From positions 5,326,001-5,390,000 of the forward strand of contig NZ_CP136520.1 in the NCBI RefSeq assembly GCF_032813545.1: 64,000 nucleotides of DNA, given 5' to 3'. Below, one piece after another: positions 1-64,000 of the stretch. Each line of letters opens with the position of its first letter. Position 1 is the first letter of the stretch. The DNA is from Nodosilinea sp. E11 (GTDB taxonomy: Bacteria > Cyanobacteriota > Cyanobacteriia > Phormidesmidales > Phormidesmidaceae). Position numbers and translations under genes: made by a program. The notes under the pieces are model-generated. The model was not told the origin of the DNA and did no database searches. It saw only the letters and a list, made by a program, of their open reading frames with translations.

Positions 1-1
1 C

Positions 2-2608
2 AGCACCACCCCGGCTAGCATTAGCAACACGGCTACGGTGGCCACTGTTAGTGGGGAAACCGTCACGGCCAATAACACCAGCAATACCCTTATCACGGCG
101 ATCGCCCAGCAAGCCGATCTAAGCATTGCTAAGACCCTGGTAGGCAACTTGGTAACTGGGCAGACGGCAACCTACCAGCTCAAGGTGACCAATAATGGCC
201 CCTCTCCCAGCGTGGCACCGATCACGGTTACCGATGCTTTACCAGCGGGACTGAGCTTTGTTTCGGGGGCGGGCGACGGCTTTAGCTGTAGCGCGGGCAC
301 CTCGATAACCTGTACCCGCAATACCACGATGGGGGTAGGTGCTAGCGCCACCATCAGTCTAGAGGTCTCGGTTTCGGCAGCCGGTGGCGCAACGGTGGTC
401 AACTCGGCGACAGTCAGTGGAACGACCCCCGATCCAACGGGTGGCAACAACAGCAGCAGCACCAGTAACTCGGTGCAAAACGTGGTCCAATCCCTCAGCT
501 TAAATAAGAGCCACTTTGGTAGTTTTCCGGTGGGTGGGCAGGGTACTTATACCCTGGCCATCACTAATACAGGCAATGCCACCATTACCGACACCCTCAG
601 AATTACTGACACTCTACCGGGAAACCTGAGTTTTGCCTTTGCCGTGGGACAGGGCTGGACCTGTACCGGCACCACTACTGTGACCTGCACCAGCGACGAC
701 GATCTGGCCCCTGGTACCAGTAATGCGGTCGATTTGACCGTGAACGTGGGCGCTGGCACCCCCGTGGGCAACAACAGCGTAACCAACTCGGCCAGCGTGT
801 TTATTGGCGCTAGCGCAACCGCCAGCGCCAGCGATACTGACCCCACCACGATTACAACCAGTGCCGATCTGTCACTGACTAAAACGGCGGCGACGGCCTT
901 TGTCGCGGGGCAGCAGGCTCAGTACACGCTAGTGGTCACCAATGCGGTCTCTAGCAGCGGTGCAGCAGCAGCGCCCATCACCCTGGAAGATCAGCTACCC
1001 GATGGATTGACCTACGTGTCGGGGACGGGGACGGGCTGGAGCTGTCCCACGGCTCCGGCGGGGCCAGATATTGCCTGTACCTTGGGCAGTGCCCTAGCGC
1101 CTGGCGATAGCTCGACGCTGACGCTAACTGTGCAGGTAGATAGTGCGATCGCATCGCCGTTCACTAACGTTGCGACGACCTACAGCCCAACGCCAGACCC
1201 CAACACCACTAACAACACAGCTACCGTGACCAATAGCCTAGGGGGTGGGGGCACAGCCGATATCACCGTGACGAAGACCGATAATGCCGACCCGGTGACC
1301 ATTGGCAGCCCGCTGACCTACACCGTGACCGCCATCAACGGCGACGCCACCACCAGCGCCACGGGCGTGACCGTAACCGATACCCTGCCCGGCGGAGTCA
1401 CCTTTGTTTCGGCCAACCCGGACCAGGGAACCTGTAGCGAAAGTGGCGGCACCATTACCTGTAGCTTAGGTACGATTCCAGCCGGTGGCAGTGTGGCGAT
1501 CGCTGTGCAGGTTACGCCTCAAGTTTCGGGCATCTTGGTCAACACCGCCACGGTGGCCTCGACCAACGACAGCGACACCACCAACAACAGCGCCACCCAA
1601 GACACAACGGTGATCGCTGGGAGTGGGGAAAACATCATCTCGGGGCGGGTCTTTCTAGACAGTGACGGCAATGGCACCCTCAACGGTAGTGAAGGTGGCA
1701 CTGCCAACATTACAGTGTGGCTCTACGAAGATCTCAACGGCAACGGCACTCTTGAGGCCACCGACAAGCTGCTCAGTAGTCAGGTGAGTAATCCCAGCGG
1801 CGACTTTTCGTTTGCGGTTAATCGCACCGGCAATTTTCTGCTGACGCTAGATATTGACGATCCCGATTTACCGGCGGGGCATAGCCTGACCACCAGCCCA
1901 CTACCAACGGTGGCGATCGCCACGGTCGATGGCTCGATCAGCAGCGGCAACAACCTGGGCCATGCCGGACCGATCGCCAGTGCCCCAGAAATTCTGTTGG
2001 TAAAACGAATTACGGCAGTTAATGGCACTCCCTTGACGAACCTGGTGGATGGCATCAATACCCCTGGCCCCAACTATGTAGCGGCACCCCGCGACCAGGA
2101 CGACAACCACCCCCACTGGCCCAGCAACTTTTTGCGGGGGCAGATGACCTCGGACATGCAGCCCGGCGACACGGTGGAGTTTACCATCTACTTTCTCTCC
2201 AGCGGCACAGTTCCGGCCCAAAACGCCTTGTTCTGCGACCTAGTGCCCGCCAATGTGTCTTTTATTCCCGATGCTTTTAATGGTACAGCGGCGGCCAGTG
2301 GTCCCAATCCTGTGCCGGGGGTGACGACTGCTGGGGGCGATCGCGGCATTGTGCTGGGTCTGGGCACTGAGTCGAGCACCAACCCCTACCCCATTTCGGT
2401 GGCGCTGTCTAACAGCAGCGATGGTGACGTGGGGCAGTATGTGCCACCCGGCACCAACCTGACCAGCCTTGACGCCCGCCTGTCGGGCTGCGGCAACAAC
2501 ACTAACGGGGCGATCGTGGCCAACCTGGGAACTTTACCTCCGGCCACAGGGGCAGGCGATCCGCCAGGAGCCTACGGCTTTGTCCGCTTTCGGGGCCGCA
2601 TCGACTAG
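2..2608 (+). CDS. Secreted DUF11-repeat protein, 5' end outside the window
   Basis: The reading frame is open to the left edge, so the GTG at 38 is not the true start. The first in-window codons already read as the end of a repeat (ISNTATV). Four further DUF11 (conserved repeat) modules follow at about 110-480, 490-860, 865-1250 and 1255-1620, each with a DLSxxKT-like opening, a TVTDxLPxGxxFVS core and an NxATV end. An SdrD-B-like module with calcium-binding style repeats (FLDSDGNGTLNGSE, YEDLNGNGTLEATD) spans about 1624-1960. A C-terminal domain starting APEILLVKRI runs to the end. DUF11 and SdrD-B modules are typical of exported surface or matrix proteins with beta-sandwich folds, so an extracellular role is likely; the exact function is unknown. 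The part encoding any signal peptide lies upstream. It is convergent with the next gene and ends at a strong hairpin. Confidence 0.85.
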   Translation, partial: STTPASISNTATVATVSGETVTANNTSNTLITAIAQQADLSIAKTLVGNLVTGQTATYQLKVTNNGPSPSVAPITVTDALPAGLSFVSGAGDGFSCSAGTSITCTRNTTMGVGASATISLEVSVSAAGGATVVNSATVSGTTPDPTGGNNSSSTSNSVQNVVQSLSLNKSHFGSFPVGGQGTYTLAITNTGNATITDTLRITDTLPGNLSFAFAVGQGWTCTGTTTVTCTSDDDLAPGTSNAVDLTVNVGAGTPVGNNSVTNSASVFIGASATASASDTDPTTITTSADLSLTKTAATAFVAGQQAQYTLVVTNAVSSSGAAAAPITLEDQLPDGLTYVSGTGTGWSCPTAPAGPDIACTLGSALAPGDSSTLTLTVQVDSAIASPFTNVATTYSPTPDPNTTNNTATVTNSLGGGGTADITVTKTDNADPVTIGSPLTYTVTAINGDATTSATGVTVTDTLPGGVTFVSANPDQGTCSESGGTITCSLGTIPAGGSVAIAVQVTPQVSGILVNTATVASTNDSDTTNNSATQDTTVIAGSGENIISGRVFLDSDGNGTLNGSEGGTANITVWLYEDLNGNGTLEATDKLLSSQVSNPSGDFSFAVNRTGNFLLTLDIDDPDLPAGHSLTTSPLPTVAIATVDGSISSGNNLGHAGPIASAPEILLVKRITAVNGTPLTNLVDGINTPGPNYVAAPRDQDDNHPHWPSNFLRGQMTSDMQPGDTVEFTIYFLSSGTVPAQNALFCDLVPANVSFIPDAFNGTAAASGPNPVPGVTTAGGDRGIVLGLGTESSTNPYPISVALSNSSDGDVGQYVPPGTNLTSLDARLSGCGNNTNGAIVANLGTLPPATGAGDPPGAYGFVRFRGRID

Positions 2609-2634
2609 CACGGATTGTCTAGAAAAAAGGTTCG

Positions 2635-2680
2635 CGGTATAGGGTTCACGGAGAGGGCTTTCTCCGTGAACCCTATACCG
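2635..2680. terminator. Bidirectional hairpin terminator
   Basis: A perfect 20-bp inverted repeat (2635-2654 and 2661-2680) with a 6-base loop lies exactly between the stops of two convergent genes. A run of six A precedes the plus-strand stem, which gives U's on the minus-strand transcript. A shared terminator is the simplest reading. Confidence 0.8.
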
Positions 2681-2681
2681 T

Positions 2682-4199
2682 CTACTGACGGCTGGATGGT
2701 TTGCGCCAGGTTTGCAAGAGACGGTTTCGCTCGATGCGATTGAAAATACGAGTCATGACTTCTGGCTCAGTAAAGGGCTTAGCGACGTAGTCATCGGCCC
2801 CAGCCCTGTAGATTTTTAGCACCGTATCTTCCTCTCGGTGGGCCGTCAAAAATAGAATCGGTAAGCCATTCCAGGTATCGTCATCGCGAATGAGTTTGCA
2901 GAGGTCAATACCGTTGAGATCTGGCATGTCGATGTCGAGGATCAGTAAGTCGGGTAATTCTTGGGCTAAAACGGTCCACACCTGTAGTGGATTGCTCAGG
3001 GTGATAGGCTCAATACCCCAGCGAGAGAGCATCGTTTGTAGCACTTCTAGGATCGCCCTATCGTCATCTACAGCCAGAACTTTGAGGGGTGCGTTAGAGC
3101 TGAGGGAAGGTTTTGACGCGGGGGAAAGGCTAGAGGAGATGTCTTGAGTCTTTGCCAACGGCGGCGGTTGCATGGCCTCTGACGGCTGAGGCGATGTTTG
3201 TAATTCTGCTTGGAGCGCCACCACTAAGGCTTGAAGTTGGCTGACAGCTTCGGGATTGGGGGTTTTGAGCCAGTGCCCAATGGCTTGACTTAGCCGAGAG
3301 CCTTCTGGAAAGCCAAACATGCCTAAGGACCCCGTTAATTTATGGGCATCCACGAGAGCTGTCTGCCTCAAGGGTTCGGGTAGTGGCCCCAATTGCAGCG
3401 CCGCCACCGCTTGCTCTAGGCTAATCAGTCGTCTGCAGGTGGCCGGTTTAAATTTATCCCACAGGGCGATCGCGGCTTGACGAACCTCATTTCTCAGAGC
3501 TTCTTTTTCGGTATCGGGGGTCTCGGCAGAGGGTGGCTGAAGCCGATAGCCCATGCCATAGACCGTGTCAATCAGGGTATCTATCCCAGCGGTTTTGAGT
3601 TTGCGCCGTAGGCGTTTGATGTGAGTTCTGACGGTTTCTTCACCGGGGGTGTCGTCAAAGTTCCAGAGGTGCTCAAGGATGCTGCTGCTGCTAAAAATTC
3701 GTTGGGGATGCCGTAGAAAGAGTTCAAGCAACCCATATTCTTTGGGAGAAAGAGACAGGAGTTGTCCTCGATAGCTCACTTCACAGGTGCTGGGGTCAAG
3801 GCACAAATCTCCCGATCGCAGAATCGGATCACTCAGGGTACTTGAACGCCGCAGTAAAGCCCGAACGCGGGCTGATAATTCGTTGAGGGTGCAGGGTTTT
3901 ACTAAGTAGTCGTCGGCTCCAGCATCGAGACCAACCACTTTGTCTGAGGTATCGCCCTGGGCGGTGAGCAGCAAAATCGGCTTGCTGTATTGGGCCTGGC
4001 GGAGTTTTTGGCAGAGACGAATACCGTTGAGCTTAGGTAAGTTAATGTCTAAGACGATCAGATCGTAGTCAGCGGCTTGAGCGTAGTTCCAGCCGGAATC
4101 GCCATCTAGGGCGATGTCTACGGTGTAGAGTTGCGACACCAAAAAATCGGCTAGCTGCTGGGTCAAGAGCTCGTCATCATCAACCAATAGAATCCGCAT
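2682..4199 (-). CDS. OmpR-like response regulator with HPt and second receiver domain
   Basis: 505 residues. An N-terminal receiver (about 1-118, phospho-acceptor D51 in VLDINLP) is followed by a Trans_reg_C winged helix (about 128-222, ending GMGYRL). An HPt-like helical domain follows (about 235-335, putative phospho-His H286 in AHKLTGSLGMFGF), then a second receiver (about 370-490, D422 in LDIDMPDLNG). The protein can therefore both accept and relay phosphate and bind DNA. Such multi-module regulators are known in cyanobacteria; the target genes are unknown. The ATG at 4199 has a strong Shine-Dalgarno (GGAGGG). It lies 59 bases downstream of a large hybrid kinase on the same strand, so the kinase is the likely phosphodonor (inference). 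Confidence 0.9.
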   Translation of the reverse strand: MRILLVDDDELLTQQLADFLVSQLYTVDIALDGDSGWNYAQAADYDLIVLDINLPKLNGIRLCQKLRQAQYSKPILLLTAQGDTSDKVVGLDAGADDYLVKPCTLNELSARVRALLRRSSTLSDPILRSGDLCLDPSTCEVSYRGQLLSLSPKEYGLLELFLRHPQRIFSSSSILEHLWNFDDTPGEETVRTHIKRLRRKLKTAGIDTLIDTVYGMGYRLQPPSAETPDTEKEALRNEVRQAAIALWDKFKPATCRRLISLEQAVAALQLGPLPEPLRQTALVDAHKLTGSLGMFGFPEGSRLSQAIGHWLKTPNPEAVSQLQALVVALQAELQTSPQPSEAMQPPPLAKTQDISSSLSPASKPSLSSNAPLKVLAVDDDRAILEVLQTMLSRWGIEPITLSNPLQVWTVLAQELPDLLILDIDMPDLNGIDLCKLIRDDDTWNGLPILFLTAHREEDTVLKIYRAGADDYVAKPFTEPEVMTRIFNRIERNRLLQTWRKPSSRQ

Positions 4200-4258
4200 C
4201 TCTTCCCTCCAACGTCTCTGGCTCTCCTGGCAACATTAGGAGGCGATCGCAACAGCGG

Positions 4259-7200
4259 CTAGGGGCCAGACCCCGCGATTGGAGCTGGCTGGCTGAGTTG
4301 CATAATCACCTCAAACTTATACTCTTGCAGCAGCCGGTTGAGGTTGTCTATCAAAAGCCGGTGCTCAGCCGGAATTTGCTGAATCAGTTGGGTGGTGTCT
4401 TGGCCGTCGCAGAGAATAGCCGCTTGATGGAGGGCGGCGATCCAGCTGGGGGGCATGACCTGGAGATCGCTGGTATTTAGGCGGCGAGAAGCCCCTTGGA
4501 GAACAGGCGGCTGACTATCTTGATCTAATGCTGCTGCATAGCGATAGCGGAGGCCAAGATAGTCAGCCATCTTGGTGAACAGCTGATCAATCTGAACGGG
4601 CTTGCTGACAAAGTCATCACAACCGGCGGCGAGGGCACGGGCGCGCTCATCCCGAGAGGCCTGGGCGGTCAGGGCAATAATAATTGGGCCGTTACCCTCG
4701 CCCTGGTGCTGGGCCTCCTGACGAATGCGACGGGTGGCTTCACCGCCGTCAATTCCTGGCATACGCAGATCCATCCAAATCAGGTGGGGACGCCATTCTC
4801 GCCAGCGATCGATCGCCATAACCCCATCGCTAGCCTCCTCGATTTCCAGGCCAGTTTGAGCAAGGGCCGCCATCAGTAGAGCCCGATTTTCGGGGTGATC
4901 ATCGACCACCAAAATACGGTAGACCGGTTGCCCTGGGGCTAGACCAATCACTGGGCCAAGCCTGTCGTCTGAGATCACATCTTCGGCGTTAGCCAACTCT
5001 AGGGGTAGGGTGAACTGGAAGGTGCTTCCCTGCCCTAAGCGACTACTAACCATGAGGGTTCCGCCCATGAGCTGAACCAAACTGCGGCTAATGGCCAGGC
5101 CTAACCCTGTTCCTTCCAAGGCAATATGGTTAGTCTTAGCCTGGGTAAAAGCATCAAAAATGGCGGCGAGTTCTGTCTCAGCAATGCCTGTGCCCGTGTC
5201 TGTAACGGCAAAACAAAGCCCCATAGAGGATGGACTAGGGCTCTCTGCTGAGCTAGACGCTACGACCTCCGGCTCTAGGGGTTGCAGACTAACTTGCAGC
5301 GTAATGCCTCCTGACACCGTAAATTTAATGGCGTTCCCCAGTAGGTTGATTAGCACCTGGCGGAGCCTATTGGGGTCGGTGACGATGTACTGAGGGAGAT
5401 CTGACGCCAAGGCCAGGGTGAAGTAAAGCTCTTTATCGGCAGCGCGATCTTGAAACATGGCCTGGAGATCGTGAAGCAAACTCAACAGATCAATACTTTC
5501 GGGATCTAGGGTGATGCGGTTGGCTTCAATCTTAGACAGATCGAGGATGTCGTTAATTAAATGCAGCAGGTGATTGCCGCTGCTGTACATAATGTTGACG
5601 TAGTCTCGCTGCTGCGCCGGAAGGGATCGATCGGCGTTGAGCAGCTGGGCAAACCCTAGAATGATGTTTAGAGGAGTGCGGAGTTCGTGGCTCATATTGG
5701 CCAAAAACTCATCTTTGAGACGGGTGGCCCGGCTGAGGTCTTGGTTGGCAACGGCCAGCTCTTGGTTGCGCTCGCTGAGCTGCTGCTGGGCCTGCTGGCG
5801 TTCGGTCAGTTCTTGTTGGAGTTGTTCAAACAGACTGGCCTGCTGAATGGCGATCGCCAATTGGTCGGCAATCTGCTGTAGTAATTCAACTTCCCAATCG
5901 AGCCATTGGCGGCAGGTCGCATTTTGATAAATGGCCAGTAAACCCCAGAGGGTGTCTCCAAAAAAGATCGGGGCGATCGCGAAGGCTTTGGCTTGAAACT
6001 GTTCTAAAAGCTCAATGTGGCAGGGCTGCAAGCCAGCCTGGTAGATGTCTGCAACGACCACTGTTTCGTGGTGTTTAAATCGCCCGCCCTGGGTGTCTTG
6101 TAGGTAGGTATCTTCCCAAACTCTTTGAATGTCAGAATTTACTAATTTAACCCAAGGATCATGCACCGCTTCGGCAATAAAGTCACCGCTCCAATCGGGA
6201 CGAAACTGATACACGGCGACCCGATCGGTCTGCAGCGTGTGCTGCATTTGCTCAACAGCGGTATTTAGAATAGCGCTTAGATCTAAGGACTGACGAATGC
6301 GCTGGGTAATCTTTCGCAGCACCGTTTCTCGCTCCGCCTGTTGGCGAATAATTGCTTCTGCCTGCTTGCGCTCGGTAATGTCTTGAAAGGTACCTACCAC
6401 GCCAATCACATTGCCCGTCCAGTCTCGCAGCGGCAGCTTGTTGGTTTCGACCCACCGCTGTTCTCCCCCGACTGGGGTGATGGTTTCTTGAACCCCAATT
6501 CTGGGAACGCCTGATGCCATCACCTGGCCATCGGTCTCGATATAGGCTTGGGCTTCGGTAGCCGTATACCCCAGATCTAAGGTGTTTTTACCAATGGCCT
6601 CATCTGGGGTCGTTAACCCAGACGCCTGTACAAACTGCTGGTTGCAGCCGAGAATCACCGACTGACGATTTTTCCAAAAGATGGCCAGGGGTACTGTATC
6701 GAGCACGGTTTGTAATAACTGTCGAGAATCTTGCAGCGCTGTTTCGTAGCGCTTGCGATCGCGAATGTCGACCACCACCGCCAGGTTGCCCACCACCTGG
6801 CCTGCCTGATCGCGCAGTACAGAGATGCTAATTTTGGTCCAAATCCAGTCGCCATTTTTGTGGCGATCGCGCTTTTCATAGGCTACGTAGTCAATCTCAC
6901 CATAGAAAACGTGATCCATTTGAGCCTGGCGCTGCGCCAGATCTTCAGGGTGCATAACATCGGCAAAGGTTAGCTCCATCAATTCGGCTTTTGTGTAGCC
7001 TAGGAGATCGCAATAGTACTGGTTGGCTTCAACAAAGCGCCCCGAAGCATCAATTTGATTGATACCTGCGGCGGCCTGGTCAAAGATGACTCGAAAGCGG
7101 GCTTCACTGGCTTGCAGGGCCAATTCGGTATGTTTACGCTCGGTAATGTCTAAGCCAGTGCCCAACAGCCGGATGATTTGGCCAGTGCCATCGCGCTCAA

Positions 7201-9427
7201 CCTTGCCCCGCCCTTCGTGGTAGCGGATACTGCCATCGGGCAGCAGGGCGCGATAGTCAATTTTGTAGGGCGTACCTTGGGTAATGGCCTGTTCAATTGC
7301 CTGCAACAACAGAGGGCGATCGTCAGGGTGGATCAGTTGTAGGTAAGCCTCGTAGGTCGGCTCACCCTCTGACGGATCTAAGCCAAATAGGCGAAACAGT
7401 TCTGGCGACCAAGTAATGCGTTGGCTGGCCAGATCAAACGTCCAGTTGCCAATGTGGGCAATGTCCTGGGCCTCTAGCAGGGCCGATTGAAGTGCGATGA
7501 TCTCTAGCTCGGCTTGCTTTTCAGGAGTCTTATCTAGCGTAATGCCGTGCCAAACCACCTCACCATTGGGGCGCTGTTCTGGCCGCGAATTGGCCTGCAG
7601 CCACTTGGTTTTGCCCGATGAGGTAATAATCCGCCACTCACAGCTAAATGGGGTCATCGCCTGGAGGCTAGCCCTGTAGGTAGCCAGATATCGCTCCCGG
7701 TCCTCAGGGTAGATTTGCTCAGAAAGCAGCGCCCCATTTTCCATCGCGGCAGCCACCGAGATTTCATCGACTTCTTCCACCGCCGGACTGATATAGTCAA
7801 AGCGCACAATGCCTTCTGTGCTCTCTACCACGGTATAAATCACCGCCGGCGAAGCGGCAGTTAACCGCTGAAACCGGTCTTCGCTGGCGGCCAGAGCCAG
7901 CTCAGCCCGCTGGCGTTCCTCAATATCGCGGCACACGCAGAGGTGCACCGACTGCCCATTCCACTGAACGGCGCTGGCGCAAATTTCTACAGCATAGGTT
8001 GAGCCATCTTGTCGCCGATGTCGCCGCTCAAAGCGATCGAGGCACAGTTTGTCGGTCTCTTGTTGCTCGTCGAACGCCTCTGGGTCAGCGTCAAAATCAG
8101 CCACATGGAGACCGATGGTCTCATCTAGCGAATAGCCTAGCATCGCAGCAAAGCTGTGGTTGGCCTCTAGAACCTGACCCGCTGAACTTAACACCACAAT
8201 GCCATCACCAGAGGCATCAAAGAGGGCGCGGCGATAGGCTACTTCCTGGCCCAGCGCCGCTTCGGTTTGCTTTAGGGCCGTGATGTCGATCAATAGGCCA
8301 TCCCACACCAGCCCATCTGAGGTTAACTGAGGGCGGGAACGGCCTTGAAGCCAGCGCAGTTGCCCGGTTACAGTGGTGAACCGTCCTTCCCATGACCAGG
8401 CGGCACAGCGTTCTACCGCACTGGCGATAGAGGCTTGCAGCGACTGCATATCGTCGGGATGAATTAAGCCCCAAACCCGGTTGGCATCTTGCCGTATCTG
8501 GGCTGGTTCTAGCCCAAACAACTCATAACAGCCTGCGCTGACATAGGTAAAGGCACCGCCTTCACTACCGGGCAAGTAGCGGTAGACCATCCCCGGCACA
8601 TTTGCCACTAGCAATTGGTAGCGAGCCTCGCTCTCTTGCAGGGCCAGTTCTGCCCGCTTGCGATCGTCGATGTAGGTGGCAATGCCTAAACAGGAGACTG
8701 TGGCCCCATCCTCGGCGGTAAACGGTGATAGATTGGCGGAGTACCAGTAGTAGTGCCCGTCTCGGTGTAAGGCTCGAAACTCTATACGGCGGCTACCCTC
8801 GCCACGCAGACAGGCCTGCACCTGCTCGACACAATGGGCCAGATCGTCAGGGTGGGTAACCTCGGCAAGGTGGCAATGCTGAAACTCGTCTGGGGCGTAT
8901 CCGGTCACCGCAGCCACAGCGGGGCTGAGCAAGCTCAAGGTGAGATCGGGGGCAACCATAAACACCAGGCCATTGATGGTGTCGATCACCCGGCGCAGCT
9001 TCTGTTCGCTGGCCTCAAGGGCCAGTCGGCTAGCTTTTTGCTCGGTAATATCGCGAACGTAACCGTACCAGCGGATGCTGCCATCGGAGGCGCGCTGGGG
9101 TGTGGCGTTGCCCTGTACCCAGCGCAGGTTTCCGTTTAAATGATAAATGCGATGTTCGCAGCACCAGGGGGTAAGCATCGCAGCAGAAACTTGAACCGAC
9201 TCAGCTAAGTAGGTTAGATCTTCAGGATGCACGGCGGCAAACATAGGAGCGGCATCTTCGCGCACCGCCTCGGGGGAAAGGCCGTAAAGCTCTAGAAGCC
9301 CGTCGCTGGTGTAGGGAAAGGCCATACGGCCATCGGGATATTGAACAAATTCATAGATCACCCCAGGGATATGGCGAGCAATATTGCGCAGGCGATCGCT
9401 GTCGGCTGAGGGTGCTGGTAGAACCAT
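4259..9427 (-). CDS. Multi-PAS/GAF hybrid sensor histidine kinase
   Basis: 1722 residues. About eight PAS/PAC modules in a row (about 12-1025), each ending in a DITERK-like PAC tail, lead to a GAF domain (about 1045-1210), a Gln-rich coiled coil, HisKA (H1247 in MSHELRTPL) and HATPase_c with an [11 protein letters not shown]-box. A receiver (about 1510-1630, D1553 in MDLRMPG) and a tail of about 90 residues close the protein. No transmembrane segment is evident, so it is probably cytoplasmic. The PAS ligands cannot be told from sequence. It is followed by the OmpR-HPt-REC regulator, its probable partner. The GAF region (5833-6370) is nearly identical in DNA to a segment of the kinase at 23312, which points to recent duplication or gene conversion. 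Confidence 0.92.
5833..6370 (-). repeat. Inverted duplicated GAF segment, copy 1
   Basis: This part of the kinase gene aligns without gaps, in inverted orientation, to 27206-27743. The encoded GAF domains differ at only a few positions, with shared runs such as [19 protein letters not shown]. Nucleotide identity looks well above 90 percent by eye. The alignment frame was checked at both ends; identity was not computed. Confidence 0.8.
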
Positions 9428-9758
9428 AGTGACCGAGAGTGCGGGGCGAAACTGAGTTGTTTAGCAAGCTAGTGGGAAGAGCGGTTGAAAGAGATTGTGA
9501 CGATTAGTAGAGCACCTTCATGCATCACTCATGCATCACAGAGTGAGTTGTCGCGGCAGCTTGCCCTACAACGCTCTTGCACTAGACCTGTCTACTTAGC
9601 ATAGCCTCTTCAACAGCAGATAGAATTTGGCATAAACCCCTGAAACCTAGGCCTAGCGAATACTTAAGGCGGCTCTACCCCAGCCCGAAGGGTTGTATTC
9701 CACTTTGCAGGGGCCTAGGTCATTAGCCCTTAACGGTGGCTCAGCCCAGGGGACATAA
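9428..9758. other. Intergenic region between two kinase genes
   Basis: 331 bases with no supportable gene. It must hold the promoter of the minus-strand 4259-9427 gene. A short tandem duplication (CATGCATCACT, then CATGCATCAC) lies at 9519-9539. Nothing else was recognised. Confidence 0.5.
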
Positions 9759-11834
9759 TCAGCCCTGCCGTCGATCGCGGGCCAAGGCGGCGGTCAGTTG
9801 CCGTTCAATTTCTTCGGTTCTAAACTGCTGGGCTAATTCGAGCAGCTCTTCGACAAAGGGGGTGTAACGGCTATCGTTTTGCTGGAGGGCAAACAACTGC
9901 TCGCGCAGACTTTTGATATTGTCTTGCTGGGCCAGCTGTAATAGGGTGCTTAAAACCCCTCTTTCAGGCAGAATCAACTCTGAGCCAGACGATGTCGTTG
10001 CCGTCGCAGCATTGGCCTGGGAGGCGTAGATCCAATCTAGGTTTAGGCAATCAGACAGGGTGGCAAACAAGGCCTGGGCCTCAATGGGTTTAGCCAGAAA
10101 CGCATTGCCGCCGCAGTCTAGGGCCATTTGTTGATCGCTCTGAGACACCGATGCGGACGAAACTACAATCGGGTAGTGCTGAAACTGGCGGTCTTGGCGG
10201 ACGGCATTGATGAACTGATAGCCATCTAGAACTGGCATAGCCAGGTCGGTGATGATCAGGTCGGGGTGGTGCGATCGCAGCTGGGCTAGGCCCGTTTCGC
10301 CGTTGTCAGCCTCCAATAGCTGAAACCCCAGCGGTTCTAGCAGGTTAATGACTACCGAGCGATTTTGCCAGTGGTCATCGATGATCAGAATGCGCCGTGG
10401 CGCTCCTTGGTAGCCGACGATGTCGTTGACTACACGATCCGTCAGCTGTCGAGGTTTCCAGGCGGCGGCCTGGGGCAATACCAGCGTAAAGGCAAACTCG
10501 CTACCTTGCCCTAGGCGGCTAGTGACCTCAATGGAGCTGCCCATCAGATGGATAATCTGCTGGCTAATCGCTAGACCCAACCCGGTGCCTTCTACCGATT
10601 GGTATCGGGCACGCAGTTGCTCAAAGGCCTGGAAGAGTCTGGGTAAATCAGTGTCGGCAATGCCGATGCCAGTATCTACGACGCAAAAGCGCAAGGAGAC
10701 CCGATCGGCGGTGGTGTCGAGCACATCGACCTGGAGCGTAACCGAACCGCTGTCGGTAAACTTAATAGCGTTGCCTACCAGGTTAATCAGCACCTGCCGC
10801 AGCTTTTTTTCGTCGACCTCAACTCCAAGGGGTAACGCCTGGCTAGGGTGGTAGTAGAAGCTAAGCCCCTTTTGATCGGCTTTAACTTTGCAGATGTCAA
10901 CTACACTCTGCAATAGGGACGGGAGGGACGTCACGGCCGATTGCAGGGTCATTTTCCCGACCTCTATTTTGGCCAAATCCAAAATTTCATTGATTAAGTG
11001 GAGCAGATGTTGACCGCACTGCTGAATGATATCGACACCCTGAAGATCTTTCATCGACAAGGTTGTGGAACGGGCGAGAATTTGGGCATAGCCCAGAATG
11101 CCGTTGAGCGGGGTACGCAGTTCATGGCTCATGTTGGCCAAAAACTCACTTTTTGCCTGGTTGGCCTGATCGGCCTGTTCTTTGGCAAGGGTGAGCTCTT
11201 GAGTACGCTGTTCAACCTTCTCTTCAAGGGTGCGGTTGATATCTTGTAAAGCCTGTTCAACCTGGTGACGAGCAATGGTGCCCCCAAAACTACCTGCGAT
11301 CGCCCAGAGGGTAGTAATCTCGGTTTCGCTCCACTGATGGGCCGTTTTGCACTGATCAAATCCGACAAATCCCCAGACTTGATCCTTGAGTCTGATGGGC
11401 ACAACTAAAATCGACAAAATGCCCTGAGGCCCCAGCAATGCTTGTTCTGAAAGGGGAAAATCTTGAATCAGCCCCACAATGGGGCGACTTTCATTGAGCT
11501 CTAGTTGCCAGCGGGGTAAAAAATCACTGTAGGGCAGATTTTGCAACATGGGATTTTCAATTTCGGGGACGACCCCCTCTGCCACCCACTCCCATCGCTG
11601 GCTAATGGCAGGTACTTGACTATTCTGGTGGGGATGATGCTCAAAAATGTAGACGCGATCTACGCCAGTAGCCTCACCCAAAATGCCTAGGGCAGCATTG
11701 ATAGCGGCGTGGTGGTCACTTTCGGTGAGTAACAGATTTGTGGCGATCGCCACACCTCGCAGTAACCGTTCACAGACGGCTAGCTGTAAATCTTCTAAGG
11801 TTTGCAGCGAGGCATTGGTGGAGGTGGCAGGCAT
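9759..11834 (-). CDS. GAF-domain hybrid sensor histidine kinase
   Basis: 691 residues from the ATG at 11834, which has AAGGAAGGAG about 8 bases upstream; a GTG at 11840 in the same frame is too close to that site. Domains: GAF (about 25-190), coiled coil (about 190-225), HisKA (H237 in [13 protein letters not shown]), HATPase_c (about 335-450, [11 protein letters not shown]), receiver (about 478-600, D530 in [10 protein letters not shown]), then a helical tail of about 90 residues. Predicted cytoplasmic hybrid kinase. No obvious partner regulator is adjacent except the OmpR-type gene about 5.5 kb further along the same strand. It lies downstream of the nitrile hydratase-like set A on the same strand with a gap of about 220 bases, so co-transcription is possible but not shown. 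Confidence 0.9.
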
Positions 11835-12059
11835 TGGCACAACTCCTTCCTTAGGAGCACCATGTTGAGTTTACTAGCAAGAGTGCCTAAACTATAGCAG
11901 TAGGAGCTCCCCAACTAACTATGGTCCAAAATACGACCATTTCCTGGTAATATTCGTACTAGGCTTACCCCTATAGGCTCCAAAATTGTATGCCCCTCCT
12001 GGGTTGTAGTGAGCAGTCCTAGAATTGCCTTTTATGTTTATCTACTCACCTGCTACCCA

Positions 12060-12398
12060 TCAATGATGGTGATTTGCCTCTCGTTCTGCGGCTAGTTCAT
12101 CTAGTTTTGAATTAATGCCTTGAGCATCAATTAGACCCTTGGCCATCAACATTTTTTCACAAGCAATCACCCATTGTTCATAGTAGGTTACTGATCCAGG
12201 TGCTTCCTGATCTGTCGTCGAAATTTCGTTGACCAAATACTCGGTCCACTCTGACCAGGTACAGTGCTGATCGGTGGCTAGGTGGTTCACAATCGCAAAC
12301 GCCTTAGCTTCCCAGGGGGCATTAAAAACCAGAGTCTGATCATCTGGGGAAAAGCCTGGGCAGACGGTTGAAGGTGAAGGTGGTGGTGGGTTAGACAT
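12060..12398 (-). CDS. Nitrile hydratase accessory/activator-like protein (set A)
   Basis: 112 residues. It resembles the beta-subunit N-terminal domain and the small nitrile hydratase accessory proteins: a PWEAKAFAIVNHL segment, a WTEYL helix, then YYEQWVIACEKML. In the cobalt enzymes, proteins of this fold act as self-subunit-swapping maturation factors that load cobalt into the alpha subunit (family knowledge). It is the last gene of set A, only 4 bases after the beta C-half gene, which supports co-translation. The C-terminus ends with three His, of unknown significance. It has no cysteines in a metal-site pattern of its own. Assignment as an accessory protein rather than a second beta-like subunit is by length and position. 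Confidence 0.8.
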   Translation of the reverse strand: MSNPPPPSPSTVCPGFSPDDQTLVFNAPWEAKAFAIVNHLATDQHCTWSEWTEYLVNEISTTDQEAPGSVTYYEQWVIACEKMLMAKGLIDAQGINSKLDELAAEREANHHH

Positions 12399-12402
12399 AG
12401 CG

Positions 12403-12771
12403 TTAAAGAGCGTCTAAATGGTCATCGAATAGGTCAATGTAAAGACAGTCTTGGGGCGAGGCCGAGGGGCCCCAAAGTTCATGGGCTGAGAAACGAACAC
12501 TGTAGACGTATTGGGGCTTGGGGCCTAAGCGCTGCCCCATAGTATCTGGAAAAATATACCCACCATGGACTTTGGTGATGGTGCCCACCTTGCCTCGCAC
12601 GTAGCGAGGTAGGCGGGTATAGGTGACTGGGTGCATCACCTTGGCTTTGACGCGATCGCCCACCCGAAACTGGGGAAGGGTATCGACCTCGCCCCGGCAG
12701 TCAACGCCCGACTGAAGCAAAGCCTCAGCCTGGGCCACAGTCATACATTCGTTACTAGTTTGGATGGCCAT
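12403..12771 (-). CDS. Nitrile hydratase beta subunit, C-terminal half (split gene, set A)
   Basis: 122 residues matching only the C-terminal SH3-like barrel of nitrile hydratase beta: FRVGDRVKAK, then TRLPRYVRGKVG (which carries a conserved Arg near the active site in this family), GGYIFPD, YSVRFSAHELWG and YIDLFDDHL at the end. An intact beta subunit carries this domain fused behind an N-terminal helical domain, which here is the separate gene at 12924-13238. The ATG at 12771 lacks a clear Shine-Dalgarno and follows a run of five C's; a second in-frame ATG a few codons in (ECMTVAQAEALL) is an alternative start. Split beta subunits are known in thiocyanate hydrolase and toyocamycin nitrile hydratase, so the product may still assemble. 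Confidence 0.85.
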   Translation of the reverse strand: MAIQTSNECMTVAQAEALLQSGVDCRGEVDTLPQFRVGDRVKAKVMHPVTYTRLPRYVRGKVGTITKVHGGYIFPDTMGQRLGPKPQYVYSVRFSAHELWGPSASPQDCLYIDLFDDHLDAL

Positions 12772-12837
12772 GGGGGTACGTGGGGAGGTGTAGCAATCGA
12801 AGGCGTGTTTTCAACGGTATCTGGTTTAGCGATCGGT

Positions 12838-12926
12838 CTTATACCAAATCCTACCGGGCTACCCCCGGTTCAGAGGGGCGCAGAGTCTGCCCCTACGAGT
12901 TGGCCATTGGCGAATCGGGGGGGTTA
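12838..12926. repeat. Palindromic dispersed repeat, copy 1, between the beta-subunit halves
   Basis: It shares the TTATACC(n)AATCC left end, a CCCCGGTT/CCCCGATT block, an AGGGGC...GCCCCTACG inverted core and an AATCGGGGG right block with copies at 31420-31529 and 56416-56530. The core palindrome is imperfect and the distal right end seen in the other copies is missing. Its edge coincides with the TAA stop of the beta N-half gene. Confidence 0.7.
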
Positions 12927-13238
12927 GGACTCGGAGTTGGTCTTAGCCAACTCAGCCATACGCTGCTCAATTTCTGCTGTGGTGACCAGGTTGTGCTCAG
13001 TAATCAACAGTTCTAAAGCGTACAACCACCGCTCGTAGTATTGAGAGCTTAAATAGTCGCCTGGCGGCATGCGTTCAGAGGCATGGCGAGTTTCGTCCAC
13101 CGGGAAGAAGTTGCAAAAGGTGGCAAAGCTCATGGCAAAGACCTTAGCTTCCCATCGGGAGTGAAACACAGGCTCGTCTTCTTCTATAGGGATTGGCCCT
13201 AAGTTATGCATGCCTCCCAGATCGTGGGGACCGTTCAT
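12924..13238 (-). CDS. Nitrile hydratase beta subunit, N-terminal half (split gene, set A)
   Basis: 104 residues that match the N-terminal domain of nitrile hydratase beta: the MNGPHDLGGMHNLGPI start, EPVFHSRWEAKVFAM, DETRHASERMPPGDYL and YYERWLYALE. It ends about where the family passes from the helical domain into the linker and lacks the SH3-like barrel, which is encoded separately at 12403-12771. A strong AGGAGA precedes the ATG and the gap to the alpha gene is 11 bases, so it is clearly expressed with alpha. The stop codon sits at the edge of a palindromic repeat. Beyond the stop and the repeat, the same frame is open again and reads PIAKPDTVENTPSIATPPHV, which looks like a linker remnant (inference). 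Confidence 0.87.
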   Translation of the reverse strand: MNGPHDLGGMHNLGPIPIEEDEPVFHSRWEAKVFAMSFATFCNFFPVDETRHASERMPPGDYLSSQYYERWLYALELLITEHNLVTTAEIEQRMAELAKTNSES

Positions 13239-13249
13239 GGTGTGTTCTC

Positions 13250-13867
13250 CTAGGTCGCAAGGGTAGAAGCCGCTGCCGGGGGCTGAACTTTTGCCGTGCC
13301 CACCATGGCATTGCGGGTGACCAGGGCCGCTAGGGCCGCCTCTGTCATCCCGTCGGTCCCGCTGGGACGTTCTGGTAGCACCAGATAGCGCAGGTCGGCG
13401 TTGCTGTCCCAGACTCGAATCTCGACATCTGCCGGAATGGTGAGGCCAAACTCTTGTAACACTTGGCGAGGTTCAATCACGGCCCGCGATCGGTAGGCAA
13501 AGGATTTATACCAGGTGGGAGGCAGGCCCAAAATAGCCCATGGGTAACAAGAACACAGGGTGCAAACAATTAGATTGTGCACCTGGGGGGTATTTTCGAC
13601 CACGACCATGTGTTCGCTGGAGAAACCGGTGAGGCCCAGTTCTGCGATCGCACTAGTACCATCGTCTAACAGCCGTTCCTTATAGTTTGGGTCAACCCAA
13701 GCTTTCGCCACAATCCGCGCCCCATTATGGGGACCAATGCGATTTTCATAGGCATCAATAATAGTGTCTAGAGTCGCAGGATCAATGATCCCTTTCTCTA
13801 CCAAAAGCGACTCGATCGCCTGCACACGGAGAGCGAGATCAGGTTTTTCATGGTGAGGCTGAGTCAT
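13250..13867 (-). CDS. Nitrile hydratase alpha subunit, cobalt type (set A)
   Basis: 205 residues, the usual alpha length. The metal site is C102-T-L-C105-S-C107 in [10 protein letters not shown]; in this family Thr after the first Cys marks the cobalt type, where iron enzymes have Ser. Cys105 and Cys107 equivalents are oxidised to sulfinate and sulfenate in characterised enzymes. Other landmarks are [38 protein letters not shown] and RYLVLPERP. The reaction would be hydration of a nitrile to the amide; thiocyanate hydrolase gamma subunits share the motif, so the substrate is open. It heads the minus-strand set A and is divergent from the isochorismatase-family gene. Confidence 0.92.
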
Positions 13868-14037
13868 AGCGAGTGACGATCCAGTTCCGCAAACGATAAA
13901 AGTTTTATACCTGGCCAGAATGCAGCTATTAGGTGATTAAACAATACCAGAATCAACAAAATTTGGAAATAAAATAGATGAAATGTAATGGCGATAGAGT
14001 ATCTTATTCAATCAAAGCTATTGCTCATTTTCTAACC
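13868..14037. promoter_or_regulatory. Divergent promoter region, set A and hydrolase gene
   Basis: 170 AT-rich bases between the divergently transcribed alpha subunit and hydrolase genes (the 60 bases before 14038 could be coding if the upstream ATG at 13978 is used). It contains several TATAAT-like stretches but no box can be assigned with confidence. Both genes would share control elements here. Confidence 0.45.
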
Positions 14038-14730
14038 ATGATAACCATAAAAACTCCAACTCATCCCTTCGAGCTGTCCCCTGAAAGCACAGCTCTTTTG
14101 GTGATAGACATGCAGAATGATTTTTGTCATCCCGATGGCTTTAATGGCAGTGAGTTAAATCTCGATTTGACTTCAGTTAGAGCCATTATTCCGGCAATTC
14201 AGAACCTCCTTACCTGGTCTCGACAAATGGGCTTTGAAATCATTTTTACTCGAGAGAGCCACGCTCCCGACCTATCTGATTTAAGCGACAGCAAGCGGCA
14301 GCGCTACATTAACGCTGGTTCGCCCATTGGCCAACTCGGAAAAATGGGCCGCTTCCTAGTGAGAGGTGAAAAAGGGGCCGAAATTATTTCAGAACTCCAG
14401 CCCTTATCCCATGAATCACAACTAGATAAACCAGCTCACTCCTGTTTTGTCAACACTGAACTAGACGACAAATTACGCAGCCATAACATTACCCACCTCC
14501 TGATTGCCGGTGTAACGACGCAGTGTTGTGTCTTAGCAACCTACCGTCACGCTAGCGATTTAGGCTATTACTGCCTCCTGCTCGACGATTGTTGTGCCGC
14601 GTTTGACCGCAGAGATCACGATGCCACGGTTCACATCCTTCAGTCGGAAGGGGGAGTGCTGGGCTGGGTTGCGCAATCTTCAACGCTTTATCACGCCTTG
14701 TATCCCTGTCCTAACTCACCTCCAGATTAG
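14038..14730 (+). CDS. Isochorismatase-family cysteine hydrolase
   Basis: 230 residues from the ATG at 14038; an in-frame ATG at 13978 would add 20 residues without similarity to the fold, and neither has a clear Shine-Dalgarno. Family signatures: VIDMQNDF with the catalytic Asp, the Lys of LDKPAHSCF, and the GVTTQCCVLAT loop with the nucleophilic Cys (second Cys of the pair, about C164). The family includes nicotinamidase, biuret hydrolase, ureidoacrylate hydrolase and N-carbamoylsarcosine amidase, all of which cleave small amides or ureides. Standing between a nitrile hydratase set and an importer, an amidase acting on the hydration product is plausible (inference). The substrate is not determinable from sequence. 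Confidence 0.85.
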   Translation: MITIKTPTHPFELSPESTALLVIDMQNDFCHPDGFNGSELNLDLTSVRAIIPAIQNLLTWSRQMGFEIIFTRESHAPDLSDLSDSKRQRYINAGSPIGQLGKMGRFLVRGEKGAEIISELQPLSHESQLDKPAHSCFVNTELDDKLRSHNITHLLIAGVTTQCCVLATYRHASDLGYYCLLLDDCCAAFDRRDHDATVHILQSEGGVLGWVAQSSTLYHALYPCPNSPPD

Positions 14731-14999
14731 CGTCGATCAACACAAAAATCATCAACGAAGTAAAGTTATCTTGCCAAAAGCGCAGATAAAATGCTCGTAA
14801 TGTTGCTTTACACGCAAGAATAAGTAGCTATCTTGCTAAAGATGTGCCTTTGACTACAAATTTTACCTGCTAATGCCCTTAACCTCAAAAACCATAGGCC
14901 ACCAGTAAACGGTCTCTGGGTTGTGAGGTCTAGGTTTTGAGGTAGCAGCCATCTGTCAGGCTGATGAGTTCCGGTTTTTGCTAGTTGAGGTGTGTGTTC

Positions 15000-16037
15000 A
15001 TGCTGCCCAGGCAAATTGTCGTCATTTCTGCCTTAGGAACGTTGTTTTTAGGGGCTTGTGCTTCATCGCCACCTACCGCTACCACTGGCGAGAATGCGGC
15101 GGTAGCCTCTGCGTCAGATCCGCTGGTATCGGTAAAGGCGGGCCACCTAGTGGCGTTAGACATGGCACCGCTGTTCGTCGGGGTAGAGTCAGGCTGTTTT
15201 GAACAAAACGGGTTGGCGGTAGAGACGGTTTTCTTCACAAACCCCGGTGACAACAATGCCGCTTTAGCCGGTGGGCAGATAGATTTCAGCACTAACCCAT
15301 TCACCCTACCGTTCTTTGCCGCCAATAGCGGTGTGCCCATCAAAACCGTGGCCGCTGCTGGGGGATGGGGAGTAATGCAGGTGATTATTGACAGTGCATA
15401 CGAGGTCGAATCTATGGCAGATTTGGCCGCTTTTGTTGCCAATAACCCCAACGAAAAGTTGAAGATTGCTACCCTGCGAGGGGATACGCTAGAGCTAATT
15501 TTAGTCGATGGCTTGGAGCAGGCAGGCATCGATTTAGATGCCTTTGAAATGGTCTATTTCGATGATCTACTGGCCATGGTCGACGCCTTTCGCTTAGGGC
15601 AAGTCGATGTGCTAAGCCATATCAAACCCTATACCACGCAGTTTGTGGCGTCTGGCGCTGCCAACGTCATAACCGACAACGCCGAAGTATGGTCTCCCAC
15701 AACCCCTAATACTGTGGTGAGCGTTTTAGAAAAAACTCTCCGCGATCGGCCTGAGGTCGTGGAGGCCTACATCCAAGGGCTTCAGTGCGCTGCGGCCATG
15801 ATTAATACCGACCCTCAACAGGCTATTGACCTATTGACGGACGGAAACTACTACCGGGTTGAAGACGGTGTGCTGTTAACGGCATTCGAAACCCAGCCTT
15901 CACCGATTACGTTTACGCCTGATTTAGATGCTATCCAAACAGTGGTCGATAGGATGGTGCAGCTGGACTATATCAAAGCAGATGTACCAGCAAAAGATAT
16001 TTTTGATATTTCCATCGTTAAAGATCTCGAACAGTAG
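15000..16037 (+). CDS. ABC transporter substrate-binding lipoprotein (SsuA/NMT1-like)
   Basis: 345 residues from the ATG at 15000, which has GAGG about 9 bases upstream. The N-terminus is a lipoprotein signal with lipobox LGAC (Cys about residue 20). The mature part has the NMT1/THI5-SsuA-like two-lobe pattern: an early MAPLFVGVESGCFEQNGL segment (the typical PxxxAxxxGxFxxxGL), ALAGGQIDFSTNP, then PNTVVSVLEKTL. This family binds nitrate, cyanate, taurine, alkyl sulfonates, pyrimidine precursors or aromatic acids, so the ligand is open. It is the first gene of a three-gene operon with its permease and ATPase, placed between two nitrile hydratase-like sets. Confidence 0.87.
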   Translation: MLPRQIVVISALGTLFLGACASSPPTATTGENAAVASASDPLVSVKAGHLVALDMAPLFVGVESGCFEQNGLAVETVFFTNPGDNNAALAGGQIDFSTNPFTLPFFAANSGVPIKTVAAAGGWGVMQVIIDSAYEVESMADLAAFVANNPNEKLKIATLRGDTLELILVDGLEQAGIDLDAFEMVYFDDLLAMVDAFRLGQVDVLSHIKPYTTQFVASGAANVITDNAEVWSPTTPNTVVSVLEKTLRDRPEVVEAYIQGLQCAAAMINTDPQQAIDLLTDGNYYRVEDGVLLTAFETQPSPITFTPDLDAIQTVVDRMVQLDYIKADVPAKDIFDISIVKDLEQ

Positions 16038-16039
16038 CA

Positions 16040-16851
16040 TGAGTAAGGCTAACTATAGCTGGCGGCATACCCTATTGCGCTCAATGCTACCCCTTCTGTG
16101 TGGACTAGTGTCCTGTGCCGTTTTTATTGGTCTTTGGGAAGTTATCGGCACCGACTCTGAAAATCCTATCGCTCAAGTTCTGCCGCCGCCGTCAAAATTT
16201 TTGCCGGTTCTATTCGAAAGCGACTTTAAAATTGGGCTAGGGTCTCAGTCAGCAACGATTTACCAATCTGTTAGCGTTACCCTAATTCGTGTGATCTCAG
16301 GCATGACCATTGCCTTTGTTGGGTCGATCATTTGTGGGCTAGTGATTAGCCTCTCTAGATGGTCAGAATTATTTATTTTGCCGATTTTAGGTTTGATTGC
16401 ACCCATTGCGCCCATTGCCTGGGTACCTCTGGCCTTAGTGGTTTTTGGCGTCAGCAACCTAACCGCAGTATTTATTGTGTTTATGGGGGTGTTTTTTACC
16501 TTAACTATTGCTACCGTAGCCGAGATTAAACGCATTCCGCTAAATCTACTGATTACTGCTAAAAATCTAGGAGGAGATAGTTTTGCCTGCTGGCGATTTG
16601 TGATTATACCTGCCGTCTTACCAGGGGTGTTTACGTTGCTGAGGCTCAATTTTATCGCCGCTTGGATGGCCGTGTTGGCAGCCGAGATGACCGGCTTAAG
16701 AGATGGGCTTGGCACTGTTGTGATGACGGGGCGGAACTTGTTTAACAGCAACTTGATTCTGCTAGGGATTTGCATTATTGGCATTACTGGTTTTGCCGTT
16801 GACCGTTTGCTGCTGGCAATTCAGAAAAAGTTTTTCTGGTGGACCATTTAA
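16040..16851 (+). CDS. ABC transporter permease (SsuC/TauC-like)
   Basis: 270 residues from the ATG at 16040, two bases after the preceding stop; a longer frame runs back into the binding-protein gene but is not needed. About six hydrophobic segments are seen, beginning with LLCGLVSCAVFIGLWEVI. The inner-membrane binding-protein-dependent transport signature is recognisable around IPLNLLITAKNLGGDSF and the following WRFVIIPAVLPGVFTLLRL (an EAA-loop-like region), and AAEMTGLRDGLG is typical of SsuC/TauC/NrtB permeases. It forms the membrane channel for the adjacent lipoprotein and ATPase. Confidence 0.87.
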
Positions 16852-16854
16852 GCA

Positions 16855-17688
16855 ATGAGCAACCCTTCTTTCACTATGCATCAACTGTCTAAGCAGGTAA
16901 TTCTGGATTGCAAAAACGTAGGCAAAACGTTCCAGAGAGATAGAAATTCGGCCTTTGAAGCGCTGATGCACATCGACCTAGAGGTCACCCAGGGTGATTT
17001 CGTTACGATTCTGGGTCAATCTGGCGGTGGCAAATCTACCCTTCTAAAGCTCCTAGGTGGTTTCATCCTCCCTACATCTGGTCAGGTATTGTTCCATGGC
17101 GTTCCTTTAGAGGGCATCACTCCTAGAATTGGTATGGTTTTCCAAGAAAACACGCTGTATCCCTGGCTAACGGTTGAGCAGAATATTGGGTTTAGCTTCA
17201 AAGTACGGGGAAAAGCTAAGCCGCAGTATGCCCTGCGGGTGCAGGAGGTGATGGAGCATGTCGGATTATTCCAGGCCCGCAATCTGTATCCTCACCAGCT
17301 TTCGGGAGGGATGAAGCAACGGGTGTCCATCGCCCGCTCTCTAGCAATTCAGCCTGATGTATTGCTTTTAGATGAACCTTTTTCAGCCCTAGATATTCAA
17401 TTAAGACGGCGGCTACAAAAGTTTTTGTTAGGAATTTGGCAAGAAACCGCAGCCACGATGGTGCTAGTCACCCACGATGTAGAAGAAGCCATACTGCTGG
17501 GGCAGAAGCTAATTGTAGTAGGTGGTCAGCCTGGGCAAATAGTTGAGGCGGTAGATATCTCGTCGGCAACTTTCCGCGATCGCTACAGCAGATCGTTCTT
17601 AACCTTACAGCAGCACCTAGAACAGGTAATTGGAGAAAGTTCAGACTTCTTAGAACCACTCAACAGCGTTACGCCCATTACCGGTTAA
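16855..17688 (+). CDS. ABC transporter ATPase (SsuB/TauB-like)
   Basis: 277 residues. Walker A GQSGGGKST, Q-loop in GMVFQENTLYPWLTV, signature LSGGMKQRVSIARSLA, Walker B VLLLDEPFSALD and H-loop LVTHDVEEA are all intact. The PWLTV after the Q-loop is typical of the nitrate/sulfonate/taurine importer group. It starts 3 bases after the permease stop. A start at the ATG at 16876 (MHQLSKQ) is also possible. It energises import by the preceding permease. Confidence 0.9.
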   Translation: MSNPSFTMHQLSKQVILDCKNVGKTFQRDRNSAFEALMHIDLEVTQGDFVTILGQSGGGKSTLLKLLGGFILPTSGQVLFHGVPLEGITPRIGMVFQENTLYPWLTVEQNIGFSFKVRGKAKPQYALRVQEVMEHVGLFQARNLYPHQLSGGMKQRVSIARSLAIQPDVLLLDEPFSALDIQLRRRLQKFLLGIWQETAATMVLVTHDVEEAILLGQKLIVVGGQPGQIVEAVDISSATFRDRYSRSFLTLQQHLEQVIGESSDFLEPLNSVTPITG

Positions 17689-17697
17689 GCACCAGTA

Positions 17698-18192
17698 TCA
17701 CTCCTGGCTTACCCTCGCTGGATATTGAGCTTTATAGATCTTCAAGATATTTCGGGAGTTAAGATCGATGACCTCTTTTTTTCTCTTTAGCCAGCCAATA
17801 AATGAAAGGAGATCTTGATTGTCTTTATAAATATATTCAAGCATGATATCAAATTCACCGGTAGCGGCTGAAAGGTAGCTGATACTTTCCATGCTGATTA
17901 ACTCATCTAGCACTGATTCAAAAAAGTCAGACTGAACCTTGAGCTCAATATAGGCAACGTTTTCATGCCGCACTTTACCTGTATTGATGAAAGCACTAAT
18001 GGTGATGATGCCATCATCTAAGAGCCTCTTCATCCGATACCGAACGGTCGCTTCTGGAGTTTCAATGGCGCGAGCGATATCGCGATATGGAATTCTGCCA
18101 TTTTGCTGTAAAAGCTCAATAATTCTTAGATCAAGCTGGTCAATCTCATGGTTTTGTAAATCCTGTATTGATGCACCATTGTTGGTTGTCAT
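17698..18192 (-). CDS. Lrp/AsnC-family transcriptional regulator
   Basis: 164 residues. An N-terminal winged HTH (about 15-75: DLRIIELLQQNGRIPYRDIA, then TPEATVRYRMKRLLDDGII) is followed by an AsnC/RAM effector-binding domain (about 80-160, with GEFDIMLEYIYKDNQDLLSF). The family senses amino acids or related small molecules and usually regulates nearby genes and itself. It is convergent with the ABC transporter and divergent from set B, so it is the natural candidate local regulator for one or both (inference). The ATG at 18192 was chosen as the first in the frame. Confidence 0.87.
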   Translation of the reverse strand: MTTNNGASIQDLQNHEIDQLDLRIIELLQQNGRIPYRDIARAIETPEATVRYRMKRLLDDGIITISAFINTGKVRHENVAYIELKVQSDFFESVLDELISMESISYLSAATGEFDIMLEYIYKDNQDLLSFIGWLKRKKEVIDLNSRNILKIYKAQYPARVSQE

Positions 18193-18494
18193 GTGTGATC
18201 AAGCCCTTGCTGATTTGAATTATTATAACAGTCGCTTTAAGCTGCAAATTCTAATGCTTTTTATGGAAACCATTGTAGCAATTTTTAAAGTTCTGACTTG
18301 AATTAAATAACTCTAAAACTTGTTACTTGATATACAGTCGCTAATGGTTGGTTTCTTCTACTATTGGGACAATAGAAATTTATCGGATAATCTATTTGTG
18401 ATCTGCAGGTCAAGTAAATTTTCAAGCACGATCTAAATTTTCTTTCATCTGATTAGGTATTTAGACTAAGACGTCATGCGGAGGGAAGCTACCC
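18193..18494. promoter_or_regulatory. AT-rich divergent control region of set B and the Lrp-type gene
   Basis: 302 bases without a gene, clearly richer in A+T than its surroundings. A 9-bp direct repeat ACAGTCGCT occurs at 18228-18236 and 18334-18342, and TTGAATTA occurs twice (about 18215 and 18299). These are candidate operator sites for the adjacent regulator. GGAGGG just before 18495 is the ribosome binding site for the TTG start of the GTPase gene. Confidence 0.5.
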
Positions 18495-19451
18495 TTGAAA
18501 AACTTAATCCCGGCTACAGTCCTGACGGGCTACCTAGGGGCTGGTAAAACTACTCTCCTCAACTATATTCTGACGGCTAACCACGGAAAACGAATCGCCG
18601 TCATTGTCAATGAATTTGGCGAAGTGGGTATCGACAATCAGTTGGTTGTCGATGCTGACGAAGAAATTTTCGAGATGAATAACGGCTGCATCTGCTGTAC
18701 TGTCCGTAGCGATCTGATTCGGATCGTCAGTGATTTGATGGAGCGCTCTGAAGATTTTGACTACTTGATGCTTGAAACCACTGGCCTTGCCGATCCGGCT
18801 CCGGTGATTCAGTCTTTTTTTATCGATGAAGTCATGCGATCGCGGCTGCTGCTCGATGCCATTGTCACCGTCGTCGATGCCAAGTACATCTGGGAGCACT
18901 GGGATAGCAGCGAGGCTCAGGAGCAAATTGCCTTTGCCGATGTCATTTTGCTCAACAAAGTCGATCTGGTGTCTCCTCCGATATTGGAGGAGCTAGAACA
19001 GCGAATTCGGGGGATGAACGCGATCGCAAAAATCCACCCCACCCAGCATTGCCAGATCCCGCTAGAAACGGTGCTGGGAGTGGGCGCGTTTGACCTACAA
19101 AATGCCCTCAGCATTGATCCAGAGTTTTTAGACGAAGATGCCCATCAGCATGACCAAAGTGTCTCCTCGGTCAGCATTCAGGAGCCGGGCGTCGTCGATG
19201 GCGACAAGCTAAATCGCTGGCTCTATCAACTCGTGCAGGCCCGTGGTGCCGACATTTTTCGCATGAAAGGAATCGTAGACATGGATCACGAAGACCGTCG
19301 GTTCGTCTTTCAGGGGGTTCACATGACTCTAGATGGTCGCCCGGGCCGCCCTTGGCTACCGGGAGAAGTGCGGCACAACCAGCTCGTCTTTATTGGCCGT
19401 AATTTAGACGAGGTTGAGCTGCGACGTAGCTTTGGCGAGTGTCTAACGTAA
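18495..19451 (+). CDS. COG0523 (CobW/nitrile hydratase activator-type) metallochaperone GTPase
   Basis: 318 residues. Walker [12 protein letters not shown] near residue 12, the metal-binding GCICC motif in [24 protein letters not shown] as Walker B region, the NKVD guanine motif in LLNKVDLV, and a CobW C-terminal domain (about 215-315). COG0523 GTPases insert or deliver Zn, Co or Fe, and one subgroup sits beside nitrile hydratases as an activator. Here it starts set B, which also holds a HupE-type permease, so cobalt delivery to the alpha subunits is the best guess. The start is TTG at 18495, supported by GGAGGG; no ATG is nearby. Confidence 0.9.
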
Positions 19452-19485
19452 CCGCAAAATCCATTTATTCGGAGCGCAATCGGCT

Positions 19486-20019
19486 ATGAAACAGTCCGAA
19501 GCTTTAACCATCAGCATCGGCGTACTTGGCGGCGTCGATGTCTTTCTGACCGCCACGGTGATTCCTGTTCCCGTTTGGGTCACGTTTACCGCCTGGGCCT
19601 CATTTTTTATTGTCGGTGGTGGTGTGCAAGGATTTATCAAATCCATTGCCTGTAATATCACGGGCATCATCATTGCAGCCCTGTCGCTTCTGGCGATCGA
19701 TTTAATCGGCCCTAGTCCCTTAGTTGCGGCCATCTGTGTCGGTATTGGTAGTGCCGCCATGGTTCAGGCCTCTAAACTGCCCTTTACCCACGGCATTACC
19801 CCCGCGATTGTGTGGGGCTTCTCCCAGACCGTTGGTACAGTTGCTGTGACCGGGCTGTCTGTGACAGCAGCCCTGCCCAATAACCCGGTTTTAATCGCGA
19901 TCGCCGCGATGATTTTAGGCAACATTTTTGGCTATCTATCCGAAGCCTGGGGCAAGGCCATGACCACTCTTCCCGCTGTCGCGACAGCGGGAGAAGGTGG
20001 CCGAAAAATTAGGAGTTGA
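19486..20019 (+). CDS. DUF1097 family membrane protein
   Basis: 177 residues with about five hydrophobic helices: TISIGVLGGVDVFLTATVI, an ISIACNITGIIIAALSLLA-like segment, PLVAAICVGIGSAAMV, a segment with TPAIVWGFSQTVGTVAV, and VLIAIAAMILGNIFGYL. The pattern fits the DUF1097 family (E. coli YcdZ type), whose function is unknown. It lies 34 bases after the GTPase gene and before the beta subunit, with GGAG upstream of the ATG. A role in uptake of substrate or metal for the hydratase set is possible but unsupported. Confidence 0.75.
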   Translation: MKQSEALTISIGVLGGVDVFLTATVIPVPVWVTFTAWASFFIVGGGVQGFIKSIACNITGIIIAALSLLAIDLIGPSPLVAAICVGIGSAAMVQASKLPFTHGITPAIVWGFSQTVGTVAVTGLSVTAALPNNPVLIAIAAMILGNIFGYLSEAWGKAMTTLPAVATAGEGGRKIRS

Positions 20020-20140
20020 GCGTCTGGAATAACTCTGGCCCATCACCGGATTAGCTACAGCTAGCCCTTGCTGGTTAACCCTGCATCAACGGGGTACATC
20101 CCAGTTTTGCAAAGTCATTGCTCTGATAGACAATTTGCCT

Positions 20141-20238
20141 GTCATTCCCGTGCAGAACCTGCCCCCGCGAAGGCATGGGGCGGGAGTCCACGCCGGATAG
20201 CTGACTCCCATATGGATTCGCACCTGCGTGGGAATGAC
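20141..20238. repeat. REP-like repeat with GTCATTCCC ends
   Basis: It begins GTCATTCCCGTGCAG and ends CTGCGTGGGAATGAC, imperfect terminal inverted repeats of about 15 bp. GTCATTCCC ends are typical of widespread bacterial REP/MITE elements. It occupies much of the 304-base gap between the DUF1097 and beta-subunit genes; the rest of the gap shows no gene. Confidence 0.6.
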
Positions 20239-20323
20239 GTCGCACCTTGACAAAGCCGGGATGCATCCGCGTCAACGTCACTACAGCATTCATTTATTAA
20301 CTGAAGAAGGAGATTCACAATCG

Positions 20324-21070
20324 ATGAAACTACAGCATTCCTTAGGAGGTCTAGAGGGTCTCGGCCCGGTAGATTTTCAGAAAAAAGTCTTTGTTGAGCA
20401 GTGGGAAAAGCGCATTTTCGGTATTCATACCGCCATGATGGGCCTCAGCTCTCACCTCAAGGAAGCCTTACCCCAATACGCCATTGAGCAGGTGCCTACT
20501 GCATTTAAAGACATTTGGACCTGGGCCGATCTGCGGCGGGGCGCAGAAGCGATGAACCCCTTCGACTATTTCAAACTGCGCTATTACGAAAAGTGGTTAG
20601 GGGGAATCTCTGGCTTCTTTGTTGAAAAAGGCTATATCTCTCAAGAAGAACTAGACGAGAAGACCAAGTTTTATCTAAAGGAGGGCAATGTCGATCCTAC
20701 GCCGCTGCCCCACAAGGAAGCTCCGGCTATTGATGACCAGGTGATCAAGTACCTAGAGTTGGGAGATTCGCCCAAACGGGATGCCGATACTCAGCCTAAA
20801 TTTGCCGTTGGAGATGCTGTCATTGTCAAAGACATGCCGGCTGCCGAACATACTCGCTTACCCGGTCATCTGCGGGGCAAGCCTGGAATTGTAGATCTAG
20901 TTTACGACGGCTGTTACGCCTATTTTCCTGGCCCATCAGATGGGTTAGGAGCGCCCCAACCCAGCTACAGCGTTCGCTTCGATCCTAAGGATATTTGGGG
21001 TGATACGTTGGCCGAGCCCGGCTCAACATTTTACGCCGATCTGTTTGAGCTCTATCTCGATGCGGCCTAG
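20324..21070 (+). CDS. Nitrile hydratase beta subunit, full length (set B)
   Basis: 248 residues from the ATG at 20324 (GAAGGAGA upstream); an upstream in-frame start would read through the repeat and is rejected. It has both halves that are separate in set A: a helical N-domain (HSLGGLEGLGPV, VEQWEKRIFGI, DLRRGAEAMNPFDYF, YYEKWLGGI) and a C-terminal SH3-like barrel (FAVGDAVIVKD, HTRLPGHLRGKPG, YSVRFDPKDIWG). The start HSLGGL differs from the usual HDxGGM and the barrel has GCYAYFPGPSDG in place of the common FPD loop, so substrate preference may differ from set A. It precedes alpha by 36 bases. A thiocyanate hydrolase-like activity cannot be excluded. Confidence 0.88.
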   Translation: MKLQHSLGGLEGLGPVDFQKKVFVEQWEKRIFGIHTAMMGLSSHLKEALPQYAIEQVPTAFKDIWTWADLRRGAEAMNPFDYFKLRYYEKWLGGISGFFVEKGYISQEELDEKTKFYLKEGNVDPTPLPHKEAPAIDDQVIKYLELGDSPKRDADTQPKFAVGDAVIVKDMPAAEHTRLPGHLRGKPGIVDLVYDGCYAYFPGPSDGLGAPQPSYSVRFDPKDIWGDTLAEPGSTFYADLFELYLDAA

Positions 21071-21106
21071 TCTTTAGCAATTTTTAGTAAGAAAGGTAGA
21101 TTACCA

Positions 21107-21736
21107 ATGTCGATGCCTGGAGATGAGCAATTTAACTACAGCTCAAACCGCGAGTTAGAAAGTGCAGCCAAGGTCAGAGCGCTTGAGGCGCTGTTGATCG
21201 AAAAAGGTATTATTGGCAGTGAAACGGTCAACAAGGTTCTAGACTATTTTGACTCCAAAATGGGGCCATTCAACGGCGCTAAATTGGTGGCAAAAGCCTG
21301 GGTTGATCCAGACTTTAAGCAATTACTGGTCAGTGACTGTAATGCAGCCTGTGAGGCCATGGGTATGACCACGGGCATGGCTGGTGCGGAAGGCGAACAT
21401 ATGCGCGTAGCTGAGAACACTGCCTCGGTCCACAACTTGATTATTTGCACCTTGTGTTCCTGCTATCCGTGGCCAACATTGGGGTTGCCACCTTACTGGT
21501 ATAAAGATCCTACGTTTCGAGCCAGAGCTGCTCGTGAACCTCGTAAGGTTCTCAAAGAGTTTGGCCTAGACTTAGAAGCCTCGGTAGATGTGCGCGTTTG
21601 GGACAGTAGCGGACAAATTCGGTGGTGGGTTCTGCCCGAAAAACCGCCTGGTGCGGATCATCTCAGTGAAGAGGAACTGGCTGCTTTAGTTACCCCAGAG
21701 GCCATGATGGGCGTAGCCAAGGTATCGGCCCCCTAG
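21107..21736 (+). CDS. Nitrile hydratase alpha subunit, cobalt type (set B)
   Basis: 209 residues. The metal claw is C114-T-L-C117-S-C119 in [10 protein letters not shown], the cobalt-type version. Further landmarks: [46 protein letters not shown] and WWVLPEKPPGADH. The gene order beta-alpha-accessory differs from set A (alpha-beta-accessory), and the two alpha proteins differ at many positions, so the sets are diverged paralogs or separate acquisitions and not a recent tandem copy. The start ATG has GAAAGG about 11 bases upstream. The predicted holoenzyme is an alpha-beta complex with the preceding gene product. Confidence 0.92.
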   Translation: MSMPGDEQFNYSSNRELESAAKVRALEALLIEKGIIGSETVNKVLDYFDSKMGPFNGAKLVAKAWVDPDFKQLLVSDCNAACEAMGMTTGMAGAEGEHMRVAENTASVHNLIICTLCSCYPWPTLGLPPYWYKDPTFRARAAREPRKVLKEFGLDLEASVDVRVWDSSGQIRWWVLPEKPPGADHLSEEELAALVTPEAMMGVAKVSAP

Positions 21737-21749
21737 CTAGTTATGCATA

Positions 21750-21783
21750 GGGTTGAACGATCGCTCCGTTGATAGTTCAACCC
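21750..21783. promoter_or_regulatory. Hairpin between alpha and accessory genes (set B)
   Basis: A perfect 9-bp inverted repeat (GGGTTGAAC and GTTCAACCC) with a 16-base loop lies just after the alpha stop, in a 102-base gap. No U-tract follows, so it may stabilise the upstream mRNA or attenuate the accessory gene and need not be a full terminator. Confidence 0.5.
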
Positions 21784-21838
21784 GCCTAACGTCCAGTCTG
21801 TTCCTTGTCCTTGTCTTCACTCCCATCCTAAATCTTTT

Positions 21839-22207
21839 ATGTTTACCCGATTTGAGCATTTTGCCGCTTCCAGTTTAATGGGCAGTGATGAATCTCCCCC
21901 TCGGCAGAATGGGCAACTGGCCTTCAGCCGTAGTTGGGAACAAGTTGCCTTTGCCCTAGCCATTGCCTTGTCAAAAAAGGGGCACTACGAGTGGGAAGAA
22001 TTTCGCCAGAACCTGATTGCTACTATTGGCGACTGGGAAGTAGAACACAATCTGGATGATCCTACCTGGGATTATTATCAGCGCTGGTACACGGTTTTAG
22101 AAAAGCTGGTTTTGGAGGCGGGCCTGGTAGACAAAACGGAACTGGATAAAAAGCTATCCGTTTTGCTAGATTGCAGCCGATCTCACGAAAACTCTGCTGA
22201 GCCCTAG
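21839..22207 (+). CDS. Nitrile hydratase accessory/activator-like protein (set B)
   Basis: 122 residues of the same small family as 12060-12398: FSRSWEQVAFALAIALSKKG, YEWEEFRQNLI, DYYQRWYTVLEKLVLEAGLV. These beta-N-like proteins assist cobalt insertion by subunit swapping in characterised cobalt nitrile hydratases. It follows alpha after 102 bases containing a hairpin and lacks a clear Shine-Dalgarno. It is followed by the HupE-type gene after 84 bases. Confidence 0.82.
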   Translation: MFTRFEHFAASSLMGSDESPPRQNGQLAFSRSWEQVAFALAIALSKKGHYEWEEFRQNLIATIGDWEVEHNLDDPTWDYYQRWYTVLEKLVLEAGLVDKTELDKKLSVLLDCSRSHENSAEP

Positions 22208-22291
22208 CCTCGATTGTTATTTCAAAAGCAGAGCAGAATTTTGCCACCCTCACCGCGACGACAGCACACTACATCGATAGGAAATGACCTT

Positions 22292-22939
22292 ATGCGCAGT
22301 AAATTTTCTTTAGTCTCTTCTAAAAAGCTAGCGATCGCAGCTCTGACCAGCATCAGTTTAGGGCTGCTATGTGCGCCTGCAATGGCCCACCATCCCTTTG
22401 GTGGAGAAACACCGACTAATATGGTGCAAGGGTTTCTATCAGGATTAGGTCACCCGGTCATTGGCCTCGATCACTTGGCATTTGTGGTGACAGCCGGGCT
22501 ACTGGCAGTGGTTTTTAATCGGGGATTACTCATTCCGGTTGCCTTTGTGATCACGTCTTTGCTCGGTACTATTGTTCACTTGCTTAACGTCAATTTACCC
22601 GCTCCAGAGTTTTTCATTTCGGCATCAGTGCTAGTATTTGGGCTACTTTTGGCCATGAAAAACACCCTGCCAGCAAAAGTCGTCATGGCTCTCGCAGCGG
22701 CGGCAGGGTTGTTTCATGGCTATGCCTATGGAGAAGCGGTTGTGGGGGCCGGTATGTCATCTTTACTGGCCTACCTCATTGGGTTTTCGACCATCCAAAT
22801 GGCGATTGCTCTAGGGGTTTACGCTACAGCTAAGCGGCTGGGCCACGATGGCGACCAAAAAGCACTGAACCTGCGCTTTGCTGGGTTTAGCCTTGCTGGC
22901 ATTGGTGCAGCGTTTCTCTCTGGTGTACTGCTGAGCTGA
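22292..22939 (+). CDS. HupE/UreJ-family nickel/cobalt permease
   Basis: 215 residues from the ATG at 22292 (AGGAAA upstream). A signal-type hydrophobic segment ends at AMAHHPFGG; the mature protein begins with the family His motif, followed by GLGHPVIGLDHLAF, also a family hallmark with metal-binding His and Asp. About six membrane helices follow, and LFHGYAYGEAVVGA is the second conserved block. HupE/UreJ proteins supply nickel to hydrogenase or urease, and some members carry cobalt. With cobalt-type alpha subunits and a COG0523 GTPase in the same operon and no hydrogenase or urease genes here, cobalt import is the likely role. A hairpin follows at 22985. Confidence 0.87.
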   Translation: MRSKFSLVSSKKLAIAALTSISLGLLCAPAMAHHPFGGETPTNMVQGFLSGLGHPVIGLDHLAFVVTAGLLAVVFNRGLLIPVAFVITSLLGTIVHLLNVNLPAPEFFISASVLVFGLLLAMKNTLPAKVVMALAAAAGLFHGYAYGEAVVGAGMSSLLAYLIGFSTIQMAIALGVYATAKRLGHDGDQKALNLRFAGFSLAGIGAAFLSGVLLS

Positions 22940-22984
22940 TTGATCAAGAGATTGGTCCTAATTAAATACCCTAATCAAATAGCT

Positions 22985-23024
22985 TTGTAGGGTGCGTCAT
23001 GGCTTAGGGTGACGCACCCTACAA
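22985..23024. terminator. Strong hairpin after set B
   Basis: A perfect 15-bp inverted repeat (TTGTAGGGTGCGTCA and its complement) with a 10-base loop, 45 bases after the HupE-type stop. It can serve as the set B terminator; GTAGGGTGCG-type palindromes are also common dispersed repeats in cyanobacteria. The remainder of the 372-base gap to 23312 holds no gene; a short direct repeat AAGCGCTCTAC occurs twice near 23031-23053. Confidence 0.7.
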
Positions 23025-23311
23025 TAATTAAAGCGCTCTACGAAGCGCTCTACTCGTAGTGAAGCGTATTGGTTTAATCGGCAGAGTGGGCCAGAGGCTT
23101 TCTCAAGGTCCCCGTTGGTTGAACTGAGGCTAGGTGTCGTTGACTGGTGATTTAACTGAGAGAGAGCTTGGTCTATGTGGTTACTTCCACGCTGTTCAAC
23201 CGGAGGCATCGGGCGATAGGCTGAGAGTTCTGGCCTGTATGCAACCACCAGTAGAAGCGGCTAGACAAACGGGTACTATGAGCTTGTGTTTATTGAAGAT
23301 GGGCTGGATCT

Positions 23312-26300
23312 ATGGTTAGCCCGAGGCCCGCTGCTCTAGCTGCTGCAATTATTCGCCATCCCCTAACCATCGGGCCAGATGTTCCGGCGCTGGTGGCGAT
23401 CGCCCGCATGAGCGAGGCCTGTACTGCTTCCCTTGAAGCCCGTGAGCATAACCGGCCCATGGAGGTCTGCTCTGGTTGTGTGGTGGTGGTGGAGCCAGAT
23501 CAGCGAGTGATCGGTATTTTGACTGAGCGAGATGTGGTGCGCCTCACGGCTCAGCAGCAGCCTCTCGATCGCCTCTCTGTCGCTGAGGTGATGACTCAGC
23601 CGGTAATCAGCCGCCGTCAATCTGAACTCACCGACTTGTTCAGTGTCGTTGGTCTGCTGCAACAGCAGATTCGTCATCTGCCGATTGTAGATGAGCAAGA
23701 TCGCCTGGTGGGTCTACTCACCGCAGATCGTCTGGCCCAGCTCAACATCCAGGCGGCAGATCTGGGGCAGCAAATGGCAGCGTGTACCCAAATGGTGCAG
23801 GTGCAGGGGGAGCGCGAGCGTCTGATATCTAGGTTGGCCTCCCAAATTTTGGCCTCCCTAGATGTCCAGGTGATTTTAGACACCACCGTGCGGCAGGTGC
23901 GGCAGATTCTGGACTGCAATCGCGTCAACATTTGGCGGTTTGAGGCCGATTGGGCCACCGTAGTTGTGGCAGAGTCTACTGAGTCTGACCTCTCCTTAGT
24001 TGGCAATCGCATTCACGACACCTGCTTGCAAGAAACCCAAGTAGAGGTCTATCGTCAGGGGCATGTTCGGGTAGTGTCCGATATCTACACCACTGAGATG
24101 TCGGACTGCCACCGCGACCTGCTCATCCGGCTTCAGACTCGGGCCAAGATTTTGGTGCCTTTGCTCTGTGGAGACGAGCTATGGGGCCTGCTGAATGTGA
24201 CCGAAATACAGCCCCGCGACTGGCAACCAGCGGAGGTTGACTTTCTGCGATCGCTCTCGATGCAGGTGGGGATCGCCCTCCAGCAGGCAACCCAGCACCA
24301 GCAGCTTCAGTCCGAAATGTGCCAACGGCAGGTCAGCGCTGTTGCCCTCCAGCGGCAGCGAGATTTTAACCAACTTATAGCCGAAATCACCAGTCGCTTT
24401 GTGGATAGCCATCCCGGCACCCTGGATGCAGAAATTGATCGCACCCTCTGCCTAATTGGCGAAATCACCCAAGTCGATACCAGCTTCCTGTTCACTTACG
24501 ACCCCGATCATGACCTCAGCAGCATGACCCATGAATGGTGTCGATCGGGCTATCCTGCCCAGCAACCTCAGGCCCAGAATATCCCCTGCACCGCCCTATT
24601 TCCCTGGAGCAGTCCTCTCTTAAACCAGCGGCAAACCATTCACATTCCCAACCTAGCCGAGCTGCCCGCCGCCGCTGCCATCGATCAAGCCCATTGGCAG
24701 GCTACTGGCATGCGGGCCTTGCTGATGGTGCCCTTCGTTCAACAGCAGCAGGTCGTGGGGGCGATCGGTTTTGCCTCCTATAACCAGGAAATACATTGGG
24801 AAGAGGAGACCATCCGGCTGCTTCAGGTGATGGGGCAGACCATCGCCACCGCCCAACAGCGCCACCGCAACGAGCAGCAGATTCAGCAAAGCGAAGAACG
24901 GCTGCGGCTGACCCTTGTCTCCGCTAAGCAGGGCATCTACGATTTCAACCTGGTTACCCAAGCAGGTACCCTTAGCCCCGAATATGCCCTGCTGTTGGGC
25001 TACGACCCAGAGACCTTTGAGGAAACCTATGACGGCTGGGTAGAGCGCGTCCATCCGCAGGATCGGGCCAGAGTTGTGGCGGCCTTTAATGGCTATCTGG
25101 CCGGAACTCAGCACAAGTATCAGGAGGAATTTCGACTGCGCCATTGCTCGGGCGACTATGTGTGGGTGATGTCTTTGGGCAAGATTGTGGAGCGAGACGA
25201 GGCTGGCTGTCCTCAGCGTCTGTTGGGCATCTATACCGATATTAACGATCGCAAACAGGCCGAGCTAGATCTGGCCCGGCTCAACGCCGAACTGGAATCT
25301 CGGGTTGCAGAACGCACCGCAGCATTGAGCGAACGGGAAGCTCTTCTGCAAGACTTTTTGGACAATGCTAACGATCTAATCCAGATAGTAGCTATTGACA
25401 CCGGGCGCTTTGAGTTTGTCAATCGGGCCTGGCGAGATGTCTTGGGCTATACGGCTGCCGACGTCGAGCAGTTGACCATCTTTGATGTGTTAGCCCCTGA
25501 CTGTATACCTCACTGCCAGCAAGCGATGGACCAGATGCAAGCCGGAACGCTCATTAACCTGGAACAGGTTGAACTGACCTTTATCCATAAGTCAGGGCAA
25601 CCCGTGCTGGTAGAAGGCAGCATCAACTGTCGGTTTGGGGACGATGCCGACGGTTGCCCACAGATCCTCTCTACCCGTGCTATCTTTCGAGATGTCACGG
25701 CCAAAAAGGCCGTAGAGCAGGCCCTACGGGAAAGTGAACTCCGCTTTCGGCGGGTGTTTGAGTCGAACGTAGTGGGGATGATGTTCACCGATTTCAGTGG
25801 CTGCATCAGCGAGGCCAACGATTGCTTTTTAGGGATGCTGGGCTACAGTCGCCAGGAGCTAGAGTCGTGCTGTTTCCTCAACTGGGCGGAGTTGACGCCG
25901 TCGGAGTACCAGGCTCAAGACCAAGCCGCGATCGCTCACCTCCAGTACCACGACTCCGTTCCTCCCTGGGAAAAGGTCTACCGCCACAAAGATGGGCATC
26001 TGGTTCCAGTGCTGGTTGGGGTGGCAATGCTATCTCACGAGGACGAAAGCTGTGTATGTGTGGTGGTGGATATCAGCGATCGCAAGCGCTACGAAACCGC
26101 CCTGCAAGAATCTCAGCAATTCCTGCAAACGGTGGTGGATACGGTACCCCTCTCAATTTTCTGGAAAGATCGAAACTCCACGTATCTAGGTGCTAACCAA
26201 CGCTTTCTCCAAGATGCCTCCCTTGGTTCCGTTTCAGAGTTGGTGGGCAAAAACGACTCTGAAATGCCCTGGGGTGCGACTGAGGCCGAAGCTTATCGAG

Positions 26301-29300
26301 CCGACGATCGCATCGTCATGGAGAGTGGTGAGACAAAACTCGCCATCATCGAACCTCAACACCAGCAGAATGGGACGGTAATCTGGTTAGAAACCAACAA
26401 ATTGCCCCTGCGTAACCTGACCGGTGAGGTGGTGGGTGTTCTGGGAACCTATCAAGACATTACCGAACGTAAAAACGCCGAAATTGCGTTGCAACGCCAG
26501 CTAGCCGCGATCGAAGCCGCAGTCAATGGCATTGCTATTCTTGAGGGTGAGCGTTATCAGTATCTCAACTCTGCCCACGTCAAGATGTTTGGCTATGAGC
26601 AGGCAGAAGAACTGGTCGGTCAAAGTTGGCGAATGGTGTATTCTCCGGAGGAGCTAGAGCGATTCGATCGGGAAATAGTGCCAGTTGTACTAGCACAAAA
26701 GTCTTGGCAAGGTGAAGTTACGGCTACCCGTAAAGATGGCACAACTTTCCCAGAGCAGTTGTCGCTGACACTCTCGGCAGACAACCTGCTAATTTGTGTT
26801 TGCCAAGATATCAGCGATCGCAAACGCTACGAAACCGCCCTGCAAGACTCTCAGCGGTTGCTGCAAACCGTGCTTGATACCGTGCCTCTGTCGGTCTTTT
26901 GGAAAGATCGGCAGTCGGTGATTCTGGGCTGCAATCAGCCCTTTGCCACCGTCTCTGGATTTGCCGAGCCTGCCGATATGATTGGCAGGAGTAATTTTGA
27001 TATGGGTTTTCCCCAGGCCGAAGCTGAGGGCTATACCGCCGATGATCGCCAGGTGATGACCTCAGGGATTGCTAAGCTGGGAATAGAGGAAACCGCCACC
27101 CCAGCCAATGGAGAACAGCGGTGGATTGAAACTAACAAACTGCCCCTGCGGGACGGAGCCGGGAATGTTATCGGCATTGTTGGCACCTTTCAAGACATTA
27201 CCGATCGCAAGCAGGCAGAAGCAATCATTCGCCAACAGGCGGAGCGAGAAACGGTGCTGCGGGAGATTACCCAGCGCATTCGTCAGTCCTTAGACCTGAG
27301 CGCTATTCTAAATACCGCTGTTGAGCAAATGCAGCACACGCTGCAGACCGATCGGGTCGCCGTGTATCAGTTTCGTCCCGATTGGAGCGGTGACTTTATT
27401 GCCGAAGCGGTGCATGAGCCTTGGGTTAAATTGGTGGGTCCTGACATTCAAAAAGTTTGGGAAGATACCTACCTACAAGACACCCAGGGCGGGCGATTTA
27501 AACACCACGAAACCTTTGTCATTGCAGATATCTACCAGGCTGGCTTGCAACCCTGCCACATTGAGCTTTTAGAACAGTTTCAAGCCAAAGCCTTTGCGAT
27601 CGCCCCGATCTTTTCGGGAGATACCCTCTGGGGGCTACTGGCCGCTTATCAGAATGCAACCTGCCGCCAATGGCTAAATTGGGAAGTTGAGTTATTGCAG
27701 CAAATTGCTAACCAGTTGGCGATCGCCATTCAGCAGGCCAGCCTGTATGAGCAGGTGCAGACAGAGTTGCTAGAACGGCAACAGGCAGAGGCCCAGATTG
27801 CGCGGCAACTGCGGCAGCAAACGGCCCTGGAACTGATTCTGCAACAGATTCGGCAGTCTCTGGATTTACCGGAGATTTTGGCGATCGCGACCCAGCAGGT
27901 GCAAGAGCTGCTCCAGGGCGATCGGGTCATTGTGTTTCAAGTCTGCCACGACGGCCACAGCTGCATTGTTGAAGAAGCCGTTGCCCCTGGCTTGCCCCGC
28001 CTCAAAGCCATGCATTGGGAGGATGAAACCTGGTCTCAGGAGATTCTGGAACACTACTGGCAGGGGAAACCCCGAATTGTGCCCGATGTGATGGATGACA
28101 TCTGGACCGACTGTTTGGTGGACTATTCTCAGGCCGGGCAGATTCGCTCTAAAATTGTGGCCCCCATTCTCCAAGAACTGCGCAGTTCCGAAGCCCACCG
28201 TTGGGTACCCCCCCATGGCAACAACAAGCTATGGGGGGTGCTGGTGGTTCATGCCTGCCACAGCCGTCGTGTCTGGCAGCCAGAAGAAGCCCAGCTGTTG
28301 CAGCAGATTGCCAACCAATTGGCGATCGCCATTCAGCAGGCCAGTTTGTTTGAACAACTGCAACAAGAATTAACCGAGCGGCAGCAGGCCCAGGCGCAGC
28401 TAACCCTGACCAATAATGAACTGATGCGGGCCACCCGTCTCAAAGACGAATTTTTGGCCAATATGAGCCACGAACTGCGCACTCCCCTCAATGCGATTCT
28501 GGGCATGACCGAGGCGTTGCAAGAAGAGGATGTGTTTGGCACCGTTAACGCCAAGCAACTCAAAGCGCTTAAAACCGTCGAGCGCAGCGGCTCGCACCTG
28601 CTAGAGCTAATCAACGAGGTGCTAGATGTCGCCAAAATTGAAGCTGGTCAAATGGAGCTAGACTTAACGCCCACAGCGATCGCCCCCCTTTGCCAATCTA
28701 GCCTGGTGTTTGTCAAACAGCCCGCTTTGAAAAAGCGCATTCAACTCACCGTTAATCTGCCCCTCGATTTACCAGCCATCACCTTAGATGAACGGCGGAT
28801 CCGGCAGGTGCTGATCAACCTACTCAACAACGCGGTGAAATTCACGCCCGAGGGAGGGCAAATCACCCTTGAGGTCATCCCTTTAGCGCCCGTGCTGCCC
28901 AGCGAAGGCCCCTCCTACCTCCGGTTTGCCGTGACCGATACCGGCATTGGCATCCCCCTCTTAGAGCAGCAACGCCTGTTTCAACCCTTTGTGCAGGTAG
29001 ACAGCGCCCTCAACCGGCACTACGAGGGCACCGGGTTGGGGCTGGCCCTGGTCAAGCGCATTGTTGATCTGCACGGGGGGCAGGTGGGGCTGACTAGTGA
29101 TGTGGGGGTAGGCAGCTGCTTTACCTTTGACCTGCCCTATACCAAGGCGATTGCCCCTCTTCCCGCCCCCATTCCAGAGGCCTCCCCTGAGCCACCGGCA
29201 CCAGCGGCGGCAACCGCCACAGCACCGCTGATTTTGCTGGCCGAAGACAATGAAGCCAATATCAGCACTATGGTGAGCTATCTACAGGCCAAGGGCTACC

Positions 29301-29602
29301 GGGTTGAAATTGCCTACAACGGCCAGGAAGCTATTGACCGTGCTCAGCACTTGACCCCCGATCTGATTTTGATGGATATTCAAATGCCGGGGATGGATGG
29401 GTTAACGGCGATCGGCCATATTCGCCGTGACCCGCGCCTTGATGAAGTGCCGGTGATCGCCCTGACCTCGTTGGCTATGCCCGGCGATCGCGATCGCTGC
29501 CTGGCCGCTGGTGCTACAGAATATATGAGTAAGCCGGTCAGGCTAAAGCAACTCGTTGACCTGATCCAGACGCTACTGATCCAGCAAACCTCTCCACCAT
29601 GA
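23312..29602 (+). CDS. CBS-GAF-PAS hybrid sensor histidine kinase
   Basis: 2096 residues. Order: two CBS motifs (about 45-145, [31 protein letters not shown]), GAF (about 175-345), GAF (about 355-525), six PAS/PAC modules (about 530-1300), GAF (about 1310-1480), GAF (about 1500-1675), coiled coil, HisKA (H1720 in [13 protein letters not shown]), HATPase_c (about 1820-1940, [10 protein letters not shown]) and receiver (about 1965-2085, D2022 in [10 protein letters not shown]). CBS pairs bind adenine nucleotides or S-adenosylmethionine in other proteins, so an energy-charge input is possible. The stop overlaps the start of the REC-GGDEF-EAL gene by 4 bases, so that protein is its probable target. 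A 538-bp piece is nearly identical to the kinase at 4259-9427. Confidence 0.92.
27206..27743 (+). repeat. Inverted duplicated GAF segment, copy 2
   Basis: Gap-free inverted match to 5833-6370; see that entry. The two copies face each other across about 21 kb that contains both nitrile hydratase-like sets. Confidence 0.8.
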
Positions 29603-31389
29603 CCTTATCTGCCACCGCAATGCCCGTTGTCCTGGTCGTCGACGATGAGCCCGACAATTTTGATGTGGTTGAAGCCATGCTGAGTAACCAGGGCTATATT
29701 CTGCACTATGCGGCTAATGGCCAAATTGCCCTAGACTGCCTCAGCTCTGTGCAGCCAGACCTCATTTTGCTCGATGTGATGATGCCTGGCATCGACGGCA
29801 TGGAAGTTTGTCGGCAGATCAAAGCGCTGCCCCAGTGGCGGGGAGTGCCTATCATCATGGTGACGGCTCTGAATGCTAAGCAAGACCTCAGCCGTTGCCT
29901 GGCGGCGGGGGCCGACGACTTTGTCAGCAAACCTGTCAATCTGTTAGAGCTGGTGGCCCGAACTCGCTCCATGCTGCGCATTCACCAGCAATACCAGCAG
30001 TTGGCCACCTTCAATACTCAGCTAGAAGGGTTGGTACAGCAGCGCACCGCCCAACTACAGGCGCTGATCGATGAAGATGCCCTTACCCAACTGCCCAGCC
30101 GGAGCCGACTTTTGCAGGCGACCTCTGTGGCCTTGCAAACTGCTCAATCAAAGGGCAGTTTTGGCGAGACATCCCAGGCGTCGAGTCGTTGCACCCCTTA
30201 CTCCGTTGGACTGGCCTATCTAGACTGCGATCAGTTTAAGTTGGTGAATGGGGCCTTTGGTTACGCCGTCGGCAATGAGTTGCTACAAGCCATTGCCCAG
30301 CGCTTGCAGTTGCAGCTGCGTCCTGGAGATATGCTGGCGCGGCTCGGGGAAGATGAGTTTTGTTTTTTGCTGCATCATCTGGCTGACCTAGAGACTTTAG
30401 AAGCATGGGTCGAGACGGTGTTTGAGAGCTTTGTCCGACCCTTTAGAGTGGTCAACTGCGACTTTTTTGTGTCGGTCTGCATGGGGGTAGCGCTGGCCGA
30501 TGCCACCACGGCCCAGCCCGAGACCTTGCTCCAGGCGGCTGATACCGCCATGTACCGCGCCAAGCGCCAGGGCCAGGGCAGCTATCAGGTGTTTGATGCC
30601 CTGTTGTCTACCGCCACCCGCGATCGCCTCACCCTAGAAACCGATCTGCAACGGGCCTTAGAGCATCGAGAATTTATTACCTACTACCAGCCAATCGTCC
30701 AGTTGGCCACCCGCCAGGTGGTGGGCTTCGAGGCCCTGGTGCGTTGGCAACACCCCGAGCGCCAGATGGTGCCACCAGGAAACTTTATTCCTTGTATGGA
30801 AGAGACCGGCCTGGTGGTGAAAGTGGGACTGGTGGTGTTGCGGCAGGCCTGTGAGCAACTGCGCGTCTGGCACCAGCAGGGTGCCACCGACTGGACGGTG
30901 AGCGTCAATCTCTCGGTGCGACAGTTTGATAGCCCAACGCTGTTGGCCGACATTGACCGAGTATTGGCCGCGACCGAAGTCAACCCAGCCTATCTAAAGC
31001 TAGAAATTACCGAGAGCGCCCTGATGCAAGATGCAGAGGCCGCGATCGCGGTGATGAACCAGCTGCGATCGCGCCAGATTCAAATTAGCCTGGATGACTT
31101 TGGCACTGGCTATTCATCTCTGGGCTATCTGCATCGCTTTCCCATCGACACCCTAAAAATCGATCGCTCCTTTGTGCAACAAATTCATCCCGGCAACCGC
31201 AACCACCAGGTAGTCAACACCATCATCGCCCTGAGCAATCAGCTGGCGCTGCCGGTTGTCGCCGAAGGCATTGAGACCGTAGAACAACTCCAATGTCTGC
31301 AAGCGCTAGGCTGTGAATTTGGCCAGGGCTATCTTTTCGCTAAGCCTCTTCCCGCCTCAGACATCCAGGTTTATCCCAAATCTGAGTAA
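29599..31389 (+). CDS. Response regulator with GGDEF-like and EAL domains (c-di-GMP phosphodiesterase)
   Basis: 596 residues. Receiver (about 10-125, D59 in LLDVMMPGID), coiled-coil linker, a GGDEF-like domain (about 155-325) whose signature is GEDEF instead of GGDEF, and an EAL domain (about 345-590). The EAL domain keeps EALVRW, the Asn of VSVNLSVRQF, ITESAL, DDFGTGYSSLGYL and AEGIE, so it should hydrolyse c-di-GMP. The altered GGDEF suggests a regulatory or GTP-binding role with no cyclase activity. ATGA overlap with the upstream hybrid kinase indicates translational coupling and a kinase-to-phosphodiesterase pathway. Confidence 0.9.
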   Translation: MTLSATAMPVVLVVDDEPDNFDVVEAMLSNQGYILHYAANGQIALDCLSSVQPDLILLDVMMPGIDGMEVCRQIKALPQWRGVPIIMVTALNAKQDLSRCLAAGADDFVSKPVNLLELVARTRSMLRIHQQYQQLATFNTQLEGLVQQRTAQLQALIDEDALTQLPSRSRLLQATSVALQTAQSKGSFGETSQASSRCTPYSVGLAYLDCDQFKLVNGAFGYAVGNELLQAIAQRLQLQLRPGDMLARLGEDEFCFLLHHLADLETLEAWVETVFESFVRPFRVVNCDFFVSVCMGVALADATTAQPETLLQAADTAMYRAKRQGQGSYQVFDALLSTATRDRLTLETDLQRALEHREFITYYQPIVQLATRQVVGFEALVRWQHPERQMVPPGNFIPCMEETGLVVKVGLVVLRQACEQLRVWHQQGATDWTVSVNLSVRQFDSPTLLADIDRVLAATEVNPAYLKLEITESALMQDAEAAIAVMNQLRSRQIQISLDDFGTGYSSLGYLHRFPIDTLKIDRSFVQQIHPGNRNHQVVNTIIALSNQLALPVVAEGIETVEQLQCLQALGCEFGQGYLFAKPLPASDIQVYPKSE

Positions 31390-31419
31390 CACCGCATCCG
31401 CATGTCGTTCCCCGCTACC

Positions 31420-31529
31420 TAATACTGAATCCTGAACGAATACCCCCGATTTGTAGGGGCGTAGCATGCTACGCCCCTACGGGGTTCCTGGATTATGAAT
31501 CGGGGTTGTCTGATTCGGATTCGGTATAA
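31420..31529. repeat. Palindromic dispersed repeat, copy 2
   Basis: A perfect 28-bp palindrome (31453-31480, GTAGGGGCGTAGC and its complement) is flanked by CCCCGATT/AATCGGGG blocks and outer ends TACTGAATCC and GGATTCGGTATA, which are roughly inverted. It lies between two convergent genes, where it may act as a terminator. Related copies are at 12838 and 56416. Confidence 0.75.
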
Positions 31530-31554
31530 AAGGCCCATTCAATTGGGGTGAGAG

Positions 31555-34500
31555 TTATTCAGAGACAAATACCTGATTGCGACCCGCTGCTTTAGCCTGG
31601 TAGAGCGCCTCGTCGGCAGTTTTGATCAGGGCTGCTACAGTTTTGCCCTGGTGAGGAAAAGCGGCGACGCCAAAGGATGCGGTGATCGTCCCTAACCGCT
31701 GCCCGTGATGGTGGGGGCACAGTTGACTAATGGCTGCCCGCAGCAGCTCAGCTCGGGCAGCGGTTTCGGCCAGGTTAGCCTCTGGCAAAATCAGGGTCAT
31801 TTCTTCCCCTCCGTAGCGGCAGGCAATGTCAGAATTGCGCACGTTTTCTTTGAGCAGGGTACCAACCTGGTGCAGCACAAAATCGCCAGCATCGTGGCCA
31901 AAGGTGTCGTTAAACCGTTTGAAATGGTCGATATCGATCATGATTACCCCGATCGCATGGTGTTTGCGCTGAGCCCGCACGATCTCCTGGGTGAGTGTTT
32001 CTTCGAGGTAGCGGCGGTTGTAGAGCCCCGTCAGCGGGTCGCGAATGCTCTGGTGACGGAGGGTTTCTTGCAGTTTGAGGTTGGCGATCGCCATGCTCAC
32101 CTGCTCTGCCAGCGCGCGGGCCAGTTGCCGCTTGGGCTCGGGTAGCCCCCCTGGCGTTTCAGTGCTGAGGTACAGCAGCCCCAGAGTTTTGCCCTGGGCC
32201 ATCATCGGAATGCAGAGGGTCGCGGTGGCCTCGTTGGCTCGACTATGGTGGCAGCGCAGACTCAGGCGATCTTGGCTGACGTAGTGCATGCGCCCGCGCC
32301 GTAGCCCCCAGCAGCGGTGGGGCTCAAAATCGGTGTTTGAATAGAGTGGTCTGCCCCAGCTACTTATCAATTCCAGCTGACTGCGCGATTTGCGGTTGAT
32401 AAAAATCCCTCCGGCACAGTCAGGAAACAGGGTTTCGACCAGGTTGGTAATGGTGTAGCAGGCTTCTTCGACCGTTGAGCAAGCCTGAAGAAAGTCGCTG
32501 ATTTCGCTCAAGGTGATCATTTCCCCATGGCGCTGGGCCAGATCTGCCACCCGATCTTCGAGCTGTTGATTGAGCTGATGCAGGGCTTGTTCGCTCTGTT
32601 TTACGGTGGTGATATTGCGAAAGGTGACGGCAAAGCCATCGCCTAGTTTGACGGCAATATTTTCAAACCAAGACTCTATGCCGTCGTGGTTATAGTGAAA
32701 TTCTCGCTGGTAGGGTTCTCCGGTTTCAACGGTGTGTACATAGCCTTCAAACAGCCCTTCTTCCCGATTGCCTGGCATTTCTTCGAGCAGCCGCTTGCCG
32801 ATTAGATCGGTCTCAGTGCGCCCTACCAAATCGCAGGCGGTGGGGTTGCTCAACAGCCACTCAAAGTCAACAATGGTGCCCTGCTCGTCGCGCACTGAGC
32901 GAAAGGCCATAATGCCGTCTAGAGAACTATTTAAGACGCTGCTGAGCTGCATTTCTGAGGTTTGCAGTGCCTCTTGCATAGTAATGAGCTTAGTAATGTC
33001 AGTTAATAGTCCGGTGCAACCGGCATAGTTTTGGTTTTCATCGAATAACGGCGTTGCCGAGACTAAGGCCCACAATACAGACCGATCTTGCCGGCGAAAC
33101 TTAAACGGATGGTTTTCTTCAATCCCCCGCTGCCGACGGTCTAGATACACTTGGGCCTGGGCCTGATCGGCAGGAGCTATGAAATCTGTCAGAGCGGTAT
33201 TGGCCATCGCTTCAACGCTGTAGCCCAGCATATCGGCCATCTGCTGGTTGACGAAGGTGGTTTTGCCCTCGGCATCGAGCATCCACACCCCTTCTAGGGT
33301 GGTCTCTATAATGCTGCGGTAGCGTGCTTCGCTGCGCTGAAGGGCGAGGTTGGCCTGCCTGCGATCGGTTTGGTCTTGGATATAGCCTAAAAACTGCTTC
33401 ACCGAGCCATCGGCAGCGTAAATTACCTGGGTAAAGTCTTCAATCCAGCGAAACTCGCCATTGGCATGGCGCAGCCGGTAGGTTTGGGTGTAGGACTGGT
33501 CGTGGGCTGCCGTTGCGTTGTCCACTTCGGTCTGCACCCGTTCAATATCCTCTGGATGGACCAAGGAAAGATAGGTTACATTTTCGGTCAGCAGATCGTT
33601 AGCGGGGTACCCTAGCTCAGCCTCAACATTGGGAGAAATGTATTCTATGGGCCATCCCGGGGTGGTTCTCCAGCGAATCACGATGGTGGGGCCACCGATG
33701 AACAAACTGCGTTCCTCTTCCAAGGACTCCTGAATTTGTTTGCGCTCAGTCACATCGCTGTGAGTGCCAATCACGCGCAATGGTTCACCGGTTTCAGACC
33801 ATTCAATCATCTTGCCCCGGGCGAGAATCCACTTGTAGCTGCCATTTTTACAGCGCACCCGGTGTTCATTTTGATAGACCGGAGTTTCACCGCTGAAATG
33901 GCGCTGCAAGTCGGCGTAGCATTGCTCTAAATCGTCGGGGTGAACTCGGCTACTCCACTCTTCTAAGCGGGTGCCAATTTCATCTTCGTCGTAGCCCAGT
34001 ATGGCTTTCCACTGGCGCGAAAAAAAGACGGTGTTGGTCTGGGCGTTCCAGTCCCAAACGCCGTCGCCTGGCCCCTCTAGGGCAAATTGCCAGCGGGCTT
34101 CGCTGGCCCGCAGGTCGGCCTCGGCTTGTTTGCGTTCACTGATGTCTTTGAGAAAACAGTAGTGGCCGACCAAGACACCTTGGGGGTCGTAGTCAGCAAT
34201 CATGGTTACCTGTTTGTAAAACAGCGAGCCATCCTGCCGCACCCCTCGGGCCTCAACTTTGACTTTGCCCGTCGCCTGTACGGTGGCGTAGGCGGCTGCT
34301 AAGGTAGGTAGATCTTCGGCATAAACGGTAGAGTGCCAATCGTGGCCTAACAAAGCACCGGGCTCGTAACCGCAGATCGCCGCATAGGCGCGATTGACGC
34401 TGAGGTATCGGCCAGCCAGATCGAGGCGGGCAATGCCCTCCACGGCATTCTCTAGCACCAGGTTGAAGTGGCGTAGGTCGGCTTCGGTTTGTTTGCGATC

Positions 34501-36321
34501 GCTAATATCTGCTGCCACGTAGGAAAAACAGGGGCGCTGACTCTCACCGAGACCGATATACGACACCACCACCGATAGCCAAGTCGCTTGGGCCTCGGTG
34601 GTGTGGTCATAGTCAAACTGCACTGGCTGTCCTAGGGCCTGGCTTTGGTGATAGTGCCCCATCCAGGTTTGAATCAGGTCGGGAGGCACATCGAGATCGT
34701 TAGCCCATTGCCCCTCTAGCGCCTCAACAGTGGTGTTAAAAAAGGTGGCAGTCGCCTGGTTAGTTGAAATGTGCAGAATGTCGTGGTCTGACAGTTCCAC
34801 CACCCCCATCATCAGCGGTGAAGAATTGTAGAAGCTGCGGAGCGTGGCGGTCTGCTCTTGCAGAGCGCGCTGGGCCTGCCGCTGGGCAGTAATGTCTCGG
34901 GCGATTTTGGAGACCCCAATGACGGTGCCGGTTTCATCCTGTACGGGGGAAGTAGTCAGTGCCACCTCCACCCGGCGGCCATCTTTACACTGCCGCTGGG
35001 TTTCGTAGGTTTTGATCGTTTTGCCATCACACAGTTGCTGGAACTGCAGGGCGGCCTCGGCCTGATACTCAGGTGGAATAATTAGCGTAATGGGCTGGCC
35101 GATCGCCTCGGCGGCACTGTAGCCAAACAGTCGTTCGGCGGCGCGGTTCCAACTGGTAATGACGCCCTCAGGGGTTTTGCTAATGATCGCATCCTGGGAT
35201 GACTCGACAATAGCAGCGAGCTGAAACCGCTGATCGCGGCTTTGGCGCAGGGCCAGTTCAGCCTGTTTCCGCTGGGTAATGTCAATACCAGAGGGAATCA
35301 GGTGGGTAATACGCCCGGTGGCATCTCTGAGGGGGTTGAGCGAGAAGTCGATGGTAATGAAACTGCCGCCGCGTACTTGCACCTCGATGTCAAACCGCAC
35401 CGCTTGACCTTGGCTAGCTTGGGCGATCGCTGCTCGAATTTGATCTTGGGCCGTGGGGGAATAGGCCCACCAGTAGGCATCAGCAAAGGGCTGGCCTAGC
35501 ACCTCTTCGCGGGTAAGGCCCGCGATTTCTAGGGGGGCCTGGTTGGCTTCGATCAAAATGCCTTCGGGGGTTAGCACGCCGACAAAGGCAAACAGGCTAT
35601 CGAGCACCTGGCGCAAAAACCCCTCCCGCTGTTGCAGGTCGGCTGCGATCGCCTTGCGATCGGCAACCTCGGCAGCGAGTTGCTGATTGGCTTGCTCTAG
35701 GTCGGCGGTGCGGGCGGCCACCTGGGCCTCTAGGTTAGCCTTGGCAGCTTGCAGTTGCGCTACCAGGCTGGCTTGCTGAATAGCAATGCCTACATGGATA
35801 GAAAGCTGTTGCAGGGTGGTAATTTCCTCAGGCTGCCAATCTCGGGGCGCGGTGCAGCTATGGGCAATCAGCAAGCCCCATAGCCGCGACTCGCACAGCA
35901 CCGGCACCACCAGGTTGGCCTTGACCTGAAACCCAGCCAAAAACTCGGCATGGCAGGGGGTGAGGTGGGCGGTGGCGACATCGGCGATCGCCCGTACCTG
36001 CCGCTCGTCGTAGGGTTTTAGCCAATTAGCCTCAAAGCAAGGGTCGTGGATGAGCTGACCCAAGATGGACCATTGCGGATCTGACACCGCCTCAACGACA
36101 ACCTGGCCACTCCAGTCGGCAGCAAACTGGTAGAGCAGGGCGCGATCGCAGCCCAAAAGCTGCTGTACGGCATCTACGGTGGTTTGCCAGATCGTAGCTA
36201 GATCGAGCGATTGGCGAATTTGTAGGGCGATTTCTGCGATCGCGTAATTGCCCTGCCAAGGCTGCGTGGGGCTACGGGCACCATGGGTATCAACCGATTT
36301 CCTGACGTCGATACCTGCCAT
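31555..36321 (-). CDS. GAF/multi-PAS diguanylate cyclase
   Basis: 1588 residues. N-terminal GAF (about 28-200), coiled coil, about eight PAS/PAC modules (about 230-1240), a second GAF (about 1270-1410) and a C-terminal GGDEF domain (about 1420-1585). Cyclase features: MIDIDHFKRFND for metal and substrate, GGEEM at 1504-1508 as the signature (last residue Met instead of Phe), and an RNSD inhibitory I-site at 1495-1498, the right distance before it. It is predicted to make c-di-GMP with product inhibition. It converges on the REC-GGDEF-EAL gene, so opposing c-di-GMP enzymes are neighbours. No membrane segments are seen. Confidence 0.9.
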   Translation of the reverse strand: MAGIDVRKSVDTHGARSPTQPWQGNYAIAEIALQIRQSLDLATIWQTTVDAVQQLLGCDRALLYQFAADWSGQVVVEAVSDPQWSILGQLIHDPCFEANWLKPYDERQVRAIADVATAHLTPCHAEFLAGFQVKANLVVPVLCESRLWGLLIAHSCTAPRDWQPEEITTLQQLSIHVGIAIQQASLVAQLQAAKANLEAQVAARTADLEQANQQLAAEVADRKAIAADLQQREGFLRQVLDSLFAFVGVLTPEGILIEANQAPLEIAGLTREEVLGQPFADAYWWAYSPTAQDQIRAAIAQASQGQAVRFDIEVQVRGGSFITIDFSLNPLRDATGRITHLIPSGIDITQRKQAELALRQSRDQRFQLAAIVESSQDAIISKTPEGVITSWNRAAERLFGYSAAEAIGQPITLIIPPEYQAEAALQFQQLCDGKTIKTYETQRQCKDGRRVEVALTTSPVQDETGTVIGVSKIARDITAQRQAQRALQEQTATLRSFYNSSPLMMGVVELSDHDILHISTNQATATFFNTTVEALEGQWANDLDVPPDLIQTWMGHYHQSQALGQPVQFDYDHTTEAQATWLSVVVSYIGLGESQRPCFSYVAADISDRKQTEADLRHFNLVLENAVEGIARLDLAGRYLSVNRAYAAICGYEPGALLGHDWHSTVYAEDLPTLAAAYATVQATGKVKVEARGVRQDGSLFYKQVTMIADYDPQGVLVGHYCFLKDISERKQAEADLRASEARWQFALEGPGDGVWDWNAQTNTVFFSRQWKAILGYDEDEIGTRLEEWSSRVHPDDLEQCYADLQRHFSGETPVYQNEHRVRCKNGSYKWILARGKMIEWSETGEPLRVIGTHSDVTERKQIQESLEEERSLFIGGPTIVIRWRTTPGWPIEYISPNVEAELGYPANDLLTENVTYLSLVHPEDIERVQTEVDNATAAHDQSYTQTYRLRHANGEFRWIEDFTQVIYAADGSVKQFLGYIQDQTDRRQANLALQRSEARYRSIIETTLEGVWMLDAEGKTTFVNQQMADMLGYSVEAMANTALTDFIAPADQAQAQVYLDRRQRGIEENHPFKFRRQDRSVLWALVSATPLFDENQNYAGCTGLLTDITKLITMQEALQTSEMQLSSVLNSSLDGIMAFRSVRDEQGTIVDFEWLLSNPTACDLVGRTETDLIGKRLLEEMPGNREEGLFEGYVHTVETGEPYQREFHYNHDGIESWFENIAVKLGDGFAVTFRNITTVKQSEQALHQLNQQLEDRVADLAQRHGEMITLSEISDFLQACSTVEEACYTITNLVETLFPDCAGGIFINRKSRSQLELISSWGRPLYSNTDFEPHRCWGLRRGRMHYVSQDRLSLRCHHSRANEATATLCIPMMAQGKTLGLLYLSTETPGGLPEPKRQLARALAEQVSMAIANLKLQETLRHQSIRDPLTGLYNRRYLEETLTQEIVRAQRKHHAIGVIMIDIDHFKRFNDTFGHDAGDFVLHQVGTLLKENVRNSDIACRYGGEEMTLILPEANLAETAARAELLRAAISQLCPHHHGQRLGTITASFGVAAFPHQGKTVAALIKTADEALYQAKAAGRNQVFVSE

Positions 36322-36651
36322 TTCAACTGCCCCCCATGCCTGGTCTAAAGCAACTTAGCGCTGCTCCGTCAGTTCTATATTATTTACATAAATCCCTCTC
36401 TAGAGAGAGAAGCACTCTCACTGGGGAAATCTTAATCGCAACCATCGGCACCGATGCCCCTAGCGCTCAGTTTGGTCCTCCACTCGCGCAAGGGGCTCAG
36501 GGTTTAAGTTTTGAGTCGGTCTCACGCGGCGCTGGGGCGATCGCTCTAAAATATAAGTAATTCTACTCAAGGGGCGATCGCTGCAAACAGCCTGAGAGGG
36601 CTGCCCTGAGAGAGACGCTAGCCGATCAATGTTCTGTTTCGGGAGGTGACC
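36322..36651. promoter_or_regulatory. Divergent intergenic region
   Basis: 330 bases between divergent genes, with no coding region. A CTCTCTAGAGAG palindrome near 36402 and a GGGAGGTGACC ribosome binding site just before 36652 are visible. It should carry promoters for both directions; no box can be assigned reliably. Confidence 0.45.
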
Positions 36652-37446
36652 ATGCCTCAACCCCTAGCTCACGCCACGCCCGTTACGCCGGAGACCCTAT
36701 GGCAATCGCCGTCCGTTTCTGCTGAAGTCTTGCTGCCAGGCGATGGGCGCTTTGACCTAACAGCGCTCACCGCTCTGCCGCCCCTGGCCCAACGCTACCT
36801 GCGGTGGGCTATTGCCCCTGGCACCCCCCTGGCCTCAGCGGTGCGCTTGCAGATGCACGGCACCATCAAGCTGGGCGACCAGTGGCACCGATTCACGGGC
36901 GAAGAAGTGATTCGCTGGCCGCGAGGCATGATCTGGCGGGCCACCGCCTGGATGCAGGGCCTACCGATCGTTGGCAGCGATCGCCTGGTAGACGGCCAGG
37001 GTGACATGCGCTGGAAGCTGCTAGGGCTACTGCCAGTCATGCAGGCCAGCGGGGAAGATGTGGCCAAATCTGCGGCGGGGCGCGTCCAGGGCGAAGCGGT
37101 GTGGTTGCCCTCGGTGCTCTGCAATCCAGAAATTATTTGGACCGAGTTAAATGACTCCCAGCTCCAGGCCGATTTCACTGCCTTTGGTGAACCCGCCCAC
37201 CTGACGCTAACCCTAAATGTCCAGGGGGCGATCCAGCAGGTGGCCCTCCAGCGCTGGGGCCAACCCGAGGGGGACGACTACCACTACGGCACCTTTGGCG
37301 TCATCGCCGAAGCCAGCAGCACCTTCGACGGATACACCATTCCCACTCGGATTCGAGCGGGTTGGTTCTTTGGCACTGACCGCTTTGAGCGCGAGGGCGA
37401 ATTCTTCCGCTGCACCATCGACCGAGCCCGCTTCGGATTTCACTAA
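36652..37446 (+). CDS. DUF6544-like conserved protein
   Basis: 264 residues from the ATG at 36652, ideally spaced from GGGAGGTGA; a GTG at 36646 overlaps that site and is rejected. The sequence resembles the DUF6544 family: LPPLAQRYLRWA near the start, RLQMHGTIKLGDQWHRF, GMIWRATAWMQGLPIVGSDR, WKLLGLLPVM, ARFGFH at the end. No catalytic motif, signal peptide or membrane helix is evident. The fold looks beta-rich and could bind a hydrophobic ligand. It lies 14 bases upstream of the nitroreductase-like gene, so the two are probably an operon. Function unknown. Confidence 0.72.
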   Translation: MPQPLAHATPVTPETLWQSPSVSAEVLLPGDGRFDLTALTALPPLAQRYLRWAIAPGTPLASAVRLQMHGTIKLGDQWHRFTGEEVIRWPRGMIWRATAWMQGLPIVGSDRLVDGQGDMRWKLLGLLPVMQASGEDVAKSAAGRVQGEAVWLPSVLCNPEIIWTELNDSQLQADFTAFGEPAHLTLTLNVQGAIQQVALQRWGQPEGDDYHYGTFGVIAEASSTFDGYTIPTRIRAGWFFGTDRFEREGEFFRCTIDRARFGFH

Positions 37447-37460
37447 CCGAGGGATTCACT

Positions 37461-38423
37461 ATGGATAACCCCAGCCGCCTGAACGATTTAGTTCGCTACG
37501 GCACCCAGGCTGCCTCCAGCCACAATACCCAGTGCTGGCGGTTTCGAGTCAATGAGCAGAGCATTACCATCTTGCCTGACCTCTCTCGCCGCTGCCCCGT
37601 GGTCGATCCCGATGACCACCACCTCTACGTATCCCTGGGCTGCGCTGCCGAAAACATTCTCCAGGCCGCCAAGGCCCAAGGGCTGGCGGGGCAGGCGAGG
37701 TTTGATACGGTTGGGGATGGCGCTGTACACCTCACCTTTGCCCCCGGCGAATCCAAGACCACCCCGCTGTTTGAAGCGATTCCCCACCGCCAGTGCAGCC
37801 GCACCGAGTACGACGGCCAGCCTCTGAACCCAAAAGAACTGGCCCTGTTGACGGCGGCAGGCAGCGGAGACGGAGTGCGGGTGGTAATGCTGACCCAACC
37901 CGCTGACTTAGCGATCGTGGAAGACTTTGTGGTGCAAGGTAACACCGCTCAGCTCAAAAACCCCGCCTTTGTGCAAGAACTGATGGCCTGGGTTCGCTTC
38001 AACCCAGCGGAGGCAGAACGCAGGGGAGATGGGTTGTACAGCGCAGCGTCGGGAAATCCGTCGTTACCCCGCTGGTTAGGCAAGCTGATCTTGCCCCTGG
38101 TGCTGCGACCCGGTTCAGAGAATGAGAAGTGCATCCGACAACTGCGGAGTTCGGCGGGGGTGGCGGTGTTTGTGTCTGCGGTAAACGACCCAGCCCACTG
38201 GGTGGCGGTGGGCCGCTGTTATGAGCGCTTTGCCCTGCAAGCCACGGCCCTGGGCATTCGCCATGCGTTTTTGAACCAGCCGGTAGAGGAGACGGCCCTG
38301 CGGCCTGCGTTTGCCCAGGCACTGGGGTTGAATGCAGAACGGCCCGACCTGGTGGTGCGGTTTGGGCGGGGGCCAGAGCTGCCCAGGTCGCCCCGGCGAT
38401 CGCTAGACGACGTGTTGGTGTGA
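37461..38423 (+). CDS. Acg-like nitroreductase-family protein
   Basis: 320 residues. The N-terminus LVRYGTQAASSHNTQCWRFRV is the FMN-binding opening of the nitroreductase fold as seen in Acg-like proteins, followed by LYVSLGCAAENILQAAKAQG and IPHRQCSRTEYDG. The second half carries VAVGRCYERFALQATALGIRHAFLNQP, also characteristic. Acg-type proteins are double-domain nitroreductase homologues that may sequester or use flavin; activity varies. Probably co-transcribed with the DUF6544-like gene. The electron donor and substrate are unknown. Confidence 0.8.
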   Translation: MDNPSRLNDLVRYGTQAASSHNTQCWRFRVNEQSITILPDLSRRCPVVDPDDHHLYVSLGCAAENILQAAKAQGLAGQARFDTVGDGAVHLTFAPGESKTTPLFEAIPHRQCSRTEYDGQPLNPKELALLTAAGSGDGVRVVMLTQPADLAIVEDFVVQGNTAQLKNPAFVQELMAWVRFNPAEAERRGDGLYSAASGNPSLPRWLGKLILPLVLRPGSENEKCIRQLRSSAGVAVFVSAVNDPAHWVAVGRCYERFALQATALGIRHAFLNQPVEETALRPAFAQALGLNAERPDLVVRFGRGPELPRSPRRSLDDVLV

Positions 38424-38611
38424 GCCGTGGCCCGCCTAACTTTTGCGCTCTAGGCTTAGCACATTGGCCCGATCGCCGCTGGGTGGCGTTTGGGCGAGGG
38501 CTGCTGACCCCGGCAACGACAGGGCTAGGCTGGCTCACTTTGAAGTTTGCCCAAGACCCAATTGGCAACCTGTTTTTGACCGTGATGGAACTTTTGGCGA
38601 TCGCGCCCTGA
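38420..38611 (+). CDS. Possible small hydrophobic protein (doubtful)
   Basis: A 63-codon frame starting at GTG overlaps the nitroreductase-like stop by 4 bases. The C-terminal half (GLGWLTLKFAQDPIGNLFLT) could form one membrane helix. There is no recognised family and no Shine-Dalgarno, and it runs into a tandem repeat. It may be a chance frame. Confidence 0.2.
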   Translation: MSRGPPNFCALGLAHWPDRRWVAFGRGLLTPATTGLGWLTLKFAQDPIGNLFLTVMELLAIAP

Positions 38612-38666
38612 AGGACCGCAAAAGAAGGACCGCAAAAGAAGGACCGCAAAAGAAGGACCGCAAAAG
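38611..38666. repeat. Perfect 14-bp tandem repeat, four copies
   Basis: AAGGACCGCAAAAG is repeated exactly four times head to tail. It lies in the 0.98-kb gap between the nitroreductase-like gene and the DUF6671-like gene. The copies are identical, so slippage may be recent and copy number may vary. Confidence 0.9.
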
Positions 38667-38816
38667 ATTGATTAAAACTATTGCATAAACTCTATTAAAT
38701 AATTTTGGCTTATTGTTTGCATCGGAAATTGCAGTTGAGTTTTGCGGGGTGAGGGGTTCCGCAGCCTGAAAAGTTGATATAGACTCAATGATATAGAAAA
38801 AGCGGAAAGGATTTAG

Positions 38817-38945
38817 AAAACTAAAGCCTACTGCTTTGACACAGCCCACGAAACCTCACGGGGTGAAACCGGCTGTGATGGTATCAAGTTTGACCCTGCT
38901 AAGGCCGAGGCTGACCTGAAGCGCCTGGCGATTAAACGGGTCTAG
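38817..38945 (+). pseudogene. Short coding-like remnant
   Basis: Between two stops the frame reads KAYCFDTAHETSRGETGCDG and continues to LKRLAIKRV before TAG. It has no start codon and looks like the end of a gene by composition, but I do not recognise the family. It lies in an otherwise gene-free stretch, so a decayed remnant is the best guess. Confidence 0.25.
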
Positions 38946-39119
38946 GAGGAGAGAAAAGTAGAAAGCATGGATTGTTATCAGGCTGAATTTGCGATCTCGT
39001 CCCCATTTAGCCTTGAGCAATCCAAGTCTTTTTGTCGGCCCTCATCCTCCCCAAGTACTGGTTCGGAGAGAGATAACTAGCCGCAGGCCCTAGGGTTTCC
39101 ATCGCCACCTGACTGTCTC

Positions 39120-39175
39120 GGCTGGTTTCTGAACCAGCCCACCTCGGCTGTTTCCAACAGCATAGCCGGGGTGGG
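39120..39175. other. Two adjoining hairpins in intergenic DNA
   Basis: GGCTGGTT and AACCAGCC (39120-39139) form a perfect 8-bp stem with a 4-base loop. CCCACCTCGGCT and AGCCGGGGTGGG (39138-39175) form a 12-bp stem with one mismatch or wobble, followed by GTTTCC. It could be a terminator or a small structured RNA; no neighbouring gene clearly needs it. The rest of 38667-39409 holds only the remnant and repeats listed here. Confidence 0.4.
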
Positions 39176-39230
39176 TTTCCTCTTCACCCTTACCCATTCC
39201 CAGCGGAAATGGATTGATTTCTCTTGGCGT

Positions 39231-39333
39231 TATAGCTGTAGCCAGTCTGGTTGAGACATTTCCTCAAGAATGTTTGAATGTTCAAATATTCTTGAGGGTT
39301 CTGGATGTCCTAACCCAGGTGACTGTGGCTGGA
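39231..39333. mobile_element. MITE-like element, type 2, copy 1
   Basis: It starts TATAGCTGTAGCCAGTCTGG and ends with TCTGGATGTCCTAACCCAGG followed by TGACTGTGGCT. The two ends are imperfect inverted repeats (AGCTGTAG...GAGACAT against AGCCACAG...AGGACAT). An inner hairpin CCTCAAGAAT...ATTCTTGAGG is present. A second copy lies at 43618-43713. It has no coding capacity, as expected for a miniature transposable element. Confidence 0.75.
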
Positions 39334-39409
39334 GTAGAGCAGTTTTAATCTAGCCGTCACGCCCACGACTTCTTCTATAATCGCTTTGCCCACGACGATG
39401 GAGTTTACC

Positions 39410-40261
39410 ATGTCAGACCTGCGCGATTGGTTTGCTGGCCGAGTGGCGGTGCTGGCTACCATGCACCGCAAAGAGCAGGCGATCGCCCCCCTGCTCGAAA
39501 CGCAGTTAGGTGTCACGGTAAGCGTTCCCCCTGCCTTTGATACCGACGGGTTTGGCACCTTTACCGGCGAGGTAAAGCGCCTCTCCGACCAGCTCTCCAC
39601 CGCCCGGCTCAAAGCCGAGGCCGCTTTGAACTGTACTGGGGAGACCCTGGCGATCGCCAGCGAGGGCAGCTTTGGGCCGCATCCTCAGATGCCGTTTATC
39701 TCCTGCGATCGCGAGTTGGTTATTCTGTGCGATCGCCAGCACCAGTTAGAAATTGTCGGTGAGTGCCTTTCCACCGACACCAACTACCGCCAGCAGGTGG
39801 TTCGCAACTGGTCCGAAGCCGAAGCCTTTGCCGCCGCCGTAGATTTTCCTCACCACGGGCTGATCGTCCGGGTTGACGAAACTCTGATCGCCAAGGGCAT
39901 TACCGCTGCCGACGAACTGGCAGCGGCGGTGACAACCGCTATTCAACAGTCTGCCAACGGCACCGCCCGCCTCGAAACCGATATGCGCGCCCTCTATAAC
40001 CCCACCCGGTTGAAGGTCATTGCCCAGGCCACTGAGCACCTGCTACAGGTGATTTCCCAGACCTGCCCCGATTGCGGCTGCCCTGGCTTTAGGGAGGTGA
40101 AGCGGTGGCCAGGACTGCCCTGTAGCCTGTGCGGTACTCCCACGCTACTGACTATGCTCGTGCGCTATCAGTGTCAGCAGTGCTCTTACCAGCAGAACCG
40201 TCAACCCGCTGACCTGCCTCCCCAGGCCGATCCTAGCCACTGCCCCTACTGTAATCCATAG
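39410..40261 (+). CDS. DUF6671-like zinc-ribbon protein
   Basis: 283 residues from the ATG at 39410 with GGAG 6 bases upstream; ATG 39398 and TTG 39386 are alternatives. The N-terminal part (RVAVLATMHRKEQAIAPLLE, GTFTGEVKRLSDQLSTARLK) matches my recollection of the DUF6671 family. The C-terminus carries paired cysteines: CPDCGCPGF, CSLCGTP, CQQCSYQ and CPYCNP, enough for two zinc ribbons. No enzyme activity is assigned. It stands alone on the plus strand downstream of a MITE-like element. Function unknown, probably nucleic-acid or protein binding (inference from the ribbons). Confidence 0.72.
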   Translation: MSDLRDWFAGRVAVLATMHRKEQAIAPLLETQLGVTVSVPPAFDTDGFGTFTGEVKRLSDQLSTARLKAEAALNCTGETLAIASEGSFGPHPQMPFISCDRELVILCDRQHQLEIVGECLSTDTNYRQQVVRNWSEAEAFAAAVDFPHHGLIVRVDETLIAKGITAADELAAAVTTAIQQSANGTARLETDMRALYNPTRLKVIAQATEHLLQVISQTCPDCGCPGFREVKRWPGLPCSLCGTPTLLTMLVRYQCQQCSYQQNRQPADLPPQADPSHCPYCNP

Positions 40262-40479
40262 CTATGGCCGGCGTTGGGCTAATGGGCCTGTTTGGTCTGC
40301 TTTGGGGCAAAGCGCAAGTTAGTCGTTTGAAAGTCTGGACATCAAAACCAAAACTAAAAAACCCCAACCCTTTGCAGACCTGGGGCGCTTGAACTGGAGA
40401 TCGGACAACAATCCTCTCGCCCAGCATTGTCTGTGCCCCGGCCCTCTAAATCAAAAGACAGCCCGTCAACTATTACAAA

Positions 40480-40533
40480 GTGCAACATGAATCCAGAGTG
40501 CAACGCGAATCCAGAGTGCAACGCGAAGCAGGT
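40480..40533. repeat. 18-bp tandem repeat, three copies
   Basis: The unit GTGCAACGCGAATCCAGA occurs about three times with small changes (first copy GTGCAACATGAATCCAGA, last one diverged). It is in the 538-base gap before the BlaI-type gene, which otherwise holds only the 8-bp array and no convincing gene; a long frame across the gap is low-complexity and rejected. Confidence 0.7.
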
Positions 40534-40693
40534 GAGCGGAATGATTTGTAAACTGCGTTTGCCCTCTGGTGGGTTGGGACCTAGTGCCACCCCCCACCCC
40601 ACCCTACGATTGATTTCGACCCACGTCTTAACGCTAATCGTAGGGTGGAAAAAGGCGTGTAAAGTATCAAGCAACAGCCCCTCTTCACCCGTC

Positions 40694-40797
40694 CACCCAT
40701 CCACCCCTTCACCCCTTCACCCCTTCACCCCTTCACCCATCCACCCATCCACCCATCCACCCCTTCACCCATCCACCCATCCACCCGCCACCCCTCC
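40694..40797. repeat. 8-bp tandem repeat array upstream of the BlaI-like gene
   Basis: About 12-13 units of ACCC(C/A)T(T/C)C run head to tail, mixing ACCCCTTC and ACCCATCC, right up to the start codon at 40800. It replaces any normal Shine-Dalgarno region. The array is strongly strand-biased (C-rich on plus) and may change length by slippage. Confidence 0.85.
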
Positions 40798-40799
40798 CC

Positions 40800-41258
40800 A
40801 TGTCCCCCCTCCCTCTCCATCGTCCCCGCCAGCTTACCCTCGGACCGCTAGAGGCCGAAATTCTCGCCATTGTCTGGGCCAAGGGCAGCGCTACGGTGAA
40901 AGAGATTCACGACCAAATTCTGTCGGACCCCGATCGCGATTTGACTCAGGCTTCGGTGACCACGGTGTTGCAGCGGCTAGCCAAAAAAGGTTGGCTGCGG
41001 CGCGAGGCCATACCCCCCCAGGAGTCGGGTCGCTCTCGCCGGGTCTACCGCTGGCGGCCAACGGTGTCTCAGCAGGAGGCCAGGGTGCTGACGGCTCACC
41101 AGCAGCTTCAGAGCTTTTTAGCGGTCGGTAGCCCCGACTTGGTGGCGGCCTTTGCCGACAGTCTCGATGTGGCAGAGTTAGATCAGCTCGATGCGATCGC
41201 GGCTCGCCTGCGGGTTCTGCGTTCAGCCCAACCGCCTAGCTCAGGGGAGGACGCGTAA
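40800..41258 (+). CDS. BlaI/MecI-family transcriptional repressor
   Basis: 152 residues. A winged HTH of the BlaI type: LGPLEAEILAIVWAKGSATV, then EIHDQIL, TQASVTTVLQRLAKKGWLRR, and the SRRVYRW wing. The usual C-terminal dimerisation helix is seen at LDVAELDQLDAIAARLR. BlaI-type repressors are released when a partner BlaR1-type peptidase cuts them after sensing beta-lactam or cell-wall stress. Its stop overlaps the start of the M56 peptidase gene by 1 base, the classic pairing. No beta-lactamase gene is adjacent. The start at 40800 is preceded by the 8-bp array and has no Shine-Dalgarno. Confidence 0.88.
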   Translation: MSPLPLHRPRQLTLGPLEAEILAIVWAKGSATVKEIHDQILSDPDRDLTQASVTTVLQRLAKKGWLRREAIPPQESGRSRRVYRWRPTVSQQEARVLTAHQQLQSFLAVGSPDLVAAFADSLDVAELDQLDAIAARLRVLRSAQPPSSGEDA

Positions 41259-42127
41259 TGCACAGCAGTCTTTTGTTGATCACGGGGTTGATAGCAGTGG
41301 CGTGGCGGTGGCAATGGCGATCGCCCGCTGGTTCATGGCAGGCTCGCTGGCAGTCAGCCTTAGTTGCCTTTTGCCTGCCGCCGCTGATGGTGATGCTGGC
41401 CGCTGGGGCGGTGATCTCCATGGGGCACCACGGCACCATGATGGGCTGGTTGGTTAGCCCTATGGGCTGTTGGGTCAGCTGGGGAATATTGGGGTGGCTG
41501 GGGGGCATTGGGGTCTACAGCCTGGGGCGAGTCATCCAAACCGAGTGGCGGCTGCGGCAATATGCTACCGTCGCCCTGCCCACGGGTGGTCAGGCCCGTT
41601 GTTTAGCCATTGACCTACCGGTTGCGGCCCAAGTGGGGCTATGGCATTCATCTCTGCTGGTCAGTCGGGGCTGGTTAGAACAGTTGACCGTTGCCGAACA
41701 GCAGGCGATGCTCGCCCACGAGCAGGCCCACGCCGACTACCGCGACCCACTCTGCTTTCTAGGCTTGAGTATTGTGCGTCGCTTTGCTATTGGCTTGCCC
41801 AATACCTCGACCCTATGGGAAGAACTGCTGCTGCTGCGGGAGATGCGTGCCGACCGCCGCGCTGCCGAAACCAGCGATCCCTTATTACTGGCTGAGCTGC
41901 TGGTGAAACTCTCGCGCCAAATGACCCTAGCGACCCAGCGTGATGCGCCTGATCTCGAACCTTGCCTGGGGTTTAACGAAGTCCTGACGCTCAGCCGGTT
42001 AGAACAGCGGGTGCAGGCTTTGCTAGAACCTGGGCCAATGACAGAACCAGCCAGACTCGGCCCGAGGCCTCTAATCTGGCTGGTGGTTGCTGCACTGCCC
42101 TGGACTGCGACCTGGCTGCATAGCTGA
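41258..42127 (+). CDS. BlaR1-like M56-family metallopeptidase
   Basis: 289 residues. Hydrophobic helices lie at about 1-20, 28-50 and 60-85, with one more at the C-terminus. The zinc site is HEQAH in AMLAHEQAHADYRDP, with the distal Glu probably in ELLLLREMRADRRA. It lacks the extracellular penicillin-binding sensor domain of true BlaR1, as most cyanobacterial members do, so the signal is unknown. It probably cleaves the BlaI-like repressor encoded immediately upstream. It converges on the TonB-like gene, 11 bases between stops. Confidence 0.85.
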   Translation: MHSSLLLITGLIAVAWRWQWRSPAGSWQARWQSALVAFCLPPLMVMLAAGAVISMGHHGTMMGWLVSPMGCWVSWGILGWLGGIGVYSLGRVIQTEWRLRQYATVALPTGGQARCLAIDLPVAAQVGLWHSSLLVSRGWLEQLTVAEQQAMLAHEQAHADYRDPLCFLGLSIVRRFAIGLPNTSTLWEELLLLREMRADRRAAETSDPLLLAELLVKLSRQMTLATQRDAPDLEPCLGFNEVLTLSRLEQRVQALLEPGPMTEPARLGPRPLIWLVVAALPWTATWLHS

Positions 42128-42138
42128 ACCGCGCCAGG

Positions 42139-43524
42139 TCACTCCGCTGACTCAGCTGGTGGTGCGGCTGGGGCTGGGGCTGCAGGGGGTGGAGCTACCG
42201 GAGGTAGAGCTACCGGAGGGGCAACCGGAGCCGGGGGCGCGATCGGCGGTGGAGCGGCAGGGGCAGGCTCGGGCGCTGACTCGGGCACTGACTCGGGCAC
42301 TGACTCAGGGGGAGCGCTGTCAGCGGGGGCTAGCGTTGCCGGGGGTGTAACCGGGACTGGGGGAGCCGCCGGCTCGGCGGCTGGGGCCGGGGTTTCGGCT
42401 GGCGTTTCGGGCGGCGTTTCGGGGCCAGAACTGGGCTGGGGCGAGGCGGATGTAGATTCTGCCGGGGCCGGGGTGGTTTCTGGCGAGGGGGACGTGGGCA
42501 CTTCTACGGCCTGGCGCTCGCCGCGGCGACGGGCATCGCGGTTGCGACGCGACCCGTCAATGGTGAGGTCATACTCGATCGGCACGCTAGCCCCGCCTGC
42601 GACGGGTTGAAATCGGGAGGTACGGGCGGCCTGAATAGCGGCCTGGTCGATGTCGGCATTGCCGCTGGAGCGGGTGAGGGTAACACTGCGCACGCTGCCG
42701 TCGGGGTTGATGTCGACGCTGACCATGGGTTGGCCCTCGGCCCCGGCGGCCAGAGCGCTCTGGGGGTAGCTGGGGCGCACACAGTTTTGACAGGCGACGG
42801 TGCGCGAGCCCTGCCCCTGGCCGCTGCCCTGGGTGGTAGAGGGAGCCGCTGCGACCCCAGGGCTGTCCTCCGCAGGCGCATTGGGAATCGTGCCCGTGCC
42901 AGCGGTGGCCGACTCGGTGGGCACGGCGGCGGTGCTGGTGCCAGCGGTGGCCTGGGAGTCGCGCAGGCGCTGGAGCAAATCGCGTAGCCGCTCGGCCTGA
43001 GATTCGCTGGGTTCCGTGGCGACGGCCTCGGGTTCCAGTTCCTCTGGGGTTGCTTCAGCCGTTTCCGTCGGTTCGTCTTCGCTGAGGGTCGGTTCCTCTT
43101 CGGCGGTGGACTGGGGCTGTTTGAGGGCTGATTCGGCCTGGGTGTCTTCTAGCGGTTCTGGATTGTTGGGGGTAACTTGCTCCACTGGGGGGGGCAATGG
43201 CTCCGTTGGGGCCACCACCGCTGCCCGGGGTGGAGCGCTGGCCGTCGTCGCCGCTGGGTTGTTGGTTTGGGTGCTGAGTTCGGCGGGCTGGGTGGGGTCG
43301 GGCAAGACCTCTGGCTCGTCGGGCAGTGGCTCGGTTAGAGACTCGGTGACAATGAGTTCGATAGGCGTTAGCTCATCGGTGGCCGCTTGCCAGAAGTTGA
43401 ACTGGCTGAGACTGAGCGCGATCCCGTGGGCACCCAAGGATCCCAAAAGCCCCCACAACAAGAGTCGCTTCAGCTTTTTCTGCTCGTGCTCGTGTTGTTG
43501 AACACAGATCTCTGAAAGGCTCAT
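42139..43524 (-). CDS. TonB-family energy transducer with long C-terminal tail
   Basis: 461 residues from the ATG at 43524. A cytoplasmic stub, one membrane helix (about 17-40, LLLWGLLGSLGAHGIALSL), a long Pro/Glu/Thr-rich periplasmic spacer (about 50-240), and a TonB C-terminal domain (about 245-325) with RPSYPQSAL, VSVDINPDGSVRSVTL and the SRFQPVAGG core. An extra tail of about 120 residues rich in Pro, Ala and Glu follows the TonB domain, which normally ends the protein. A CQNC pair precedes the domain. It should couple to ExbB and ExbD, encoded divergently nearby, to energise outer-membrane receptors; no receptor gene is in the window. Confidence 0.82.
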   Translation of the reverse strand: MSLSEICVQQHEHEQKKLKRLLLWGLLGSLGAHGIALSLSQFNFWQAATDELTPIELIVTESLTEPLPDEPEVLPDPTQPAELSTQTNNPAATTASAPPRAAVVAPTEPLPPPVEQVTPNNPEPLEDTQAESALKQPQSTAEEEPTLSEDEPTETAEATPEELEPEAVATEPSESQAERLRDLLQRLRDSQATAGTSTAAVPTESATAGTGTIPNAPAEDSPGVAAAPSTTQGSGQGQGSRTVACQNCVRPSYPQSALAAGAEGQPMVSVDINPDGSVRSVTLTRSSGNADIDQAAIQAARTSRFQPVAGGASVPIEYDLTIDGSRRNRDARRRGERQAVEVPTSPSPETTPAPAESTSASPQPSSGPETPPETPAETPAPAAEPAAPPVPVTPPATLAPADSAPPESVPESVPESAPEPAPAAPPPIAPPAPVAPPVALPPVAPPPAAPAPAAPPAESAE

Positions 43525-43617
43525 TGGCACTTGCCCTGGGAAACGGCAAAACGGCTTTAATCATATTACACAATTGACAGCCAATATCATTTGATGGGAG
43601 CCACTGGAGTGCTTAGT

Positions 43618-43713
43618 TATAGCTGTAGCCAGTCTGGTTAAGCCATTTTCCCTAAAAACGTTTGAACGTTTCTAAGGTATCTGGATGTCCTAACCCAAGT
43701 AGCTATGGCTATA
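43618..43713. mobile_element. MITE-like element, type 2, copy 2
   Basis: It starts TATAGCTGTAGCCAGTCTGG and ends CCAAGTAGCTATGGCTATA, so both outer ends read TATAGC inwards, consistent with TA target duplication as in IS630/Tc1-type MITEs. Interior TCTGGATGTCCTAACCCA is shared with copy 1 at 39231. It lies in the 321-base gap between the divergent tonB-like and exbB-like genes and may affect their promoters; the rest of the gap shows no gene. Confidence 0.78.
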
Positions 43714-43845
43714 CCTCCCACGCTTGGGATAAAAAAACGGCTTGTCTTTAGATAGGCCCGTTTTATGCATTCACTGTCGAATCTGTCTTGACAGGGCACC
43801 GCCAACAGGGGTTAATTTAATGACACCAATTTGCAACTAGAGCCT

Positions 43846-44493
43846 ATGGGTACTATTTTCGCGGCAGGCGGCATCGTCATGTGGCCGCTGCTGGGGTTTT
43901 CAATTCTGGCGATCGCACTGATCGCTGAGCGCACCCTCTTCTGGATTCGCATCAACCGCCGCCAGCGCCCGGTGATGCAAGAGATTCTGCGCACCTATCG
44001 GCAGGCCCCCATGGATGTGTACCCTAAGCTACGGCAGAACGTTAACCTGCCCATCGCCCGCATTTTTCTCGAAGCGCTAGCTATCGAAGGGGCCAGCCCC
44101 AAGCAGTTTCACCTGGCCCTGGCCAGCGCCATGCAGGCCGAACTGCCCCATCTGCGCCGGTTTAACACCGTCTTTGCCACCATCATCAGCGTCGCTCCCC
44201 TGCTGGGGCTGCTCGGCACTATTCTTGGCCTAATCACCTCGTTTGCCGCCATTCAACTCGGCGACATTAGCTCTAATGCCAACGCCGTAACCGGCGGCAT
44301 CAGCGAGGCTCTGGTGTCTACCGCCGCCGGGCTGGTGGTCGCCATTGGCACGCTGCTGTTTGCCAACCTGTTTCGTGGCTTCTACAAACGCCAGCTCGCG
44401 CTGATTCAAGAGTACGGCGGCCAGTTTGAGATTTTGTACGAGACCCACTACGAACGGCAGAGCCAGCTCAGGCAAGAGGCGTTGGTGAGGTAG
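43846..44493 (+). CDS. exbB: ExbB/TolQ/MotA-family proton channel protein
   Basis: 215 residues from the ATG at 43846; a TTG at 43831 is also possible. Three membrane helices: MWPLLGFSILAIALIAERTL near the N-terminus, a pair at about 105-130 (NTVFATIISVAPLLGLLGTI) and about 155-180 (GISEALVSTAAGLVVAIGTL). The latter two carry the conserved proton-channel residues of the ExbB/TolQ fold. With ExbD it forms the proton-driven stator that energises TonB. It is divergent from the tonB-like gene and followed by exbD after a repeat array. Confidence 0.88.
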   Translation: MGTIFAAGGIVMWPLLGFSILAIALIAERTLFWIRINRRQRPVMQEILRTYRQAPMDVYPKLRQNVNLPIARIFLEALAIEGASPKQFHLALASAMQAELPHLRRFNTVFATIISVAPLLGLLGTILGLITSFAAIQLGDISSNANAVTGGISEALVSTAAGLVVAIGTLLFANLFRGFYKRQLALIQEYGGQFEILYETHYERQSQLRQEALVR

Positions 44494-44600
44494 GTGGCGG
44501 GTGGTGGGTTTCAGGTATCGGGTACCAGGTTTTGGGTGCCCGGTTTCAGGTATTGGGTATTAGGTGCAGGTTTTAGGTGCAAGGTAAAACCGCAAAGCTA

Positions 44601-44793
44601 ATTAACTTACCCTGTCCCTCCCAGAAGGGAATGCCCCGACACCCGACATTCGAATCAACCCACCCCTGCCCCTCCCAGGAGGGGATGTTCCAACACTCGA
44701 ATTAACCCACCCCTGCCCCTCCTAGGAGAGGATGTCCCGACACTCGAATTAACCCACCCCTGCCCCTCCCAGGAGGGGATGTCCCGACACCCA
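44601..44793. repeat. 47-bp tandem repeat, about four units, between exbB and exbD
   Basis: Units of about 47 bp (ATTAACCCACCCCTGCCCCT..., each with an inner CCCCTCC-CA-GGAGGGG hairpin and a GACACTCGA end) are repeated about four times; the first is more diverged. The stretch before it (44503-44584) also repeats CAGGTATTGGGTA-like and CAGGTTTTGGGTG-like phrases. Together these fill the 314-base gap inside a likely operon, with no gene. Confidence 0.8.
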
Positions 44794-44807
44794 ATACCTA
44801 TTCCCCT

Positions 44808-45218
44808 ATGTCCTACTTTCCCGAAGAACCCGAAGATGAGTTTGAACTCAACATCGTGCCGATGATCGATGTGATCTTTGCGATTTTGACGTTTTTCATT
44901 ATTTCGAGCCTGTTTCTCACCCGCTCAGAATCGCTGCCGGTGAACCTGCCCCAGGCGGCCAGTGCTGAGTTGCAGCAGCGCACGCGGATTACGGTGAGCG
45001 TTGAGGAGTCGGGGGAGATTGCCCTGAACCGGGAGGCGATCGCCCTCGAAGATCTCCAGACTGGCGTGCGTGAGCTGATGGGGAGCACCCAGGAGTCGGT
45101 GGTGGTGATCAACGCCGACGAAGCGGTCAGCCACGGGCGCGTGGTGGCGGTGATGGACCAACTGCGCGCGATTGAAGGGGCAACGTTGGGCATTGCCACA
45201 CGACAGCCGCAGGATTAG
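44808..45218 (+). CDS. exbD: ExbD/TolR-family protein
   Basis: 136 residues. A short cytoplasmic acidic N-terminus is followed by one membrane helix with the essential Asp D21 in LNIVPMIDVIFAILTFFI, then a periplasmic domain (about 50-130) with VSVEESGEIALNREAI and VVINADEAVSHGRVV. It is the partner of ExbB in the proton-driven motor. It lies 314 bases after exbB behind a tandem repeat array, so co-expression may depend on read-through of the hairpins there. Confidence 0.9.
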   Translation: MSYFPEEPEDEFELNIVPMIDVIFAILTFFIISSLFLTRSESLPVNLPQAASAELQQRTRITVSVEESGEIALNREAIALEDLQTGVRELMGSTQESVVVINADEAVSHGRVVAVMDQLRAIEGATLGIATRQPQD

Positions 45219-45274
45219 AGCAACCAGTTGGTGGACCTGAGACCTAGACCTTCTACTGGTCACCTTAAGTCAGC

Positions 45275-45733
45275 TTACTGGCCCGGATTCAGCTGCATCA
45301 TCTGCCAGGTAATTAGCGTTCCTACTGGGCTCCACAGTAGGTATGGGAGCAACAGAAGAAATGCCGCTGTGTCTACCTGCGCCACGGGCCAGGCCAGCAG
45401 CAGCCCAAACACAAACCCCGCCGCCCCGATCGCTGTGCCCACGCGCAAACTCTGCAATTTGCACATCACCGGGGTATAGCTGACAATCAGCAGCTCTAGC
45501 AAGACGTACCCCGCCATCAACCACCAGCTCTGGGTTTGTCGCCAGACGATGTAGGCCGACCAGCCGCCGCAGATAAAGACCACTGTCCACACAAACGGAA
45601 TGGCAAACTCAAAGGTCAACCAGTCGGGGCGACGCTGCCGCTTAAACCATTTAATGTCGCGAGAACTGAGCAGGCTGGAGGCAGAGGCGATCGCCACCCC
45701 CACCACCGCAATGACTAACCAGGCTGGAAACAT
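45275..45733 (-). CDS. TspO/MBR-family membrane protein
   Basis: 152 residues from the ATG at 45733 (GAGG 6 bases upstream); a GTG at 45745 lies beyond that site. Five membrane helices are visible, with PDWLTFEFAIPFVWTVVFIC matching the conserved TspO block, WLMAGYVLLELLIVSY, and LLLLPYLLWSPVGTLI at the end. TspO proteins bind tetrapyrroles or sterols and modulate stress and pigment responses in bacteria. Some usual residues (for example the W-x-P-P motif) are altered, so it is a diverged member. It is convergent with exbD. Confidence 0.8.
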   Translation of the reverse strand: MFPAWLVIAVVGVAIASASSLLSSRDIKWFKRQRRPDWLTFEFAIPFVWTVVFICGGWSAYIVWRQTQSWWLMAGYVLLELLIVSYTPVMCKLQSLRVGTAIGAAGFVFGLLLAWPVAQVDTAAFLLLLPYLLWSPVGTLITWQMMQLNPGQ

Positions 45734-45927
45734 CACGCACCTCACAGAGCCTGACTCAACTAAACCAGACCAGCGCTACCGCGACATCTTACCCATGACA
45801 CAACTTAAGCAACGGGCAGAGACACTTTCGCATCACTTGGGAAAATTTACAGGGGGCTAAGCAAATTGTCGATCGCCAAGGACTCAATCGCGTTTTGAAA
45901 GCCAAGCAGCCTTTTTGTGGCGAGAAC

Positions 45928-46173
45928 TCTATTTCTATGGCCTATATTTGCTTCAAAGACCCGTAGGTGCCTTTATCAACCCTGAGCCAGCTATGCAAGT
46001 TCAACCGTGCCCAAGCTTGCAGACCCCGACCAATGGAGAAGCGACTGTTCTGGGGCTCAGAGATGTCCTTAGAGCGCTCTAGGGTTACATCTTCGTATAG
46101 GGCTGCGATCGTACGTAAACGACAACACCTCCACCCCAGTTCAGGGAAGTGCTTGTAGGCCATAGATATAGAT
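45928..46173. mobile_element. Small inverted-repeat element, type 3
   Basis: The ends are TCTATTTCTATGGCCTA (45928-45944) and the reverse complement of TCTATATCTATGGCCTA (46157-46173), 16 of 17 bases matching. The 246-bp interior has a 73-codon minus-strand frame that I do not recognise and that begins within one end. This is the form of a MITE or a shrunken insertion sequence; no second copy is in the window. Confidence 0.55.
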
Positions 46174-46559
46174 GGAGATAGTGCCGTTCTGTACTTGTCG
46201 ATTGATATGGCCAGTATTGGTTGGGGAACAATGGGTTGTCTGACAAGGCAATACCGCCAGGTAGGGGCGTTGGCTCTGCGCCTTAGAACGGCCCCAAAAT
46301 CCTCGTGTATTTTTGTTGCCAGAATTGTTCTAAGACAGCCCCTAGGTCGTGAAGTGGTTTCAATCTAGAGGTTTGAGCGGATCAGGCAAGTTTGAAGAGG
46401 ATGTTGGGTATCTTCTAATACGTCATCCGGCGGACTGCCCTGAGGTTGAAGAAAAGAAAAGAAAAAATCCCCGACTCTTGCAGGTTCACTGCATCGACTG
46501 GCTCAGCGCAGCTACCGCTGCAGTCTGGTTACTTCCCCTCTCTACCGGCGGTCATCGCT
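46174..46559. other. Intergenic region upstream of the CBS kinase
   Basis: 386 bases with no reliable gene. In-frame codons upstream of 46560 extend the kinase frame back to a TTG at 46446, but that extension is Lys/Ser-rich, resembles no domain and lacks a ribosome binding site. Promoter elements could not be assigned. The stretch 45734-45927 likewise shows no gene. Confidence 0.45.
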
Positions 46560-49500
46560 ATGCCCAACCTTCAAACCGCAGATTTTTCTCAAAGTCATAA
46601 TCCCGAGGTGCTTTGGTCTCTTGGCATGGCCCCATTGATGGTGCCTCAAACGGCCACGTTGCGAGAGGTGATTAGTGAGTTAAACCGCGACACAATTCAG
46701 GGGCATAGCTGCGTATTGGTGGTGCAAGGACACCAGCTCGTCGGTCTGGTCACCGATCGCGATGCCATTCGCCTGGTGGTCAACAGCGTGGATCTAGATA
46801 CCCCGGTTGCTCAGCACATGACTGACTCGCTAACGGTGCTGCCGGTCAGCGAAACCGTCAGCGCCCTCGATATATTAAATCTCATGCGCCAGCGGCAGAT
46901 TCACCATATGCCCCTGGTCGATCACGATCAGCGTCCGGTGCGACTGATAACTATCAGTTCGCTTCAGCAGGCGCTCCAGCCTCCCCACGTGCTCAAGCTA
47001 CAGCGGGCGCATTCGCGCATGACCACCACCCTGGTGACCGTCCATCCCACCGACTCGGCTCTAGCTGCCGCTACGCTGCTAGCAGACTATCAGGTGAGCT
47101 GCGTAGCTGTGGTTGACCCCACGGCTGCCGGGGTGTTGCTCGGTGTGGTACTGCGGCAGGATGTGCTGCGCTTTCAATCGCGGCACACCGACTTGGCCCA
47201 GCTGCCAGTGCGGGCTATTATGCGAGATCCGCAGCTGTGCCTCAAACCCGACGATTCGCTCTGGCTGGCTTACCAGGAGATGAGCCAGCACCGCCTACCC
47301 TGCCTGGTGGTCGGCACCCCGGAGCAGCAGCCCCTGGGGGTGATCAGTCAGACAGACCTGCTCTACAGCCTTGATCTGCGCGAACTTCAGGCTTCCTTTA
47401 GTCACCTGTGGCAGTCGTTTAAGCAGTCTGATAACGAGAAGGTTGAGATCTGGAAAAGTCACAGTTCTGAGCTAGAGCGGTTGGTGCAGGGGCGCACCGA
47501 ACAGCTCGAAGAACAGGCCAAGTGCGATCGCCTACTCACTACCCTGACCCAGCGGATCCACGAATCCCTTGAGGTGCAAGACGTTCTCGCTACCACGGTA
47601 GGGGATGTCCGGCAGTTGCTGGGGGCCGATCGCGCCTTGATCTATCGGTTTGAGACCACCGCTAGCGGCACCGTAACTGTAGAGTCGGTGGTGCCGCCCT
47701 GGAACTCGCTGCTGGGCTACACCATCGAAGACACCTGCTTTGAAAAACACTGGTCTGAGGCCTACCGCTACGGTCGTGTTCAGGCGGTGGAAGACATTCA
47801 CCGAGCGGGTCTCAGCCCTTGCCATATCGATATGCTGGAGGCGCTGCAAATCCAAGCCAATCTGGTGGTACCGATTGTCTGCGACCATCAGCTCTGGGGG
47901 CTGTTAGTGATTCACCAGTGCGGCGATGTCCGCCGCTGGCGCGATTGGGAAATTCGACTGGTGGAGCAGCTGGCGCGATCGGTGGCGATCGCCGTGCGTC
48001 AGTCAGAACTGTATCAAAAGCTCCAGGAAGATCTCGAAGCCCGCAAACAGTACGAAATTCACCTGCAACAGCTCAACGATCAGCTAGAGCAGCGGGTGGA
48101 AGAACGCACGGCCTGCTGGCGTCAGGTGACTGAAAAGCTGCGTCAAGAAGTTGATCAGCGTCGCCAGGCTGAGCAAACTCTGGCCAAAACCAATCAGCAG
48201 CTTCAGGCCGTCCTCCACGCGGTACCCGCCATGGTGTCGTGGGTCAGCAAAGACGGGCTATACCTGGGCTGCAACCGCCGTCTGGCCGCTTCCTTTAACC
48301 TGCTGCCCGCCAATTTTGTCGGCCAGCATCTGGGCTTTTTGGGGGAAGCCTCACCCTTCTGCCAGTTTGCCCAAGATTTTTTAGCCAGCAATGCCAATAT
48401 TATTAGCCAAGAAATGCAGTTCTCGGTGAAGGGAATAGCTAGCCACTGGCTGCTGGTGGCTCAAAAGTATGACCAGGGCGGCGCTGCGGTGTTTGTGGGG
48501 CTAGATATCAGCGATCGCGAGCAGGCCAAAGCCGCTCTGCAAACCAGCGAGATCAAATTTCGCAGCCTGGTCGAGCAGACCAACGACTGGGTTTGGGAGA
48601 TCGACCGCGAGTTTAGCTTTAACTACATCAATCCCCGCGCTAGCGAAATTCTCGGCTGCCCCGCTGAAGCAATTCTCAACCACCGGTTTACTGACTTTAT
48701 GGCCGATGACGAGGCGGTGCGCTTTAGTACCATTTGGGCACTGCTGGTGGGCCAGCGCCAGCCCTTTACCCAGCTCGAAGCCACCTGCCTGCGCCCCAGT
48801 GGCGAGGCCGTCATTCTTGAAATTAGCGGTTCCCCTGTTTTTAACGTCAAGGGTGAGTTTGAGGGCTACCGGGGCATTACCCGCGACATTACTGAGCGCA
48901 AGCAAATCGAGGTCGATATCCGCAAAGCTCTGACCCGCGAGAAAGAGCTGAGCGATCTCAAAACTCGGTTTATTTCTATGGCTTCCCACGAGTTTCGCAC
49001 GCCGTTGACCACTATTTTGGCCTCTGCCGAAACCCTAGAGCGCTACGCCCATAAGTTCACGCCAGAAAAGCAGCAGACGGTGTTAAAGCGTATTCAGACC
49101 TCCGTGCACCATATGATTGGTCTGCTCAACGATGTGCTTACCGTCGGCAAGGCCGAAGCGGGCAAGCTGGCCTGTACCCTGGCCCCTATCGACCTGCATC
49201 GGTTTTGCCGCGACTTGGTTGAAGAAGTCCAGTTTGCCCAGGTCAGTACTGCCAGCCCCATCGAGTTTACCGCCACGGGCGATCGCTTCCAGGTGCTGGC
49301 CGACGAAAAGCTGCTGCGACACATTTTGCTCAACCTGCTCTCCAACGCGGTGAAATATTCCCCCGAGCATACCCCGGTCACCTTTGCGGTGACCTGTGGG
49401 GATGGCGAAAGCATATTTCAAGTGAGCGATCGCGGCATTGGCATTCCCCCTGCTGACCAATCCCGGCTCTTTGGTGCCTTTCACCGCGCCGAAAACGTGG

Positions 49501-49652
49501 GGAATATTTCCGGCACCGGCCTTGGTTTAGCAATCGCTAAGCGGGCCGCCGAAGCCCATCAGGGGCGCATCTCGTTGGTGAGTGAAGTGGGCCTAGGCAC
49601 CACCTTTACTGTTGTTTTACCCCTTGTACTGTGGAGTGACCATCATGGCTAA
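46560..49652 (+). CDS. Four-CBS sensor histidine kinase
   Basis: 1030 residues from the ATG at 46560. Two CBS pairs (about 15-300; GLVTDRDAIRLV, HMPLVDHDQRPVRLITI, GVVLRQDVLRF, LGVISQTDLLYSLD), GAF (about 330-490), long coiled coil, two PAS modules (about 545-660 and 670-785), HisKA (H810 in MASHEFRTPLTTILA) and HATPase_c (about 910-1025, [12 protein letters not shown]). No receiver of its own. The CBS pairs suggest adenine-nucleotide sensing. Its stop overlaps by 8 bases the start of a REC-HATPase gene, so the receiver there is the expected phosphate acceptor. Confidence 0.9.
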   Translation: MPNLQTADFSQSHNPEVLWSLGMAPLMVPQTATLREVISELNRDTIQGHSCVLVVQGHQLVGLVTDRDAIRLVVNSVDLDTPVAQHMTDSLTVLPVSETVSALDILNLMRQRQIHHMPLVDHDQRPVRLITISSLQQALQPPHVLKLQRAHSRMTTTLVTVHPTDSALAAATLLADYQVSCVAVVDPTAAGVLLGVVLRQDVLRFQSRHTDLAQLPVRAIMRDPQLCLKPDDSLWLAYQEMSQHRLPCLVVGTPEQQPLGVISQTDLLYSLDLRELQASFSHLWQSFKQSDNEKVEIWKSHSSELERLVQGRTEQLEEQAKCDRLLTTLTQRIHESLEVQDVLATTVGDVRQLLGADRALIYRFETTASGTVTVESVVPPWNSLLGYTIEDTCFEKHWSEAYRYGRVQAVEDIHRAGLSPCHIDMLEALQIQANLVVPIVCDHQLWGLLVIHQCGDVRRWRDWEIRLVEQLARSVAIAVRQSELYQKLQEDLEARKQYEIHLQQLNDQLEQRVEERTACWRQVTEKLRQEVDQRRQAEQTLAKTNQQLQAVLHAVPAMVSWVSKDGLYLGCNRRLAASFNLLPANFVGQHLGFLGEASPFCQFAQDFLASNANIISQEMQFSVKGIASHWLLVAQKYDQGGAAVFVGLDISDREQAKAALQTSEIKFRSLVEQTNDWVWEIDREFSFNYINPRASEILGCPAEAILNHRFTDFMADDEAVRFSTIWALLVGQRQPFTQLEATCLRPSGEAVILEISGSPVFNVKGEFEGYRGITRDITERKQIEVDIRKALTREKELSDLKTRFISMASHEFRTPLTTILASAETLERYAHKFTPEKQQTVLKRIQTSVHHMIGLLNDVLTVGKAEAGKLACTLAPIDLHRFCRDLVEEVQFAQVSTASPIEFTATGDRFQVLADEKLLRHILLNLLSNAVKYSPEHTPVTFAVTCGDGESIFQVSDRGIGIPPADQSRLFGAFHRAENVGNISGTGLGLAIAKRAAEAHQGRISLVSEVGLGTTFTVVLPLVLWSDHHG

Positions 49653-50730
49653 AATTCTGGTGATCGAAGACGAAGCTGGGGTACGCGACAGCATCGTTGA
49701 TATTCTCAATGCCGAAGACTTTATTGTTGATAGCGCCGCCAACGGCGAAGAGGGCCTGCGCCAAATTCACGAATTTAAACCCGATATGGTGATCTGTGAC
49801 GTGATGATGCCCGTGCTGGATGGCTTCGGCGTCTTGCAGCAGATTCGCCAAGATCCGGGTTTGGCTACCTTGCCCTTTGTGTTTCTCACCGCCAAGGCCG
49901 AGCGGATCGACTTTCGCAGCGGCATGGATTTAGGCGCCAACGACTACCTCACCAAACCCTTTACCCACGACGACTTGTTGAGGATGATTCGGACCCGGTT
50001 GGGGGCCAGCAGTGCTGTCCAAGAAAAGACGCAGCAGCAGCTCAGCGCCCTGCGCAGCAGCATTAGCACCGCCCTGCCCCGCGAACTCGGTGCGCCCATG
50101 CGCGAAGTGCTCAAGCTAGCCACTACCCTGATCGAGGAGGCCGAAACCCTGGAACCTGAAGCGGTAGTAACCCTGGCTAAGGCCATTCACCGCAATGTTC
50201 AACGCACGGCGCGCTTGACCCAAAATGTGATGCTGTTTGCCAAGCTAGAACGGCTCAGCCCCGAGCAAATTTCTGCCCAGGCCCTGCATCGCCAGCCCCT
50301 TGCTCGCGCCGACGAGATCATCACCGAGATTGCCCAGGCGCTTGCCGCCGACTACCTGCGCGAGGATGACCTGGAGATTTCTCTAGAGCAATTGGTCTTG
50401 CCCATGTCTGAGTCGCAGCTGCGCAAGGTCTGCGAAGAGCTGCTCGACAATGCCTTTAAGTTTTCTGAGATTGGCACCCCAATTAAGGTATTTGGGTCGC
50501 GGGGCGATGGCAAGGTCACCTTCTACGTGATCGACTATGGCCAGGGCATGACCCCCGACCAGATCGCCAATGTGGGGGCCTATCTCCAGTTTGAATCCGA
50601 GACAGAAGCTGCTGGCACTGGCCTGGGGCTCACAATTGCCAAACGCTTAGTCGAACTCTACCGGGGCGAATTGCTGATCGAGAGTATTCCTGGACAGCAG
50701 ACTATCGTGCGAGTGGCCCTGCCCGATTAG
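49645..50730 (+). CDS. Response regulator-HATPase protein with degenerate HisKA
   Basis: 361 residues from the ATG at 49645. Receiver (about 1-120, D52 in VICDVMMPVLDG, K in TKPF), a HisKA-like helical region (about 130-215), and HATPase_c (about 240-358) with N-box ELLDNAFKFSE, IDYGQGM and AAGTGLGLTIAKR. In the HisKA-like part the usual LPHELRTP sequence reads LPRELGAP, so the phospho-acceptor His is Arg (R146). It probably cannot autophosphorylate in the normal way and may act as phosphatase, scaffold or output partner. It is translationally coupled to the four-CBS kinase. Confidence 0.88.
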   Translation: MAKILVIEDEAGVRDSIVDILNAEDFIVDSAANGEEGLRQIHEFKPDMVICDVMMPVLDGFGVLQQIRQDPGLATLPFVFLTAKAERIDFRSGMDLGANDYLTKPFTHDDLLRMIRTRLGASSAVQEKTQQQLSALRSSISTALPRELGAPMREVLKLATTLIEEAETLEPEAVVTLAKAIHRNVQRTARLTQNVMLFAKLERLSPEQISAQALHRQPLARADEIITEIAQALAADYLREDDLEISLEQLVLPMSESQLRKVCEELLDNAFKFSEIGTPIKVFGSRGDGKVTFYVIDYGQGMTPDQIANVGAYLQFESETEAAGTGLGLTIAKRLVELYRGELLIESIPGQQTIVRVALPD

Positions 50731-50782
50731 TGTTTGGCTAGGGTTCCGGTTCTGACCCCCTAGACGGTCGCATTGCCGTGAA

Positions 50783-53700
50783 TTATTGCATTAGCTCATC
50801 GACTTTTTGAAGCAGCTCTGGTGTCGAGAACCCTTTGGTCAGGTAGTCGGTAGCGCCGACTCGGCGGGCTTCTTCAAACCAGTCCTCCGATAGTCTAGAA
50901 GAGACTACCAGCACTGGCGTCTGAATGCCTGTTTGACGACAGCGATCGATCAGGGTGAACCCATCCATATGGGGCATTTCAATGTCGGTGATGATCAGCG
51001 CTGGTAAAGGGTTGGTCTGGAGCCAGTTCCAGGCCTCTAGGCCATCGGCACAGGTGTGGGTTTCGTGGCCGTGGGTGGTCAGGCTGGCCTCCAGGCGACG
51101 GCGCATCAGGGCGGCATCATCGGCAATCAAAATGGTGGGGGTAATGGCGATCGTTGCTTCGGCGATGGGGTCGGCTGAGCCCGCTGCCGCCACCTGTTTC
51201 GGCGCAAGATGCAGTCGTTCCACCAGGGCTGGGGCGTTGAGTACGGGTAGCAACGTGCCGTCGGGTTGCAGACTCACGCCCATCAGGCCTTCGGCAGGCT
51301 GGAGGGGAGAAGGGAGCGAATTAATGATTAGATCGGTCTGCCCCAGCAAATCATCGGCGATCAGCCAGGCCCTACGCCCCCCTAAACTAGACTGCACCGA
51401 GACACAGATGGCGGTGTTGTCGAGCGATCGCCGGTTGCCCTGGGGCTGCCAGTATTCCAGCAGATCTAACCCAGGGATGGGGCCGTCTTCTGTCTCGATC
51501 TGCCAGGAATATAGGGCAGTGCGATCGTTCACAGGGCTGGCGGGCAGCGTCTCAAACAGGGTGGTGGTGCGAATATCTTCGGTGGGAATGGCAAAGCTGC
51601 GATCGCCCGCCTGAAGCACCACACAAGAGACCAGCAGGTGAGGCACCGGAAACTGAAGATGAAAGGTGGTGCCGCTGCCCAATGCCGTGTCGAGGGTGAG
51701 CTTGCCGCCGAGTTTTTGCATCTGCGCCACAACGACATCCATGCCCACCCCTCGCCCAGAGAGGGCACTCACCTGGGTTTCAGAACTAAACTCGGGTTGG
51801 CAGATCACCGCTAGCAAATCGGCCATTGTGTCGGTCTGGGTGAGGGGTAGCCCCAACGATTGAGCCCGAGCCTGAATCGCTGGGGCATCGATACCGCGAC
51901 CGTCATCCTCAACGTCGAGCTGGTAGGCGCTGCCCTGACGCCGCAGGGTGAGGGTGAGGGTTCCCTGTTCGGGTTTGCCCAGCCGCTGGCGATCGGTCAC
52001 GGGTTCGATCGCATGGTCAAAGGCATTGCGAATTAGGTGCAGGAGGGCGGGCTCTAGGCTGCGAGCCGTGCCCACGTCTAGCTCGATGCGTTCTCCCACC
52101 ACCACCAGCCGGACGGGCTTTTGGAAGCGGGTGGTCAGATCGCGGAGAATGGCCCGCGCCCGAAACCCCAGATTGCTAAACGGCACGAGCCGACTGTCTT
52201 CCACCGTCGTCTGGAGCTTGAGCACGCGACCGTCGAGGTACTGGAGGCTGTCGGCCATTTGCTGGGTAGACTTTCCGGCCTCGGCCCCCAGCTCAGACAA
52301 CCTCAGGCTGGTTTCTAGCAGCCGGTTAACGGTCGTATAGCCTTGGCGATAGCGCTCTAGGGTGGGGCGACTGCCACCGCGCACCGAAATTTTGAAGTTG
52401 TCGAGCAGGGCATAGTCTTCTTGAATCTGGCGCAGCTGGGTCGCGTACTGAACGCCCTCCTGGGCTAAGGCCACCATCTGTAAAATTTGAGCCTGGAGAA
52501 CCTGATACAGGCCCTGGGTGCTTCTGGCCGACAGCAGCGTGTCAATTAAATCTTGGGCAGATTGATCTAGCTTGGCCAGGGGGACTGGAATCTGCACAGT
52601 ATCTGGGCTAGCGTCTGCGGCTGGGGTCGTCTGATCGAGGTTTGGAGCTGCCGCCCCATCGATTGCCTCTGGAGTGGAGACCCGATCGAGGCGAGATGCT
52701 AAAGGCGATCGCTCGTCGTCATCCACAGGGGCAGCATCAAACGGCTCAATCACCCAGGTTTGGGCATTGGGTAGTAGCACCCAGTCTTCTGTGGCGGTCA
52801 GTGGTGGCTTGAGCTCAGCGGCTAAGGCATTGGAGCTGTCATCTGCGGTGGTGGTCAGGGGCTCTGTCGCTGGATCAGCGGGGTGCAGATCGGCGGTTTC
52901 CTTCGAGCGATCCAGATCTAGATCTAGATCCAGGCCATCGAGGCGATCGAAAAAGTGGTCTACGTCTCCGAGTAAATCCCCGCTATCGACCACCGCAACC
53001 TGGGAGTTGAGCCGATTGTCAGCCCCATCTGGGTCGGCAACGGCTGCCGGGGCGGATGCTACCTGGTCTTCACTCAGCACTAGCTCAAAGGCAACCGGTT
53101 GCCCAGCCTGGCTGGCACAGTCTTTTAAGGCTTGAAACAGGCGGGGCCATTGGGTGCGCCAGAGGGGGATACTGGGTTGGCTCAAAAGGGTCTCAGCCTG
53201 ATGGAGTAAGGCCTGCCAACCGGTGGAGAAGCCTAGGTCTCGGCCAATCTGGTCGAGCTGATCAATCAGGTGGCGGGCGCTGAGAAGCATCGATTCGGGG
53301 AGATAACCCGAGACCGGCAGCGTTTCTAGGGCAATCTCCAGATCTAGCACGACCAGTTCTAGCCCCTGCTGGGCAAAGTCCTGCTGAATCTGCTGTTGCT
53401 CAGACCACTGCGGCAGGTAGGCCTGCTGCACCTGATCCCGGATCTGCTGTAGGCGCTGCAGGGCGGGTTGCACCTGGGCCTGAGTCTGGGCCTGAGTCTG
53501 GACCTGAGTTTGGGGCTGATGGGCGATCGCCAGGGTGGCCGCGATCAGTTCGCCGGCTTCTACCAACATGTCGTTGAGCAGGTGGTCGTCTAGGGGCGGG
53601 GCCGTGGTCAGATGGCGCAGATCGGAGAGCAGGTCTTCGAGGCGGGTGGCGACCTGCAAAACCCCTTCGGCCCCTACGGTTACGGCCCCCCCTTTGATCG

Positions 53701-53917
53701 TGTGAATGACGCGATACAGGATCTGGATATCTTTGGCCCAGGTTTGAGGCTGTAGCTGCGCCGCCTGATCGAGGTAGGTTTGCAGGCCCTTTTGGGTATC
53801 GACCTCGAACATACTGCGCAGTTCCTGCTGGAGTTGCGCTTCCATTAGATCCGCAGACTCATCGGTGGCCTGGGTGCCGTTATCCGGGGCCGAAGCGGAT
53901 TGGTCAGGATTAAGCAT
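50783..53917 (-). CDS. CheA-type hybrid histidine kinase (HmpE/PixL/PilL-like)
   Basis: 1044 residues. HPt domain at the N-terminus (about 28-130, H72 in VIHTIKGG), a long Asp/Gln-rich linker with a short run of alternating Asp-Leu (LDLDLDLD), a dimerisation region, HATPase_c (about 585-730; IRNAFDHAIE, DDGRGID, SGRGVGMDVV), CheW-like domain (about 735-880) and C-terminal receiver (about 920-1040, D978 in TDIEMPHMDG). It is the histidine kinase of the chemosensory operon and phosphorylates the CheY-like and PatA-like regulators (family knowledge). It is last in the operon, 67 bases after the second MCP gene. HmpE, PixL and PilL homologues cannot be told apart by sequence alone. Confidence 0.92.
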   Translation of the reverse strand: MLNPDQSASAPDNGTQATDESADLMEAQLQQELRSMFEVDTQKGLQTYLDQAAQLQPQTWAKDIQILYRVIHTIKGGAVTVGAEGVLQVATRLEDLLSDLRHLTTAPPLDDHLLNDMLVEAGELIAATLAIAHQPQTQVQTQAQTQAQVQPALQRLQQIRDQVQQAYLPQWSEQQQIQQDFAQQGLELVVLDLEIALETLPVSGYLPESMLLSARHLIDQLDQIGRDLGFSTGWQALLHQAETLLSQPSIPLWRTQWPRLFQALKDCASQAGQPVAFELVLSEDQVASAPAAVADPDGADNRLNSQVAVVDSGDLLGDVDHFFDRLDGLDLDLDLDRSKETADLHPADPATEPLTTTADDSSNALAAELKPPLTATEDWVLLPNAQTWVIEPFDAAPVDDDERSPLASRLDRVSTPEAIDGAAAPNLDQTTPAADASPDTVQIPVPLAKLDQSAQDLIDTLLSARSTQGLYQVLQAQILQMVALAQEGVQYATQLRQIQEDYALLDNFKISVRGGSRPTLERYRQGYTTVNRLLETSLRLSELGAEAGKSTQQMADSLQYLDGRVLKLQTTVEDSRLVPFSNLGFRARAILRDLTTRFQKPVRLVVVGERIELDVGTARSLEPALLHLIRNAFDHAIEPVTDRQRLGKPEQGTLTLTLRRQGSAYQLDVEDDGRGIDAPAIQARAQSLGLPLTQTDTMADLLAVICQPEFSSETQVSALSGRGVGMDVVVAQMQKLGGKLTLDTALGSGTTFHLQFPVPHLLVSCVVLQAGDRSFAIPTEDIRTTTLFETLPASPVNDRTALYSWQIETEDGPIPGLDLLEYWQPQGNRRSLDNTAICVSVQSSLGGRRAWLIADDLLGQTDLIINSLPSPLQPAEGLMGVSLQPDGTLLPVLNAPALVERLHLAPKQVAAAGSADPIAEATIAITPTILIADDAALMRRRLEASLTTHGHETHTCADGLEAWNWLQTNPLPALIITDIEMPHMDGFTLIDRCRQTGIQTPVLVVSSRLSEDWFEEARRVGATDYLTKGFSTPELLQKVDELMQ

Positions 53918-53984
53918 GGTGTTTTAGCAACAGAAGAGTACGGTGGAAACAAGCGGCAGGCGAGAGGGATGGCTGGGCAGACCG

Positions 53985-56357
53985 TTAGGGGTAAACCTCG
54001 ATCGCATCAGCCGCCCCATCGGCAGCGGCAGCGGCCTCAGGTGTTGACGGCGGGAGGGAAATATGGACCTGGGCGGGCAGTTGAAAATAGGTGACATTGC
54101 GATCGAGGTTGTGGGCGATCGCCGCCAGCGACTGGGACTGGAGGCGAATTGCATGGGCCTGGGTGGAGGTAGCAGCAGCGACCTGGGCCATTGGCTGAAT
54201 CGACTCTAGGGTGGTTTCGGCCCCGCCTGCGATCGCCTGACTGACTTGGGTTACCTGCTGCCCCAGATCAGTCACCTGAGCCATTGCGGTGCGAATGTGT
54301 TCGAAGGTTTGATTGGTCTGGCTGATCCCGGCGGTGAGGCTGTCGGCCTGCTGGCTAAGGCCCTCCACGTCGTGGTTTAGACCCGACACTACGGTTTGAA
54401 TTTGTTCGGTGCGGCGCTGCAAGACCACCAGACTCTGGTTGGTTTCGGCGGCCAGATCATTCACCTGGCTGGCAATGGTCTCAAATTCCCGAGTAACGGC
54501 GGCAAATTGGGTGGGGTCTTGCTGTTCAGAGGCGCGGGTAGACAGCATCGAGGCATTGAGGGCCAGCACCCGAGTTAGGGCGGCAATCCGCTTCTGGTCT
54601 TTCACGAACTGGGTGGCGAGATCGACGTAGCTGGTCAGGGTTTGGGTACGCCCAACCATCTGCTGGGTTTCTCGCTGCAAACTGCCCACGTCGCTGGTCA
54701 TCGCCTCTATGTCCTGCTGTCCCTGGGCCATGGCCGTCTGACCCTGGGCGATCGCATCGAGGGTCGCCGTTACCTGCTGCTGCTGGTTTTGGCACAGGGT
54801 TTGGATGGCTTCTACCAGCGACTGCACCCGGCTGACCGACTGTACGTGCTGATCGGTCTGGCTGGCCATAGTGACCGCCAGCGTTTTTACATCGCCCGCC
54901 GACTGGGTGACCTCGGTGGCTGTGGCCAAGGCCGCCGCCAGCATCTGACCCAGCCGCTCAATCAGTTGGTTAAAGGCGGCGGCCAACTGGCCCATCTCCG
55001 TCGGGTTGACCGCTGCTGTGATGGTCAAATCTCCCATTCTGACGGCGGAAAAGGCGCTCAGGAGCTGGTCTAGCTCGTGCTGCAACGCCTGAGTTCGGTC
55101 GTCTTGAACGGTGGCGTGCTGGCCAAACTGCTGCTCTAGCTCAGCCCGAGTTTGCTCTAGGGTGGCAAAGGACGATTGCAAGTGTTGGGCTAACTGGTCA
55201 ATGGCGGTGCTGAGAACCGCCAGTTCCCCTTGGCTCTGCCCCAGGGGAGGGGGGGCAAAGTCGCCTTGCCTCAGGTTTTCGATCGCTTGGGTGGCGGCGA
55301 CAATGGGGGCGGCGGTGCGTTTGGCAAACCAGACCAGCGCGATCGCCCCGGCTCCGGCTACCGCTGCCGTGCCCAGCAGCAAGAGCAGCACCTGCTGCCG
55401 GATTGGGGCCAGGGCGATCGCCTGCTCGGTGGTGAGCAGTGCCCCCAGGTTAGGATCGCCCAGGCCATCGATGGTCTCCACGGGGGCGTAGCTGACCAGG
55501 GCCTGACCACCGGCTGCTGGGAACAGGGCGGCCGTGGGCTGCCGGGAGGCGTGCTGTTCTGCCAGGCCATCAAAGGTCTGGGCGACTGTGCTGGCCAGGT
55601 AGTTGGGCTGGCTACCGGCCACAAACGCGCCCTCTCCGGTGAACAGATGCCACTGGCTGCCGGTTGCTAAATGGCGATCAAACAGCGGCGCGATCGCGGT
55701 TAGGGGAATTTGCATCCAGATCGCCCCGATGGGCTGATTGCTGGTGCGATCGATCACCGGGGCTACCAGTTCGACATGCCCCTGGTTGTTGGCCGCTGCA
55801 TCTAGCGTCGCGACAGTCGTCTGGCGCGACTGAATCGCCTGCTGAAAAAAGGGGCGATTGCCCAGCTCGGGCAGTGGATTGCTGGCGTCAGACTGAACTA
55901 GGGGCTGGCCCTGGGGGTCGAGAAAGGCCATGCTGATGGCTTCGCTCTCCGCTACCACCTGATTCAGCACTTGTTTTTTTTCAGCCGATGACGTCGCCAG
56001 GCGGCGGTCACGTTCTGCAAACATGGCCAGGCTGGCAACCAGCTGGGCGTCCCGCGATCGCTCCGCCAGCAACTCTCCTAGGCGATCGGCCAGCAGCTGA
56101 GTCTGCACTAGCTGCTGCTGTTCGGCGTTGCGAAGGCCAGCCTGGCGCGTCATCCAGGCCGTCAGGCCACCGATGGTCACCACCGGCACTATCCCCACGG
56201 CGATCGCCAGCAGCATCGCCTGCCCCTGCAGCCCCCGCCCAGTCCTTGACCGCCCTTGGGGGCGGCGCTCCTGCGGGCTTTCCCCAGACAGATTTCTGGC
56301 GGGAGTTTGAGGTGTTTGTTCAGCCGCTTGAGACCGAGGCGGAATGGTCGTTGACAT
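53985..56357 (-). CDS. Methyl-accepting chemotaxis protein with periplasmic sensor
   Basis: 790 residues. TM1 (about 45-68, AMLLAIAVGIVPVVTIGGLT), a periplasmic Cache-like domain (about 75-300; FLDPQGQPLVQSDASNPLPE, APVIDRTSNQPIGAIW), TM2 (about 310-335), HAMP, then the coiled-coil signalling part with a cyanobacterial-type tip (LTRVLALNASMLSTRASEQQ). The tip differs from the E. coli consensus but matches other cyanobacterial receptors. It should detect a small molecule outside the cell and control the CheA-like kinase next to it. AGGTAA precedes the ATG. A palindromic repeat separates it from the other receptor gene upstream. Confidence 0.9.
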   Translation of the reverse strand: MSTTIPPRSQAAEQTPQTPARNLSGESPQERRPQGRSRTGRGLQGQAMLLAIAVGIVPVVTIGGLTAWMTRQAGLRNAEQQQLVQTQLLADRLGELLAERSRDAQLVASLAMFAERDRRLATSSAEKKQVLNQVVAESEAISMAFLDPQGQPLVQSDASNPLPELGNRPFFQQAIQSRQTTVATLDAAANNQGHVELVAPVIDRTSNQPIGAIWMQIPLTAIAPLFDRHLATGSQWHLFTGEGAFVAGSQPNYLASTVAQTFDGLAEQHASRQPTAALFPAAGGQALVSYAPVETIDGLGDPNLGALLTTEQAIALAPIRQQVLLLLLGTAAVAGAGAIALVWFAKRTAAPIVAATQAIENLRQGDFAPPPLGQSQGELAVLSTAIDQLAQHLQSSFATLEQTRAELEQQFGQHATVQDDRTQALQHELDQLLSAFSAVRMGDLTITAAVNPTEMGQLAAAFNQLIERLGQMLAAALATATEVTQSAGDVKTLAVTMASQTDQHVQSVSRVQSLVEAIQTLCQNQQQQVTATLDAIAQGQTAMAQGQQDIEAMTSDVGSLQRETQQMVGRTQTLTSYVDLATQFVKDQKRIAALTRVLALNASMLSTRASEQQDPTQFAAVTREFETIASQVNDLAAETNQSLVVLQRRTEQIQTVVSGLNHDVEGLSQQADSLTAGISQTNQTFEHIRTAMAQVTDLGQQVTQVSQAIAGGAETTLESIQPMAQVAAATSTQAHAIRLQSQSLAAIAHNLDRNVTYFQLPAQVHISLPPSTPEAAAAADGAADAIEVYP

Positions 56358-56415
56358 AGAATTACCTAGATAACGAGTCAGTAGACTGAGACAGAGCGAT
56401 CGGCAAGCCTGAGTC

Positions 56416-56530
56416 TTATACCGATACCGAATCCTGTCTGGCTATCCCCGATTGCTAGGGGCATTGCACGGCAATGCCCCTACGGGGTACCTGTTTTGAG
56501 TCGGGGTTTCCCATGGCGGATTTCGGATTA
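56416..56530. repeat. Palindromic dispersed repeat, copy 3
   Basis: TTATACCGATACCGAATCC at the left, TATCCCCGATT, a 12-bp-armed inverted core (TAGGGGCATTGC...GCAATGCCCCTA), GAGTCGGGG, and a right end GGATTTCGGATTA. Homologous to copies at 12838 and 31420. Its last three bases are the TAA stop of the longer MCP gene, so it lies between two co-directional receptor genes and could affect expression of the downstream one. Confidence 0.75.
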
Positions 56531-59434
56531 CAGGGGGTGATCGGCAGCCCCAGCAGCAGACGCGGCTATAGACACAGCACTAGGGCTAGCCGCTAAGGCG
56601 CTGGGGGCAACGCCATTGGGGGTAGCGGGTAGCTGGAAGAACTGAATGGTTTCGAGCAGCTGGTAAGACAGGGCCTCCATCTGCTCTGACTGGAGGCGGT
56701 TGTTCTGGGTGAACTCGGCGGTTTGGGTGGCAATGTCGGTAATGGTACGCACCACGGCGGCGGCTTCCTGCACCGCTCCCACAATGTTTTGGCTCACCTG
56801 GGTGACCGCTGTTTCGGCCTCGACGGCGGCGACCGTCACCGTCTGCACATCGCTAAATACCTGCCGCGATTGGCCAACACCCTCGGTAAACTCCTCCACC
56901 AGCCCCCCCAGCCGCTGCACATCAGCATCGACGGCAAACACAACGCTTTGAATCTGGGCGCTGCGCTGTTCTAGCGTGGTCAGGCTGTTGTTGGTTTGCT
57001 GGGCTAGCTGGCTAACCTGGTTGGCAATGGAGCTAAATTCTCGCGCTGCCACCACAAACTGGCGGGGGTCCCGCTGTTCGGCGGCGCGGGCGGCCACCAG
57101 CGATGCGTTCAGAGCCAGGGTTTGGGTGAGGGAGGCCACCTGGGTCTGGTCTTGAACAAACTGATCGGCCAGGCCGACAAATTCGCCCAGGGTCTTCATC
57201 TGCTGAATAATGCGATCGCTGCCTTCCTGCAAAATGCCAATACCCGAGGTGAGGTTGGTAATCGCCTGCTGACCTGTGGCCACCGTTGTTTGCACCGCTT
57301 GCAGCGAGGCGCTGGTGGTTGCGACCTGGCGGACGGTGGCCTCGGCTAGGGTCTCGACTTGGGCCGTCAGCTTTAGAATCTGGTTTACCCCGGTGACCTG
57401 CTGGTCGGCATTGGCCGCAATTAGGCTAGCCTGAGTTTTTTGCTGGTTTGCGCCCGCTGTCACCTGCTGGGCCGTTTCGGTCACTTGCTGGAGTACATCG
57501 GCCAGCCGCTCAATCAGGCGGTTGAAGGTATCGGCGACCAGACCGGTGGTGCGATCGCTCACCCGAGCCTGCACCGTCAGGTTGCCCTCTTCTACCTCCG
57601 ACACTACGTCTAGCAGGTGGCTCACCTCTCCCTGCAAGAGTTCGCTTTCTAACGCCAGCGAAATTAGGTTGGCCACCGAGCCAATAAAGGTTTGCTCCTC
57701 GGCCCGCCAGTCGCGGGGGCTGCCGTGCTCGCAGCGCAGACTGCCGACCACGGTACCGGTAATCTGAATCGGCACCTCTAGCAGCGAAACGGTCGTGGGG
57801 GCCAGGGCATTTTCAGCCTGTAGCTCTCGGCCCGCCGGATGGTCGGCGACACGGGTGACGCTCAGGGTTTGATTTTGGGCGATCGCCGCAAAATAGGTCG
57901 GCACCTCGTCGGTAGCCAGAGCGGTAACGATGTCGGCCTGCCTGTCCCCCTGCTGATAGCGGGTCAGGCACAGCAGCCGAGTTTGCTCTGGCTGCATCAG
58001 CCAAACGCTCACGCCATCGAGGCTCAGAGTCCGGGCGATCGCTTCGCTAAAGGAGGTCGCCGCCGCTTGGGCATCGCCCTGAATCAGCGCTTCGTGACGG
58101 GCCAGATCTGCCAGCACGTCGTTTTGTAAGCCCAGCTGCTCAGCATTCTGCCGCAGCGTCGCCAGCAACTCCTGAATCTGGGCTCCCATGCGGTTCACGT
58201 TCATGCCCAAAATGGCCAGTTCGTCATTGCCTCGCACCGGTACACGGGCATCGAGTTGACCCTGGCCGAGTAGTTCAACGGCCTTTGCCGCTTGGCTGAC
58301 CGGTCTGGTGGCGCGTCGAGCCAGCACAATCCCCAACAGTACTGCTGTGACTCCGGTCAGCAGCGTACCCACTAAAATCGTCTGCAGCAGCTGGCGCTGG
58401 GGCAAAAAGGCTAAGTCTGTACTGGTGGAGGTGACCACGCTCCAGTTCAGGGCATCAAACCCCTGGAGAGGCGCGTAGGCATTGAGAAATTCCTGGCCTT
58501 GAACTGTCTCAATCCAGGCTTGGCGCTGTTTCTCAGCATTGGCATCGGCGAACCGGGTTAGCAGGTCGGCTAGGGGCAACCCCACCTGAGGGTTCTCAGG
58601 ATCGACGGGCAGACTTTGGAAAATCTCGCCGGAGCTGTCCACCAATCGGTATTGAGTCTCTTTGCCCAAACTAGCGGTGCGGAGAATAGCATTGCCGACA
58701 AATTCCACCGGAATCTTAGCCGCGACCACCCCCAGCACTGTCCCCGCTGTATCTTTGACGGGTACTGCGACATAGATAGCCGCTGCGCTGGCTAGGGCAG
58801 ACTCCACCACCACCGGCTCACTAATCACTGGGGCCTGGGTCGACAGCACCTGCTGAAAATAGGTAGCTCCTCGCTGGTTCACCTCTTGAGCAGAGCCTGT
58901 AGACTGCACCAGAACATCGCCATTGACGCTGAATATCCCCAGACTGGAGTAGGTGCGATAGTCTTGCACAAACTGCGTCAGCTCTCGAGACAACTGCGCA
59001 GCGATCGCGGCCTGTTCTCTCGGCTCTAGATCGCTGGCAAACAGACCTGATTCCTGGGTGATATTGGCGACGGTGCTGGCATTGGCAACGCGCTCCTGCA
59101 AAAACCGGCGCAGCTGGTCAGAGAGCTGATCAACTCCAGAAATTTCTTCTTGAGCAATTCGCTCAGTGATGGATTGGTCAGCCGATCGGTACGCCACGTT
59201 ACCAACCACCAGCACCGGCAGCACGCCAAACACTGCCGCTAGAACCGTGGCTTTGAAACCAATGCCGAGGCCTCGTCGGGGCAAACTGGGTTCATTGGGT
59301 ACGACCTGAAGTACAGGAGCATTGTCTTCCGCTTTCCGACCGGCAGCGGAGGGAGATGCGTCATTGTTGATATCGACCGGGGCATCGATAGGGTAGTCGG
59401 AGGCTTCCCAGGTATTCTGGCCAGGGACAGTCAT
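56528..59434 (-). CDS. Methyl-accepting chemotaxis protein with dCache and GAF domains
   Basis: 968 residues from an ATG preceded by AGGAG. TM1 (about 66-88, ATVLAAVFGVLPVLVVGNVA), a large dCache_1-type periplasmic domain (about 92-345; SLGIFSVNGDVLVQS, YRLVDSSGEIFQSLP), TM2 (about 352-375), HAMP (about 376-430), GAF (about 455-610), then the signalling coiled coil (about 640-930; LTQTLALNASLVAARAAEQR). The combination of an outside ligand sensor with an inside GAF domain allows dual input. The GAF sequence has no conserved chromophore Cys that I can identify. It follows the solute-binding gene after 126 bases, so the two may act together. Confidence 0.91.
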   Translation of the reverse strand: MTVPGQNTWEASDYPIDAPVDINNDASPSAAGRKAEDNAPVLQVVPNEPSLPRRGLGIGFKATVLAAVFGVLPVLVVGNVAYRSADQSITERIAQEEISGVDQLSDQLRRFLQERVANASTVANITQESGLFASDLEPREQAAIAAQLSRELTQFVQDYRTYSSLGIFSVNGDVLVQSTGSAQEVNQRGATYFQQVLSTQAPVISEPVVVESALASAAAIYVAVPVKDTAGTVLGVVAAKIPVEFVGNAILRTASLGKETQYRLVDSSGEIFQSLPVDPENPQVGLPLADLLTRFADANAEKQRQAWIETVQGQEFLNAYAPLQGFDALNWSVVTSTSTDLAFLPQRQLLQTILVGTLLTGVTAVLLGIVLARRATRPVSQAAKAVELLGQGQLDARVPVRGNDELAILGMNVNRMGAQIQELLATLRQNAEQLGLQNDVLADLARHEALIQGDAQAAATSFSEAIARTLSLDGVSVWLMQPEQTRLLCLTRYQQGDRQADIVTALATDEVPTYFAAIAQNQTLSVTRVADHPAGRELQAENALAPTTVSLLEVPIQITGTVVGSLRCEHGSPRDWRAEEQTFIGSVANLISLALESELLQGEVSHLLDVVSEVEEGNLTVQARVSDRTTGLVADTFNRLIERLADVLQQVTETAQQVTAGANQQKTQASLIAANADQQVTGVNQILKLTAQVETLAEATVRQVATTSASLQAVQTTVATGQQAITNLTSGIGILQEGSDRIIQQMKTLGEFVGLADQFVQDQTQVASLTQTLALNASLVAARAAEQRDPRQFVVAAREFSSIANQVSQLAQQTNNSLTTLEQRSAQIQSVVFAVDADVQRLGGLVEEFTEGVGQSRQVFSDVQTVTVAAVEAETAVTQVSQNIVGAVQEAAAVVRTITDIATQTAEFTQNNRLQSEQMEALSYQLLETIQFFQLPATPNGVAPSALAASPSAVSIAASAAGAADHPL

Positions 59435-59560
59435 GGTAATTTGACTCCTGCTATTACGTTGCTAAACTTTGAACAACAATCCAGTTCTTAACTGCGATCG
59501 GCCCGTTGGGCCGTGTTTCCGTCCCTAACACACTGGTTTTAGGTTTTAGGTGAAACAGGC

Positions 59561-60676
59561 TTAGGTATCGGAGAAAATCAGTTCGGCAAAGCTGCGCTCG
59601 TTCACGCTATTCCAGCGATAGATCCCCCCTCGAAAGGCATTCCAGTTATCGTAAATTTGCTTGAAGCTGGCATCCTGACTGGCGTACTCGGCATAGAGAT
59701 CATTGGCGGCCTTGCGGGCTCCTTGAATGATTTCTGGGGTGTAGGAAATCAGCTCGGTGCCAGAGCTGATCAGCCGTTGCAAGGCCTCTCGGTTGGCCGC
59801 GTCATACTCGGCCAGCATCTTGACTTGAGCTTCAAAGGCGGCTAGCTCTAGCGCCTGACGGTACTCCACCGGCAGCCGATCCCAGGCGGCCTGGTTGACG
59901 ATGAGTTCGTAGGTTGTGCCCGGTTCGTGCCAGCCGGGATAGTAGTAATAGGGGGCGTACTGGTTGAGACCCAGCTTTTCATCTTCGTAAGGCCCGACCC
60001 ACTCTGCCGCGTCTATATTGCCGCGTTCTAGACCCAGCAAAATCTCGTTGGGCGGCATGTTTTGGGCCTCAGCCCCCATCCGCTTAAGGACTTCGCCGCC
60101 CAGCCCCGGCATGCGCATTTTAATCGCCTGCATTTCGCTGACGGAGTTGACCTTGTTGCGAAACCAGCCGCCCATTTGGTTGCCGGTGCTGCCAGCGGGG
60201 AAGTTGAGCACGCCAAAAGCGCTGTAGATGCCCCGAATCAGCTCTAGCCCCCCGGCTCCGTAGAGCCAGGCCACGTGCTGGTGGGGGTTGAGGCCAAAGG
60301 GCATGCTCGTGGCAAAGGCAAAGGCTCGGTTTTTTGAGGTGTAGTAGTAGCCAGCCGTGTGGCCACACTCAGCCGTTCCAGCCTGCACCGTATCGAGAAT
60401 TTCTAGCGGGGGTGCAATGCCCCCTGCCGGAAAGGCCGTAATAGAGAAATTGCCCTGGGTTAGCTCGCTGATGCGATCGCACATCCGTTGAGCCGTGCCA
60501 AAGACAATGTCTAGGTTTTCGGGCCAGCTGGTGGCCATGCGCCATTCGATACGAGGGTTGCCCCCGCCACTGCTGCTGTTAGGAGTAAATACCTTGGGAG
60601 AACTGCTACAGGCAGAAGCCACCCCAGCCCCGATCGCCCCAAGGGTCAACTGATTAAATAGACGTCGACGTTTCAT
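59561..60676 (-). CDS. TRAP-type (DctP/TakP-like) solute-binding lipoprotein in chemotaxis operon
   Basis: 371 residues. The N-terminus MKRRRLFNQLTLG has a twin-Arg-like motif and continues to a lipobox VASAC, so a Tat- or Sec-exported lipoprotein. DctP-fold landmarks: WRMATSWPENLDIVFGTAQR, FPAGGIAPPLEILDTVQAG, MPFGLNPHQHVAWLYGAGG, MRMPGLGGEVLKRMG (the ligand-binding Arg region), and WVGPYEDEKLGLNQYAPYY with PGWHEPG, as in the alpha-keto-acid/lactate binding TakP group. No DctQ or DctM membrane genes are adjacent. Its place between cheW and a dCache receptor gene suggests that it presents a carboxylate ligand to the receptor and does not serve transport (inference). Confidence 0.88.
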   Translation of the reverse strand: MKRRRLFNQLTLGAIGAGVASACSSSPKVFTPNSSSGGGNPRIEWRMATSWPENLDIVFGTAQRMCDRISELTQGNFSITAFPAGGIAPPLEILDTVQAGTAECGHTAGYYYTSKNRAFAFATSMPFGLNPHQHVAWLYGAGGLELIRGIYSAFGVLNFPAGSTGNQMGGWFRNKVNSVSEMQAIKMRMPGLGGEVLKRMGAEAQNMPPNEILLGLERGNIDAAEWVGPYEDEKLGLNQYAPYYYYPGWHEPGTTYELIVNQAAWDRLPVEYRQALELAAFEAQVKMLAEYDAANREALQRLISSGTELISYTPEIIQGARKAANDLYAEYASQDASFKQIYDNWNAFRGGIYRWNSVNERSFAELIFSDT

Positions 60677-60788
60677 AAATGAGTCTCACTAAAAATAGGT
60701 CAAAAAAATAGAGAGCTTTAGGCTAAATGCAGCTTGAGCCCAACTGAAGCCATCTCGGTCGGCTCAGGCTATCAGGGGGGCGGGCTAC

Positions 60789-61232
60789 TCAGACCGCCAA
60801 CGGTATCCAACGGCGAGGCTGCCAAAGCTCTGCCGGGACAATGTCAGGATTAAATGGCTCGATCGTTGAATCTTGAGCGAGCTGCTCGGCGGTGCAGTTG
60901 CCCACTAGCTGGTCGATCACCAGCGCAATCCCCGCTAGCGGGGAACTGGTATTTAGCTGCACAGCATTAAACACTTCCCGCGTTACGCCGCTGACTCCCT
61001 CTAGCAACAACTGTAGGGTTACCAGCGGCACCAGCTGACCCTGAACATGCACCACCCCTAAAAGGCCGGGCTGATAAAAGGGAAGGCTCAGTATCTGCGA
61101 TCGCTCTACTAGCATCACTTCGGCAATTTCGGTAGCAGGAAAAGCTAGTTGTCGACTGCCCACCTGAGTCAGAAAGTAGGTGCTATCGGGCAGAGCTAAG
61201 GAATCAAGCTCGACGTCAAGAGAGTCCGTCAT
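60789..61232 (-). CDS. CheW-like coupling protein
   Basis: 147 residues from the ATG at 61232; a TTG at 61253 would add 7 residues. CheW domain pattern: TYFLTQVGSRQLAFPATEIAE, ILSLPFYQPGLLGVVHVQGQ, LVPLVTLQLLLEG, IALVIDQLVGNC. It couples the two receptors to the CheA-like kinase encoded further down the operon. It starts 29 bases after the CheY-like gene. Homologous in place to HmpC/PixI/PilI. Confidence 0.85.
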   Translation of the reverse strand: MTDSLDVELDSLALPDSTYFLTQVGSRQLAFPATEIAEVMLVERSQILSLPFYQPGLLGVVHVQGQLVPLVTLQLLLEGVSGVTREVFNAVQLNTSSPLAGIALVIDQLVGNCTAEQLAQDSTIEPFNPDIVPAELWQPRRWIPLAV

Positions 61233-61261
61233 AGGAAAATAATTAAACAACAAATGTAGAT

Positions 61262-61618
61262 TTAGAGTTTTTGCAAAACCTCTGCCAGCCGCTCTCGACT
61301 CACAGGCTTAGTAATGTAGTCGTTGGCTCCCGCTCTTTTGAGGCCATACTTAACTTCTACAGGGGTCTTTTTGCTGGAGCAAAAAACTACGTTTTGCTGG
61401 GCTGTCACCTGGTTAGTGCGAATCTCTCGCAAAAATTTATAACCATCCTGTTCGGGCATCACAATATCTAAAAATAAGCAGCTGTATTCACCGGTAGAGA
61501 GCTTTTCTACAACGCCTTCTGTACTGTCAGATGCTTCTACTCTATGCCCCATATCCTCAAGTAATGTTGACAAAAACTGCCTATCTACAGCACTATCGTC
61601 AACCACTAAAATTTGCAT
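61262..61618 (-). CDS. CheY-like response regulator
   Basis: 118 residues from the ATG at 61618, which has AGAGGTG upstream; an upstream in-frame start would add 28 residues with no similarity. A single receiver domain with D51 in FLDIVMPEQDGY, the acidic pair in VVDDSAVD, and K in TKPVSRE. It is the second gene of the chemosensory operon and corresponds in position to HmpB/PixH/PilH. No output domain, so it acts by protein interaction. Confidence 0.9.
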   Translation of the reverse strand: MQILVVDDSAVDRQFLSTLLEDMGHRVEASDSTEGVVEKLSTGEYSCLFLDIVMPEQDGYKFLREIRTNQVTAQQNVVFCSSKKTPVEVKYGLKRAGANDYITKPVSRERLAEVLQKL

Positions 61619-61808
61619 ATACACCTCTTTTTGATCTCTGATGCTTTTTGGTTCTACAAGCCAAACTTCTAGCCGAATTTGCGATATCCGGAACTTAATC
61701 AAAAAAGTCTTTTGAGAATGCGATAACTTAAAGCAGTAAGTGCTCTAAGCCAAGATTCGATGAAGAGTAGAGTTATTGTCGATTGACTACTCATCTTAGA
61801 TAATCTCG

Positions 61809-61844
61809 ATATCGAACTATCTCTATGGGAATAGAGTTCGATAT
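61809..61844. promoter_or_regulatory. Inverted repeat between PatA-like and CheY-like genes
   Basis: A perfect 10-bp inverted repeat (ATATCGAACT and AGTTCGATAT) with a 16-base loop lies in the 268-base AT-rich gap between the first and second genes. It could be an operator, an attenuator or an mRNA processing site. Confidence 0.45.
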
Positions 61845-61886
61845 GGAAAAATCTGTCATTAATCAGTTTGTCTGTGCCGATCTGCC

Positions 61887-63092
61887 TTAGAATTTTTCCT
61901 TCTTTATAGGCACTGCTAATTTTAATATTCCTCTTAACTCTGTTTCAAACTTGGGAATTTCTTCTGTAGTAAGGGGCTTAGATAAAAACTGGCAACCGCT
62001 CCATTGAGATCGCCAATTGTTCGAGAGCGTACGCTCTGCCGTTAGCATAATTAAGGGAGTAGTCGCAATCTGTGGATAGCGCCGAATTTGCTTCAATAAA
62101 TCAAATCCAGAAATATTGGGCATGTTGATATCTATGAAAACAATGGCTGGTTGTGTCTCCAGCATAATTTCTACCGCAGTCACCGGATCATCATGCGATC
62201 GCACCTGGTATCCCCAACTAGAAACCAATTGCTTGAACTGCTTTAGCATAACGGGAGAGTCATCGACAATTAAGACTTCAGAGGCTGCTTTGCGGGGCGG
62301 CAACTCAACCTCAATCAATCCTTGTTCCGCTAACTTTGCCACACCTCTAGCAATTTCTAAAGTGTCTTGAGCTAGAGCAACTGTGATAGAATTTAGGGTT
62401 TCACCGTGGGAAATAAGGGCTCTCAGATATTTTTTCTGACGATCGGTTATGTCGGATTCTCTGATCGCTTTCTCATGAATGAAAAGCTTGCTATCTAGAT
62501 TGGGGATGACACGTTTAATCTGCTCCCAAATGAGCTGCCGACGACGTGACTCGGCCAGTATTTCTGAAATCTCAAAGCCAGGAGTTAGACCTGCAATTGA
62601 GAGATCAGTCTCTGGTTTAAACTGTGCTTGACCAGAATGACTAAATAGCATCTGATCTAAGTCTTGCAGTACTTTGAGTCGTAGAGCCTGTCGAACCTCC
62701 TCGGGCTGAATTATCTTCAACTCATATAAGCGGCTCAAAAAAACTGGTAATGGCTCTAGTGGGCGATCGCAATCATCCAAATGCAAGTCTTCTTTGAGGC
62801 CGAGTACAGTACTTTGAACTGGTTCACTGCGAACCCGAAAAATATAGCGCTCAATTATCTCGAGTAGATAATCGATAGATAAAGGCTGTTGTCCTGAGAA
62901 GACAACTTGCCCTCCCACTAACCCTAGCCACCAGGATTTTTCGGCTAGATTACAGGCATCCTCATCGAAGAAATGATGCCAATATCCAGTCAGAGCTAAA
63001 TCGTTCTGATGTTCAAGTTTGTAGGCTAAATTTTGAGAGTTAAACGAAAATTTCTGAGAATGAAACGAGCTGATTTGATGACGGGTAATCAC
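61887..63092 (-). CDS. PatA-type response regulator (HmpA/PixG/PilG-like)
   Basis: 401 residues. The N-terminal part (about 1-260) has the PATAN-type pattern: LTGYWHHFFDEDACNLAEKS, WWLGLVGGQVVFSG, YIFRVRSEPVQS, FLSRLYELKIIQPEEVRQAL. A C-terminal receiver (about 270-390) has VDDSPVM, D321 in VFIDINMPNISG and K in SKPLTTEE. PatA-type proteins head cyanobacterial chemosensory operons and control pilus-dependent motility or heterocyst pattern. The start is GTG at 63092 with no obvious Shine-Dalgarno; no ATG occurs early in the frame. The receiver is at the C-terminal end, as usual for the family. Confidence 0.87.
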   Translation of the reverse strand: MITRHQISSFHSQKFSFNSQNLAYKLEHQNDLALTGYWHHFFDEDACNLAEKSWWLGLVGGQVVFSGQQPLSIDYLLEIIERYIFRVRSEPVQSTVLGLKEDLHLDDCDRPLEPLPVFLSRLYELKIIQPEEVRQALRLKVLQDLDQMLFSHSGQAQFKPETDLSIAGLTPGFEISEILAESRRRQLIWEQIKRVIPNLDSKLFIHEKAIRESDITDRQKKYLRALISHGETLNSITVALAQDTLEIARGVAKLAEQGLIEVELPPRKAASEVLIVDDSPVMLKQFKQLVSSWGYQVRSHDDPVTAVEIMLETQPAIVFIDINMPNISGFDLLKQIRRYPQIATTPLIMLTAERTLSNNWRSQWSGCQFLSKPLTTEEIPKFETELRGILKLAVPIKKEKF

Positions 63093-64000
63093 TAATTTCT
63101 AGCAGGTATAGAACATCCTGGTAGATTTGCACCGTGAGCCGTGACGATAAATTAGGAACTGAGTAAGCCATCTAGAAATTGGTCAAAAGCTATCAACCAA
63201 AAGCCATTAGTCTACCTATGGTTTAGCACTGGCCAAGCATAGGTGATTTGACTAACTGATCTGCTGTATGGAATGTTATGTAAACAGATGTGACGATGCT
63301 GCTGCTATGAGATGTGGGCAGGTTTATTAGCCCTGTTGTCGTCTATTGCATCTTGACTTGAGGTATATCTAATAATCCCCATTTTCACGAAAATGACAGG
63401 TATTCCCGTGACGGCTAGAAAAAAAGGCGGTTAATGATAAGACTTTAATCGCGTTATGTATTCAGTTTTTCTATAAAAAGGCCTGAATATGCAGTGACAA
63501 TCTGGAACTGTTTATCTAGCTAGATCTTCAGGATTGGGCCTTGGTACTCAGTTGTACTGAATTAGATTACAGGTAAGCAATTTTCAGCACTAGACTATGT
63601 ATGTCTATTCTCACGGTTTTTTGATAGTCTGCCTGTTAACGTGAACTTTCGGACAAAGCTTCTCTTTACGTTTGACAGTCATAATTGCTTAGCCCAATAG
63701 CCAGCCGGCCCAAGCCTTGACACAAGGGAGTGCCAGGATTGGGGCCGGCTGAAGCGAGCGGAAAAGGGGAATTGACCTGGGAGCTGCGATTGCATCGTCT
63801 TAGGGGCTGTACCATGGCGGCCACCACCCGTCTCTCTGATCGAGGGCTGCCGTTGCTGCGTCAATACAGCTATGCTCCTTAATTGGCTTCTAGGCCATGC
63901 CTGCAAAAGGTGTAATTGATATCACGGTCAAATGTAACGGTGTCCCAATAGCTACTGCTGTTCCTGGTGGAATTACCAAAAACGAGATGCATTAACGACG
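63093..64000. other. Long upstream region of the chemotaxis operon
   Basis: 908 AT-rich bases to the window edge with no established gene, apart from the candidate small frame at 63897. The operon promoter and leader must lie here. A 75-codon minus-strand frame at 63679-63906 is Arg/Gln-rich and resembles no family, so it is not called. No strong terminator or repeat was recognised. Confidence 0.45.
63897..63995 (+). CDS. Possible 32-residue small protein
   Basis: An ATG-to-TAA frame with protein-like composition (MPAKGVIDITVKC at the start, ATAVPGGITKNEMH at the end). The alternation of hydrophobic and polar residues suggests a beta-hairpin. There is no clear Shine-Dalgarno, no recognised family and no neighbour in the window. 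Confidence 0.3.
   Translation: MPAKGVIDITVKCNGVPIATAVPGGITKNEMH

Follow-up and report, generated by a model that had tools for sequence, protein, structure and literature searches.

A TRAP-type solute-binding protein as the probable keto-acid co-receptor of a chemoreceptor in a cyanobacterial type IV pilus type chemosensory cluster

A chemosensory gene cluster of Nodosilinea sp. E11 includes a gene for a TRAP-type solute-binding protein (SBP). With a probability of about two in three, this protein is a keto-acid-binding lipoprotein that acts as a co-receptor of the chemoreceptor MCP1 in a type IV pilus type chemosensory system and serves no TRAP permease. The cluster lies in the window, i.e. 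the whole stretch of 64,000 nucleotides that was analysed.

In the proposed mechanism, the TakP-like SBP would close around a cation and a small 2-oxo (alpha-keto) acid, and the closed protein would dock on the periplasmic dCache domain of MCP1. Docking would alter the activity of the CheA-CheW array. The array would in turn set the phosphorylation of the CheY-like and the presumed PatA-like regulators, whose target would be the type IV pili. Presumed steps of this scheme are the choice of MCP1 over MCP2 for docking, the direction of the signal and the output via pili.

The original prediction held that the system detects an organic acid through the SBP. This is the best reading, and it is supported by a complete keto-acid pocket, by the finding of no dctQM and by the conservation of the SBP with the receptor sensor; we infer the docking and the exact ligand.

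The gene cluster and its binding protein

Table 1. Genes of the chemosensory cluster in the window, in the order of the minus strand.
Feature	Coordinates	Strand	Pfam support
Response regulator, C-terminal receiver	61887..63092	(-)	Response_reg at 273-379
CheY-like receiver protein	61262..61702	(-)	Response_reg, 83.9 bits
CheW-like coupling protein	60789..61253	(-)	CheW, 35.2 bits
SBP, TRAP-type solute-binding protein, DctP/TakP family	59561..60676	(-)	DctP (PF03480)
MCP1, dCache_1-HAMP-GAF-MCPsignal chemoreceptor	56528..59434	(-)	dCache_1 79.3, HAMP 47.2, GAF 46.1 bits; MCPsignal 23.9 bits, below the cut-off of 34.6
MCP1 sensor, approximately residues 60-345	58400-59257		
MCP2, second receptor, HAMP-MCPsignal	53985..56357	(-)	Pfam
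CheA hybrid kinase with Hpt, HATPase, CheW-like and receiver domains	50783..53917	(-)	Pfam

The genes are arranged 5' to 3' as REC-CheY-CheW-SBP-MCP1-MCP2-CheA. The SBP gene begins 112 bp past cheW and ends 126 bp ahead of MCP1, all on the minus strand; its predicted place between cheW and a dCache-GAF receptor gene was confirmed by the coordinates and by Pfam. The cluster has CheY, CheW, MCP and CheA genes. For the other regulator, Pfam names the receiver only, and the N-terminal ~265 aa had no Pfam match at E 0.001. By gene order, this regulator is presumed to be PatA-like (PATAN). The CheY frame begins with TTG, and an ATG near 61621 looks the likelier start. The sensor of MCP2 has no Pfam name in the window; its counterpart in G046, a genome of another genus, carries dCache_1. 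A single-sequence model of the MCP1 sensor reached a pLDDT of 39.8 and was set aside. A PDB search with the whole of MCP1 returned four sequences, each aligning to the MCP signalling part.

Strand, spacing and conserved order suggest that the cluster is read as one transcript. A terminator or an internal promoter that would split off the SBP gene was considered and rejected: no terminator-like site was found on the minus strand in the gaps between cheW and SBP and between SBP and MCP1, and promoter-like sites numbered 9, compared with 6.1 (sd 2.8) in shuffled sequences. On the plus strand of the window, a receiver-HATPase protein (49612-50730), possibly a further regulator, is convergent with cheA at a distance of 52 bp. 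Outside the window, the same genome holds four further matches to the CheA core with 28-32% identity (at C7 976990, 3059786, 3070068 and 3117674). Hence, the CheA of the cluster is one of about five chemosensory kinases.

The SBP frame comprises 371 aa with an ATG start. It matched PF03480 over residues 49-333 with 192.4 bits (E 1.4e-56), the family cut-off being 23.4. The closest solved sequence was the ketoacid-binding protein 7ug8 (E 1.3e-110), which is described in its record title as a Synechococcus CC9311 solute receptor with alpha-ketovaleric acid and calcium. TakP (2hzk) ranked fourth among the solved sequences (E 2.2e-94). Modelling of the window protein together with 19 relatives gave a mean pLDDT of 87.2; the model superposed on 7ug8 with Z 49.0 (rmsd 1.1 over 329 residues) and on TakP (2hzl) with Z 47.6 (rmsd 1.4 over 332). 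The model predicts a long C-terminal helix (336-368), with confidence dropping toward the helix end, which resembles the swapped helix 326-365 of TakP (PMC1839085).

In TakP, pyruvate and sodium are held by Tyr100, Gln156, Arg177, Glu214, Trp215 and Glu240 (PMC1839085, section 7). All six cation- and keto-acid-binding residues are common to both proteins, the SBP equivalents in the alignment being Tyr111, Gln167, Arg188, Glu225, Trp226 and Glu251. Profile, fold, the six pocket residues and the long C-terminal helix thus all place the SBP in the DctP/TakP family. The same set of residues is found in 78 of 100 aligned SBP rows. From the pocket and the solved relatives, the best guess for the ligand class is a 2-oxo acid of about 3 to 6 carbons. 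The pocket of the chemosensory SBP of G046 reads YQREIQ, with two of six residues lost, so its ligand may differ; a ligand common to all four chemosensory SBPs described below is doubtful.

The leader of the SBP is Tat-like plus lipobox-like (MKRRRLFNQ...GVASAC), and the protein probably faces the periplasm on a membrane anchor. The label of lipoprotein given in the original prediction is therefore plausible from the leader. As a hallmark of a sensory role, the tether was dropped: a regular expression found a lipobox-like cysteine in 90 of 100 SBP homologues, so the leader is not peculiar to the chemosensory copy and, as a family trait, carries no weight in the sensory argument.

Orphan status and conservation with the MCP1 sensor

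The genome (6,105,571 bases in 7 contigs) had a completeness of 100 and a contamination of 3.54 by the tool's figures. In a Pfam profile search of the whole genome, DctP gave one match, the SBP itself. Neither DctM (PF06808) nor DctQ (PF04290) gave any match, window included. This negative result is meaningful because the same models matched 7 (DctM) and 5 (DctQ) of 14 control genomes. The predicted lack of DctQ and DctM in the window was borne out and extends genome-wide, where the proposed search for dctQM, including a hidden copy, found none with either model. The DctQ and DctM that a functional TRAP transporter would have in the genome were thus not found for this SBP.

Of 96 related genomes (own included), 49 had a relative of the SBP and 52 had DctM over the family cut-off, some by partial matches only. 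The DctM matches of the relatives at ~1e-3 to 1e-7 were mostly partial, covering ~100-200 positions within frames of 600-700 aa, and look like other carriers. The DctM matches in G046 (3.2e-7, 30.9 bits, over the cut-off) and in G038 (8.8e-4, under the cut-off) are of this partial type; by this DctM search, the chemosensory SBPs of both genomes are therefore probably orphans as well. G022 has a second SBP with DctQM adjoining. Beside the chemosensory SBP itself, no DctQ or DctM match was found in any of the four genomes G022, G038, G046 and our own.

The SBP was 96% identical in G022 and 95% in G038, and the next nearest among the 96 genomes was at 56%. Both G022 and G038 have the whole cluster in the same order with the SBP in the same slot. 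G022 also has an extra receiver-like stretch between the first response regulator and cheY (L112 2913-3314), absent from the window. In G046, the order is REC-CheY-CheW-MCP1-MCP2-CheA-SBP; the SBP is 46-47% identical and follows cheA after 148 bp on the same strand. As the gene lies after cheA in G046 and after cheW in the other three, it has moved and yet stayed with the cluster.

When the MCP1 sensor (residues 60-345) was used as the query, 21 of 63 genomes of the order had a match, and exactly four reached an identity of 54% or more. All four of these carry the SBP in the cluster. The gene-order check called for by the original prediction thus found the SBP gene conserved with a receptor having an extracytoplasmic-type sensor, as expected for an SBP-assisted chemoreceptor. 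Among the candidates scored in a 386-genome sample of the phylum (up to six per genome; G022, G038 and G046 not in the resulting list), the best other match to the MCP1 sensor was 38% (G219). The distribution of the SBP is patchy: within the genus, two of 26 genomes have it, and two other genera contribute one genome each. As three of the four genomes have SBPs 95-100% identical, they represent at most about two independent histories.

The cluster also occurs without the SBP. With the CheA core as the query, six of the 63 genomes (own included) had a relative at 62% or more, and at least five further genomes of the 386-genome sample had one at 49-52% (up to three candidates scored per genome). 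G041, G031 (where the contig begins at CheY), G219, G376 and G425 have clusters of this gene order in which CheW adjoins an MCP1 with another sensor, and none of the five clusters includes an SBP. The loci of G079 and G093 consist of just a receptor and CheA. No SBP was found in any of twelve less similar receptor loci (L182-L191, L195, L196).

Table 2. Identity (%) to the window proteins in clusters with and without the SBP.
Genome	SBP	MCP1 sensor	MCP1 signalling	CheA core
G046	with	53.5	66.9	68.1
G041	without	29.4	64.3	64.6
G031	without	30.1	67.5	63.6
G219	without	38.1	50.8	51.1

G046, G041 and G031 are near-equally distant from the window in the CheA core and in MCP1 signalling, and the sensor is held only where the SBP is (Table 2). 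In G376 and G425, both without the SBP, the MCP1 sensors are quite different (3.5 and 23.1% identity). The same trend, weaker, is seen in the GAF domain (51.7 in G046 vs 39.1 in G041 and 39.7 in G031) and in the MCP2 sensor (34.3 vs 24.4 and 26.2). Part of the effect may therefore come from a closer kinship of the cluster. The MCP1 counterpart of G425 (L317 3117-9389) has 2090 aa, with the MCP signalling match at 582-743 and a long C-terminal part without a Pfam match. Its interpretation as a many-GAF Ptx receptor was dropped, as Pfam gave no GAF and the PDB nothing at 1e-10.

The SBP had dN/dS values of 0.033 and 0.068 against G022 and G038, and the other six genes of the cluster had values of 0.080-0.205 (Nei-Gojobori). 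The SBP is the most constrained protein of the cluster and under strong purifying selection, as if both the binding site and a contact surface mattered.

Related binding proteins and their neighbours

SBP matches were collected at 245 loci, counting duplicates; of these, only the loci of our genome, G022, G038 and G046 had a match to CheW, MCP or the CheA core within 3 kb. A general tie of the SBP family to chemotaxis genes was rejected after a survey of 80 family loci: matches to the CheA, CheW or MCP proteins of the window were absent from the 3 kb around all 80. With many short loci and cyanobacterial queries, this negative is weak. DctQ or DctM was present in 43 of the 80. In six, the sole neighbour found was a kinase or receiver protein matched weakly (23-33% identity); one more locus combined such a match with DctQM.

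The neighbours of 100 SBP rows were sought with the seven window proteins and five other reference proteins. This set leaves out fragments of <290 aa, frame-broken genes (among them L144, L168 and L269), the truncated second SBP of L143, the rows L171, L193 and L194, and L270 with its 521 aa; the surroundings of about two thirds of 92 match rows were read. DctQ or DctM was found within 3.5 kb of 36 rows, and none of the sought neighbours was found for 48, many of these on short contigs. Four rows are in chemosensory clusters, five adjoin a histidine kinase of one kind (four of these in two tandem pairs), four form two tandem pairs adjoining a HAMP-SpoIIE protein and three are in tandems with no sensor seen.

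TRAP-type SBPs lie directly upstream of the histidine kinase in G041 (L134 8012-12588), G106 (L261 9709-14088), G297 (L267 7309-10632) and G035 (L168 6807-10915). They are in tandem in three of these four loci, and the SBP genes of G035 are broken. The kinases of G041 and G035 read CHASE3-HAMP-HisKA in Pfam; identity to the G041 kinase is 50% for that of G106 and 42% for that of G297. Moreover, tandem SBPs lie upstream of a HAMP-SpoIIE phosphatase in G046 (L162 5531-11098) and G053 (L165 3698-11347), the domains of both SpoIIE proteins being assigned by Pfam. They are followed downstream by a DUF6272-like protein (just below the cut-off) and a STAS-like protein, these two assigned by Pfam in G046 only. 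The gene order is reminiscent of SiaABC modules. In all five complete tandem pairs (L134, L162, L165, L261, L262), one SBP has a lipobox-like cysteine and the other does not, according to the regular expression. As TakP is a helix-swapped dimer, a tethered SBP heterodimer is conceivable.

In a careful tree of 44 rows, the four chemosensory SBPs were on one side of a branch with a bootstrap of 100 and an SH-aLRT of 98. Together with ten kinase-side, SpoIIE-side or cut-tandem SBPs (one tandem among these ten ends at a contig edge), they were separated from the 30 other rows (DctQM-linked, isolated and the tandem L262) with a support of 99/97. The SBP of G046 has a long branch; forcing its row to group with 28 non-sensory rows cost 19.4 log units (p-AU 0.044). 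The wider sensory group had a support of 93 (unstarred) in a quick tree of 57 rows, and in a quick tree of all 100 rows a branch with a support of 95 set it apart only when the long rows L169 and L170 were counted in. Both the 57- and the 44-row tree include the complete set of 16 sensory or tandem rows, plus one in two or one in three of the remaining rows; L169 and L170 are in neither. Constraining the 14 sensory rows alone in the 100-row tree gave a likelihood 51 units better than the search had found, with a p-AU of 0.936, which by itself is no proof of a clade. L262 (tandem SBPs, no sensor adjoining) falls with the transporter side and was excluded from the sensory group after its placement had been seen. 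A single origin of the sensory SBP lineage is likely, not proven, with long branches in play.

We see an even chance that a lineage of cyanobacterial TRAP-type SBPs gave up transport and came to serve as detachable sensory heads for at least three outputs. These would be the type IV pilus type chemosensory array of the window, histidine kinases and SpoIIE/PP2C phosphatase modules. The kinases and phosphatase modules would mostly go with tandems of one lipoprotein and one SBP without a lipobox cysteine.

Alternative readings and known systems

Alternatively, the SBP could supply a permease, either one of a different transporter class or a TRAP-like one that escaped detection; lying in the cluster would then serve only to co-regulate uptake with movement. 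Such an arrangement is conceivable, as a TAXI-type SBP is reported for a novel class of binding-protein-dependent transporter (PMC12344293) and the second SBP of G022 has DctQM adjoining. We nevertheless consider it unlikely: DctM and DctQ matches are missing from our genome and from beside the chemosensory SBP in all four genomes, the presence of the SBP tracks the receptor sensor, and the trees place it with receptor-linked SBPs, not with DctQM-linked ones. A little less probable still is a co-receptor role at MCP2, or at receptors whose genes lie elsewhere, instead of at MCP1. SBPs can act on several receptors. MCP2 belongs to the same cluster, its counterparts in G046 and G041 have dCache_1 sensors, and in G046 the SBP gene does not adjoin MCP1. 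However, the MCP2 sensor of G046 is much less similar to that of the window than the MCP1 sensor is, and MCP2 is less constrained along with the SBP. MCP1 could also bind ligand on its own.

The patchy presence of the SBP gene would fit a functionless passenger that was inserted and carried along, but the gene has the lowest dN/dS of the cluster and persists at identities as low as 46-47% and in a shifted position, which makes this very improbable. Similarly remote is the reading that the SBP senses an ion (Na+ or Ca2+), or a 2-oxo acid that the cell itself leaks from its metabolism, and not an environmental attractant; it is consistent with the binding of pyruvate together with a cation by TakP (PMC1839085) and with the calcium in 7ug8 according to the record title. 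The role of a keto-acid co-receptor of MCP1 remains the preferred reading.

SBP-assisted chemoreception is known, e.g. from MBP and Tar of E. coli; in such systems, the SBP is usually also part of a transporter, in many cases one of the ABC type. As there, the proposed target of the loaded SBP is the periplasmic portion of a chemoreceptor. In contrast, the SBP of the window is of the TRAP type, its genome is one without DctQM found, and its gene is inside the chemosensory cluster. TakP of Rhodobacter sphaeroides (2hzk/2hzl) is drawn with its membrane partners TakQ and TakM (PMC1839085), whereas no such partners were found for the SBP. This makes it a clear case of a TRAP binding protein kept without a transporter found.

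A further parallel is BctC-BctE of Bordetella, in which a TctC-type SBP of a tripartite transporter family signals to a sensor kinase (PMC9602780). Both systems pair a tripartite-family SBP with a receptor. The Bordetella protein, however, belongs to the TctC and not to the DctP family, its partner is a sensor kinase and not a chemoreceptor, and it also serves a complete transporter. The same source counts 13 of 22 SBP families as interacting with receptors. For surplus TctC proteins, signalling and chemotaxis are raised as roles in PMC5812351, where the passages concerned do not name TRAP SBPs.

The components of tax1 are given as PixG, PixH, PixI, PixJ1 and PixL (PMC5812497). Operons of the Tax/Pix/Hmp type share with the window a set of two response regulators, CheW, receptors and CheA; the cluster of the window adds the SBP gene, and its MCP1 is a dCache-GAF receptor. 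The GAF of PixJ1 has a bilin-binding Cys-His motif. MCP1 has a GAF domain too, and this motif was not seen when the MCP1 sequence was inspected by eye. Sensing by the type IV pilus arrays of cyanobacteria is largely open besides light; for the Hmp system, a 2025 review describes the stimulus as unknown, perhaps proton motive force (PMC12288463). Here, sequence alone names a candidate ligand class, a putative binder and a putative receptor partner, and raises the possibility of organic-acid chemotaxis in a phototroph. Among the matches listed from the open-licence literature, judged by titles and the starts of abstracts, none dealt with a TRAP SBP encoded in a chemosensory operon of cyanobacteria. 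The mechanism itself is already known; what appears to be new is that a cyanobacterial chemosensory operon has a dedicated SBP of the TRAP family, and the novelty lies in the protein family used, in its separation from transport and in the system that it feeds.
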